Of a DNA stretch of 64,000 bases, positions 1-64,000 are shown one piece after another. A model generated the notes under the pieces. That model ran no database searches and had not been told where the DNA came from. It worked only from the letters and a program-made list of their open reading frames with translations. This DNA comes from Stropharia rugosoannulata (taxonomy: Eukaryota; Basidiomycota; Agaricomycetes; Agaricales; Strophariaceae). The stretch covers positions 1,922,001 to 1,986,000 of the forward strand of contig JANCIK010000002.1 of the NCBI GenBank assembly GCA_028532985.1, written 5' to 3'. Each line of letters begins with the position of its first letter. The first letter of the stretch is position 1. A program made the translations under genes and the position numbers.

Positions 1-70
1 GTGGGCAGTGTTTGCTAAACCTTTGCTCGACGCTCGAGGTGTGAACACCATTATACAACACTGAACAGCT

Positions 71-932
71 ATGACGGACGTTGAATCCACTCAGCCCGCT
101 ACCGAGGAACATGTAGGAACACCCGTCGAGGATGGCGATGATGCTGAATCTAATGTTGGCTTCTAACTTGATCAATATCCAGCGCGTTGACTCATTGTAA
201 TTACTGCAGGAAATCCTATTAATGAAGCAGAGGGTTGCCGAAATGGAGAGGGAGGCAAACAAGCTGCGAGAACTGCAAGCGGCCGCTGAACAGGAACACT
301 CGGCCGAAGACAATGGTGGATCAATGGAAACTGACGATGATAAGGCCAACACTGACAGCAGAAGTGTATACGTCGGCAATGTGGGTCGTGTACACGTTAT
401 TGGCAAGGCTCTATGTTGACACTCGACATGTAACAGGTCGATTATGGGGCCACCCCAGAAGAAATTCAAGGCCACTTCCAAGCTTGCGGCACGATTAACA
501 GAGTAACAATTCTTTGCGATAAGTTCACAGGTCATCCAAAAGGGTCAGTTTCACATACCGCAGCGTCGCTGTCTTCTGATCATTTGTTTCAGTTATGCAT
601 ATGTTGAATTTTCAGAACCTGAGCACATTGATGCCGCTCTTGCCCTTGACAATTCTCTTTTCCGTGGTAGGCTGATTAAGGTAAGCCATCTGCCTTTCAG
701 TCTTTCGTGTTTTTTTTAAGCTCATCACCCTTTAATCAGGTCACCGCGAAACGCACGAATGTGCCCGGCTTTAACCGCGGGCGAGGCAGGGGCAGGCCAG
801 GTTATAGAGGTGGTTATCGTGGCTATGCGGGCTATAGCCCATATCGTGGCAGCCGCGGAAGGTGAGTTGCTTTTAGAACCGCTGTTTCTATTTTTCTTAT
901 CCATCTGTAGGGGCCGAGGTCGCGGATACTGA
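71..932 (+). CDS. pab2: Polyadenylate-binding nuclear protein 2 (PABPN1/Pab2-like)
   Basis: Nuclear poly(A)-binding protein expected to bind nascent poly(A) tails and act in polyadenylation and RNA turnover. About six exons are visible. An acidic N-terminus is followed by a coiled-coil stretch with the family signature ([19 protein letters not shown]), then one RRM: RNP2 is SVYVGNV and RNP1 is KGYAYVEF, with [14 protein letters not shown] between them. The C-terminus is RGG-like ([19 protein letters not shown]), as in PABPN1 and fission yeast Pab2. The start at 71 heads an acidic exon ([14 protein letters not shown]). Its donor near 154 is a weak GTTGGC, so the first splice junction is the least certain part. 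The later junctions all restore frame across the RRM. Neighbouring bL19m lies downstream on the same strand. Confidence 0.87.
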
Positions 933-1284
933 ATAATAGTCAATTAAATAATTGATCCACACATTTTCAGGCGCCTTTCGTATCGAGATTATACCTCTTA
1001 ACGAAAGATCGATATTCTTCCACTCAGTTATTTCATCTGCTTTTCTACTGTACGATACCAAAATTCGCAGGCCTGAGTACACTACCATAAACTGCTGGTT
1101 CTGACCTTGTTGTCCTTTAACTTACAACAGTAATATTTATTGCACCTTCAATTTGCGGAATTGCTGTTCAGACTACTTTTTTTCACTGGTTGATGTAACA
1201 AAAATTGGACGTTTACGTAAGCGACTTTGGGAGAGTAAGTGGCCGTGCCAACTTTGCTTGTAAGTGTCTACCACGTCGGACGCG
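933..1284. other. Intergenic spacer pab2 to bL19m
   Basis: About 350 bp between the RRM gene and the ribosomal protein gene. It is AT-rich compared with the flanking coding sequence. I see no supported gene, RNA or repeat in it; it should hold the 3' UTR of the first gene and the promoter of the second. Confidence 0.6.
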
Positions 1285-1812
1285 ATGCTCTCCAACGTAT
1301 GCCGGGCGTCTGCCCGTCTTATGTCGACAACTACTCAGGCCTCTACTAAGGCTGCAACTGCGCCATACCCATTCTCGAAAACTGCTTTAACACCTCCCCC
1401 AATGCCAGGAAGCACCACCCCCGCTCTACAAAAAGGCAAGGGCCTCATGCAGCACCTGCACCAGAACCTCTTTACGCCGGAGAAGAAAGCCATGATGAAC
1501 GAGCTCTTCTCAAGAAAGTCGCCGAAGCAACTGCGCGTCGGAAGCATCGTATCTGTCGTATCAGAGCAGGCGCCTACGCTGTTCAACGGCGTGCTTATTG
1601 CTGTCCGCCGACGCGGGCCCGACTCGTCCATCCGCGTCCGCAATATCCTTAACCGGACAGGGATCGAAATGCAGTTCTTCGTCAACTCACCTGGCTTGAA
1701 AGAGATCAAGGTGCTGCGCCCGCCACCAGGTGGCCGCATGAAGAGGGCCAAGCTGTTCTACCTGCGTGATTCGCCGGACAAGATGAGCATGCTTGCTGGG
1801 GGCAAGCACTAG
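1285..1812 (+). CDS. Mitochondrial large-subunit ribosomal protein bL19m
   Basis: Intron-free gene for a 175-residue protein. Component of the mitochondrial ribosome large subunit (bL19 family). The N-terminal ~45 residues look like a mitochondrial presequence (MLSNVCRASARLMSTTTQ, rich in S, T, R and A, no acidic residues). The rest matches the bL19 fold: a basic helix (MNELFSRKSPKQLRVGSIV), then a beta-barrel with FNGVLIAVRRRGPDSSIRVR and RTGIEMQFFVNSPGLKEI, ending in RAKLFYLRDSPDKM. The ATG at 1285 is chosen because the frame open upstream has only a GTG at 1264 and the presequence starts cleanly here. The C-terminal half uses strongly G/C-ending codons. Confidence 0.92.
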   Translation: MLSNVCRASARLMSTTTQASTKAATAPYPFSKTALTPPPMPGSTTPALQKGKGLMQHLHQNLFTPEKKAMMNELFSRKSPKQLRVGSIVSVVSEQAPTLFNGVLIAVRRRGPDSSIRVRNILNRTGIEMQFFVNSPGLKEIKVLRPPPGGRMKRAKLFYLRDSPDKMSMLAGGKH

Positions 1813-2329
1813 CCGGTGAGCAACAACTTTACATGTACCTGCCGTCCATCCTAGACTCATCTTTTCGGTTCGCGGACACAGTAATTATCTACCCTATAAA
1901 CTATATGCATAATACAAACGCCTTGTCCCGGATGAATGAATGAATGAATGGATGCAGGGCTCTTGAAAATTGAAATGGGAGATGAACTTTGCCGCCCATT
2001 TTGCTCGGTCGCGCAGAGACGCTGTGTCTTTAGAGGGGCCTGGAGTAAGAGTGGCAACGACTGCAGTTCTTGCCATAAGTATACCTAATCTCGGTATTAG
2101 CACATGTGTACATTCAATTGCCTAGATAAAGTTCTCGATGTTTCTGTCGTTAACGTTGTTGTCTCTCTTGTGTAAATTGAATCCTAGTCGTTGACTGCGG
2201 TGATAGACGATGAATGAGGCAGAAGTATAGTCTGGAGCATCTTGCCGTTTAGGGCACAATCCACTTGGCTCCCATTAGGTCATAGGCGGTGGCCGCGGGC
2301 GGCGCGCAGCTTTCACTCTTCCTCATTCT
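1813..2329. other. Intergenic spacer with a tetranucleotide run
   Basis: About 515 bp between bL19m and the Ivy1-like gene. It contains a short GAAT microsatellite (1932-1950). No gene is supported; open frames here are short and lack homology cues. Confidence 0.6.
1932..1950. repeat. Short (GAAT)n microsatellite
   Basis: Four to five tandem copies of ATGA/GAAT lie directly in the spacer. This is a simple repeat with no evident function. Confidence 0.8.
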
Positions 2330-4297
2330 ATGGCGATGGCACGCAATCGAGCTGGTTCTCTGCGAGGGCCCGCATTTGATTCCGGCAAACGTAATATGTC
2401 TCCAGGCCCGCCCTCGCCCACCTTCTCAGACACGACACATGCTTCAGCGATGAACTTTGGCGCAAATGGGCCAGGCAAGATCATCACCCGCGCTAATTTG
2501 AAGGCTAGCCTGCAAGCGTACGAAGACGTGAGGACCCTTACTATACTCCGTGCACAATAGTCTATCGGGCAGCCCTGATCATGCGCCGATTCTAGCTCGT
2601 GAACAGCAGCGCAGCGTATCGCAAGGCGCTTATCGCCATGTCTAAGGCGACGGGTGGGCTCGCGGACGCCTTGCAGCGATGTAGTGGGTTAGTCATATAT
2701 CAGTTCCTCCCCCTCGCGCACACGCCGCCCTGCTCACACCCACTGGTCTCAGTTTGAAGGGGCCGACGTACGAAGCTGGCACTCGCCTCCAAGCGGCCTC
2801 AGGAGTGCATCACCTCATTGGCAATCTCTGGCATGTCCTAGTGCGTGGCCGTCTCACTCACGTCTCGTCACCCACTGAATTGGGCTGCGCAATAGTCTGA
2901 ATCACTCTATAACGACTTTGAACGGCCCCTGAGACAGCACCTGGAGGGGTACCGAAACGTCGTCACCGTGTGTCGCTGCGCTCGTGGCCCCTTTTGCACA
3001 GCTCTGACAAGTCTGTACATAGGAACGCTCGCAGAATTATGAGAAGGCGCTGCGCGAGAAGAGCCGTGTCATCAGAGAGACGGAGACGCGCAGCATGAAC
3101 AAGAAGCAGAGGAGTAAGGGGACAACGACATGTGCTTTTACGACATTCCCGCTGATATGTTTCTGTCCAGATCTGCAGAGTTTCAGAGAAGCGCTGTCCG
3201 TCCTCCAGCGGCAGGTCGACGAGCTGGACGAGCTGAAGTCTGCGCACTACCAGCAGATCGTCGAGCACGAGGAAGAGATATGGCACACGGTGCAGAACAA
3301 AGTGCGTACCCCCCCGTCCGTCCACGCCCTCGCTCGATGACACCGCCTCATGCCCTGCACTCCCTCCCAGGTGTGCGTTCTAGTGCGCTCTGAAATGGAT
3401 GTCTTTGATCGGGTTACTTCCAAGGCGTAAGTGATGTCATTGCAGCGCAGGGCCCAGCTACTGCTGACACCGTCCATGGGCAGCTCGGACCCCGTCATCG
3501 AGCCGATGCTGCAGTCCGTCCCAGACCCATTCGACTCGTATGGCCCCCCACAGGCCGACGACCAGATCTTCAGCATCCTCGCGCCGCTGTCCATCATGAC
3601 CGGCGTGTCCACCGCGTCTTCGAGCCCTATGGCCGGCACCCCAGAGGGCGGCGGCGGCGGCGTCTCTGCACTCCCGGCCTCCTCCGCCACGCACAAAATT
3701 ACGTCCTGGCTCCCTGGGACGAGCGGCATCGCGTTCAGCCCAGACACGACCTCGTGGGCGGGCGCCACGTCGCCGTCGTCCACGCCCCCGCGGTCCAGCT
3801 CGCCACCCGTCTCGCCGCGGTCACCGCCCGCGTCACCTCCGAACGGCGGCACGACGCCCACACCCGCGACGCGCCGGCACACGGTGTCCGGTGCGCCGCG
3901 CAAGCCCGAGGCATCCAAGCTGCGGTCAGTGCTCTCGCCCATCGGGGAGGTAGGCGGCGGCGGCACGGGCGTAGGTATAACCGGCGTGCTCGCCGGGCCG
4001 TCGAGCGTACCTGCGTCGCGGCAGCAGACGTCGCCGCTCCCGCCGATCGTGACGACGGCGGCACCCGACCTCGAAGTCGGGTGGGGGTTTACGTCGTACG
4101 GACAGTCGCCGTACGATGCGAGCGTGGACCAGGACGGACAGCGGACCCCACGGACCTCGACGCTGTTCGCGTTGGAGGAGGCGCCGGCGCCACCGCCTGG
4201 AGCAGCGGACGCGACTACGCCCACAAGCGCGGCCACCTCACGTACTGGCACATACAGCACATACGAGCACAATCTCACAGCACATATACCTAAGTAG
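2330..4297 (+). CDS. Ivy1-like IMD/BAR-domain phospholipid-binding protein
   Basis: Predicted membrane-binding helical protein resembling yeast Ivy1, which binds phosphoinositides and Ypt7 at the vacuole. At least seven exons join in frame. A short Ser/Pro N-terminus is followed by a helical domain starting ITRANLKASLQAYEDLVNSS and running through YRKALIAMSKATGGLADAL, then a coiled-coil (LQSFREALSVLQRQVDELD). After it comes the conserved linker SDPVIEPMLQSVPDPFDSYG. The last ~230 residues are Pro/Ser/Thr/Gly-rich and probably disordered. The last intron (about 3428-3481) is placed so that KA joins SDPVIEP; the nearer AG at ~3449 would give an implausibly short intron. Ivy1 assignment rests on the recalled domain pattern; another fungal I-BAR protein is possible. 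Confidence 0.72.
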
Positions 4298-4636
4298 CAC
4301 CTATCAGCAGGGCCCAGGCTCAGCAGCAGCAGCGCCGCCGCCGCCGCCCTTATTCTGAATTCACGACCATTCCCGATCTGTATACATGTATTACTCTCCC
4401 TATTATCCCTAGCCACCACACTCGGTTCGCGTACTGCAAAATTCAAATTACCCTTCCTATGCCTGCTTTCGGTACATACATACATACCTTTTAGCGGCGC
4501 CTCGCGCTCCGGAACGACGGTAACATTAAACATTCACGATAACATTAAACATTTAGTGCGCGATACGCCGCGCGCATCGCAATTGGCGCCGTCCCGCGAA
4601 GGTAGGTGTGGGCGCTGGGTCGCCTGTGGCGTGCGG

Positions 4637-7388
4637 CTATTCCTCGGTCTCGGTGTCACCCGCCTTGGCTTTGGGTTGGGAATTAGGGTTGGGTTGGGAG
4701 TCGGTTTTGGGTTTTGTGCGCGGTGCGATTCCGTACTCGGCGAGCGCGGCGTCGCCCGCGGGTGCAGGGCTCCTGAAGAGCAGGTCGGCGCCGCCGCCGG
4801 TCTTGGGAAAGGCGATGACGTCGCGGATGGACTGTGTGTTGCACAGGATCGCCATGAGCCGGTCGAAGCCTGTAAAATGTAGAATGTAAATGTAAACAGC
4901 AAAACAAAAACAAAAACCATGACGCGCCTAGAGCGATCCCACCGTGCGGGGGTGCGCCGCAGCGGAGTGCGTGCAGGAGCTGCTCGAACGGCTCCTTCTC
5001 GCGGGCGTCGAGCTGTCCGGAACGGGGACCGCAAAGATAACATAACACAAAATAGAGTGTGGGCGGCCAACAGCCGTCAGTCAGTCAATCAATGAATCGA
5101 AGGCGCGCAAAGACAAAGATAGTCAGGTCACAGAAGAGGATAAAAATCACATAAATCAAAGAACAGAAGGCGAGTCAAAGTCAGCACACGCAATCGGACA
5201 GGAACCGGCGCGATTGAATAGAGTGTAGAAAAAAATAGAAAAAATGACAGAAGAGAATAGAGTGAAAGACAGAGCGATATTTTTAGCAGTCAGTTAAGCG
5301 CGGGAAGGGTGGTGGGTGTTGGGACGCACCTGCAGAATATGGGTGAAGATGTGGTCCTGCATGGTGGCGTCGTGCACGCGCACGGAGCCGCCTCCAATCT
5401 CCACCCCGTTCAAGACGAGGTCGTAGTGCTGCCCGCGCACCTGCCGTGCCGGAGGCCCGAGGTCAGCGTGTTGCTTGTGGGAGACCAAGTCAAGGAACGG
5501 CGGAGGCGCACCTCTTCGATGGGCCCAGCGAAAAGCTTGGGCACATCTTCCCACATGGGCGCGGTGAACGGGTGATGGGAGCTGCTCCAGCGGCCGTGCG
5601 CGAGGCGGTCCTTGTCTTCGTCTGCCCGCGTGAACAGCGGGAACTCGGTCACCCAGAGAAAGTGCGGCTCTGACGGGAGCACGAGCGCGCCTGCAATGGA
5701 GTCAGTGGGTGCCACAGAGGGATGAGATCGGACTGACCTGTGCTCTGGGCGTGCTCTGCGAGCTGGAGGCGCACACGGCCGAGGGCGGTAGAGCCGCCCT
5801 GGGGCCAGCGCGGGCGGGATGAGAGCCAGACATCGTCGCCGGGGCGGAGGTCGAGAGCGCTATTTATGGCGGCGCAGTCATGTGCGCTGACGTCGGGCGC
5901 GACGTGGGAAGCGAGGGTGCTGGCGAGAAGCCAGGAGTCGCAGTTGGCAGCGTCAAGGGTGAGGCGCTCCTGGGTAAAAGATGGGTCAAAAATGAACGGG
6001 AAAATGAATAGGCGTGGGTGAGCGCACGGTGTTGTCGGGCGGGACGACGGCGCGGGAGGCGGCGGCGAAGGGAGACGCGGAGCGGACGACGATTGCGTCG
6101 AGGACGGTGTGGGGTGGTGATGGGTGATTGGCAGGCAGGAGATCTGAGATAGTGATGATCTGGGTAGGAGATTAAAGCGATGCCGTAGGGACGGAGGGGA
6201 AGACGTACGTGTAGGGGAAAGCGAGTGTCCGGCTTATCAGATCCGAACTGGGCAGAGTTATGATTAAGATATGTGGGAAGGGACACGGGGGGAAGCACGT
6301 ACGCGTGTCATTGCTTCATTGTAGGTGAGTACGTGGAAGGGGGTGGGGAGATCGACGGCCAGCTGGACCTTCCAGATTTTGCGAACCAGGTGCTCGGTGA
6401 CGTCGCGGACCTCGTGGCCGCCGATTCTCCAAGGCGAAGGGGGCAGATCTGAGTGTGGGCCCCATGAAACAAAAGCCATTTCGAGATCGACCTGGGTGAA
6501 TTCTGGCTGCCTGTCCTTGCGGCCATCCTCGTCGCGGAAGCATTTTGCGATTTGATAGTACTTGTCTACTGCGCCTGAGCAGATGAGCATCTGTTTTGGC
6601 TGCTGGGGCGACTGAGCGAGTGCGTAGAAGACGGGGGGCGCGTGTGCGGAGGCAGGACGGGCGGGGACGAGGAACTCGCGTGCGCCCTCCGGGGACGAGC
6701 GGAGAAGAGCCGGGGTCTCGACCTCTGTGAAGCCGCGGTCATGGAGGGCATTGCGAATGAGATGCGCGACGTCGCTTCGTTTTTTGAGATTGTGGGAGAG
6801 GACGGATCTGCGGAGGTCGAGATAGCGGTAGCGCGCACGGAGTTCTTCGGTCGGCTGGGGAGATGGGCAGGTGACGTAGTGGGAAGGAAAAGGGACGCAC
6901 CAGGTTGAAATTATTGGAGGGGACAAAGGGCAGATGGGGGTCGGCGGGGTTGAGGAGACGGACGGAGTGGACGAGGACGTCGATCGCGCCGGTGTTTTGC
7001 TGGAAAAGGCAAGGTGAGCACGGGAGGACGGCGGGGCAAGGGACGCACGTCTTTCTGGGCGGCGGGGGGCCGGAGCGCGACGGTGCCGTGTACGAGGACG
7101 GTGGACTCGAGGGGGAAGTGGGCGAGGTCCGGGGCAGTGGCAGGGTCTGCGAGGAGCTGTGTGGTGCCATGCGAGTCCTTGAGACCGAAAAACGACTTGT
7201 TGATCGTCTTCATTTTGCTGGCAGACGGGGATGAGCGTATGTATGTGTGTGCGGGAGGGGACGTACCGTTCGGGCAGCAGCCAGCCAGCGAGAACGACGC
7301 GCTTTCCAACATCTTTTGGGGAGAGGGCGCCGCAGGAGTGAGTGCGCGGGGGGTAGGGGCGTGCGAGGGAGGCAATAGAACGCAGCAT
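4637..7388 (-). CDS. MSD1: Aspartyl-tRNA synthetase, mitochondrial (class II)
   Basis: Charges mitochondrial tRNA-Asp. The N-terminus ([19 protein letters not shown]) looks like a mitochondrial presequence and leads into the OB-fold anticodon-binding domain ([39 protein letters not shown]). Class II catalytic features follow: [32 protein letters not shown], the motif 2 loop [20 protein letters not shown], then HHPFTAPM, and motif 3 [14 protein letters not shown]. The typical bacterial/mitochondrial insertion domain sits between motifs 2 and 3 with several introns. The C-terminus has an unusual polar tail ([20 protein letters not shown]). One intron (5013-5329) is much longer than all others in the window. 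Head-to-head with the F-box-like gene across 72 bp. Confidence 0.9.
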
Positions 7389-7425
7389 AGAGGGAGTTGT
7401 GATGGATTCGCACGGGGCGTGTGGC

Positions 7426-7433
7426 TATAAATA
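7426..7433 (+). promoter_or_regulatory. TATA-like element upstream of the F-box-like gene
   Basis: TATAAATA lies 28 bp before the ATG of the F-box-like gene, in the 72-bp gap shared with the divergent Asp-tRNA synthetase gene. If it is used, the leader of the plus-strand mRNA would be only a few nucleotides long. Position is seen; function is inferred. Confidence 0.4.
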
Positions 7434-7460
7434 CGCGGGGGCTGCTGGTGCTCTGCAACC

Positions 7461-8410
7461 ATGGCCCTCCCCGTAGAGATCCTCGACCACATCGCTGCCG
7501 GCCTCAACCGCCGCAGCCTCCTCGCCCTCGCCACCGCAGACTCCACCTGCTACCGCGTGGCACAGCGCCGCCTCTACCGCTCCCTCGCACTCGACGCCCG
7601 CGCACTCCCCTGCCTCTTCACCCTCGCTGCACGCCCAGACATCGCCCGCCACGTCCGCGCATTCTCCATCCGCATTCCAGACGACGCCCTCCTCCTCGCA
7701 CCCGTCTTCCGCGCCCTCACCCGCGCACTCACTCACATGTCCGAGCTCGTCTCCCTCGACATCGCCCTCAACCACGCTGCCTCTGCCGCAATGCGCACCC
7801 CCCCCGCAGCACGCTTCCACGCCCTGCGCTCCTGCTCCGTCGCCTTCCCCCTCGACGACCACCTCGCCGACTTTCTCTCAAAGGCTCCCCGTCTGCGCGA
7901 GCTCCACATCCACTCCCCCGACCCCCCGCGGCCCCTGCCCCCGGCCGCCCTGCCCCTCCTCGAGCACTTCTCCGGGCCCTCCCACATCGCACACGCCATC
8001 GTCCCAGGACGCCCCGTCCACGACATCCACCTCACATCCGGCGACCTCACAGAGGACCTCGCTGTCGCCCTCGCTGCCTCCACCGCACCCATCCGCATCC
8101 TCGCAGCCGCAACCAGCTCCCAGTCATTCGCCCTTCTCACTGCCCTCTCCCGCTCCATGCAGCACCTCGTCCACCTCCGCATCGTCACCTACAACTTTAC
8201 TGACCCTCCCGATCTCGTGAGTTCTCTCTCCGCTTTCCGTTCTTCCGCTCTCCTCACCTCTGTCTTCAGTCGTATTTCAAAAAGGTCACAGACGCTCTCG
8301 CCGCCTTTCCTCATCTCCAGTCCTGCGAGATCTGGGGGCTCCATTGGGTCGCGTCTCGCAAGTCGCGCTCTCGCAAGCACTCCCTCCGCCGCTCCTCCTC
8401 TTCCTCATAG
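7461..8410 (+). CDS. F-box-like protein, uncharacterised
   Basis: Two exons encode about 299 residues. The N-terminus MALPVEILDHIAAGLNRRSL, then LALATADSTCYRVAQRRLYR, fits an F-box: LPxEIL, helices, then a leucine/arginine stretch. Such proteins usually recruit substrates to SCF ubiquitin ligases through Skp1. The rest is leucine-rich and helical without motifs I can name. The intron at 8217-8269 joins TDPPDL to SYFKKVTDALAAFPHLQSCE. The protein ends in RKHSLRRSSSSS. Codon use is extreme, with nearly all codons ending in C, more so than any other gene here. The substrate is unknown; lineage-specific F-box-like proteins are abundant in agaricomycetes. Confidence 0.72.
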
Positions 8411-9555
8411 CACAAATCTCATCCCATCTATGTATCTCAGATCATCACAACATAGAATATACCCGTCCTATAATAGCTCCCCGCCCCACCTAGATCTCCA
8501 TCCCCGTGTATGTACCCATAGACCCGTCCTGAAAATTACTCTACTTTATGTACATACATACCTATTTATTATATTCCACGTGTTCAACTTTCTCTCCCGC
8601 TGCTCAGACCGTGCAGGGTCAACAGCCTTTTGAGTTGCCCGTCGCCCGATGTGGGGAACAGACACCGAACCACAGGGTGCTCCGCTGCGTGGCGTCCAGG
8701 GCCCGCGCGACTTGGGCGAATCCCCCCACGGCCGCCGTCTGCGTTGCCAGGTTCCACGCGGTTCAGAATATCTTTTGTCTTTCCGTTCACACTGCATTCT
8801 CTAAATCTAGGCCCCCGCGCACGTTGCACCCACGCGCGCGCGCGCGCAGCACCACCTACTGCTACTGTCGCGCGCTTCGCAGAGTTGGCGACCCGAGGTA
8901 CGCATCCGCATCCGGTTCTGGGGTTAAGGCTCGTTACCGTCAAGGAAGCGCCGTTGCAGGGACGCAGCACGTCCGGAACGCCGTCTAGGGCATGCCGTGA
9001 TCGCTGTTGTTTCTCGTCGCCGTGCGCGTGAGCCGTGATCCTTGTGCTCACGGTCCCTGACTCTGGGACTGGGACTCTGGCTGTGCGAGTCGACTGTCGT
9101 GGGCAGCGACGTTTTAAATTCGTGTCACTGATACTCCTTGGCTACTCCTTGGCTCGTGCGACGCTCTGAATCATTGGCTGGACCCACACTCATTGGGTGC
9201 GAAACCCTGCGAAACCCTTGGCTGGTGTGCGACTCCCTCACCGCCAGGACTTCCTGGGCCCTGGCGGTGTGGGACCTGTCCAGTTCAGGGTTCGTGGCAC
9301 CGACATCAAATTCAATGATCGAACATACACTACTGACACGCGTCCGACCCTTGCCTGTTCACTTCTTTCATTGTCCGCCGTTCACTGAGACCCTGTGTAG
9401 ACCCTCGGCGGAGTTTTCATCTTCTCATCGTCGCGTGCGCTGAGATCAATAGGACTGCACGTGAGACGCGTGAGAGCGTCCCGTGATTTTCTCGTTTCGA
9501 ATCGTCATCGGACTCGCTCGCTTGAAGAAAAGTTACTTGCCAGTGCTATACCGCG
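8411..9555. other. Long intergenic region, no supported gene
   Basis: About 1.1 kb between the F-box-like gene and the RPC34 gene. It holds a (CG)n run near 8832-8848, and a small perfect hairpin CCGTGA/TCACGG around 9030-9055. Short repeated phrases also occur, such as CTCCTTGGCT near 9130-9155. Open frames up to about 155 codons exist on both strands, but none shows a recognisable protein or plausible intron pattern. It may include a long 5' leader for RPC34 or a noncoding transcript. Confidence 0.5.
8832..8848. repeat. (CG)n dinucleotide run
   Basis: An uninterrupted alternating CG tract of about seven to eight units, potentially Z-DNA forming. Simple repeat, no function assigned. Confidence 0.75.
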
Positions 9556-11503
9556 ATGAGCACGAGCAAGCGCCCGCCGAACGAGCTCGAGAGCCGCCTG
9601 CACCAGGCCGCCCTCACTTCCTCCAAAAAGGTCTTTCCCCACTGTCCAATGAATGAACGACGGCTAACCCACGCTCCGAGCAGGAAATCACAGCAAAGCA
9701 GGCCGAGGCGCTCATCCCAGACGCCACCGCGCGGCAGAACGCGCTCAACTTCCTCCTCGGCGTTGGCCTCCTCAAGGGCCTCACGGGCCCCTCGGGCGCC
9801 CTCTCTTTTCGCGCCGTCACCAAGGACGAGATCGTCGCGTGAGCATCCTCTATCTATCTTCCGCACCCGCACTTTCGCTCACATACAGGGAGACAGCACG
9901 AAGGGCCTGACGGGCGAAGAGAACCTCGTGCTCAGCCACATCAAGAGTGCTGCGAACGAAGGTACGTTAGTATCTATCATCTCTCCAGTGTGGGTAGATA
10001 GATAACTGACGGATAACGGGGTCGACAGGCATATGGACAAAGCACCTCAAAGCAAAGACGAGCCTGCACCAGACGGTGATCGACCGGTGCATCAAGACGC
10101 TCACACAAAAGCGCCTCATCAAGCGCGTGCCGTCCGTCCAGGTGCGTGCATAGCAAGCAGGACAGGCGCAAAGACGAGTGGAAGCTGACCCGCTGACCCG
10201 GCAGCACATCACGCGCAAGATCTACATGCTCGAAGGCCTCGAGCCGTCCATCGCGCTCACCGGCGGGCCGTGGTACACCGACAACGAGCTCGACACCGAG
10301 TTCATCCAGAACCTCACCGAGGCGTGCTACCGCCTCATCTGCGACATCGTCAGCCCATTTTCTTTTTATCTCCTCTCTCACTATCCTAATACCGCGATAC
10401 ACACACAGAGCTTCCCGAAACGACGCAGCGGCACCGAGAACGCGCTGTACCCGATCTCCAACGCGCCGCAGTACCCTACGGCGGACAGCATCCGCCACTC
10501 GCTCCGCCGCGCAAAGCTCACCGAGACCGATCTCTCCGTGGAGCACGTCGAGATGCTGCTCAACATCCTCATCCTCGACGGCAAAGTCGAGAAGGTACGT
10601 TCCGTTCTTCCCTTCGCCTCTCCGTCCGCCCGCTCATCCCGGATGTCCGCGTTTTCTTAATTTCGCCCCTTCCCTATCTTATCGGCGTTTTATGTTATGT
10701 CGCAGATCCCTGCATTTGGCAGTGCGCTGTGGAACACGGACGCGATCCCGGACGGCGCGGACGAGAGCGACGACGACGAGTCTGAGGGCAGGAAGCGGAA
10801 GAAGAAGAGGAAGGAACGCGCGCGCGATGAGGATGAGGACGAGGGCGACTCGGATGACGACTCTGCGCGCACGCGTAAGAAACGCAAGAAGGCGCGGAGT
10901 GATGAAGAGAGCGACTCGGACGACGCGCGTGCGGCGGCGGCGGCGCGTAAGAAGAAGGCTAAGAAGAAGCGAGCGAAGAGCCTGTCGGACGACGACTCGG
11001 ACGCCGACTCGGACGCCGATGCGAAGAGCAAGCGCCGGCAGAAGAAGCGGAGGAAGGATGCGGCGAGTAGCGACGAGTCGGACGACGACGACGAGCGCCG
11101 CAGGAAGAAGAGCAAGAGTAAGAGCAAGAGCAAGAAGAAGAAGAAGAGGCGGGACGCGGCGTCCTCGTCGGAGGAGGACTCGGACTCGGGGTCGTCGAGC
11201 GAGGACAGCGAGGAGGAGGAGCGGAGGCGGAAAAAGGCAAAAGCGAAGGCAAAGGCAAAGCAGATTAAGCAGCGCTCGTCGTCCCCGGCGATGGACCTCA
11301 GCCTCGACACGGGCTCAGGCGGCAGCGTGTACCGCGCAATCCGCGAGATCGAGACCAAGTTCCAGTGGAGCGAAGCGCCGTGCGAGCTGTGTCCACAATT
11401 CCAGTTCTGCAAAACCGGCGGGCCCGTAAACCCCCGCGAATGCGCATACTACGGCGAGTGGCTCGTTGGGGGTACGATCGTGAACGAGGAAGAGGCGCCA
11501 TAA
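9556..11503 (+). CDS. RPC34: DNA-directed RNA polymerase III subunit RPC6 (RPC34)
   Basis: Subunit of the Pol III heterotrimer that contacts TFIIIB and helps open promoters. Winged-helix regions are visible: WH1 with ITAKQAEALIPDATARQNAL and LLGVGLLKGL, then LTGEENLVLSHIKSAANEGI and IDRCIKTLTQKRLIKRVPSV (WH2). The core continues with GGPWYTDNELDTEFIQNLTE and FPKRR...YPTADSIRHSL. The C-terminus has the iron-sulphur cysteine pattern CELCPQFQFC...GPVNPRECAYY, known from human RPC39. Between IPAFGSALWNTDAI and MDLSLDTGSGGSVYRAI lies an insert of roughly 170 residues made almost only of D, E, S, K, R and A, making the protein far longer than the usual ~320 residues. The ATG at 9556 starts MSTSKRPPNELESRLHQAAL. 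Confidence 0.92.
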
Positions 11504-11566
11504 ACGCATGGAGTATTCATGTTTCCTATTTTTTAAGTACGCACTGTTGGATATCATGGTTTTTAT

Positions 11567-12596
11567 TCACCCCTTCAATACATCTATAGCGTGCTGCGTG
11601 AACGACACCGCATCGTATACTTTAAGCCACTCGTTTTCCTCCTCCTGCGTAATTGTGGTCGGTGTACCTCCGCCCAGGTACTCCGCGACGACGCCCTGAT
11701 ACGTATCCGAACCGTCAGCGTGCACGAACATTTTGAACCGCCAGCCGTCCGGGACGTGCCCGTCGACCTTGACCGTTCTATGTACGACGTCAAACTCTAT
11801 CCGGCTGAAATCGAAGCCCATGCCTATCCCGAGCGCCTTGGTATACGCCTCCTTGAGCGTCCACATCCAGAAGAACCGGCGCAGGCGCTCGTCCTCGGGC
11901 ACGCTGGGCACGAGCAGCCCGTGCTCGAGCGGGCTGAGCTACCCCGCGCGCGGCACGCACACAGCGTCAGCACCCGCACATACCGAGAGAAAGCGGCGGC
12001 TCACCTGGTCCCCGACGGTCTCGATGAACGAGCGCAGGCTCTCGCGCCCCGGGATGCGCAGCTTCATGACGTCGATGCCCACGCTGAAGGCGGGCGCGCG
12101 GTGCGTCCCCGGCGCGACCACCATCGCGATCATTGCATTGTCGTGCGTCACGTTATACGCGATCGGAGGCGTCGTCGTCTGGTTCGCCTGCGGTACAGGG
12201 ATGGATGGATGGATGGTATCGGTGTCAGGGTATCAGCGCCATTGACTTACGATGTACGGCTTGCCCTCCGGCGTCGAAGCGAAGCGGACGGAGGCGGGTG
12301 GGACCCCGCGCTCCTGGAGCAGCGCGCGGATGAGCAGGCGCCCTATGAGTGTGCCTGCGACGAGTGAGCAGGGTCGTCAGCGCGAAGGTGCGGTGTGAAG
12401 ACGCTCACGACATGAGTCCGCGCGGTGGTAGAAGCGCTTGATCCGCGTCTGGCTCTCTTCGTCGACCATAGCGAGGGCGGCGAGGTAGAGCTAGCGCCGG
12501 AGCAGGGTAAGCAGCGTGCGGGGCGTCACGGTGCGGGCGGGGACGTACTTCGTCTGTGTAAGCTGATGGTGAGTATATCACTGCGCGAACTTCCAT
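11567..12596 (-). CDS. 4'-phosphopantetheinyl transferase (Lys5/AASDHPPT type)
   Basis: Transfers the phosphopantetheine arm of CoA to carrier domains, in fungi those of alpha-aminoadipate reductase (lysine synthesis), polyketide synthases and peptide synthetases. Exon 1 (MEVRAVIYSPSAYTDE) joins LYLAALAMVDEESQTRIKRF through an intron at about 12492-12548. Further motifs are TLIGRLLIRALLQERGV, then TPEGKPYIANQTTTPPIAYN and VTHDNAMIAMVV. The magnesium-binding motif is SVGIDVMKL and the catalytic helix is FFWMWTLKEAYTKALGIGMG (WxxKEA). All key residues appear intact. An intron contains an ATGG microsatellite. Divergent from the Mak32-like gene. A window-wide shift to less GC-rich sequence begins just beyond this gene. 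Confidence 0.88.
12201..12216. repeat. (ATGG)4 microsatellite inside an intron
   Basis: Four tandem ATGG units lie within the PPTase intron that separates GKPYI from ANQTTT. Simple repeat. Confidence 0.8.
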
Positions 12597-12766
12597 CGCG
12601 GTGGATGGACGACGAAGGTGCTGCAGAGAAGGTGATGGGTGGGACGAGAGGGAGGTTATAATGTTAGCAGTACAATCTTATCAGCCGGATCAGACGGCGC
12701 AGTGCACCCGCCAGAGTTACACTCGTGCATCGATCCTCGTACCACGCAATCGTTCGTACATACGCC

Positions 12767-14166
12767 ATGGACACTAAGAATGACCCTATATCGTTCACGA
12801 CCCTTGGGATGTTCATCTTAGATGACTTTACCTTCGCGGATGAGCAAGGGCAACCAACTGGGCGCACACTCGATTCGCAGGGATGCCGACTTGAATACAA
12901 ATCACCGCTTGCGACGAGGTGCTGATGCAAATTCTATCTATTTACAGATCGGCGGAGGAGGCACATATGCTGCTATTGGCGCCCGTATATGGTCCTACTG
13001 CCCCTTCTGCACATAATCCACCGCTCTAACGCGTTGATGTTATTTTATCCTTTAGGCTACCCCCGTCTGAAATAGGCATGATCGTGGACAAAGGCTACGA
13101 CTTCCCCGAGCGAATAACGCATTCGCTCGTCAAGTACGGTCGTGAAATGTGGGTTTTCCGCGAGCAGCCAGAAGCCAAAACAACGAGGGCCCTTAATTCA
13201 TATCTCGGCGAGCATCGAAAGTGAAACACATAATACTCATGCCCCAGTTGCCTAGAGCTTACGTCTCGAACCATAGCTTTGAGTATCTAACACCTAGGAT
13301 AAGAATCACCCCAAACGACTTCAAGGGCACTAGATTGGATAAAGCCAAAGCTCTGCATTTCATTTGTTCTCCGACCCGCGCAATGCATATCATGTCGGAA
13401 GTCGACGACGCCTGGAAACCGATAACGATATATGAGCCTATACCTGTATGCGTCCACTTCTGCAAGTGTCTGCAGACGTCTGACAGTTATAGACAGGACC
13501 GCTGTGTACCAGAAGAGCTACCTTCTCTTCAGAAAGTGTTACCCTCAATTTCAATATTAAGGTGATTAGTCTATAGCATAAATAGGAGGCTAGATTATTG
13601 ATTGTTGTCCAGCCCAAACGCGGAAGAAGCACTGTCCCTTCTTTCGATGCCCGTTTCGCCTTCGAAAGAAACAGTCGCAGAAGCTGCTCGTAGGTTCTTG
13701 GAACTCGGGGTTGGTAAAGACAAATCAGGTTGGATCATCATCAGGAGTGGGGAGCTAGGCGCATATGTTGCGTCGCAGAATTTTCCTGGCAAGTGGGTTG
13801 ATGCGTTTTGGGACCCTGATGAGGCACATAAAGTCGTGGACGTCACAGGTAAGGTCTCCTCTGATTTAATGGGGCAGCATAAAAATCGTGCATAGGCGCA
13901 GGAAATAGCTTCTTAGGCGGTCTAGCCGCTGGCTTGCTTAAATCAAACGGCGATGTATATTCAGGTTCGTCAGCTTCATTTAGAACATACAAGCGCCTGA
14001 TTTATGATATATGCACACCATAGCCACTTTATACGCCACAGTTTCAGCCTCATTCATTATCGAGCAAGAGGGATTACCACTCGTTTCTGGGGATTCTGCG
14101 GAAGTATGGAACGGAGATGATCCATCTCGTAGGCTCGAAGTGTTGAAAAGGCGCCATGAAACTTGA
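12767..14166 (+). CDS. Mak32-like PfkB-family sugar kinase homologue
   Basis: Resembles fungal Mak32, a PfkB/ribokinase-fold protein of uncertain substrate, named in yeast for effects on killer virus maintenance. Exons read MDTKNDPISFTTLGMFILDD, then IGGGGTYAAIGARIW, LPPSEIGMIVDKGYDFPERI, RITPNDFKGTRLDKAKALHF, and SPNAEEALSLLSMPVS. The PfkB signature with catalytic Asp region is VDVTGAGNSFLGGLAAGLL. The end is VSASFIIEQEGLPLVSGDSA...KRRHET. All junctions restore frame with GT...AG introns except the first, where TLDSQ must join IGGGG across an intron starting GG (12881-12947). This could be a real non-canonical site, an allele defect or a sequence error. Confidence 0.82.
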
Positions 14167-14249
14167 GAGGAAAATAAGACATTAGATTGGTACAGGTACT
14201 TATGGCAAGGGGTTCGGATGCACGAAATAAAGATAAGAGTGTCACATAT

Positions 14250-14913
14250 TTACGCTTGTCCACCTTGAAATTTTGCGCGACTCGCGGCGAAGAGCTCTTC
14301 TTGCTTAGCTAGTAGCTCTTCTTCCGTCATGCCCGAAGCCTCGAACTTGGACACCTTCTTTTCCCGGTCCTGTTCATGAGTGTTAGCAAGGTTTAAGCAC
14401 CCGCAGAGTATATGTAATGACCTTCTGCTGTTGCTTGTGGTCCTTCAATACGCTCTCTACTTCTGGCCCGAAACTCGTAAATCCGAGACGCTAATCTGGT
14501 CGTCAGTTCCACTCGGACGCCGAGGGTGCAGTCGCACGTACCGTCAGCGCAGTTATGATATGCTCTGGGGCTATCGTCTTCTTGTTTTCTTGCTCGCATA
14601 TTTCATTGGCCTCGGAGGATATCAGGTGTATGAATTCTGTAGTGAAGCCATAAGTCCATCTAACACATCGTGAACGTCCTGCCAGTGTTCACCTACACAA
14701 CATTCTATGACAAGATCACGGGTCTCCTTCGCGCAGACGATGTCGTTCGGTAGCAGTTCTAATACGGGAAAGAGGGTGTAAGAGCGGACGTGTTTATCAA
14801 GCAAAACGAAATCGACGCGCACCAGCAATCATCTTGGCTACAGTGGCTTTGGGGAGAGACAAATCATCATCGGTCGGCGCGCCCCCGCCAGAGTGTCCCT
14901 CACGATCAGACAT
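14250..14913 (-). CDS. NCB2: Negative cofactor 2 subunit beta (NC2-beta/Dr1)
   Basis: Histone-fold protein that pairs with NC2-alpha and binds TBP on DNA, blocking TFIIA/TFIIB entry. Exons join as LSLPKATVAKMIAELLPNDI, CAKETRDLVIECCVEFIHLI, SSEANEICEQENKKTIAPEH, IITALTRLGF and SFGPEVESVLKDHKQQQKDR. This is the highly conserved Dr1 histone fold plus the following helix. The tail is KVSKFEASGMTEEELLAKQEELFAASRAKF in two parts, ending GGQA. Four introns are seen, all GT...AG. The start MSDREGHSGGGAPTDDD is 155 bp from the start of the divergent SmF gene. Confidence 0.93.
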
Positions 14914-15068
14914 GTTGAGCTGCACAGATATTCAGCGTTACAGTAAAGAATGCGGGGTTGAAATATGGCGAAAAGCGAGAGCGCTGTGAGAGAAAGTCCA
15001 GAATGTATATGCAAGTTCAGTCCGTGTCATCTCTTTTCGAAGTCCGCACGTGCTCTCTTCCAACCACC

Positions 15069-15536
15069 ATGTCTGCAGTATGTCCTCCACCCATCCGCAG
15101 GCTTTTCTGTACTAAACATACCGTTTAGGTCAATCCCGTCAACCCCAAGCCGTTCCTGCAGGAGCTCACAGGCAAGCCTGTTTATGTGCGCCTAAAATGG
15201 GGACTGGAATACAAGGGTTTCTTGGTTAGCACGGATGGATACATGAACCTCCAGGTACGTGGATATAGTCTTCTTCGTCGCATCTGATCTCACCAGTCTA
15301 TCATACCTAGCTCGCCAACACCGAGGAATACCAGGACGGGAAGTCGAACGGTGCCCTTGGAGAGGTCTTTATCCGGTACATCTTGATAATCGTTTCGTCT
15401 TATATTTTACTAATTTAGCTATGATAGGTGTAACAATGTTCTTTATATTATAAGTCCCCTTTAAATTATTTTCCTGCGTGGTAGCTGACATCTTTGTTTT
15501 CTTCACAGGGAGGCGCCTGCAGAAGCATCGGATTGA
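15069..15536 (+). CDS. SMX3: Small nuclear ribonucleoprotein F (SmF)
   Basis: Core Sm ring protein of the U1, U2, U4 and U5 spliceosomal snRNPs. The first exon is only nine coding nucleotides (M-S-A). It splices to [40 protein letters not shown] (Sm1 motif), LQLANTEEY...[14 protein letters not shown] (Sm2 motif) and EAPAEASD. Length of about 87 residues fits SmF. The last donor is ambiguous: a GT after ATATTATAA keeps frame but adds one isoleucine to the usual LYIREAP; a TA donor would give the exact family sequence. Confidence 0.92.
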
Positions 15537-16130
15537 AGGTGGTCGACGACGACATCGCATGCAGACGATCGCGTGTATTTTTGTTGACGCTATCGAAGCT
15601 CGTCCTCAGTGGTTTCCCTTGTCTGCTCGGACCCCGTTGTTCCGTGCAGACGTATAACCCGTTCTTTCATTCACTCTTCGCGAGTCACCCTTTGTTAAAA
15701 CGCATGCTCTCGGGTCGAGGCTGCGACAAATGTGGGATGTATGATGTAGGGAGCAGTTAGTGTTATTGCAATTATAAACTCTTATTGCTTGTATTGTCTC
15801 TGGCACATTCCCTAAGTTAGAAGAACGTACCAGTTCAACGTAGCACCTTCCAGAATATTCCGGTGAGTATCGCTGCGCACTTGCTGCGCAGTGGAGAATG
15901 TTTCTTGAGTGTACGCAGCGCGGTAGCGCCGAAGCCCAGGAGTCATTTTCACACTCCGCTTCAAATATTTTCTTGGATAGGAAGATTGGTCTCTCAAGCC
16001 AATTACACTTAAGCCACACCCCACTCGAGTCACACCACAAGCCACCTTTTCCCATTTCTCTTAAAAGTCGCCACAGTCGCCATCCCCCTACCACCGAAAC
16101 AACACCCAGTTAAAGCAATTCACCCCCAAG
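15537..16130. other. Intergenic spacer SmF to LLP-like gene
   Basis: About 590 bp. A 162-codon open frame runs antisense at 15606-16094, but its composition (Cys/Ser/Arg mix, no domain) and position over a promoter argue against a gene. No other feature seen. Confidence 0.5.
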
Positions 16131-16814
16131 ATGGCCAAATCACTCAGATCCAAAGTCAAGCGCGATTTCCGTTCAAAAAAACGTGAAACAGGCATCTACG
16201 CTGCGACGGATGCAGCACGACTCGCCCGCTTGAACGCAAAACTCGTGCAAATCACAAAAGAAAAACCGGTTCCGGTGCCGAGCACTGAACAAGATTCGGA
16301 GGAGATAGCAGAGGATACTCCAGGTTGGTGTTGGTTCGCAGACTTTTGTCAATTAGACCCGAACGACATCACGCTGGATGTGCTGGAGGGACTGTCCACT
16401 CCTTCCTTTACCTCTGCACGCCGGAGGCCAGAGCGATATTTGGAGTGGGCATCCCCGGAGGATTGGATTCGTCCGAAGATTTTATCTTAATGATTTCTAT
16501 CGAGGATAGACAGTCATTGACCAATCTCTATGTTTATAGCACAGGAAGGTCCGGAGAGCGCAGAGGCAAACCAACCAGGTTCGTATGAGAAGACTTACCG
16601 GTTAAGACGGTGTATTTATTTCCATATCCCAGATGCGATGGCGGTTGACGCAGAGCCACCAAAGAAGGTCTCTACCCACGGTCCACGCGGCTCGCGCAGA
16701 GACTCCTGGAGAGAGTCGAAGGGACTACCTGCAAGAAATGCTTCGACACAACTAAACCGCCAAGGGATTGTAGTCGCGAAAAGAAAGGCTGGCCGGTCGA
16801 AGAGGAGACGCTAA
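16131..16814 (+). CDS. LLP-homologue/YBL028C-type nucleolar protein (DUF2423)
   Basis: Small very basic protein of the LLPH/YBL028C family, nucleolar and linked to large-subunit ribosome assembly. The N-terminus MAKSLRSKVKRDFRSKKRET is the DUF2423 signature. The conserved C-terminus is KKVSTHGPRGSRRDSWRESK followed by KRKAGRSKRRR. Three coding exons: the first ends at EDTP, a 36-39 nt middle exon encodes AQEGPESAEANQP, and the last starts DAMAVDAEP. The first intron (~16322-16540) is longer than usual. The middle acidic region is variable as in relatives. Confidence 0.86.
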
Positions 16815-17131
16815 TATGTTTATGATACCCACGCATTTGTATGTACTACTTGTTGATTGATTTCTTCACGCACAGTCTGCCGGTGTTACGGCAAATCTAC
16901 ATTGTATGAACCACGTTTTCGTTCGGTACGAATTTTATCTGAAGAAGTAACTATTTGTCTGTACCAAGTCTAAAATGTTCGTTTTTCATTCAGGCGATAT
17001 ATATTCGAACGACACCTTGTCGGACAACCCTTCCGCATCTTTCATTGATTGGGTGTCTGTACAAGACTGCCCTTGTCGCCTTTCGTTTTTCATGTAAGGA
17101 GAGCATGCACGCGATCCGCTGCCAGGATATA
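16815..17131. other. Short convergent intergenic region
   Basis: About 315 bp between converging genes, holding their 3' UTRs. AT-rich; nothing else seen. Confidence 0.55.
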
Positions 17132-18863
17132 TTAGATTATTTCCCCTCTTATGGTGTTCATCACGTACGGAAATTCGGTCATTGTGATATGCTCAGTAAC
17201 CACCCGAACCTCGGGACGTGTAAGGCTTAGCTTTTGGCCTTTGAAGTGCGGGGGTTTAATGTGAGCTGAAGACTGGTTTGTTCCCCCGATTGGAATCTGG
17301 TGCACATAGGCGTCGGCGCAATTGAACTCGAGGAGCCTCATCACTGCCCGGCATGCTGCGATGGAGCTTAAAACTGCTCAGAATTGTAGTCATAATCAGG
17401 GATAGACTTTACTCACGTAATTGTGGCTGCAGGTATCTGACAAATATTTAACCAACACCATATTTCTTTTAATGCGTGACAGCACTTACTGTACCAATGC
17501 TAAGGCAAGGTAGTTAGTACGCTCACTAGTAACGACCACAGGCGGAAGTACTTACACATTCATTGGGGCTGCAATTTTGTATAATAATCTATTCAGTACA
17601 ATCCCGCGTATAAACATAGGTTTTCTCACTATTCAAGTTCAAGACGTTGAGCACCTGAAATTGTTGATTGCTAAATGATCTGCGAAGGTTAAAAACACTC
17701 ACAGCTGGAATACAATTGGTTGAAAATGAAGCCAGAAAGTATACAAGTCCGTCCTGGACAAGCAATTTCCATAAATCCGTTCTGATGGAATGACGAGATA
17801 ACAGAGCGACTGCGGTGAATACTAGGATGACAAAGTCGAAACCCATGGCTAATGGTGATGCATCGTAAATAATAATATGTACATGGATATCTGAAATACT
17901 CACTGTAAAAGAATGTCATGTTGAGAATGGACGGGTCTGTCTGAACCACAGCGCACGAGTTCTGCTCAGAATCCCATTGCGAGACTACAATAAACATAGT
18001 TCTGTAGAGAAGAGCCCAGTGGGCAACGCAAAGCGTCCCGAGGACTATTATAACGGATTTTCGGCGTTCCCATAAGGCGATGCTAGTAGTTCCTGATCAT
18101 CAAAGCACATGCCCGTAAACTTGGTGAATCAACTTACGTCCTGAGCATGAGAGAAGTAGATGCGCATAGGATGGACATATTTCCGGTCCACTGAAGATTC
18201 CAAAGTTAGAATCGTTTCTACGCGAACTCATGCTTGGGCGACTTACTGAATTGAACGTGTTCAGAGCCTGAATAGACATTGTCATTGGGCGGTTGATTGA
18301 AATTTTAAGCATTGTACTTACTCTGCAGTTTATCTAATCAGAGAGTAGTTCAGTGACTGCTGCAAAGACAAATTATCTTATCCAACCTCTGTCGTAACAG
18401 TGAACGAGATCAACCTAGTATCTCGGAGAGTGATGGCATCAGTGGTCACGGAATTATACAAAACCTAAGCGATGGACCTACAGTCCCAGAAAGGCAAGCA
18501 GCATGCAATAACGACAAAGAAAGAAAAAGACTGGGATCGAAAGTGAGCAGTATTGAGATAATGTCCTTAGCAGGAAGACGAGAATAATTACTCTGTAAAA
18601 TGAGTTATTTTCAGTCATCCTGAGTGTAATGCAACATACCAATGGCCATCGAAATGCTCGGCGGCACGTTAACAGAGACCATTCGAAGTGCAGAGTAACC
18701 ATAATCTCCCAGATATATACACCGAAAAGGGTGAAAACAAGTCTATGAAACGCAACTGTTGACAAGATACGAATTACTTATTGTCCGTCTATTACAATGG
18801 ATAGTATGACGAACCCATGTCTTTAGCAACTTCGGCCGCACTTGTCCAATCTTCGCGCTTCAT
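17132..18863 (-). CDS. Agaricomycete multi-pass (7TM-like) membrane protein, unknown function
   Basis: Recognised as a family common in mushroom-forming fungi with no known role. Spliced reading: MKREDWTSAAEVAKDM, VAFHRLVFTLFGVYIWEIMV, EWSLLTCRRAFRWPL, IFFFLCRYCMLLAFLGL, LISFTVTTE, INCR, ALNTFNS, WTGNMSILCASTSLMLRT, SIALWERRKSVIIVLGTLCV, AHWALLYRTMFIVVSQWDSE, then MGFDFVILVFTAVALLSRHS, DLWKLLVQDGLVYFLASFST, VLNVLNLN, and SIAACRAVMRLLEFNCADAY. These give about seven hydrophobic helices. The last ~50 residues are polar and cytosolic-like. Keeping frame needs a one-nucleotide exon at 18592, exons of 12 nt (18322-18333) and 21 nt (18247-18267), and a nested intron at 17437-17557. At least twelve exons in under 1.8 kb, the most fragmented gene here. 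Confidence 0.8.
17437..17557 (-). other. Predicted stwintron (intron within a donor site)
   Basis: Reading minus: exon ends ...ATGAAT, then GT, then a complete internal intron 17489-17555 (donor gtaagt, branch TACTAAC, acceptor gtacag), then taagtg... to acceptor gtcag at 17437. Removing the internal intron creates a fresh donor GTTAAGTG, and removal of that 54-nt external intron joins PMN to IPAATI in frame. A single 121-nt intron with donor GTGTAA gives the same mRNA. Confidence 0.55.
18592..18592 (-). other. Predicted one-nucleotide exon
   Basis: On the minus strand the sequence reads ttttacag-A-gtaatt: a good acceptor, one A, a good donor. Flanking introns would be 18593-18639 (47 nt, donor gtatgt) and 18531-18591 (61 nt, acceptor gatcccag). 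Only inclusion of this A joins FRWPL to FFFLCRYCM in frame, giving WPLIFFFLC. No transcript evidence is available here. Confidence 0.6.
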
Positions 18864-19658
18864 GATTTTTGGGTGACTCAGTTAGAGGGGGTAGATCTGG
18901 GTAGATACTATAGAGTACTTGGAAGTCTTTGGGTAAACACACATTTAAACCTTTTTGAGTGGCGGTCTAAATAGTACTGAACTACACCCGTCGATTCAAA
19001 ATTTATCAGAATGTACTCACGAAGAATCCCAGAAGATTTATGTAATTGGTTCATATTGATGGAGTAGTTTGATAGGTGATATCGGACGCCAGGCAGAATT
19101 ATCCTTTCTGGAGAAGTAGTTACGCTATTTGAGGTTAAGCTGAAGTGGCATGGACGCGTAAAGGGAAGTTACTAGTCTTACTTTAGCTCGGCATTAGTAA
19201 CTGGCCTGGTTCCTGGAAGTTAACGACGAATCTTATATAGGAAAAGAATCACCTTGTAAGTGAAGGAAGAATACCCGAATACTTAATTGGCTGTCCATAA
19301 CATTGCCTTTATAGATGGTGTTTCAAGGCCACTTCAGCAGACCGCATCAAATACTTCGGCCGACTACGGCGGGGATCGTTGGTTGACTGCACCTACTGCG
19401 ATATTGGTTCACCTTCGATTTGAAGAAGATATTTAGCTCACGGCCTATCAGAGCAAGGAGCGAAGATACTTGATAGTCTAGCCGACTCAGGCTGCAGCAG
19501 TATTCATTGCGAGAACAATTGAGTTCAAGTCCTTAACAGTAAATATCCCAGAAGGCTAGGAGAGTGATTTTTAATCTATGCTGCACTGTAATATAAATTG
19601 CGCGTATCAACATATATCCGCACTGATGCGCGTTTGTAGTTCAGCAAAGAAATCGCGA
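18864..19658. other. Intergenic region upstream of the 7TM-like gene
   Basis: About 800 bp, AT-rich, between the 5' end of the membrane protein gene and the 3' end of ERB1. Minus-strand splice-like motifs (for example TTCGTGAGTA near 19020) occur, so untranslated upstream exons are possible. No coding sequence supported. Confidence 0.5.
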
Positions 19659-22315
19659 CTACGAACACCACACCGCCACGCTACCGTCCGCTGCACTACT
19701 AACAAGCCACGGGTGCTTGTTGCACCATTTAACTTGAAGGACGCCAAGACCACCTGTAACTTCATGTCCTCGCAAAATTTTGAGAGGGACAATGAGAGGA
19801 TCCGTCATGAGGTCGTTATATACTCTTGAGTGGAAGATTTGTATTGAGCCATCATCCGATGACGAGGCGAACAAAGGATACGCCGGGTGGAACTGCAGCG
19901 AACGAATTGCACGCGAGTGGTACCTAAAATGAGATAATGAGAACTATAAAAAGTAACTATGCTTCACAACTGAAGTCGTTACCTCAGGACTTTGTATGGC
20001 TTTTCACTCAGTTCCAAATCAAACCAACAGAGTTTTCGGTCGTAACCCCCAACAATGAGATGGTCTCCGGAAGGATGTACATCCATAGATGATATCCATT
20101 TGATTCCAGGAATTAAGGTTTTCACTAGCTTCTGTTCCGACAGGTTATAAATACGGACATATTGCTGTGTCTGAATCAAGAGTTAAGGCACGTTACAGAT
20201 GACGGATAACAAACACTTACAGCAACAAAGAAGTGCGGCTTTAAAGGATGGAAAAGAACGGATTGTACCGTGCCCTTTATCTTTTTGAAAGGTGACTGAG
20301 AGTGTCTTCGAGTTATTTGATGAATCCACACGCTTGACACACTTCCACCCCCAGTAGCTGTAATGGGCATAATCAGACAATACCGCATTTTGTTAAAAAT
20401 GGCTGGCAACTTACATACACTGGCAAGATAGTCTCCCTTGCGATGCCAGCAGAAGTGGGTAGGTAGCTGGGACAATGCAGGCAAATCAAGAGTCAAGAGA
20501 GGAGTATCAATAGACCATGTTGACGAGGCAGGTGTTATCCATTTGACAAGAGAGGGATTTGCTGGGGCAGGTGGGAGGGTGGCCGGAGCCAAGGCTGACT
20601 GAGTGAGTGAAAGAACAGAAGGATCAACGTGTGGAGGAGTTAAGAAATGAATTTTGTCCTCTCTGAAGAACGTTGTACATCAGTAGACCTAAGTAGGTGT
20701 CAAAGGAATTACACTCACATGCCCACGGCAAAGTAGTTCACATCCGTCCTAGGACACCAAGCCAATGCACCAACTTTGCCTCCAAACTGCCACCTCTTGA
20801 CCTCCCTTCCAACGTTGATTTCCCAAAGGCTTACAACGCCATTTTCGTCACCGCTGATAACCCAACCACCGTCAGGACTGACGCTAATGCATCTTGCCCT
20901 GCTGCTATGATGGAGCTGTATGGACTTATAATTAGGGAAAGGTTTCAAGCTGTTAGGACTTGGAAGCTTGGGTATCAGACTGTTTGGATCAATATTTAAT
21001 TTGACGCGCTGAACACGAGGAGCAAGGTAGAGGTCTAGTTGTCGGAAGAAACGCTCCTTGATGAAACGGTCGTAGGCAGGGACCAGGCGAAGCGACGAGT
21101 ATTTTTGGGGCAGATAATTACGCTCACGATCTTCGGGGTCCAATGCTTCCCATGCTTTACGTTCTTCTTCAGTTGGCAGATATTCTTCAGGAGGATTATA
21201 AGACTCCGCGTTGGTAGGAAGAGGAGGTTTGGGAGCAGGAAGGGGTGGAACAATGGAGGACGACGGCTCGGACCAAATGGCAAATGGCTCGAATTTTGAA
21301 GTAGTTGCTTTCGGTTTAGAAGGAAGGATGCGGCCTTGGCGGATTGCGCGCACAATTTTCATAACCTGTACGGCAGGTTAAATTTGTGACCAAACGACTA
21401 GAAGCGAACAGCCGAACTTTTTGTTTTTCCCATTTACTAGGCACCCAACGGCGTTTGGGTTGAAGCGCGCCAGATAGCGGCATGATCTCCTCTTTCCCCT
21501 TCCCGGTAAACCATTCCGTCGTTGGTTCATAAGGGTCGTATCCTGCATCAGGGTTCTCATTCGTATACAGGCGCCTAATAATATCGAGCTCTTCAGCAGT
21601 GAGGGGTTTATCAGATTGTGTGTTTTTATCGAAGGCAGACGTCCTGGCGATTTGTAAATAAGGGAATGCTAATAAAAAGTTGCCAATAAAGCTTACCATG
21701 CAGAAGCATCATCAACGGTAGCAAGGAATTTATCCAATTCATCTCCACGGGCAGGGCGTAACACCTTTTTACCATTGATATCATAGCCAATGTGCGGTAG
21801 ATCGTCATACCAGTGCATAGGAACATTTCCTACACGATTGGGCGTCTATTTAATGTTGTTAAATGTCGGGAACGTGAAAGGTATAAATCTATACTTACTT
21901 CTTCAGTGGATGAATCGGAGTCATACTCCGGTTCAATCTCAGGATATACGGTTTTGGGTTGTTTCGTGATATCTGAGATAATTGTTTTGGCTTTGGGGAA
22001 GACATGTAGAGAATCATCAGATTCAGCGCCGGACTCAGTTCCATTATCGTCCTCGGTATCCTCAGTGTCTTCTTCCACATCTTCTTCGTCCTCCTCGGCG
22101 TTTTCTTCAAACTCACTGTCCTCACTAGAGCTTTCGTTAACAAGTTCCGGGAATGCATCGACTTCTCCATCGTCCGATGAAGCATCCCCGTCTTCTTCGT
22201 CGCTTAACATTTCTAGTCCACCATTTGACGGGAGTTCAACATGGTGAGTATATTCCTCTTCTTCGTTATGTTTGCGTTTCGTAGACTTCGTCCCCGCAGT
22301 CACCTTGGCTGGCAT
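19659..22315 (-). CDS. ERB1: Ribosome biogenesis protein ERB1 (BOP1)
   Basis: Member of the PeBoW/Nop7-Erb1-Ytm1 complex, needed for 27S pre-rRNA processing and 60S assembly in the nucleolus. The N-terminus starts [20 protein letters not shown] and runs into a long D/E-rich tract. The BOP1NT domain follows: [74 protein letters not shown], and [10 protein letters not shown]. The C-terminal beta-propeller has WD-type blades ([60 protein letters not shown]) and ends [12 protein letters not shown]. About seven introns. Divergent from ARP4 over 294 bp. Length fits the family. Confidence 0.93.
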
Positions 22316-22399
22316 AATGACGGAGTGAGTTGAGGATGAGTAAACTCTCGCCTCGCAACTTTCCAAAGCCCATAACTTTCGCGAGATTATTTTGTGTAA

Positions 22400-22423
22400 G
22401 GTCACATGATGGCGGAGGTGACC
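22400..22423. promoter_or_regulatory. GGTCAC...GTGACC inverted repeat in ERB1/ARP4 promoter
   Basis: A perfect heptamer-type inverted repeat GGTCAC(N)GTGACC in the shared promoter. Its left arm extends to GTCACATG, which resembles the Cbf1-type E-box RTCACRTG. A similar GTCACATG lies in the RPC1/SCL1 promoter. Function inferred only. Confidence 0.35.
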
Positions 22424-22609
22424 GAAAAGGGTAACAGCTACCATTTTAAATACAAGCAAACATTTTTGAACATTCTAGTGGCCGGTGAGCACCTTGAAGT
22501 TGCGTTCAAGTGCAACTAAGCGGAAATAATTAACTGGTGCTGTTCTGTGCAATCGTTTATCAACAACTTCCCTTCCTGCTAAACGCGTAAATAACGCGTG
22601 CTCGATATA

Positions 22610-24415
22610 ATGGTTAATTACGGTGGAGGTAAGGGCATCTGACTTTACACAATTGCTCAGTTCACGCGTTTCGTACTGTACTACTAGATGAAGTTTCGGC
22701 GCTGGTGATTGACATAGGCAGCTCGTCCCTGCGCGCAGGCTATGCCGGTGACGATGCCCCCAAGGCAATAATACCAACATCTTATGGATATCATGTCGCG
22801 GAACCTGATAACGACGTGTCGATGGGCGATAATGCTGAAGGTCCAACACTAGATAAGTCAAAGTACAGGAATATCTATATTGGACAAAACGGACCATCTG
22901 TATGGCGTGAGGGAATGGAAATAGCGAATCCTATGGTCGATGGGCTTAGTACGCAGCTTGACTTCTTTGTTTTATTGGTTAGCTAACAATAATTACTGTG
23001 CAGTCCAAGACTTTCATCCCATTAAACCTCTAATTGACCATGCGCTCAGTAAAGTTATGCGGGTAAACCCATCGGAGCATCCTATTCTCGTCACCGAGCC
23101 GACATGGAATACGACGGCGAACAGAGAACGCATGGCCGAAATCATGTTTGAAGAATTCAATGTCCCCGCATTCTACATTGCGAATACTGGCGTTCTGAAT
23201 GCGTACGATTGGCTTCCATTTACATTTACAATTCATATTGATAATCGCTTCAAATGGGCAGCTTTGCCGCTGGGAAGGGTTCTGCGCTCGTCGTGGACAT
23301 AGGCCAGTCTATGGCCAGTGTCACTCCAGTCGTTGACGGATTCGTTCTGCGGAAAGGTCAGCCGCCATAATTGTTATCTGTTATTTTAACTCGCAAATTA
23401 ACGCCGATTTAGGGCTGCAATACTCGGCGCTCCCAAAACTCATTCACGCGCACGCACGCCACCATCTAATGTCGAATACGCCACATCGCCGTGGAATTGA
23501 CCTAACTCCTCATCAGCTGATTGCCAACAAAAGCGTAAGTTTCTTAGCAGGTATATAATACTTGAGCACTGACCGTACGCAGACTGTGGACGTGAACGCA
23601 CCTCCCAATTATACCCTTCGACAAGACAGAATAGCTGGAACTACTGATAGCTGGCGCAACTGGGCGGAAAACAGAGAAGTGGACGAATGGCTGCAAACAG
23701 TCGCCGGCGTGCTTGATCAAGGATGGAACGAGCAGTAAGTTACCCACCCCAGTATGGTGAGATGCATTCTTGTTCAAATCGATGTAGACATGTGGCACAG
23801 CGACCACCGCGCCAGTATGAATTCCCAACAGGGTACAGTACCTACTTTGGGCGTGAACGATACGAAGTTGGCGAGCAAAATTTCTATCACACTCCTCAAC
23901 TAGTCGTAAGCACCATAAACAAACTCAATTTCATTGTAATTCACTGTGCTTTGTTGCAGGCATCAAATCCAAATCTTCCAAAAACCATTATGATGCTGGT
24001 GACCGACTCCCTTCGCTCCTGTGACGCTGAATTGCGCCAGGTTCTTGCCGGAAACATTGTGCTGACCGGCGGAGGGAGCCAGTTTGCTGGATTGGCAGAC
24101 CGCTTATCCGCCGAAGCGTTGCGATTATTCCCACATGTCAGTGTTTTGATGAAGATAAAGTCAAGCTTCACTTGCTAAAATGATTCTGTCTCAGGCAAAA
24201 ATACATGCCCCTGGTAACCCAATCGAGCGCCGCTATGGTGGATGGCTTGGTGGAAGCATTTTGGGGAGTTTGGGTACATTCCATCAGCTTTGGATAAGTC
24301 GGGAGGAGTGGCAGGTTAGTCTCACTCACCATCAGCTTTGTTGTCAAATCAATGTTTTGATCTTTCATTGTATTAGGAACATGGGAAAGCCATTGTCGGT
24401 CAAAGATGTAAATAA
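22610..24415 (+). CDS. ARP4: Actin-related protein 4 (ARP4/BAF53 type)
   Basis: Nuclear actin-related subunit shared by INO80, SWR1 and NuA4 chromatin complexes. A short first exon (M-V-N-Y-G-G) joins [20 protein letters not shown], the ARP4 start. The actin fold continues: [111 protein letters not shown], and the diagnostic end [28 protein letters not shown]. It ends [14 protein letters not shown]4 rather than ARP5 or actin is supported by the MVxYGGDEV start and the WLGGSIL...TFHQLWIS end. Around nine exons, all GT...AG. Confidence 0.93.
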
Positions 24416-25082
24416 GGGTGCCCATATACATATATAGCTTGATGTCGCAGGGTGAATTTTGATAGTTCTTGTTTGATGTGATTGCTGTAGACAAGTTAGA
24501 TGAACTTTATCTCAAGTCATCATGCATCAAAACGCGCACACGGATCTTGTTGATAGATGAGATTTATTCTTGTGACGAACGCTGAGAAAATGCATAGCGT
24601 ATCAAATATATACAACAAGTTAATTGTGCATCCTTACACCAACTGGTTAACGTCAGACAAACCAGAGATGAAACACGGGAAGACAAGGAAGATGGGAAGG
24701 ACAGTAGACACAGTGCAGTGTTTAATCAAAGTATTCCGTGCACACAATGCAGCGGAAAATTGGTGGTACAACTAATTGGTACGCGGGATAAAGAGGTGTG
24801 ACCTAAGTAAATAATGCAAGGGTGTATGGACAAGCTGCTAAGGTAGGAAAGGACAGAAGTAGTAAAAGCATTTGCAGAATTTTTTTTCTTTACAGAAGAC
24901 CTTTGTCGTCAATACAACACACTAAGATTATTTCCATCGTCCACGGGATTATTCTCTCGCAAAATGTCGCCAGTCGACAATAATATATAAACCTATTGCT
25001 GAAAATGTTTGTGAGGTTGCATAAAAAAGAACCACTGGTTGGGAAAATATGGGATGAATGTTTAAGGTTGCACTTGAAGCAG
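24416..25082. other. Convergent intergenic region, nothing supported
   Basis: About 670 bp between the 3' ends of ARP4 and the Q-rich gene. AT-rich, no recognisable gene, RNA or repeat. Confidence 0.55.
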
Positions 25083-26657
25083 TTAGAAGGCCTCGACCAA
25101 TTCCCTTCTTTCACGGGCACCCATGAGCATGCCTAAGCCGCCGATGGCCTTCCTCCTGATGCGAGAAGCAAAGTTCTTGGGGCCGAGTTCGTCTGCACCC
25201 GATGGTGGCCCGCGGGGCTGCCTAGTCGGCTGACTAACCATCCTGTGGCCAGCAGCAACAACCATGATAGTCGGGTTGGGAGTCCCTAATTCAGCGGGGG
25301 ACCCAGAAATAGGGCGACCGATTCCAAGCCCTTCGTAAAGTCTCTTTGAAGCCTCCTCGCGCGGCGAGAGAGGGGTTTCGTTGGAGGATGAGGAACGCGG
25401 AGTGGTGGGAGAAGAGTTAGACGCGCCAGACTTAACAGACGAACCGGAAGATTGTGTTTCCCCGTCGGTATCTTCGTCAGTGTTATCGATCGCAACAGCT
25501 GGCAACGGCTGAGATGCAGCAACGCTGAAGCGCAGAGGCTGCGGTCTGAACTTGGGGCCGCTAGCGCTGATGGGCGAGTATGCGTCCCCCGCAGCAGGAG
25601 GGGGAGAGATTCGGTCCTCGCTGGGTGGTGGAGTCACCTTGACGCTCGGTGAAGATGCGGCACGATTGCCGCTCAAAACCGAGTTATTGTTCCCCCCGCG
25701 CCTCCAAGATGAGGCAGTGTCCGATTTGGAAGGCACCACAACAGGCGTGTTTACATTGTTGGACATGGGGCTACCGAGCGAAGTTCCACCACTGATGACC
25801 GTGGTGGAGTTCGGGGTGGCCGGTACGTCTGCGAATTCGTCAAAGCGAGCCATATTGGAATTAGACGCAGCATTGAGACTGGCGGTGCGGCTCCCGAAAC
25901 GCCCGCCAAGGGCGGCTGTCATGGGGACTTGATCATCAGACGCACTTCCCACGCCGAGTTGAGAGCGAAGTTGGTCTGCCTGGTTCGCACGGCGCATCTG
26001 CGCGCTGAGGAGGGTGGCTTGCCGAAGATCGAACTGGTTAGTCATTGGGCCAGCTGTAGCAGGCGGGTTGAAAGTCTGACTAATGCGGCGTTCTCGAGTC
26101 TGAGCCTGCTGGGCCTGGAATTGCTGTTGTTGCTGAAGCTGTTGAAGCTGCTGTTGACGTTGAGCCTGAGCGAGAAGTTCGTTCTGGTATTGCTGAGCTT
26201 GGAGGGCCTGTGAACATGCATGATTCAGACGACAACGATTATAAGATCGAAGAGAGCAGATTACCTGGAGCCTCATGACCTCAAGCTGGATCATCTGCAT
26301 CTGCAAGGCCTGCTGCTGCTGGGGCGCCATGTTGGGGGCAAAGCCAGGGCTGAAGGGCATGCTGTTGGGGTTCATGCCGCGCGGAGCAGACTGGTGGTGG
26401 GCAAAGCGATTGTTGAGCCCATCAACGGCGGCGGTCATTGGAGCATTCCTGTTGAGGTAAATATTCGGGATGTCTGGGACCTGGTCCTCCTCTTCCTCGG
26501 GGAAAACGCTGGAATTGTGCTGGGGGATGAAACGAGGGACGTTGAAAGTGCCGGCAGGGGCTGCTGTGTGAGGAACTGGGCCAGAAGAGGAGCGGACACC
26601 GCCTGTGCGGAGGCCGGCGAGAAGGGAAGCACGGTTGTTGGAGTTTGTAGTAGTCAT
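25083..26657 (-). CDS. Q-rich low-complexity protein, unknown function
   Basis: I do not recognise a characterised family. The N-terminus is MTTTNSNNRASLLAGLRTGG, then a Pro/Ala/Asn-rich part (FNVPRFIPQHNSSVF, EEEEDQVPDIPNIYLNRNAP). A Gln-rich coiled-coil-like region follows (about residues 110-200: LQMQMIQLEVMRLQ, then QQQLQQLQQQQQFQAQQAQ). The middle is Ser/Thr/Pro-rich, and the basic C-terminus LGPKNFASRIRRKAIGGLGM LMGARERRELVEAF looks structured. An intron at 26208-26264 has good GT...AG ends but is 57 nt long without stops, so the frame stays open if it is retained. The Q-rich segment suggests a role in RNA or transcription assemblies, which is only inference. Confidence 0.75.
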   Translation of the reverse strand: MTTTNSNNRASLLAGLRTGGVRSSSGPVPHTAAPAGTFNVPRFIPQHNSSVFPEEEEDQVPDIPNIYLNRNAPMTAAVDGLNNRFAHHQSAPRGMNPNSMPFSPGFAPNMAPQQQQALQMQMIQLEVMRLQVICSLRSYNRCRLNHACSQALQAQQYQNELLAQAQRQQQLQQLQQQQQFQAQQAQTRERRISQTFNPPATAGPMTNQFDLRQATLLSAQMRRANQADQLRSQLGVGSASDDQVPMTAALGGRFGSRTASLNAASNSNMARFDEFADVPATPNSTTVISGGTSLGSPMSNNVNTPVVVPSKSDTASSWRRGGNNNSVLSGNRAASSPSVKVTPPPSEDRISPPPAAGDAYSPISASGPKFRPQPLRFSVAASQPLPAVAIDNTDEDTDGETQSSGSSVKSGASNSSPTTPRSSSSNETPLSPREEASKRLYEGLGIGRPISGSPAELGTPNPTIMVVAAGHRMVSQPTRQPRGPPSGADELGPKNFASRIRRKAIGGLGMLMGARERRELVEAF

Positions 26658-26949
26658 TGGGTTGAAAAGAGATAGATATGATTATTACTGGAGAGACGGT
26701 AGTTGACAAGAGGATACAGCTGGGACGGTCAGCCGGGAAGTGGCTGGAAAAGAGAAAAACGAACTGGAGATAGAGTCGGTGTTGCGGTTGACGATGGAAA
26801 AAGAAAGAAAGAAGAATATGATTTTGTAGTTTTGATAAAGAGGAGGAGAGAAAGATGGAGGAAAGGAATTGCCACCCAAGCCAGGTCAGAGGAGAGAAGA
26901 GAAAGACGATCAGTCAATTGTACACAATACACCCAGGACCCCAGCCACC

Positions 26950-27632
26950 CTACAGGTGTTTCCGCGCCGCCCCCCGCACCCGGCTGTCAAATACCCCGCT
27001 CCGGATCGCCGTATGCGCCGTGTGGAATGGGTTCATCATCGTCTGCACCGGTCAGCCACCGACTATATGCGCCAGACGCTGCACTCACCTTGACGTACAG
27101 CTCCCAGACCTCCATGAAGAATGCCCGGATGCCTTCCTCGTTCTTGCCTTCGTGCAGCAGCACAAACTTCATGTCTGCGCCGGTCATTATCTCGTCACAC
27201 TCGGAAACAGGGCAACGGGGCTCTTACTGCCTGGAGTCACGAACGCAGATATCGTCCACTCATTGAACTTGTCTACAGACTTCAGGTACCTGCGCAACAG
27301 TCATTCCCCAGCCCAGCCGACACCGCACGCACGCACATCGTATTCTCCTTGCGCATCACGTCCTCAATCACGTCCAGCCCCGCATTCGCAATCATCTGGA
27401 TCACATGCCGGTCCTGCCCCCCGCCCACCCGCACAGCGCCCCCGCTCGTATGCTGCGTCGCGCTTGAGGCTCCTGACAGCGCCGTCAGTGTCCCAGCGAA
27501 CGCCGACGTTGACCATGTCGGCAAATTTGATGCCAGGGGCGAGACCACGCTTGGGGCAGGTTTCGTAGATTGATGCGTAAGGCTATACAACGGTGTATCT
27601 GACGGAGATAGGAGGAAGAGATGGTGCGACAT
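26950..27632 (-). CDS. TRS20: TRAPP complex subunit 20 (sedlin/TRAPPC2)
   Basis: Longin-fold adaptor of the TRAPP complexes that activate Ypt1 in ER-Golgi traffic and autophagy. The N-terminus MSHHLFLLSPSDTPLYSLTH is the sedlin start. The middle has SSATQHTSGGAVRVGGGQDR and HVIQMIANAGLDVIEDVMRK. Then come SVDKFNEWTISAFVTPG, MKFVLLHEGKNEEGIRAFFM, EVWELYVK, and after the last intron TMMNPFHTAHTAIRSGVFDS, RVRGAARKHL, the canonical end. Intervening residues between LDVIEDVM and GTLT segments are slightly longer than in yeast. Head-to-head with YOS1 (163 bp), another ER-Golgi gene. Confidence 0.93.
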
Positions 27633-27795
27633 AATGGTAGATGGAGACGGGCGGTGCAGGCGCGTCCTAATTGATGGGCTGCCGCACAGTGCAATACCGT
27701 TGTCACTGGTCACGCGCGCCGGTCACAGCTACACGCGCAATACGTTGCACCCAAGTTGCACCCTCATACAGTTCACTTGTAACTTACTGCACATA

Positions 27796-28230
27796 ATGGC
27801 ATTCTTTGGCCTTGGAACTGTCTTCTATGTCTCCCTTCTTATTATAAATGCCATTGCCATCCTCAACGAGGAACGGTTTCTCGCCAAAAGTACGTAGCTT
27901 CCTCAACCAAAATGGCCGTCTCTTTAACTTCTACTCAAACTTTGCTCAAACTAGTGGGGTGGTTAACATCATCGCATCAGAACCAAATGCGCGACGTGAA
28001 TACAGGCTTTCAACAGCCCTATGACCCAACAGCATATGGCACAACACCTGCTGCGGCTGGGCAGTTGAGCGTCAAGGCCAGACTAATCGACCTCATAAGT
28101 GCTGTGCGGACGCTAATGCGGAGTACGTTCTCATTACTACACGTTTAGTTTTGCTTATTTAATATGAATTCCAGTACCGCTTATTGTATTCAATACCATA
28201 GTAATCCTGTACGAACTAGCATGGGGTTGA
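27796..28230 (+). CDS. YOS1: Yos1/IER3IP1-like ER-Golgi protein
   Basis: Small integral membrane protein required with Yip1 and Yif1 for ER-to-Golgi transport. N-terminal membrane segment: MAFFGLGTVFYVSLLIINAI, then ILNEERFLAK. After the first intron a loop reads GWLTSSHQNQMRDVNTGFQQ and PYDPTAYGTTPAAAGQLSVK, then ARLIDLISAVRTLMR. After the second intron the C-terminal membrane segment is IPLIVFNTIVILYELAWG. This two-helix layout and the end ELAWG fit Yos1. Length about 108 residues. Confidence 0.92.
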
Positions 28231-28321
28231 CTGTATCATTTTATCATTACATTGTTATTCCTCATAAATGGCTCGCCATTCTGTTTCCCCCAACACCAAC
28301 AAAAAGAAAGCATCAATCCAT

Positions 28322-29175
28322 TCAATTTTTATTAATTCGGGTATATTCCTCCTCGATTTGGCGCACGAAATCCCCGACGCTGTGTCCGTTCTGCAAAATA
28401 TTCACCGTTAGTGTTGCGCTATTTCATATCCAAGGTATGACTAACTTCGCATTCCTTCCACGTTCCATCATGTATACAGACTGCGCGCTCGTTTATGAGC
28501 ACGGTGCAACTTTTTCTGTTGTGACAAATTGAATACCGAATTTCTCGATATATGCAGCATAAAGACGTACTGGACTCCCAGCTCATGGCCAAGCGCGGTA
28601 CTCTCGACCAGTAAAGACACCCCTTCTGCGCCCCTTCCACTCCCGTCGAGACCTGCGCACTCCCCTGCTCCTCCATTTTCCCAATCAATGCCCGCAACTT
28701 TTGCGCATTTGAGTGCCACCGCCGATGTGCCGATCTTATCCCGGCCCTCATAATTCTGGCATTTCACGAACTCCCAGAAGTTGGTGAAGGGCGCGTACTT
28801 GTGTACACAGAGCTGTTGAACATTCCCGGCACATTCATCTGGGCCGTGCATACATGACACACCGAATTCTGGCTCAGATTTATCAATCCTAAGATGTCAT
28901 CGTTGTTTTCATTATGACAGAGGAAGTTTGAGCAGAGAGACTTACTGTGCCACGTATACTAAAGAGAGATCTGCTTTGTCTGCGACTTTGTCAATCACTT
29001 GGGTAAAGAGATTTTCACAAAGTAGTGCATCAGGACACCGGCTCATAACGCCTAGTTGTACTGGTACTTTCAAGTCCGGTTTGACATAAGCTGCGTCCTG
29101 GAGGACGAGAGGGCTGCCCACATTGATTGCAAGGGCAGAAGGTGTCAGGGCCGCAAGCATAGATACGAGGAGCAT
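28322..29175 (-). CDS. GILT-like (gamma-interferon-inducible thiol reductase family) protein
   Basis: Secreted or lumenal thioredoxin-fold protein. The chosen start gives a signal peptide (MLLVSMLAALTPSALA); an in-frame ATG at 29223 would add 16 residues. The region VPVQLGVMSRCPDALLCENL matches the GILT active site, but the classical CxxC is C-P-D-A, with the next cysteine three residues later. This form is, as I recall, usual in fungal GILT-like proteins. The GILT signature Q-H-G-x2-E-C-x2-N-x2-Q-x-C appears as CMHGPDECAGNVQQLCVHKY. Later: WEFVKCQNYEGRDKIGTSAV, KCAKVAGIDWENGGAGECAG, and VQ...SCTVLINERAVCIHDG. The end is NGHSVGDFVRQIEEEYTRIN KN. Confidence 0.85.
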
Positions 29176-29489
29176 GATGGAGGTCGTAGTTGGACAAAGA
29201 GGGGATGATTGAATAAGCCGCACAAAGCGAGCTGTAAGAACCTGAGATGCGTGAGTGCAGGTTTATATTGCGTCATTGTGATTCCCACTTGTATGTCTCA
29301 AGTAGAAACACCAAACAGCATGCTTGGGCAGGAATCACTCGCAGAATCTATTCTTCCACAGGATGCATGCAAACTGTTATATCATTGAAGGGGGGCACAC
29401 ATATGCTCGCTTTCTCCGCCTGGCAATAATAATTCGATAGCAGGCAACGCTAGACTAGACTCCTCTTGTAAAGTAACTATTTATATATT

Positions 29490-30271
29490 TCACCTTGAAG
29501 CAGCATCCCACATTCTACGAGCCTCTTCATCAGTCATCGGTGGCGTAAAATATTGACAACGGGAGCGAAATGCTAGATAGAATACGATCAGCGACACTTA
29601 ACGCGATTCTGATGAATACATACCGTCTATAGATCGTTTCCGTACAATATCTTCCACAGATAACTCCCGGTGTACCTGTTTTCGCTGACGATAGAATTCA
29701 TTCAGTAAAGCACGTTAAGAGATGTGGTATGGGCGATACCTTGACTTCTACAGCAAATATGTCACCCTGAATTTTACGCTGTGTCACTGCATCCAGAGAT
29801 TGGGTTTCCATAACATTCCGACTGTCGACTATCGTCTGGTCCACCACAGAGACGCAGTAGTGTATTAGCTGGGATCTCCTTTTCCAATTTGCTGATGCAA
29901 TGTGAGATACGCAAGATCATTGTGACAGATGGGACTCACCGACCAGTTCTCGCCATATAGCGTCGCATGCTTGGTCCTGCAGCGGAACGCTACCGCTTTT
30001 TCCCTGCACCCTGTCCTTGTCCCGCATATTCGCACCTGCGCGGTTGAGCCGCATAACTATCGTGTCGTCTAACCTACGGTACTCCTTCAAGATATCTGAA
30101 CATGATGCGAGGCGGCCGTTAATGAACGGGAACGTTCGACCGAAATTGTCGAGACATACCTTTGAATATAGATAGATCATGGCACGTAGACGAGGTTACA
30201 TGGACTGTCTGAGGGCGTAGATAAGGGCCTTGGACTGATAAGTTGTCTCCCTGAGGTTGACTGGAGGACAT
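29490..30271 (-). CDS. MIX23: MIX23/CCDC58-family mitochondrial protein
   Basis: Small helical mitochondrial intermembrane-space protein of the Mix23 (human CCDC58) family, with cysteines consistent with oxidation-dependent import. Five exons: MSSSQPQGDNLSVQGPYLRP with TCHDLSIFK, DILKEYRRLDDTIVMRLNRA, DQACDAIWRELV, ANWKRRSQLIHYCVSVVDQT, IQGDIFAVEVKQ, KQVHRELSVEDIVRKRSIDA, and FRSRCQYFTPPMTDEEARRM WDAASR. The LRxxDDxI-type helix after the first cysteine, the central C...WRELV, and the FxxRCxxFxPP end match the family. Confidence 0.87.
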
Positions 30272-31563
30272 GTTGAGTGTGCTCAGTAGGTTGTTTCACT
30301 GTTCACACAGGTCGATGCAAGGTCGACCACCAACGCGACTTTCCAAGCGGGCCGGGACACGCCTAATCTAATTAAATGACGTTGGGCTTCGGCCAAGCCT
30401 TGTTCTTCAGTCTCTTGCTAGTCTCATTTGTAAACGCTGCCAATCGACTGACATGGCAGCTTGTGCGCAAAACACGAATCATGACCTGGAAAAGAATAAC
30501 TTACTGGATCCTTCCACATTCATATTCCCTGTTCCCTTGAGCTCCACAACTATCACCATCGAGTTTTGCGATCGAGTGCGTACTCTTGCTTGACGTGATG
30601 CACAAAATGGCAATGTTTAATATATCTGTGCTACCACCTAGTGCCGATGGTAGGAGGCATTTTTCTGGCTCAAAACACCAAGGCTTAGCATGCGTGAGAT
30701 TGTAGGCTTCACCGTGCATCATGGGTACAGACAGAGCTTTTCCTGACCTTCCCGCCGCCTACAATTGGATCTGTCACTCTGATTCCACTGAATAAGGATG
30801 ATACGGCAGGAAGATTCCGCGTTTGGCTCTCAGTACCAGGCTCAGACAAGCCGCTTTTAATGTGGGATAGAAAAGTGGAAGGAGGATTCCCAGAACTGAA
30901 AGTCCTGGTGCGTGGTATTGCTCTATGCCCAATGCTCCTTTTAATAGGTGCCTCCATGATTTCAGAAACAACGCATTCGAGATCAGTTACAACCAGGAAA
31001 ATCGTTGGGCCACTCTGATAAAGCCTTTGTAGGACAAAGTTAGGGAAGTGACCCCGGGCCACTATGATCCTCTCCAAATTGTGCTAGCTTGTAAATAATA
31101 TTCTTACCTGACCTTCGCATAGAAAATCGAAGCCACCAAGTTTACAGAGATTCTGCCTCGATTAGGATTTCTTCATCGATGGATAGATTGTACGGAGCTT
31201 AGATACATATGCATGTTTTAGTATGTATCCACTTCAGGTGTGAAATTTCATAAGAAGCCAAATCGAAGCTCCGGATAAGTGTTGTAGGAGTGCTAAGTTT
31301 AATGGGCATAAAAACTGGAATGGTCTGTTTTGAAAACGACGGTGGCGAGTAGCGCTTAATGAGCGGGACGCCGTCGCCGCAGTGGTGGCACGGCTAAGAG
31401 ATAGGGACTCAAATTAGTACTTGAACCACGGGTACGCGTGATGCAGTCGTCCGGCGCACCAAATGCGTTCGTGAAATAGTAACGCTTTCTTCTTGCCCCT
31501 CATCAGGCCTGCTGTTGTATCATCCACTGCCGCCTAGATTCTGTAGCACGGCATTTCCGTACT
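30272..31563. other. Long intergenic region with an unassigned minus-strand open frame
   Basis: About 1.3 kb between MIX23 and CLASP. On the minus strand 30709-31077 holds a 122-codon frame (MERIIVARGHFPNFVLQRLY...), followed by a 73-codon frame at 30501-30722. Neither shows a domain, and I could not build a convincing spliced gene. It could be a lineage-specific or decayed gene, or chance. Confidence 0.4.
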
Positions 31564-34500
31564 ATGGATTCCGGGGCGTCGACATACGAAAAGCTCCTGA
31601 CACAATGCAAATCAAATGGTTAGGATATGACGCAGTCTCGACCTTTGATTTGCTTCAGACCTGACCACCGTTTTGCAGACGTCGATGTCAAAGTAGACGC
31701 CCTTACGAGATTACAAACGCTATTTGAACAGGGTGGAGCTGAGGTTCGTCGTGTTAAACACTACCTTGGAAAGACCGCATTCAAACATGGATCGCAACTA
31801 GGTTCCCGATACGGAAGCACTCATTGCGACTCTAAAAGCCTGTTTACGGACGTCAAATCTGCATCTCATAAATGCCACCCTATCGGCCCTTCCTGTAATT
31901 CTTCCAGTCCTCATCTCGCATCCATCTATCCTTGCTTCGACTGTCTCCTCCGCACCTTCGGCATCCACCTCGTCTATTTCGCAAGCCAACCTTGACATTC
32001 CGACGCTTCGCCTAGCACTGGCGGCATTCTTGCCTGCAGGAGGTATAATTGATAGGTTAGGGGATAAAGAGAAAGCTCAAGCGAAGGCTCGGGAAAGTCT
32101 CGTAATTTTGGGAGGCTATGCCTTTAGAGTCTCTTCTGCTGCTGCTGCTCTAGCGGCCAAACTAGGCAAAGGTCAAGAGCCACCTATAACAGTGTTTGAA
32201 CGGTTCCTCAAGGAGGCCGGTCTGGCGAGCAAGGTCTGGAAAGTTCGCGAACAGGTGCGCAGCAATAGCCTGTCTTCGAAATCTATATATTGACGAGAAA
32301 TACAGGCAATTTTGACTTTGGTGCACATTAGACGGGCCCACCACCTGTTCCCAATCAGACCATATAGTTCTTTACTTGTTGACTGTCTTGAGGACACCGA
32401 TCCCCATGTACGCGACTGTGCCCGTACCTCAATCGTCGAGCTATTTACTGGACCCGGCGTAACCGATGCTGCTCGGGCTGACTTGAAAAAGGAGATGACC
32501 AAAAAGAATGTCCGAAAGACCATCGTCGATAGTGTTCTCTCAAAACTACTTGCAACTCCTTCCGGAAGCAATTCACAAAGTCGGGAAGGATCTGAGAATG
32601 GCGATGCCCTTGCGGCTAAAAAGGAATATATTCCTCCTAGTCTTGCGCTTCAAGGAAAACGACCGCGTATTGTTAGCCAAGGAGCTCCTGGATCATCGAG
32701 TACTCCAGCAATGTCTAGAACTGTAAGCCAGCCCGCCAGTATGTCACGGCCAGCGAGTAGAGCAGCTATGGTCTCGCCTCCTCCGCAGACACCTACATTA
32801 TCAGATAGTCCTGACGTTCAACCAGTTTATGTAAGTCATAGTGGTCGATTTCAATCTCAATATTCAATACTATGGTATTAGATTGCTTCAAGTAAAGATT
32901 TGGAAAACCAGTTCGCTGCAATGGCCAAACCGTTCGAGGCTTGTATCACTTTTCTTCTTCTTCTGCTTCCTTTGTTAATATGATGTTTTCTTACAGGGAA
33001 AAGAAACTGAGCATAACTGGCTATTACGCGACCAGGCTGTACAACTAGTCAGAGGAATGCTGAAGGGCGACGTTCACAACCGTTTCCCAGAACCTTTCTT
33101 CCAAGGTCTAAAAGAAAACTTTATTCAATGGTCTTTAAAAACAGTAAGCCAGCTCTCCCTACTTTCCTTACAAATTTCTAATAAGACCTGGTAGCTATTA
33201 AGCTTGCGGACTACAGTGGCAGTAAACACATGCTTGTTGTATTGCGAACTTGCACAAGTCTTAGGCCCTCAGTTGGATCCTCATGTCGAGGTTCTGTTAA
33301 CAAATTTACTCAAAATGGCAGGGCTCACGAAAAAACTCACTGCACAGCAATCACAAACAACGATTTCTACGATCATCACAAATACATCCGCTCAACCGAG
33401 AACTGTTATTCCCCTTCTTTGGAACACAAGTCAGGAAAAAACCGTTCAAGCGCGTGCATATGCTGTGGGCCACATTAAACTCTACTTAGAACACCACGGT
33501 CACCGTTCGAAACACGCCATTGAAACGTCCAACCATGTTGAGACGCTTGAAAAGGCACTGAAGCGTGCTTTGGCAGACCCCAACCCGGCTTCAAGGGAGC
33601 AAGCTCGAGTCTTGTATTGGGTTTTTGAAGAGATTTGGCCCGATCGTGGCAGAGTAATCTTAGAATCATTGGAGCCGTTGGCCCGCAAGCAACTGGAAAA
33701 GGCTTGTCCGAAGGCAAATGCGCAATCAGGATTACCTTCAACTACTCCTCAGGTAGGTAAAAAATCGAGCGTTGCGGCCGCAATTGCTGCCAGTCGAGCT
33801 AAGGCTAAGGCTATTGCTACTGCCCCTCCCACTCTACGTCATCAAGCCACATCTACGTCGCAAGCTGCGGCCCCTCGGCGAGCCGGTTCTCCAAGTCCAT
33901 CTCCGAAGGCATCAGTTGTAGCACGTCCGGCATCACCTCTGCGGTCTCATACGGCGCCCCCTTCACCGCGTCGTGTCTCTACAAATACTGCTCGTACTAC
34001 TAGCATGTCTAACGTACCTTCTAACCATAGACGCACACCGTCTGATACTTCTGGTAAAGGGGATCATCCGCCAGGGCCTAGTTCGGAAACCAATCGGCGT
34101 CTGTCTTCACCGTTATCTGGCCTGTCTAATGGCTCTGTTATGCGCAAGGCTTTGACTACTGCCCTTCCCCCATCTCCTCCATCTCAAGTCACACCTACTC
34201 CTACTCAACGTTATCGAAATGAGGGTGCAGCACATCCTCCTCGACAGTCTCTATTACAAGTGTTTGATATGGCACCTGACAATTCTTTGCTTATGGCGCA
34301 GCAAGTGCCAATCCCAGATGACACTGATTCTGAGGACGAAAATCTCATCAACCTCAATTCATTTTCTGCTTCCCCGGCTGTGTATCCGGATACCAAGACG
34401 AGCTCTTCGTCGGAGAGGACTTTTTCCCCTGTTTCAGACTCGCTCCCTACTGCTTCACTTTCGAATGCCTTATCCTCCGGGTCAATATCTGATATGGCTG

Positions 34501-36027
34501 GAGTGCAGCAATTTGTCATTGAAGATGCCTTGCGTGCTCGTGCGGAGCAAGCAGAGAGCGCAGCGGAACGTTTGTTGGAACTAGTTGAACCAGACGAGGA
34601 GCCTCGCAAATCAATTACCTCTGAACCTTTGACAAAGACGACAAACGGGAATGGGCAGGTAACACCCAAGCCCAAAGCAAAACCGGTACCGATCCCTGCA
34701 GCGCGTTCCAAGCCTCTCCCAGCGACCCCGAATATCCGGGCAAGTAAGATCATGAAGCAAGCGGCCATGTTTATGGATAGTCCTGCCCCAAACCGAAATG
34801 CACGATCCGCAAACCTAATGGATGTTCTACAAACCCAGCCTCAACAGACAGGCTGGTGGCTGAAACGAAACACTTGTAAGTTGTGATATGGTTAAGTTGT
34901 AAAATCGTAATTCTTACTAACGTGAAACAGTACATATGCAAGCCACCTACAAGTCCAGCATTGCTACATCAGCGAAAATGCTTGACCAACTCGTTAGTAC
35001 ACTTGATAGCGGCTCGGCAGACGTGTTGGCTTTGAAGAGCCTAGTGCTACTAAGCATCGAAAACACAGCTTCGGAGCCTTCTTCTCATTCACTTAGTTCG
35101 AATGGTAAACAACCAGGCAGCCCCACTCCTGTAGACTCATCGCGCTTTGCGAAACTGCTGAATACCAGCATCTGGGAGAAGGACAGGGTATTCGATAAGT
35201 TATTCATAGCATTGATGAAATACTTGGAAGCAACTAGGGTATCTTCTACTCATTTTTATTATTCTGCCAAATGTTCACATTGACCCACAGGATGAAGAAG
35301 AACTTGTTTACGGCTTGATACTCGCCTGGGAGCTTCTTGAAAATCAGACATCACATCTTGACGGAAAGGAAGGGGAGCTCTTTTCGGTTATTCTCCAAGT
35401 GCGATACTGCAACAAAATTAATGTATGTAAAAGAAACCTTCCTACTGTCAGATGTTTAACAAACATTAGGTTTTGGAAGGGACTTGCGCTATTAGGGATG
35501 CTCTGACGTCCAAGGTCGATCCTGTTTATGGGTTAACGACCCTTCACTCCAGCCTGAGAATGTTTCAAGCACAACCCTCACCCTTCCCCGAAACTAACGA
35601 CATAAAAGCAGCTAGTTATGCTTTCGGACTGATGGCGCTGGGAAGATTCATCTTACGTCTTCCTTCCGAGATCGCTGAAGAACTGCCACGTTTGAAGGTC
35701 ACCCTCATAACGGTTCGTTCTTCACATTTACGCTAGGTCCCATATCTTACAATTTCCCAGGCTTTGAATGATAAATCGTCCCTCATTGTCCGCGAGTCAG
35801 CTGCAGCTGCCATCATTGCTGCCCAATTTGTTCTCAGAGATGAGACTCATCTGTTTACTTTATTGGACGGCCTTGCGGATGAAAAGAAGAACTTATTAAC
35901 TTATTTATTTGATAAGCATGGTGCGAGGGGTGGTGACATTGGACGGGGCGCTATGGGCATAGACAAATTGGAAAAAGAGATCAGGCGCCTAGATACTCGC
36001 ACAAGTACACCGATGCGAGGCGCATAA
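31564..36027 (+). CDS. CLASP-family microtubule plus-end protein (Stu1/Cls1 type)
   Basis: Microtubule-stabilising protein of spindle and cortical arrays. The N-terminus MDSGASTYEKLLTQCKSN joins DVDVKVDALTRLQTLFEQ, then VPDTEALIATLKACLRTSNL, LRLALAAFLPAGGIIDRLGD, and VFERFLKEAGLASKVWKVRE. This is a TOG/HEAT array. The CLASP_N hallmark PFEGKETEHNWLLRDQAVQL follows, with LTKKLTAQQSQTTISTIITN and LEHHGHRSKHAIE. A long Ser/Pro/Arg-rich region (about 33740-34860, with SPSPKASVVARPASP) is typical of microtubule-binding linkers. A C-terminal helical domain ends LDTRTSTPMRGA. About ten exons. One intron (32939-32996) has donor GC instead of GT: PFE must join GKETE there. Confidence 0.92.
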
Positions 36028-36300
36028 CAATCTTTCATTTACTAGATACGTCTCTTTTGCTTTGTATTGTCAGTTGCACTTCTTTTCTGCTTTCAAGCTG
36101 TCCATATTTATTGGGCTGGTGTATTCGCTTCTTTGCCTTATGTATTAGACGGATCATCTTATTCTACACACAATGCTTCTTAGATGAACATATAAGAAGT
36201 ACATCTGATAGTAAATGGTCCCAACTGGAATGAGATATAGTTATGCAATAATGATACAGTGATGACAGAGCTATAGATCTAAAAGTTAAGGCGGAATCTC

Positions 36301-41451
<5,151 letters not shown>

Positions 41452-41520
41452 ATTATGGACCAGCCGAAAGTGAAGAGGTATACAGAGTCAACGGGCCAGT
41501 CCACTGCCCGATCAAAACTT

Positions 41521-41565
41521 TGTGACTACAAGGCATGTGACAAGTGACGATCGCGTGACACTTGC
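41521..41565. promoter_or_regulatory. Cluster of GTGAC motifs in RPC1/SCL1 promoter
   Basis: Four GTGAC copies on the plus strand (near 41522, 41537, 41544 and 41555). The second forms CATGTGAC, the reverse complement of GTCACATG. CAAGTG (41541-41546) and CACTTG (41559-41564) make an inverted repeat around them. Candidate binding sites in a 177-bp bidirectional promoter. Confidence 0.4.
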
Positions 41566-41628
41566 GCGTCGCTGCTATTACGATTACGAGTCCCCATTAC
41601 TGCTTGATTCCTTACCTTCACACTTACC

Positions 41629-42720
41629 ATGTCCAGAACATCATACGACAGGTGAGCCTACATGCTGAGCTGTAAGGAGCCCGCTCACGTTAATATCCGT
41701 CTAGATACCTTACCGTCTTCTCCCCGGAAGGGCGGTTATATCAAGTTGGTGAGGGATATTCTGTATACCATACTTCCCTATTTAACCAGACATATAGAAT
41801 ATGCCTTCAAGGCTATCTCAGGCTCCGGACACACTGCAATTGCTGTGAGAGGCAAGGATACTTCAGTGGTTATCACGCAACGCAAAGTTCCTGTACGTGC
41901 TTAACTCAGGTTGATAACGTCCATATTCACCTGTATCCAGGACAAGTTACTTGACGCGTCTACCGTAACACACTTATTCAGCATAACTCCTTCGATCGGT
42001 TGTGTAATGACCGGCCTGATGGGTGAGCCCATTGTTATATTTGTATTTTCTGTGCTGAAGCGGTGAATCTCAGCCGATGCTAGAGCTCAAGTTATCCGTG
42101 CGCGGAGCGAAGCTGCAGAATTCAGATATAAGTTTGGTTATGAAATTACCCCTGATGCTCTTGCGAGGCGTATGGCGAACATCAATCAAGTATATACCCA
42201 ACGCGCGGCAATGAGACCGTTGGGAATATGTACGCACATCTACTATGGTACCGTTAGTTCCCTGACATAACAAATGCAGCAATGATTTTGATCGGAATCG
42301 ATCCTGAATTTGGTCCTCAATGTTTCAAGTTGGACCCAGCGGGTTATTTTGTTGGCTTCCACGCGACGGCAGCGGGACAAAAACAACAAGAAGCCATGAA
42401 CAGCCTTGAGAAGAAGTGGAAGAAATTGGATGATGGGAAAGGTGGGGATGATGCTTCAAAAGCTGGGAAAAGCTTGAGTCGAGCACAAGTCATTGAGGTG
42501 AGTTAATATCCACGAAAGGCAGTCATGTTTTGTAACCCGTTTCTAGATGGCCATAGAGGTCATGTCTACGGTCCATGCAACTGACTATAAGCCCGGTGAG
42601 ATCGAAATCGGCCTTGTATCAGATAGCGAAGAAGAAAGCGAGAAAACTCGAGGGAAATGGCGAGTATTGGGCGAAGCTGAAATTGAACAGCACTTGTTGG
42701 CATATGCAGAGAAAGACTAG
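41629..42720 (+). CDS. SCL1: 20S proteasome subunit alpha type-1 (SCL1/PSMA6)
   Basis: Alpha-ring subunit of the 20S proteasome. Short first exon MSRTSYDR, then [14 protein letters not shown] and [20 protein letters not shown] (alpha-subunit N-terminal signature), [98 protein letters not shown], and [20 protein letters not shown]. The C-terminus has a helical lysine-rich part ([20 protein letters not shown]) and ends [10 protein letters not shown]. Matching to PSMA6 rests on [13 protein letters not shown] and VMTGLMADARAQV. Eight or so exons, canonical junctions. Confidence 0.94.
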
Positions 42721-42831
42721 TTATGCATTATGAGCTCCTTTTGTATAGATATGCAATAACCTGGATTACGGATAGTATTTGTTACAGTAAAGTGAGTATT
42801 TGGACGTCGGAAGGTATGTATTGGACAGAAA

Positions 42832-43268
42832 TTAGTAAGAGGAGGCCCCACCGCTCTGCAAGACGTTATGTTAGAGGCTGATGGTATATGTGCTTTTAGA
42901 CTGACCATAATCGCGTCCATTTCTTCTTCTTCTAACTGTCGTACGCGGGGTTTCCAGAATCGTGAAGGCGCCTCCCAAAACTCGGAGTAGGCAGAGGTGT
43001 CTGAGCTAGAGCTTGTCGACTTAGAGGCAATGGCCGATCCTGCTTCTGAGGAGTTCAATTTGGCAAGAAACTGGGAGAAGTGCTCCTTCAATTCTGCAGG
43101 CGCGGCGGGATGAGGATGTCGAGGGGCAGGACCTGTAATATTTGCATAATGAATACACAGACTTATTTAAGGAGATGAAGAATTACCACTTGGATAAGTT
43201 CTTTTCCCAAGGAACTTAATGAGAGGAGTGTGGGCTCGAGCTGAATAACGACGTAATGAGGGGTGCAT
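42832..43268 (-). CDS. KGD4: Alpha-ketoglutarate dehydrogenase subunit 4 (KGD4/YMR31-like)
   Basis: Small mitochondrial protein that tethers the E3 (dihydrolipoamide dehydrogenase) subunit to the 2-oxoglutarate dehydrogenase core; earlier annotated as a mitoribosomal protein. Three exons: MHPSLRRYSARAHTPLIKFL GKRTYPSG, then PAPRHPHPAAPAELKEHFSQ...YSEFWEAPSRFWKPRVRQLE EEEMDAIM, then SGGASSY. The family marks are the N-terminal PLIKFLGKR, the ELPxRF-like EAPSRFWKP segment and the terminal E-M-D-A-I-M-S-G-G. About 110 residues, normal for the family. Confidence 0.83.
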
Positions 43269-43334
43269 GCTGATAGTCTGGTATCTGAGGCTTGGGCTCG
43301 GATGACGGGAAGGGTCGTCATTCCCGGCTTGGCT

Positions 43335-44406
43335 ATGACATCTAATCCAAACATCGGAAACGCCCCCCACAAGCGCTTTCCTTTTCTTGTCACTTCGACG
43401 CGACAAACCAGTCCGAAGCGCGCCAATTTCCAATGCAGGTTTACCGCTGCAACAGTAAGGCCTTACTCGCATTTATAATGCCAGTTTACTCAGTGGTGTA
43501 ACTAGTTCGTCGGCTCGCTCGGGTTAGCGCTCCAACCTCAACTTATTACCCCGCTCCAAGACGAAGGTCTGTCACAAAGAATTTGGATTGTTTGTTGTTG
43601 AATCGACTCTCCTTTTAGCATCAGCTACAATCCATTATCATGGCTCAGGGAGAATCTTTCTCCTACTTTCAAAGAGGCGAAGTCAGAGGAGGAGGTCCAA
43701 GCTGCCAAAGATGAAGCGAAGAAAGCCGGCGTCAGTAACCTTTTTGAAGAAGCCTCCACCATGAAGGGCCCTTCGCCAACATCTAAGGCTGTTGGTTTGA
43801 AAAATGGGAAAGCGCCAGTGAACGCCAAGCCGGAATCTGTATGTTTTCGCTGCAACGAATTACACAGTATAATGCGGCTCACTGTGTTTGCATTGTGTCC
43901 AGCATAAATACTCGACGGCCAACTTTAAAATCTCTCACCGCAAACTGAATAATCTTGCACGACAAATAGCTCAAAAACCCATTGACTATGCCATTCTGCA
44001 GATGCAGTTCAGCGAAAAGCGTGCTAGCACTCGCATCATGAACATGCTTGCTACAGCGAGGGATCACGCAAGCCGATATAAACGTTTGGACGAAGGAAAG
44101 CTTGTTGTTGGTCCGTAGTACCATTAATAGTCATTGTAAAACTACTGATATACTAACTTCCTATCAGCTGAAGCCTGGGTAACTAAAGGCCCTCGTCCCC
44201 CAAAGAGGGTAGAACCCAGAGGAAGAGGTCACTACGGTACCCGGACCCACTTCCATTCCAAAATGAGTGTCGTGTTGAAGGAAGGAAAGACTGTTGAGCA
44301 GCAAAAAGAAGCCGCGAGGAAACGCAGGCTGAATAGGATTGTTTCCGCTGCACTTGTACGGGAGGACAAGCCAATCCGTAACCCTTCACCGACCTGGGGA
44401 TGGTAG
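43335..44406 (+). CDS. Mitochondrial large-subunit ribosomal protein uL22m
   Basis: Mitoribosomal uL22, which lines the exit tunnel. Certain exons begin near 43621: [40 protein letters not shown], then [60 protein letters not shown], then [35 protein letters not shown], ending NPSPTWGW. The start is uncertain. No in-frame ATG precedes ISYNPL in that exon. The best join is an upstream exon [20 protein letters not shown]...ANFQC with donor at 43440, phase-matched and presequence-like, but it lies only 66 bp from the KGD4 start. Introns at about 43840 and 44114 are canonical. Confidence 0.85.
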
Positions 44407-44624
44407 AGTCGGTAGCTCGACATACATATATGCATAAACATCACTACATTACATATAATAACACCTATTTTTCTTTTTCTCCCTGATACAGTTATTAAAT
44501 ATGGCCAGAGGGGCGGTCACTACTGGTCGCTGAACAAAACATTGCAAGTTGATCACGCTAAAAATAGTCGCCCAATTTGGACACGTCGCCGACTTGGAAT
44601 TCACATCCTCACGTCCCTACCACC

Positions 44625-46364
44625 ATGATGCCAAAGCTCTGGCACACACTTTCTTTCCTTTCCCTGGTGTACTGTGTACTCGGGTCGAGTTTTTCATTCA
44701 AGAATACCAATGTTGCCCGCACTATTGAACTTGGAGGCTCGGTCGTACACGTCACCACGTCATATTCCATCACCCCCTTGGAGGATGGCTTGAAATCTTA
44801 TTCTATTGTCTTAAGTCCTGAAGAAAAGGAGAGGACAAGCTGGCTTGAAGTCCGAGTGAAAGGCTCAAAGGCGCCTCTGCCTGTTAAGGAACAACCTTTT
44901 GATTCCAACAAGTATGTCGTTTAAACCAAATCTCTGATCTAGCCCCTCAATACGCGTTCCACATCGCAGGAATTACCATATTCTGGATGTACAGCTGCTG
45001 GAAAAGACCTCGAAAGAGCAACCTTTGACTCTTGTGATTGACACTGTTCAAACCCACGCGACGTACCCATGGCCTGAAAGTGTAACTCAAAATGAAGAGC
45101 AAGCTCTCAAGTATGACACAAACTTGTTTGTCGTTAGTCCGTACGAAACCGTTAGTCAGACCACCAAGCTTAAGTAAGTATGTCTCCGAACGTGTGGAAT
45201 GGCTCACTTATACTTTTCTCTATAGGCCGCTTAGTCCTCGTATTATCAGCTTCACGGAACCCAAAGGCGTCGTCAACTTTGCACCAAATGGATCAGCGCA
45301 GAAAACTGGCGGGTCTGTGATATATGGTCCCTTTACCGACCTACCTGCTAGTGTATCTTCCTCGTTCTTAGACAACTTTCAGCAAGTTGTCACGGTTCAC
45401 TTCTATCACGAGCAACCGGTTCTCCAGCTAACCACACTAGAGCGGTCTGCAGAAATAAGCCACTGGGGTGCAAACTTGAACATCGAGGATAAGATAGTTT
45501 TACACAATGCTGGACCTAAGTTAGTCTTTCTTCTAATCCTTTCCCGAAACTTCAATTTGATATGATTTATGTAGATTGAAAGGTCACTTCTCTCGCCTTG
45601 AACACCAAACTCAGTCTTATTTCAAGCGCCCCGCACCCCACATGCTCCCTGCACTTAATCTTCACCTACCATCTGGCATCCGTAACACTTATTACTACGA
45701 TGTCATTGGGAACGTTTCCACCTCCAAGTTACGTGTTGCACCTTCCGTTCCAAAGAACAAGCTTGGTACCAGCTTCAGTCTTTTGGAAATGCGTCCTCGT
45801 TATCCTCTTCTTGGCGGATGGAACTACAGCTTCACCCTGGGATGGGACTCACCTCTCGCAGATTCTGCAAGCTATGACAAGTCTACTGGCCGATACACTG
45901 TTGAGATACCCATTTGGACACCTATTGCAGGCACTGTTGTGAACGAAGAGGAACTTTCTGTAATTCTACCTGAGGGGGCTACGTAAGTATGACTTTGGCA
46001 CAAACGGGTTCTGCTCATTTGTATGATTTAGTGATGTAAAGTTCTCCACACCGTTTCCTCCGGTCTCTCAAACATTAGGAATGCATGTTACCTATCTCGA
46101 CACCATTGGCCGTCCCAAACTCACTTTCACCTACAAGGACCTAACTTTCAAGCATGCCGACAGTATTTTTGTGAGTTTCCTTGATCAGATTGTAACGCGG
46201 TATACTTAGTTATCTACTTTCAGGTTTCATACAAGGTGTCTTGGTCGGCTCATTTGAAGAAACCGATAGCGGTAGGATCTGCATTCCTTGGTCTCTTTAT
46301 GCTGGGTATGATCGCAAGACGAGTCAACCTTACTCTACATGACCAGAAGAAAAAGACTACATAA
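44625..46364 (+). CDS. OST1: Ribophorin I / oligosaccharyltransferase subunit OST1
   Basis: Type I ER membrane subunit of the oligosaccharyltransferase, which N-glycosylates nascent proteins. Signal peptide: MMPKLWHTLSFLSLVYCVLG. Lumenal domain: NTNVARTIELGGSVVHVTTS, NYHILDVQLLEKTSKEQPLT, YDTNLFVVSPYETVSQTTKL, GSVIYGPFTDLPASVSSSFL, VHFYHEQPVLQLTTLERSAE ISHWGANLNIEDKI, and RNTYYYDVIGNVSTSKLRVA. Later: RYPLLGGWNYSFTLGWDSPL. The C-terminal membrane anchor is KPIAVGSAFLGLFMLGMIAR, followed by a lysine-rich cytosolic end (HDQKKKTT). About seven exons. Convergent with the small secreted protein gene. Confidence 0.93.
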
Positions 46365-46434
46365 GATCCAGCAAATTGGTTATTATGTTTGTTGAATTGT
46401 ACACAAACTGCAGTGATTAGGATGATGAATATAT

Positions 46435-47130
46435 TTATTGTTTATCATTGCGCAAGAAGCTGTGAAGAGTCATAGGTTGGCAACCATTAGGTGCTTGTGT
46501 CCTGCTCAAATTTGTTAATTAAATGTATATGAACACGAATGGCGCCACTTACGGTACAAATGTCATAAACACGTTGAATGCCCCACTGTCTGTCAAGCAG
46601 CGGTAGAAGAGACCATCGTTGCTTTTCCCGCTTGGTAGATCGTAGTAAAGCATAGTGTTTTTCCACCGCCATGAGCCAGACGTAATACCGCTTCTCTTTG
46701 TTTCCAATATTAGTTGCATGGGAAGGTCATGCGTGGTAGTCGAGTTATGGACGTTTACTGGGTATACCGCCGTTTCGTTCACGAGGAGCCATAACTGTTC
46801 CTGGTTAATGTAGAATTGAGGAGGTGGAATTTTTGATGCAGACGTGACTGTCAAGTTTCCGAAGGGTCCTTGATTAAGAAGTTAATACACCGGGCTTTCA
46901 AAGAAAGTATTTAATCAAGAAAACAAACCTGGGTACTGGACGGTAAGATGCCTTGAGGTCGGCCCTATCGCTACCGGACCCTTGGCTTCGATATTCGACA
47001 CTCCAGGAATTAGCGACCCAACCAAGCTACGGCCATTCATGCCTTCCCATGTAGGGATGGCGTAGATCAACTGGCAGAAGAATAGAAAGATCAGTAGCAC
47101 CGAAGAAGACACTTGATGGGCTGAGGACAT
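46435..47130 (-). CDS. Small secreted protein, unknown function
   Basis: Three exons encode about 180 residues. Signal peptide: MSSAHQVSSSVLLIFLFFCQ LIYA. The mature part has IPTWEGMNGRSLVGSLIPGV, SRHLTVQYPG, FGNLTVTSASKIPPPQFYIN, QEQLWLLVNETAVYPVNVHN, a Trp-rich TSGSWRWKNTMLYYDLPSGK, and LFYRCLTDSGAFNVFMTFVP. A short last exon adds TQAPNGCQPMTLHSFLRNDK Q. Only two cysteines are in the mature protein (YRC and NGC), likely one disulphide. The beta-rich look suggests an extracellular lectin-like or cell-surface protein, but no family is recognised. Upstream ATG at 47163 would put residues before the signal peptide and is less likely. Confidence 0.75.
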
Positions 47131-47815
47131 CTGGAAGAGCGGTAAAGCATCTAACAAGTGCATTCAAGAGAGCTTTTATCTGTCGGAAATGCAAAGCGAC
47201 ATTAACGTGGAAGTAGGTATAAATTGTCCGAATATGAAGCGGGGCCGTCTCCACGGGGTTTCTGTACTTCATGAAAGAGTACTGGATCATACTGGGGTGA
47301 TGCAATCGAGAGAATGGTCCGGAACTCCGGGATCTTTCCAGTCGTTTCTGAAGCAGAAACCGAGAAATTCATTACGCCGAAGATATTTGAGAGGTTGGAT
47401 TGGTCTAATTTTGACCTGTAGCGGACAAACTGAACGTCTATGCAGGTGCCAACTTCCAAGTGTAGAGTCACGGAGCAACTTGTGGATGATTTACTAAATG
47501 TCCAAATCTATTCATTATCGTATGTATGAATTTGATTAAGCTTGAAGTAAGCAGACGGCCAAGAATCCTTTGAGATCTTGCTTGAAGTTCAAGAAACGGA
47601 GATGACGGAGTAGCAAGAGATAGAGTAGGATGATAGAGCCTTCGTCGGCAGAACTCTGGGTCTAATTGCGCGTCTAAATTTGGAGTGCATTTGATCTTGT
47701 GACCCACCCTCATTTCAATTTTTCCGCCTATGGTCAACAGGCGCTGTTCCATACGACGCGTCACTTCCTTTCCTCTCCTTCGTCGTGAGCCTCAGCGTAC
47801 TAAGAATATACAAAA
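47131..47815. other. Intergenic region, no supported gene
   Basis: About 685 bp between divergent genes. A 98-codon minus-strand frame at 47468-47764 shows no domain. It should hold promoters for the secreted protein and the PPR gene. Confidence 0.5.
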
Positions 47816-49851
47816 ATGCTTGGAAACGCAACGAAGCGCGCCACTTTGCGTGGCAGTCTCGCATTGGACTGCGTGTCGTCGTCGCACAATGGTGGACTTC
47901 CATTGAAATCGTTCTCAACATGGCTCGGCACTCATCATTCTCCCCAAAGCAGTCAATCTTCTAAGTCCAACGAAATACTGCCTGGGATATCTGTTATACA
48001 AAGCACTCGTCGATATGCATCTACGACGCGTCGTTCTTCAGACGCTAACACGAATGAAGCTGACTTTGCCCAATTACCACGTTTCCTGCGGCGACAGCAT
48101 TTGCAAGCTGAAAAACCTGACACCTCTTCTACCGTAACTCATACTCGATCCAAAAACCTTAGCGTCAGCAAACCTGTGTCTAGCAACACTGGTTCCGCGC
48201 CAAAGGCACCGAGAACGTTCCGGTCAAAGCATTATGATCCAGGAGAGGCAACGCCGAAGTCAGAAATGCGTCTACTGGAACCCTACACCCTTTCCTCGAG
48301 ATTGAAAAAACTATGTGATGCAGGAAAGATGGATGAAGCCGTAGATATGCTTAAAAACGCTCCCCTCGATGCACAAAATACTCCGGTGTGGAATACACTC
48401 ATATGGGAAGCCCTGAAAGTAAATCGCTACCAACTTGCTTACCAGCTATTCGTTGATGTAAGACTCTTTGTTGCGGGACGGACTTGAATACCTCTGACAC
48501 TATCAAATAGATGAAGCGACGGGGCTTCAGTCCAACGTCACGTACATTCCAAACTTTCTTCAATGGGTTGGCGCGAATAGAAGACTGGAGTATATACCCC
48601 AAACAACTCACCAACGCTCGTTCATTGTATGACGGCTTCCAACGGCACATAGCTTCCGTCAAAAGGGCAGACCCAGGCGATCCTGAGCTTACACCTGAGT
48701 CGCTCGCAGGATACATCCGTATATTGGGAAATGCAGGGGAGTATCAGGAAATCTTTGACGTTTACTATGAGATGGACCAATCCGGACCCATGGCACCCAC
48801 TAAGGTGGTTTGGACCGCCATGTTCCAGGCAATCTCCAGTGCGAAGAATAGTGCAAAGGAGGGAGGTGCCAAAGTGGCTGCGGATGCCCGTCTTCTTTGG
48901 AACCAAATGTCAAAAGCGTCAAAGAAAAACTCTGAAGTAGTCCCTGATTCACATACCGTATCTGCCGCGTTGATTGCACTTTCCGATGGGAACAAGATGG
49001 ATCACGACCTTGGTTTCAGAATCATCTCAGAGTACTACGGCCTGGTCGCGGAAGGTGCTGCGACGCAAGCTGGGTCTCTGCCCCTGGGCCCTGAATCCTT
49101 CAATACCATCCTGCAATTCTGCAACCGCACGAAAAATCACGAGTATGCGCTCAAATTCTTCCAGCAGCTCAAGAAACGTGGCAAAGCAGCTGGCGGCGTC
49201 TCCATCCTCGATCGCCTGCACATGGAAGAAGTCTTGAAGGCGGACCTTGCTATCAGTGGTGCGGGACTGGGTTACCATGCCTTAGACACACTCGAGTGGA
49301 TGCTGCGCCAGGAAATCACCCGCGAAAACGGCCCCAAGATCCGCCCCTCGCTGACGACGTACAACCTCGTCATGCAGGCGTGCTGGCGCAGCGCCGACTG
49401 GAGCTCTGCTGTGCGTACTTTCGAGCTGATGACTGGGTACCACGCCCATGATTTCATGGACGGCTCCATTGCTAGCGCCCCGAGGCTGGACGTGCGTGGT
49501 GGTGGCAGAAACCTTCAGCCCACAGTCGAGATCATGTCATCCATGATACGCACGGCCTATGCAACGAAAAATCGCGCAGATATGCGCCAGGCCTTGCGTA
49601 TTGCATGTTATATCGGTCTTGACGAGATTATGCGCACAAAGGGACCTTCTACACAGCACGAGACCAGAAAAGCCGTGAAACACCGCGCACTCTTTGGGAA
49701 AAAACTAGCCGCCGCGGTGCTGGAGACTTCCGACTATGTTCTAGCAGATAATGGCAAGTATGCAAAGCCAGTTGAAGCTGCAAAATGGCGTTCATTGGCT
49801 AGACAGGCAAAAAGTCTAGCCTCTCAAACGATACCAGAAGGCGATGTATAA
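47816..49851 (+). CDS. Pentatricopeptide repeat protein, mitochondrial
   Basis: Predicted organelle RNA-binding protein acting in mitochondrial RNA processing or translation. The first ~110 residues are Ser/Arg-rich with a presequence (MLGNATKRATLRGSLALDCV). PPR-like helical pairs follow: LEPYTLSSRLKKLCDAGKMD EAVDMLK, PVWNTLIWEALKVNRYQLAY QLF, MKRRGFSPTSRTFQTFFNGL, ESLAGYIRILGNAGEYQEIF, KVVWTAMFQAISS, ESFNTILQFCNRTKNHEYAL, SLTTYNLVMQACWRSADWSS, and TVEIMSSMIRTAYATKNRAD. One intron (48456-48510) separates LFVD from MKRRGF. The target transcript is unknown; I cannot assign a named yeast orthologue. The second half is more GC-rich than the first. Confidence 0.87.
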
Positions 49852-50146
49852 GTGCACAATACCAGACATACCACCACTCAAATCTACTCAAGCCCTCTCC
49901 TCGACAGGCCTACAACGTACTGCTGTATTCTTATCTCACGTATATATGGTATATAATGATAGTCCTCCTTGTTTTGCCTATATTCAGACTAATATAATGG
50001 GTTCCGCGTCAAACAAATAGTAATTAGAAAGCAATTAACAGGTCGACAGCTCGTAACACGACACAACTCGTATTGAAGCTATGTATCGGTGATCAGTAAA
50101 TAGAGATGTCCATACAAGTCCGAGAAAAAATGCACGTCAATTGACA
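49852..50146. other. Convergent intergenic region
   Basis: About 295 bp, AT-rich, holding the 3' ends of the PPR and aspartic protease transcripts. Nothing else seen. Confidence 0.55.
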
Positions 50147-52397
50147 TTATGCTACAGATTTGGGTCGGTCGCCTGGCCCAAAGCCTTTCCGATCGAATCC
50201 ATGGAAAGCAGGGGAAGGAGGAACAAAGGTGTCCTCCGTAAGGGCCATGGAAACTGGTTCGTATGTGTGTGGTCCGGGCGAACCAGCAACGTAGGTATTT
50301 CTCGGGTTCATAGGCATAGGTGCCATCCCCCCGTCACCAGAGTTGATGGAGTTGAGGTCGACGGGCGGCATTGGGCTCATGCGCGCCCTGGGTGTGCGAG
50401 CAGTAGGGTTGCGTTGCCTGCGCTTGCGGCAGAAGCTAACGAGCCAGACGATGCAGCATACTATGACGATGAGAGCGTTCAGAGCAACGATGCCCAGCAT
50501 CGCCGGAATGAACTTGGATATCCTTTCGAGTGTGTCGGAAATATCAGTTGAAATGGCAAATGACGGGGCGACGGAGACGCCATTGAGACCAACGTATGTG
50601 ATGTTACTTCTAGGTTGACCGCCGCGAGCTTGTGTGAAATCAATTGAGGCTTGGTCTGCGTCAATGATTGACAGTAATTTCATGTATGGATTACCCATTT
50701 TTCCAGACTCATCGTAATCGCCGAAATCATAGACAGAGTAGACAGATCGTAGGAAATTGTCGCCAACCAACCAGTCACTAGACGGATATAAGTAGGCAGT
50801 TCGCGCAATGAATAATAAAATAAACGCACTAATCATTATTGGGTGGGAAGGTAGTCGGAACAAATGATCCAATGCAAATGGTACCATTTAAAGAATTCAC
50901 TGACGGAATGACATCTAGGGGATGAAGAGGGAATACTTGACCGCTAAAATGTGAATAGTATTTATTTTCGGCGTCGTCATCAAGATAAATTCACACCCAC
51001 CCTATTTGAAGCGCCATATCAATTTCAGCTTCACAAGGGACTCTCCAATATTGTATGGAGGCGTCGTAATAAGCTCCTTCAATACCACCATAGATTGCAT
51101 TTGTAACTTCCATGGGCAAATACCTATAATATATCATGAGAGCAATTTTCGAAAGTTCGTGAGCGGACATACGTGTAAGAAGAACCGCTATCCATTAAAA
51201 CAACTGCCTTGTTGGTGGGAGCTCCATTAACCTTGGTCGTGGGCACTGTTATTGTGTCGTTAACGATAAGTGAATCTAAGAGCAGGTTCCACCGGAAAGG
51301 ATCATTAATAGGCCATGTCGGAATATGCTCGTTTCCGGCGACAGCAGTGTACGCGGGGTCCAATTCGCCTATGACAATGTTGAATAACGTTAAACCAAAA
51401 GATACGGGTTAACGTACCAATTGCGAAACTGCCCTCGACCTCATCTTCAACTGCGGAAGCGTTTGCCCGTGACAACGCAAATGCAATGAAATTTTGCTCA
51501 TCCGGGTTCGCCGCAAACAAATTGAAGAGCAAGCTGCGGCCAGTTGATGACGAGGTGCTGTTGACTAAAAGATCAATTGATGAAAGGCGAGTGAAGCCCA
51601 GACCAGCAATTCCCTGAGCCCCATAACCTAAGGCGGGATTATTGACTTGTACTGCATCGATTAGAGCTTGTGAGGGGACAGAGATGCTTGAAATACTGTT
51701 AATAAATGAATCTTGAAAAGTTTCAAATAAAGCCATACCCAACGAAAGTGACAGGCGCATATGCAACTTGACCCTGTGCCCACCCTATAGCATACTGAAG
51801 AGGAATAAATTTGAGAGAGCTTGTGGAAATAAATATGCTAAGAAGCTTACTGTGAGATTGTAAGAAAGACTCTGTTTAAATGAGCTCCAACTTTCATTTA
51901 CAGTAGCAACGATGTTCGACTCACCGTTTCGTTTACATTGGGTATGGGATGCGTTTCACCCTTAATGAACAAGTCGGAGGAACCAGTGTCGAGTTGGACA
52001 GGGTACTCTGAAGAAAGAAGGCATGCATGAGGACAGGGATGCACATGGATTGAACGGAAGACGCACCGACGCCGCCTACAGTGATCTAAGCCAAATGCAG
52101 AACGTGAAAAACTTAATTTGTCATAATCCTGGATGCACTCACGTTGGCAAGGTATATGAGGTCGTGCACCGAGCTGTGAGTGGGTGAGCGAGCTGGACGA
52201 TAGATTTCAAGGAAGGCAAACCTGAGATCGAAAGTGTTGTTTGTTGAGGGTTGGGCGACATTGGTTTGCAAATCAGCAGGAGAGTCGTAGGCGCGCTTGT
52301 GCAAAGAATGTGACTGCTTGATTTTCTTGAAGGTGACTCTGTGTGCGGAGACAAAGACCGCAGCGAAGAGGACGGGTAGGGAGAGGAGGAGTTTCAT
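50147..52397 (-). CDS. Pepsin-type aspartic protease with C-terminal membrane anchor
   Basis: Secretory aspartyl protease. Signal peptide: MKLLLSLPVLFAAVFVSAHR, with a basic propeptide (VTFKKIKQSHSLHKR, a possible KR processing site). The first catalytic motif is PVQLDTGSSDLFIKGETHPI near 52000. Core strands include GAQGIAGLGF and FIAFALSRAN. The second catalytic motif is AVVLMDSGSSYTYV near 51190, so both aspartates are present. After the protease domain comes a Ser/Thr segment, one strong membrane helix (IPAMLGIVALNALIVIVCCI VWLVSF), a CRKRRQR stop-transfer and a ~75-residue cytosolic Pro/Ser tail ending GPGDRPKSVA. About eight introns. Such tethered pepsins occur in basidiomycetes; substrates are unknown. 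Confidence 0.88.
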
Positions 52398-52828
52398 GAA
52401 GGAGGGGGGGCCAAAGAGCGGGAGGTAGATAAGGAGCGTGGCACAGACGGGAGCCTGGAGGGACGCGAAGGCAAGCTGACCGTCCAAGTGTGACAAGGCA
52501 CTCAGCTCTTGTTTGCACTACTTTGATGTCTAATCTTGTAACAACATACAGAAATCATACGTAAAGTCTACAAATCCATTTACCCATCAGCTCAAGTCCT
52601 TCCCGCCTGCGCTCTACCTGCCCGCAGTTCGTGGCACCAAGCGCTCTTGGACCTCCGTGCTCATTGACCCGTTGCCACCGACAACGGGCCCGGACAAACT
52701 ATTGTCCCGCTTATTCCTTATGCACGTTGTAGCCGACGGTCCGGCAATGCCGTTCCCCATGTTTCCCCACATTTCTGATGCCCATCCCCTGACCCCTTCC
52801 CCTCTCTCACCCTCCCAATCTACCGGCC

Positions 52829-54973
52829 ATGACTGCAGCGTCCAGGAGCACCATCTTGCGCCTCATAAACGCGTCGCAGCACTCCGCATGTCCTTGCCAT
52901 GGTTGCCGGCCGTCCGTGCACCCCCATAGCCAGCTAAGTGCGGTCAACCAGTTGAGGAACTTTGCCACCCCTGTCACTCCAGTTGAGAAGGAATACGCAT
53001 TCGAGGTCTCGTTTTACCACTCTACTTCCTTGTGATGGGCTGTGACGCGTCCTTCTATCAGGTCGCAGCTTCCAACCTCAGATTTGGAGATGGTGTAACC
53101 GCAGAAGTTGGTATGGACCTCAAGAATATGGGAGCAACAAAGGTAAAATACTCTCAAATTTTTTTAAATACCAAGTCACTGAGGTAGCTCCAATAAAGGT
53201 CGCAGTCTTTACCGATCCGAATGTTGCAAAACTCAGGCCAATGCAAACTGTAAGTATTATTACAAACGAGTCTCAACAAACAATGCTTCAATTACTACTC
53301 AGGCTTTGGCGGCCCTGGAAGCTCAAAAAGACCTCCCCTTCGAAGTGTATGATCGCGTCGTTGCAGAGCCTACTGAAGACAGCTTTCGCGATGCTATTGC
53401 ATGGGCGCGTAAACATGACTTCAGTCACTACTTAGCGTAGGTCCGGCCGTCTGAATAGCGACGCATGCTTACATGATCAATCGCAGTGTAGGCGGAGGGA
53501 GCGTAATCGACACCGCCAAAGCGGCGAACCTGTAAGTAGCTGGCCTACCGTGGTAATCAGCCTTCTAGTTAGTTAATCTTCTTCTAGATACGCCGTGTAC
53601 AGAGATGCAGATTTGATGGATTTCATCAACGCCCCCGTAGGAAAAGGCCTTCCTATTACCAAAACCTTAAAACCTCTTATTGCAGTGCCTACCACAGCTG
53701 GAACTGGCTCCGAAACCACTGGGACCTCGATTCTTGATATTACATCGCGTTCATTCAAAACGGGGATTGCCAACCGGGCGATGAAACCAGTTTTGGGTAT
53801 AGTGGTTCGTACTTTATTTTATTTTCTGCAACATTAAAGCAAGGTATGAACTATGATCAACACAGGACACACGTAACACGGAGTCATGCCCTACTGCAGT
53901 TCATATCAGCGCTGGCCTTGATGTCCTGTTCCACAGTATGGAAAGTTACACTGCCATCCCGTAAGTAATTGCAAAGTCATCTCTGAAGATATTGACATCA
54001 TTCTGATGTACTATAAATAGATACACGGAGCGCACACCGCGTCCTGCCAATCCAATTCTTCGACCAGCGTATCAGGGCAGCAACCCTGTTGCTGATATCT
54101 TCTCTTTGTGGGCTCTTCAGACTACGGTTACTTACCTTCCTCGAATTGCCAAGAATCCTGATGACACTGAAGCTCGAAGGCAGATGCTGTATGTCCCGCT
54201 TGCAGGGTCTACTTAAATGTTGCTAATATACTTGGAAGCCTTGCTTCTTCTTTCGCAGGCATTGGTTTTGGGAACGCTGGCGTTCACTTGTGCCATGGGA
54301 TGAGTTATCCGGTAAGTGATAACTTGCACCAATTGCGTTCCACCTGCATATAACTCTTTGTCTAGATTTCTGGCCTGAATAAGAAAGGACCGAAGTATAA
54401 GCATCCTGGTTATGTTATGGATCATCCCATTATTCCACATGGTATAAGGTGGGGTCGTTGCTTTAAATAACTGATGCCTTTCATATTAACTGTGCGGACA
54501 TACAGCGTTGCATTGACTGGTCCAGCAGGTAAGATAACTGAGTGACCGATCAGCGTAGTAAAAGCTAACGTTCTCTCAGTGTTCCAATTTACTGCACCAT
54601 CGTCTCCGGACCGCCATCGTCAAGCTTTAGCCATCTTCAACGGAACGACCACCTCGGACCCATCAATTACACAGATCCCAGACCGGGAGTTAGGCGCTCA
54701 TATTTACGAGTCAATCGCACGCTTCTTGGACGGACTTGGGGTTCCCCGTGGACTGAAAGCTGTTGGGTAAGTAGATGCTTTTCACGGGTCTCCCGGCTTC
54801 CATTTAATATACTGAACATGCACAGATATACCAGTGGAGACATTGAAAAGCTTGTCGAGGGTACACTCCCGCAGAGGCGCGTTCTTGACTTAGCTCCTGG
54901 TATTGGTGATGTTATCGGTTCCGACGGGAAGGAACACTTATTGAGGATAATGGAAAGATCTCTTGAATATTAG
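52829..54973 (+). CDS. Hydroxyacid-oxoacid transhydrogenase, mitochondrial (ADHFE1/HOT)
   Basis: Iron-containing alcohol dehydrogenase family enzyme that oxidises 4-hydroxybutyrate with reduction of 2-oxoglutarate to 2-hydroxyglutarate. N-terminal presequence: [20 protein letters not shown]. Domain: [40 protein letters not shown], the nucleotide-binding [73 protein letters not shown], and the metal-binding [20 protein letters not shown] and [20 protein letters not shown]. The end is [20 protein letters not shown] and RIMERSLEY. Around twelve exons, all GT...AG and in frame. Divergent from the protease gene over 431 bp. Confidence 0.93.
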
Positions 54974-55060
54974 TTGATCAGTTGGCGAAACAGTTGTATA
55001 TAATATATCTCAGAACATATGTTGACGACTTGATAAGCACTGTTTACATTCGCATTCCAT

Positions 55061-56313
55061 CTAAAGAGATCGGATTGGGCTCAAACCCGTTCCGCGATTT
55101 TCTAATTGCCGAATAGCATTTTCTTTGACGAGTTCTTCGAAACGCACTTGTGTACCACCAAATATATCTAGCGCGCTATTTACGTATTGATCGTAGGATT
55201 TGCATGTCAACACCATATTTGCTCACCTGCCGTATGTTAAATCCACACGCCCTTCAGACAGAATATCCACCAAAGTTAAATCCAATATATCTAAACAAGA
55301 ATTAATCCATGCCCAGAAATTCATATGTGTGTGAATGCCGTACGTTTGGCTCCTCCAGCATATGTGGTGGGGATACTTACCCACTCTCCCAATTCTATAT
55401 GAAATTAACTATTTCGACAAAAGGCAGATGATTAAAGTACGCACTCTTCACTAGATCCTCATCTATCCCTTGACACAGGCCCTCGACGTCAGCAGCATGA
55501 ATCAAGAATTCGCTGCAATATGCAGACAGCATATCAAGAGATTCTATACATAGAATTAAAAGTGATAACTTGTGTGCAGCAATAAGACTACCTTTCGTAA
55601 CCTCCATGTCTGTTATATCCTGCCACTTATTCATAGCAATGAGCCATCTACCATCCCGTCGTCGACAACTTAAGAAACGTGTTAACATGATACGACGATT
55701 CAATTGTATACTTGCATACCTAACGTCTACAACCAACCGGTCTTTCCCAACAACCCCTGAAATAGCCTTCAGGCGTTCCAAAGAAAATTTGCCGTTGGGG
55801 AAGAGATATGAAGTAACAATGATCTTGAAAGTGATGTCAGCGAGGTGACCACTTGCACAAAATAAGCGCTGATATTTTTACTTTGCTTGCTCCAGAATCT
55901 ATCCAGTACTGAGCATTAATGTCGGTGATTCCTCCTCCAACTTGGAGTTTGTCTAAGCTTTCTCAAGTTGTCAAGGTTCATCGCCAATGAATATACAAGT
56001 GTCGAACCTGGCCACGCAGAAAGTGCTTTTAAAGCTGCCTCATCATTTCCGGATCCTAGTTTGATAACATGTCCTCCTTCGAGATTGTGTTCTTTATATA
56101 TTTGTGCAAATTCAGCTGCGCTTTGTCTGTCCGCGATAAATAGTTGGTTCCGTGAGTCTATGCTGTCAGTGTTCAGCTGCACCTTGCGACGAAGTTGATC
56201 TTCAACGTATCCGGAGAAGTATCTGACAAAGTTCCTCCAACAATCTGTTTTACTTGACCGTTATGTAGATCAATACATGGCCTGAACAGGCTCTTGCGAC
56301 GAGTAGCGGACAT
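55061..56313 (-). CDS. HIS6: ProFAR isomerase of histidine biosynthesis (HIS6)
   Basis: Catalyses the Amadori isomerisation of ProFAR to PRFAR, the fourth step of histidine synthesis; TIM barrel. Exons read [77 protein letters not shown], the conserved [19 protein letters not shown] region, [46 protein letters not shown], and [28 protein letters not shown]. The C-terminal part has [18 protein letters not shown]. The catalytic N-terminal Asp (CIDLHNG) and the HAADVEG aspartate are present. The last ~15 residues ([18 protein letters not shown]) differ from the usual short end. Several introns; divergent from RPL35. Confidence 0.92.
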
Positions 56314-56653
56314 AACAGTTATGAAATGAGCACTTCAAGGGCTTAGATCTCGCAATCGGAAGTAGATGTAATACGGATACCGCCGAAATGGTCAGATCCG
56401 CTGGCCGGCGTGGCGTGGGAGTAACTTTACAGTTTATAAAATAAGGTTCAGGACGCAAATGTGGAATCGTCGATTAAGTCACCGCTCAGCACGACGTCCC
56501 TCAAGGTGAGTAATCTATGCTGGTACGCTGAACGATCTTCGGGATGCACTTAGAATATAATAATGATGCTACGAAGAAATAATTTGGCGTCTCCAGTGAT
56601 TTTGTGTTAAGCAAGGACGACATATTAATTCTGTCATTTTAGATCCCACTAAA
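56314..56653. promoter_or_regulatory. HIS6/RPL35 bidirectional promoter region
   Basis: About 340 bp between two divergent starts. No clear TATA box for RPL35 and no binding site I can name with confidence. Confidence 0.45.
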
Positions 56654-57185
56654 ATGGCAAAAGTCAAGGCCTACGAGCTCCAATCCAAGTGCGTCCGAGT
56701 GGTGGACTTGTAGCGACTTACGATTGAACGCGAATTTTTAGGTCCAAGAATGACTTGTCGAAGCAACTTTTGGAACTGAAGAACGAACTCCTCACTCTGC
56801 GAGTGCAGAAGATTGCTGGTGGATCGGCGTCGAAGTTGACCAAGATGTGCGTCCTTTGCGCACTCTGCACTTATATGCACCAATTTATGCATATTTTAGC
56901 TCTACCGTTCGCAAGTCAATTGCTCGGGTCTTGACTGTCATGAACCAGAAGGCTCGCCAAAATCTCCGCGAATACTACAAGGGAAAGAAGTATATTCCCC
57001 TCGACCTCAGAACAAAGAAGACGCGCGCCATCCGACGAAGACTGACCAAGGTCTGTGTTATCATGTTGCTTACATTTAATCACACTAAATCGTTGCAATT
57101 GTAGCACGAGGCTTCGTTGAAGACCCTCAAGCAGACTAAGAAGGACCAGAACTTCCCTATCAGGAAGTACGCCGTCAAGGCTTGA
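56654..57185 (+). CDS. RPL35: 60S ribosomal protein L35 (uL29)
   Basis: Cytosolic large-subunit ribosomal protein at the exit tunnel, a docking site for SRP and chaperones. Four exons: [97 protein letters not shown], and [26 protein letters not shown]. Length (about 124 residues) and sequence are typical of uL29. Head-to-head with HIS6. Confidence 0.96.
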
Positions 57186-57799
57186 GTGGTGGAGGATTGG
57201 GCGATCGTGGGCCACGGATATGGTTATGTATTTTGCTACTCGTCAGTTTGCACTTGATTTTTTCCTCTTTTATGCGCCAAGCTATACATTTCATATCCAT
57301 GCCCGACAAAATCATCGAAAAGCTTGCGAAAGGTTGCGAACGAATATTGGAGTTGACACGTGATTACATAATCGCTTTAACTGGGATGCCTCTGGATGAC
57401 TGTTAGCACTGAGACTTGTGTGAAACAACATGCCTCTTGTGAGCGATGACCGCATTGTCGAAGAGCTCTGCCCCACTGGCTCCCACCGGGTGTGCGGTGG
57501 AAACGTCTTGTTTGAGCTTGTCGAAGAGTCGCTAGATAAGTTGGTTCGACTTAACGCAACTTGTCACTTCAGCAGCTGGTAAGTTCAGACTGCGTGAACC
57601 TTCCGCCAACGTTAAGGAGACTCTTCCTCGGAACTCACGAAGTGTATTAGCAGTGTAATTTTAGCAACCATGGTACGTGATGGGATCAGAACTTAGTTGG
57701 CTCACGTGTGATCTGTCGCTATCTATTGACTTCTCACTCTCATGAGGTCAGAGGCGAGAGGCTGATATTGCCGTCTCCACTTCTTTTCTTCCCTTTACC
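57186..57799. other. Intergenic region with a small hairpin, no supported gene
   Basis: About 615 bp. Around 57494-57512 lies a perfect CCACCG/CGGTGG hairpin, and GTCGAAGAG occurs twice (near 57456 and 57518). I compared it mentally with U3, SRP RNA and RNase P hallmarks and found no match. It contains the promoter of the kinase gene, with a CACGTG-containing stretch near 57703. Confidence 0.4.
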
Positions 57800-60120
57800 A
57801 TGTCTCCCGTCAGCTCAAGGAGGCATTCCCCATCTGACGATTCCTCCCCCCAGGTCAAAGCAACACGCTCGCCACCTTCATCTCCAAAAGCCGATTATAA
57901 GAGCCGGCCAAGAGACCCACATCCTATCCCCAGTAGCGATCCCGCCAGTCAGTATTCTCTCCTCGAGAAATTGGGCACGGGGAGCTTCGGAGTTGTATAC
58001 AAAGCTATTCATAATGAGACGAAACAGATAGTTGCGGTCAAGCAGATCGGTATGCTTATCTCATAGGTTCATATCGTTAGCCTTCTCATTATGCCTCGTT
58101 TCAGACCTCGAGGACTCTGACGACGATATCTCGGAGATTCAGCAAGAAATTGCAAGTCTTGCGCAGTGCGACTCAGAATATGTCACCAGGTATTACGGCT
58201 CGTTCGTCGTCAACTATAAGCTCTGGATCATCATGGAGTACTTGGCTGGAGGCTCTTGCTTAGACCTGCTGAAGGCGGGCACATTCTCGGAAGCTCACAT
58301 TGCAGTTATCTGTCGCGAATTGCTGTTAGGCCTTGACTACCTCCATACTGAGGGCACCATCCACCGTGACATCAAGGCCGCTAATGTCCTTCTTTCATCC
58401 TCCGGCAAAGTGAAGCTTGCGGACTTCGGTGTGGCCGCTCAACTCACGAATACTCTTCGCCATACGTTCGTGGGAACTCCCTTCTGGATGGCGCCAGAAG
58501 TTATTAGGCAAGCCGGATATGATTCCAAAGCAGACATGTGGAGTTTGGGCATTACTGCTATAGAGATGGCCAAAGGAGAACCACCGCTCGCCGAATATCA
58601 TCCCATGCGTGTATTATTTTTGATCCCCAAGGCTAAACCACCCGTTCTGGAAGGCCCTTTTTCAACAACGTTCAAGGATTTCGTCAGTCTCTGTTTGACA
58701 AAAGATCCTAAATTGGTAGGATGATAAACTTATACATATAGCTACGTTTATGACTGACGTTGTGGCAGCGGCCATCCGCTAACGAACTTCTGCAACACCG
58801 TTTCATTCGCAATGCAAAGAAAACATCATACCTGACGGAGTTGATCGAACGCTATCAGGAATACCGTGTACGTTTACCTCCCAAAAATCAGGTTAACCAT
58901 GCCTCCATGCGGAGCAACGGCACTTGGGATGTTAACGACACTATGAGGAGCGATTGGAACTTCGATACTGTGAAATCCGTAGCGGCCCTAGGGACATTTA
59001 GAGGTAATATCAACGACTTATCACTACCTCCCGGGATGATTGCAGAGGATGATGAATCATTCGATGTCGATGCCGATGAGGACTCAATGGACACCGGAGC
59101 GGCTACTCGTGGAAGCGAACAAACTCAAGTCAATGGATTAGGAATGAACAGCGAAGCAGCCCATTCAACCATGGTAATCAAGTCACCTGTCCTAGATTTA
59201 CAAGATGCAGAAGAAGGGCCAACTGGTGAGCCGTGACGTCTACTGCATATGCTAAAGCTAGTCTAGTTACTAAGTTATTTTAGGTGCGCCTCCTGCATAT
59301 TCTGGATCTGTTCGTTCTTCCCGGAGGGCATCGTACGCTGCTCGTATTTCGACAGAAGGAACAGGCACAGTGCTTAGAGAAGGTGACCTCGGAACGGGAG
59401 TCGACACGATACGCCCAATCAAGAAGGTTGATCCGGCTGGATCCCTTAGGCTGTCAACCGAATTTGTTGGAAGCATACGGAAAGAGGCGTCTGCCTCTTC
59501 ACGGTCCTCGACACAGAATCGTGGTACAAGCGATTTGGCGAAGGCCGGATCCTCTTTAGTCAACGAAGTGGTACTACCTATTCTCTCAAATGTAAGTCTT
59601 CGGGCCTTCAACTAACAGTTTCGTCACCAATACTTATTTACTTATTTATCACTAGACAATTCGGGACGACATGGACGCTCGCGAAATTGAGTCTTTGAGT
59701 ATGCTTCAAAAAGGGTTCGAAGATCTCAAGGACGCAAACCCCGAGTTAGCGTATAATGTCATTCTTGACATATTGCAGGGAATAAATGAGTAAGTGATTC
59801 CGTTATTCATTCGTACTTTGTTGACGGGAATTACGTCCAGTAATGCTGCTGTAAAGCATCATGTACAAACTTCTCGTGGACTGTTCCCACATAAGCGTAT
59901 CGTCCGTAAGAGTGAAATGACTTCCAAGGGCCTGGTGGTCATTGAGGATGTAGAAGAAATTTCTGGACTGCCCCCTTCATCAAGCCCCCCTGGCTCCGCT
60001 GTCTTGACGCCGGGCCAGCAAGGTCCAGAGTCTCCAAAGAAGTCTCCAATAGCCGAACTTCTCTATATGCGCTGGCTTGAAGGTCTCAAGCTCAAGTGGC
60101 CAAACATTCTATCTCCATAA
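57800..60120 (+). CDS. STE20-like GCK-III kinase (Nak1/Kic1 type)
   Basis: Serine/threonine kinase expected to act with Mo25 in the MOR/RAM network controlling polarity and morphogenesis through NDR kinases. N-terminal Ser/Pro stretch, then the kinase domain: [64 protein letters not shown], catalytic [15 protein letters not shown] in [23 protein letters not shown] in [20 protein letters not shown], and [22 protein letters not shown]. All catalytic motifs are intact. A long variable linker (acidic at ~59050-59100) precedes the C-terminal helices [20 protein letters not shown] and the conserved end [20 protein letters not shown]. About seven exons. Confidence 0.93.
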
Positions 60121-60456
60121 TCGCCCTTCCTATCTAGTTGGTTTATCACCTGGATTTTCTACTCGCACATCACTTGTTACCTTTGGTTGCTTGATACTAT
60201 ACCCTGGTTCTGACTGGCTTTCCTTAATGCTATCAATATTGCATGCATAATGTTTGTTTTGCGCATCTTTACCTTTGCCTTACGATGATGAAGATAATGT
60301 ACACTTATTCTCATGACCTCACGAACATGTACGACATTTAACGTGAAATTGGTTAAATAAATGACAAAGCATTGCCCGTGTTATAACTGTTATGTAAATG
60401 CCTCTGTCGTTCATTTCTGGGCCCAATCTTGTGTACCATCATGCAAAGAGGCATAC
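60121..60456. other. Convergent intergenic region
   Basis: About 335 bp of 3' flanking sequence between the kinase and GMC oxidoreductase genes, AT-rich, with no supported feature. Confidence 0.5.
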
Positions 60457-62461
60457 TTACTGTAGCTTCTCCTTCAAAATGAATTCTGCACATTTTTCGG
60501 CGACGCAGACAGTTGGTGCTTGCAGATGTGCTCCGAGAACCCAAGGGAAGATGCTAGAGTCAGCAACCCTTAGGCGGTCGACACCGAAAACCCTCAGCTC
60601 CGGATCAACTACCCCACCCCCATTAGATGCATCCTTTGAGGGAGCCATGCGGCACGTAGAGCTGTAGTGATATGTCGTCCTATTGCGATGTCTGATAAAT
60701 TTATCCAAATAGGCATCGTCACTGCTTTCTGGGACTGCATAGTTATCCATGGCGTAGCCTCGAGCCTTCATCTTCTCGACGATGCGCATTGTTAGTTTCA
60801 AAGAGGCACGTAAAGGAATTAAGTCAGCTGGATCCGATAAATATCGTGGATCGATCTTCAAGGGTGCTTTTGGGTCCTTCGAGGACAGGCGCACCGTTCC
60901 TTTACTCTTCGGGTGTAATAGCACATTTAAAAAACTGAATGCCCCGCGAGATTTATCCCAATCAGTGCGATCACTACTGTCGTAAGCCATCTTCAAGGAT
61001 ACAATCAATCTTGTGAATAGTATAATACTGTTCAGGGGACGTACTGGCATGATCTCGATATCTGGAAGTCTGTCGTCAGACTGGTTTTTACGAGGAATCC
61101 CTTCATCGTTCAAGAGGAAAGAAGACGCGAAGATAGCGAGTTGCAGCACCGGGGCTAATAATACGCCTGTGCCGAAAAACAAATAACGGAATAGTTCTAC
61201 AATAAATATCCAGGGCCGTTTTTGCAACTCTACAAGAGACTCGTGCATCGGCACTTGGTACATGAGCGAAACTCCAAAGTGGTCCTCCTTTGCTGTACGT
61301 CAGTCCCAGAAGTTTTTGGGTAATGTCAGAGAAACAACGTACTAAATTGGAACCAACGGCGGGGAGGTCCTCTACAACCTTGATGTCGTGTTCCTTCAGG
61401 TGGTCTGCAGGTCCTATGCCACTTAACATTAAAATTTGAGGTGAACCAAATGGCCCGGCACATAGTATTATTTCTTTTGCTGCTTTGACATATTTTCGCT
61501 GATCAGTACGAGAGATCAGGTTTAGTCCTCGAGCATATGCTGCGTCGTTTCCGTCTTTCTCAACAACATCCAAGGTTTCTACAGTGATATTTGTGGCGAT
61601 GTGCAGATTATTCTGCCTTTCCTGAGCCAGTTTCTTGGGGAGAAAAGCACGGTAAGTAGAATGCCTGTGTTGATTTTCGTCCCGAGTAAAATGAAGCAGT
61701 CCACAACCGTTTGTGGGGTGGCGCGGTGAGTTTAGATCTTCAATGAAAGGGAGACCAACATCCGAACAGGCATCTATTGCCCTATAAAGTTCAATGAGCA
61801 AAAATTCTGTGAATGTTTGGATGAATGTACTTGTTAAAACCAGGATAATGCAAAACCTTAGTTCCCGGACCGCGATTGCACCATTCACCTAGCAAAGCAG
61901 TTAATACCAATGGATACGTAGGCTAAAGATTTGAAGTACCTGCAGTGCCATGTACCGTATCATCAGAGTGGACATCAAGAGCCTTCTCTGACTTTTTGAA
62001 GCTTGCGCTGACAGAAGTCCAATTCCACCCCGGGCAACCCGATGCAGCCCAGAGATCATATTCTTTCTGCAATCCTCGGGTATAAAGCATTTGGTTGAGG
62101 ACTGAAGAACCTCCAAGAGCCGACCCATTAATCAAATTTAAGCTGCGACCGAGCTCAGGCTGATACTCGCTTTGCCGAATCATTGTCCGTGACCGATTAG
62201 ACGCGAAATCCGAGGACAGGAGGGGAACACGAGAAGCCCAGTCATCTGCAAGTCCGCCTTGCTCAACTAGGAGAACAGTTGTATTCGGAGACGCGCTCAG
62301 ACGGTTCGCCAACACGCAGCCAGCAGTACCTCCACCTGCGACCTTGGTCAATAAAGGCTGCTGCACATATGAATAGCATAAATCATACCAATGACGACGT
62401 AGTCATACTCTTCGCGAATATCCTGTATACCCACCTCGGGGTAGCTGCTCAAAAACCACAT
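60457..62461 (-). CDS. GMC-family FAD-dependent oxidoreductase
   Basis: Glucose-methanol-choline oxidoreductase, of the group with aryl-alcohol oxidases and glucose/choline dehydrogenases. FAD-binding: YDYVVIGGGTAGCVLANRLS, then TTVLLVEQGGLADDWASRVP, LINGSALGGSSVLNQMLYTR and GLQKEYDLWAASGCPGWNW. Middle: DACSDVGLPFIEDLNSPRHP, AKEIILCAGPFGSPQILMLS GIGPADHL, DLPAVGSNL, SLMYQVPMHESLV. C-terminal: RLSSKDPKAPLKIDPRYLSD, THYHYSS-like YHYSSTCRMAPS, VDPELRVFGVDRLRVADSSI, and GAHLQAPTVCVAEKCAEFIL KEKLQ, retaining both expected active-site histidine positions. The chosen ATG (62461) gives MWFLSSYPEVGIQDIREE; no secretion signal is evident, so it may be intracellular. A different first exon is possible. 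Substrate unknown. Confidence 0.86.
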
Positions 62462-63753
62462 AGAAAAAATGCACGTAAAAGTAATTCTAAGGAGAGAGCC
62501 TGAGAGAGCGTTGAACTCAATGTGCTAACAGGGACACGGCTACTCATCATCTGATAAATCATGGTTTAAATATCATGCAATTGTAGTGGATATACCAACG
62601 GAACCTGCCGGAGAACATAGGAATAAAAATAGCGAAATTCAGCATGCATGATCAATGCATGATGCAATGCAAGCTAATGCAAGTCTTCTAAAGATTTTGA
62701 TGGTGAAAAAGCCGAGGACGCCGTCCGAATAAGCGTGTCTACTCGGGTTGAACAGTGACCCTCGCAAATGCGCGAGGTCTATAGTATCATTACATAATAT
62801 ATAAATACATGAATAGTTAACTATATACAGCAAACAGAATAAGAGATTTAGGTACACAATAAAAGGAGTGTATTCGATAGGGAAAGGCTGGTGGTGGCAA
62901 AGGCAGTCATGTACATAATAATATGTTGACATCAAGTTGACATGCCGTGGTCACGCGCTTGAATGACGGCGCCTGAATTTCAACATGAATTTCCCAAAGA
63001 GCCCGCAAACTGGAAGTATGTAGTACGGCCTATAGCTAGGGTGATAAAGCCTTGATTGAGCCTTGAGCTGGTAGAGTAAGTAAGCGATGGTCTGCAGTGG
63101 TGACGCGTGACTAAGTAAAGGTAAGTCTGTACTACTATTCGGCGTTTATTTAATGAAACCAAAATCAAACCACACACCAGTCTAATTCAGCTGAACTTTG
63201 TCAAAAATACACTCAAGGAAGTTATACATGAAAGCTACCTATGCCCAATACAGCTATAAACGCGCTCAGTATGTCCCCGCGCCAGACGGACACGAAGAAC
63301 CTCTTTCTGTCAAGGCCACTAGCATAGGCCGGCTGTATCGGATATTTTTGCTCAGCAGGCCACCAGGTAATCCGTGTTCAAAGCTATTAATTACTTTTGG
63401 TAGGTACCTAAGACAAAAATCCAAGCAGTTCGTTGGCGTCGGATGAAAAGTGCTCCATAATTTAGCATACCCATTTCTCATGTCAGAAGATGAAAATGAT
63501 TGAAAGCAGAGAAGCTCTAGTATGTATACTAGGCTTGGAGTCAAAATGGAGTATCAACGGACCCGTAATCGCATTCCTTAAATCTTTAGTGTAATTATGG
63601 CAATGTGATTCTTCGGATTTGGAGGGGAATTCTGGAAACCAACGAATAATAAACCGCCCACCCTGCTGGAGTATAACAGCTTGGCTCCTCGGACCCAATT
63701 TCCTGATCCACCCTTGTGCAGGCGACTGAAGGCTTTGCTTGCTCTTGCTCGTC
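62462..63753. other. Long AT-rich intergenic region, no supported gene
   Basis: About 1.3 kb. It has a short irregular repeat of TGCATGAT/ATGCAAG units near 62641-62685. Open frames up to 98 codons show no recognisable product; one at 63483-63755 runs antisense from the next gene's start. Confidence 0.45.
62641..62685. repeat. Degenerate (ATGCA)-type short repeat cluster
   Basis: Within about 45 bp the pentamer ATGCA recurs four to five times in the units GCATGATCA, GCATGATGCA and GCAAGCTA. Simple-sequence character; no function assigned. Confidence 0.55.
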
Positions 63754-64000
63754 ATGTCAGACCCAGACGCATTTTCCCCCCCTCCTCCACCAGAGGGTCT
63801 TAACTATATTGCGGCCATTCGACCATCCCTCAATTTTATTCTTATCCTCACACCGTTAGGCGCTGTTCTGGTTCCTCTCATTCTCACTCTCTTTTTCTTC
63901 TCAACGCCACGATCACGACGACACCCTGTCTTCATATTCAACATCCTTGCGTGCTGCTCTGGTATCTGCGAAGCCGCTATCAATGCTGCTTTGGAGACCA
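63754..64000 (+). CDS. Multi-pass membrane protein, N-terminal part (cut by window end)
   Basis: Partial gene. MSDPDAFSPPPPPEGLNYIA leads into a strong membrane helix (FILILTPLGAVLVPLILTLF FF), a polar turn STPRSRRHPV and a second helix (FIFNILACCSGICEAAINAA). The layout of a short proline-rich outside end followed by tight helices resembles the agaricomycete 7TM-like families of unknown role, possibly receptor-like. The stop lies beyond position 64000. Confidence 0.65.
   Translation, partial: MSDPDAFSPPPPPEGLNYIAAIRPSLNFILILTPLGAVLVPLILTLFFFSTPRSRRHPVFIFNILACCSGICEAAINAALET

Follow-up and report, generated by a model that had tools for sequence, protein, structure and literature searches.

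A probable single-nucleotide exon in a gene for a putative GPCR-like membrane protein of the mushroom Stropharia rugosoannulata

Position 18592 of the 64,000-nt stretch of Stropharia rugosoannulata DNA analysed here (the window; source assembly of 47.97 Mb in 20 contigs) is very probably a single-nucleotide coding exon, and the two complete canonical introns on either side of it would be removed successively. The exon belongs to a minus-strand gene whose product appears to be a seven-helix, GPCR-like membrane protein. Protein records from other mushrooms suggest an old, shared feature that gene predictors frequently get wrong.

Splice signals, reading frame and gene product

Exon 2 (18640..18755) ends in phase 0 with ..FRWPL (..CCA TTG), as given by the sequence, spliced alignment and in-silico splicing. 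It is followed by a 47-nt intron, GTATGT..TTTTACAG (18593..18639), by the A at 18592, which provides the first base of an Ile codon (A/TC), by a 61-nt phase-1 intron, GTAATT..GATCCCAG (18531..18591), and by exon 4 (18482..18530; TC TTT TTC.., FFFLCRYCMLLAFLG), which encodes transmembrane helix 2. A sequence-only reading had proposed this arrangement, and each of its elements is present: the donor GTATGT at 18639, the acceptor GATCCCAG ending at 18531, and between them a single A enclosed by an acceptor, TTTTACAG, that ends at 18593 and a donor, GTAATT, at 18591, with intron lengths of 47 and 61 nt as claimed. Its account of the frame was likewise confirmed by in-silico splicing: joining 18639 directly to 18531 leads to a stop after 72 aa, while inclusion of the A restores the frame, adds the Ile codon (TTG-A+TC) and yields an intact product of 318 aa. 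The junction that it ascribed to relatives is found in intron-free relatives, which read WPLIFFFLCRYCM (P0003) and WPMIFYFLCRYCM (P0061). The predicted mRNA junction is ..GGCCATTG-A-TCTTTTTC, and the product reads ..FRWPL-I-FFFLCRYCM.. across the site, with the Ile opening transmembrane helix 2. Retention of either intron alone breaks the frame, whereas retention of both keeps it open.

The site thus consists of one base between AG and GT, flanked on each side by a canonical intron of normal length (the donor of intron 2 being weak), and base 18592 is needed for both the frame and the conserved motif. When the stretch was dinucleotide-shuffled 5000 times, an AG-N-GT pattern with both flanking introns of at least 40 nt arose by chance in 96 shuffles and the stricter YAG-N-GTR pattern in 18.

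When a spliced alignment guided by P0003 was allowed exons of any length, the one-base exon emerged unprompted as the best solution. With the A included, in-silico splicing of 15 exons on the minus strand gives the 318-aa protein. Exon 1 starts with the ATG at 18863 (18815..18863), and spliced alignment and in-silico splicing further support exons 5 (18387..18414), 6 (18322..18333, a 12-nt micro-exon encoding INCR), 7 (18247..18267), 8 (18138..18190), 9 (17904..18082), 10 (17703..17848), 11 (17630..17654), 12 (17556..17568, a 13-nt micro-exon), 13 (17490..17499, a 10-nt micro-exon) and 14 (17417..17436). Exon 15 (17132..17366) completes the 318-aa product and includes the stop TAA, located by exon-length arithmetic; a 36-nt GC-donor intron that the spliced alignment placed within it was doubtful and was not accepted. 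The C-terminus resembles the family consensus and the frame is unbroken up to it, so we rejected the possibility of a pseudogene. Residues of the INC. stretch encoded by the 12-nt exon 6 are also missing from the models of several relatives. The gene is adjoined by a WD-repeat gene (about 19661-21362, minus strand), which we take to encode a protein resembling the ribosome-biogenesis factor BOP1/ERB1.

The AlphaFold2 model of P0003 (mean pLDDT 77.7) contains seven helices of at least 20 residues. All 50 PDB matches listed for this model are GPCRs, and all are weak (best E 2.6e-4, TM 0.47/0.54). In P0003 the counterpart of the residue encoded by A/TC is residue 54, where the helix formed by residues 52-75 begins. 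A Pfam search of the product at E 0.001 returned zero families; DUF6533 (PF20151) scored 14.8 bits (E 0.032), below its gathering cut-off of 24.1, and the product was therefore not assigned to it.

Orthologues, paralogues and public gene models

Two protein searches, which listed the best 120 of 187 and the best 120 of 161 matches, gave 166 distinct proteins. Among these listed matches the closest come from other species, with a top identity of 80%, and in a tree of the 166 proteins 157 group with the gene in the window (support 0.979) and 9 with its paralogues. We termed intron-free the 34 proteins whose source tags are solely jgi, lgn or ena and which form long frames on contigs of 1.0-7.5 kb. 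The genes of this family have many introns, and we infer that the intron-free proteins represent transcripts; P0003 lies on the longest contig, of 7.5 kb.

The site is covered by 30 of the 31 intron-free orthologues, and all 30 show normal spacing, with Ile (23), Val (5) or Thr (2) at the position of interest. Genome-derived orthologue models (126 among the listed proteins) behave differently: of the 88 that span the site, 69 contain extra residues. One extra residue occurs in 39 models and 2 to 34 occur in 30, while 19 are normal and in the other 38 the exon is skipped, garbled or absent; these counts include the reassignment by eye of P0145 to the normal class (18 by script) and of P0013, with 18 extra residues, out of the one-residue class (40 by script). 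Paralogue proteins have normal spacing in 9 of 9 cases (3 intron-free, 6 genome models). Extra residues are commoner in orthologue models than in intron-free orthologues (69/88 versus 0/30, Fisher p = 2e-15) and than in paralogue models (69/88 versus 0/6, Fisher p = 2e-4), both p-values being optimistic through relatedness.

The inserted residues themselves point to mispredicted splicing. All 39 one-residue insertions start with V, followed by I (20), L (10), F (5), T (2), V (1) or P (1), which is explained if a gene predictor moves the donor four bases inside GTANGT and thereby adds GTAN plus TC (or CC). Among the longer insertions, 8 of 30 start with G (e.g. P0043, P0054, P0064), as would be produced by a retained intron 2 behind a one-base G exon (GGT..); the others start otherwise, mostly with V. 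Nearly identical pairs of a genome model and an intron-free protein show the same discrepancy in Rhodonia placenta (WPLVLFFFL versus WPLIFFFL, 177/179 residues identical), Armillaria borealis (WPLVIFFFL versus WPLIFFFL, 335/347) and Hebeloma cylindrosporum (WPLVNFFFFF versus WPLVFFFF, 208/220). For Rhodonia, the protein letters suggest that the A of the Ile codon is present in neither flank of the model and should therefore come from inside the apparent intron.

The extra-residue anomaly was found in Agaricales, Polyporales, Boletales, Jaapiales (one model) and Hymenochaetales. Models from Thelephora (3/3) and from Gloeophyllales (2/2, Heliocybe and Neolentinus) have normal spacing, and some close pairs are normal on both sides (Thelephora P0129/P0128, 345/358; P0032/P0017; P0053/P0020). 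Normal models and normal-normal pairs indicate that the one-base structure is either absent or correctly solved there. One example species per order was looked up; the orders of the remaining genera with the anomaly, and the placement of Heliocybe in Gloeophyllales, are as we presume them to be. A one-nucleotide exon is likely common to several orders of Agaricomycetes, to judge from these protein models. A scan of prokaryote genome contigs and viral contigs for orthologue DNA returned pattern matches, none of which was confirmed, and the unspliced 94-aa frame, used as a protein query aimed at unspliced metagenome frames, gave no match.

Three paralogues in the same genome, two on contig 8 and one on contig 7, each align with one phase-0 intron of 50-56 nt exactly at the site, which argues that the position of intron 1 is old. 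No counterpart of intron 2 is seen in any of the three, and on these alignments the single A together with intron 2 is an addition specific to this gene relative to its paralogues. The contig-7 paralogue (L009, around 297700, minus strand) has an apparent GC donor, GCGAGT..TGTAGCAG, at this position, and the boundary in the second contig-8 paralogue is less certain because it reads KWPRTFYF across the junction. A remoter match on contig 5 reads RLPAIVYFLSRYY and has no intron there.

Alternative structures at the site

We enumerated un-nested structures around the site, allowing GT or GC as donor, AG as acceptor and intron lengths of 35-160 nt. This gave 41 in-frame structures (20 with a single intron, 20 with two introns and one unspliced), and only the one-base exon restored the motif WPL-x-FFFLCRYC; the one-nucleotide exon first proposed by the sequence-only reading is thus supported as the single one of these 41 that fits both the family motif and its spacing. 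An exon of 13 nt (18592-18580, followed by the donor GTCTTC) also keeps the frame and was rejected, its product WPLSNYSLFFFL being four residues overlong. We rejected by reasoning a single non-canonical intron displaced by one base (GT-CA or TA-AG): it would leave a G and hence a Val, whereas 25 of 30 intron-free relatives have Ile or Thr.

Splice sites were scored against a reference set of 41 introns: this gene contributed 12, the two paralogues on contig 8 contributed 11 and 13, and the contig-7 paralogue contributed 5 of its 11 aligned introns. The set leaves out the two introns at the site and the doubtful last one in this gene, as well as the GC-donor intron and five doubtful last introns (up to 92 nt) in the contig-7 paralogue. 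Reference introns are 47-83 nt long. The donor of intron 1, GTATGT, scores at the median of the reference donors, and that of intron 2, GTAATT, lacks G at +5 and is weak; it stays inside the reference range, where 3 of 41 donors score as low. When the 33 intron-free proteins that contain the region (all except P0144) were aligned to the DNA without splice-site weights, 30 picked the one-base exon, which outscored the best structure lacking it by 0-2 points (a margin of 0 for 6 of the 30). As the protein-guided alignment was not decisive, we relied on splice-site and length statistics and on the relatives.

The other three proteins (P0002, P0004 and P0106) picked a donor 4 nt downstream of GTATGT, GTTGCA at 18635, which defines a single intron of 105 nt (18635-18531; GTAT/GTTGCA) and predicts the junction ..GGCCATTG-GTAT-TCTTTTTC and the protein WPLVFFFFLCRYCM, with one extra residue (WPLVFFFFL). 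This structure is in frame, saves one intron and scores nearly equally when splice sites are ignored, and the protein letters of 39 of the 126 orthologue models suit the same kind of solution. The sequence-only reading had overlooked this second in-frame option, as well as the open frame of the unspliced stretch. Against this, its donor (-7.98 bits) falls under all 41 reference donors, its length exceeds the reference maximum of 83 nt, and the extra residue occurs in none of the 30 intron-free orthologues, including the near-identical proteins of Rhodonia, Armillaria and Hebeloma. We therefore regard it as very unlikely.

Less likely again is that the region is left unspliced, always or as an alternative isoform, so that 36 residues are added before helix 2. 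The 109 nt from 18531 to 18639 plus TC are indeed open and free of stops, and the whole protein stays in frame. Yet intron 1 has a good donor and acceptors and the three paralogues align with an intron there, none of the 30 intron-free orthologues has such an insertion, and retention of just one of the two introns would break the frame. A sequencing or assembly error, with one more exon-edge base in the true genome and one intron of some 109 nt, is the least probable explanation: the sequence does rest on one assembly, but the same one-base problem is implied by the models of numerous other genomes across several orders, and an intron of 109 nt would exceed every one of the 41 reference introns in length.

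Mechanism, origin and related systems

Fungi favour short introns that are recognised as units. We propose that the splicing machinery recognises each of the two short introns at the site as a whole (intron definition) and removes them in succession. Either may leave first, since both are complete on their own, and whichever does so, the A would pass to one neighbour, giving ..TTGA/gtaatt or ..ttttacag/ATC. As the A joins an ordinary exon after the first splice, the spliceosome would never bind a one-base exon from both sides. We infer that the one-base exon is actually and constitutively spliced; the order of splicing, the conservation at DNA level and the origin of the structure are equally predictions.

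The sequence-only reading had added that nested twin-intron splicing would produce the same mRNA. This holds for two complete introns spliced in either order and fails for the usual [D1,2] form, which removes 110 nt where 108 are needed. A [D1,2] reading fits formally (G/gtatgt..acagag/TAATT, 18590-18640) because the exon A and the G after it form another AG. By arithmetic, such a stwintron (G at 18640, inner intron 18639-18591, outer intron G+TAATT..CCCAG) breaks the frame, and it was rejected. Known [D1,2] stwintrons resemble the mushroom site in having two introns in one insertion, consecutive splicing and a GG start; they differ in that the outer donor forms only after removal of the inner intron (PMC5639578), whereas at the mushroom site each intron is complete in itself and one coding base is left between the two.

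Two origins can be envisaged: a second intron may have come to sit one base downstream of the old phase-0 intron, or a boundary base may have been lost and the loss rescued by AG-A-GT inside a long intron, as Nelson and Syed proposed for CYP621A (PMC12940212). Introns 1 and 2 show no mutual similarity of the kind that tandem duplication would leave (local score 7.0, a value reached in 270 of 500 shuffles). We consider it probable that the one-nucleotide exon is ancestral and conserved across Agaricomycetes, with signs of it in Agaricales, Polyporales, Boletales, Jaapiales and Hymenochaetales, that its base is A or G depending on the species, that Thelephorales and Gloeophyllales lost it or never had it, that it was born when an intron landed one base from an older one after the split from the paralogues, and that it is mis-annotated in most public models of the gene.

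The claim that single-nucleotide exons are extremely rare, for which the sequence-only reading cited plant APC11 alone, needs amending: the APC11 case exists (PMC4674806), and plant VPS55 (PMC8831610) and Fusarium CYP621A (PMC12940212) have been reported as well. One-nucleotide exons of APC11 and VPS55 are described across land plants (PMC8831610). The CYP621A authors present their case as the second of its kind and the first from a fungal gene, VPS55 going unmentioned in the sections consulted (PMC12940212). One-base exons between group II introns of mitochondria are a separate matter (PMC12308204).

As in the mushroom gene, the constitutive exon of Arabidopsis APC11 is a single A between AG and GT that is essential for the frame and was missed by annotation; it differs in being a plant exon with 422 nt of flanking intronic sequence and proof from cDNA and mutants (PMC4674806), whereas the mushroom exon is a predicted one. 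VPS55 shares a 1-nt microexon in a gene for a protein with transmembrane helices, absence from reference annotations and, in flowering plants, a paralogue without the one-nucleotide exon, and its exon is widely conserved, as is probable for that of the mushrooms; it differs in occurring in land plants, in its RNA-seq and RT-PCR support and in that some lineages have transcripts with and without the exon (PMC8831610). The Fusarium CYP621A exon also lies in a nuclear fungal gene, as AG-base-GT within what looks like one long intron (139 nt in F. graminearum), and was noticed since the exons failed to join in frame; it is found in an ascomycete genus, as the central base of a Gly codon, and is supported by SRA reads (PMC12940212). 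The mushroom exon, by comparison, is read from the DNA of a basidiomycete, has its A at the first codon position and probably extends to several orders. Within the open-licence PMC literature we found no prior report of this case, and the nuclear cases found there amount to two plant genes and one Fusarium P450.

One-nucleotide exons probe the lower limit of exon size that the spliceosome can define, and indicate that intron-by-intron recognition tolerates a coding segment of one base. If the structure is shared by several mushroom orders, with paralogues keeping the older intron alone, it would reveal how such exons originate and persist, and if true it would account for a recurring error in public annotations of this gene.
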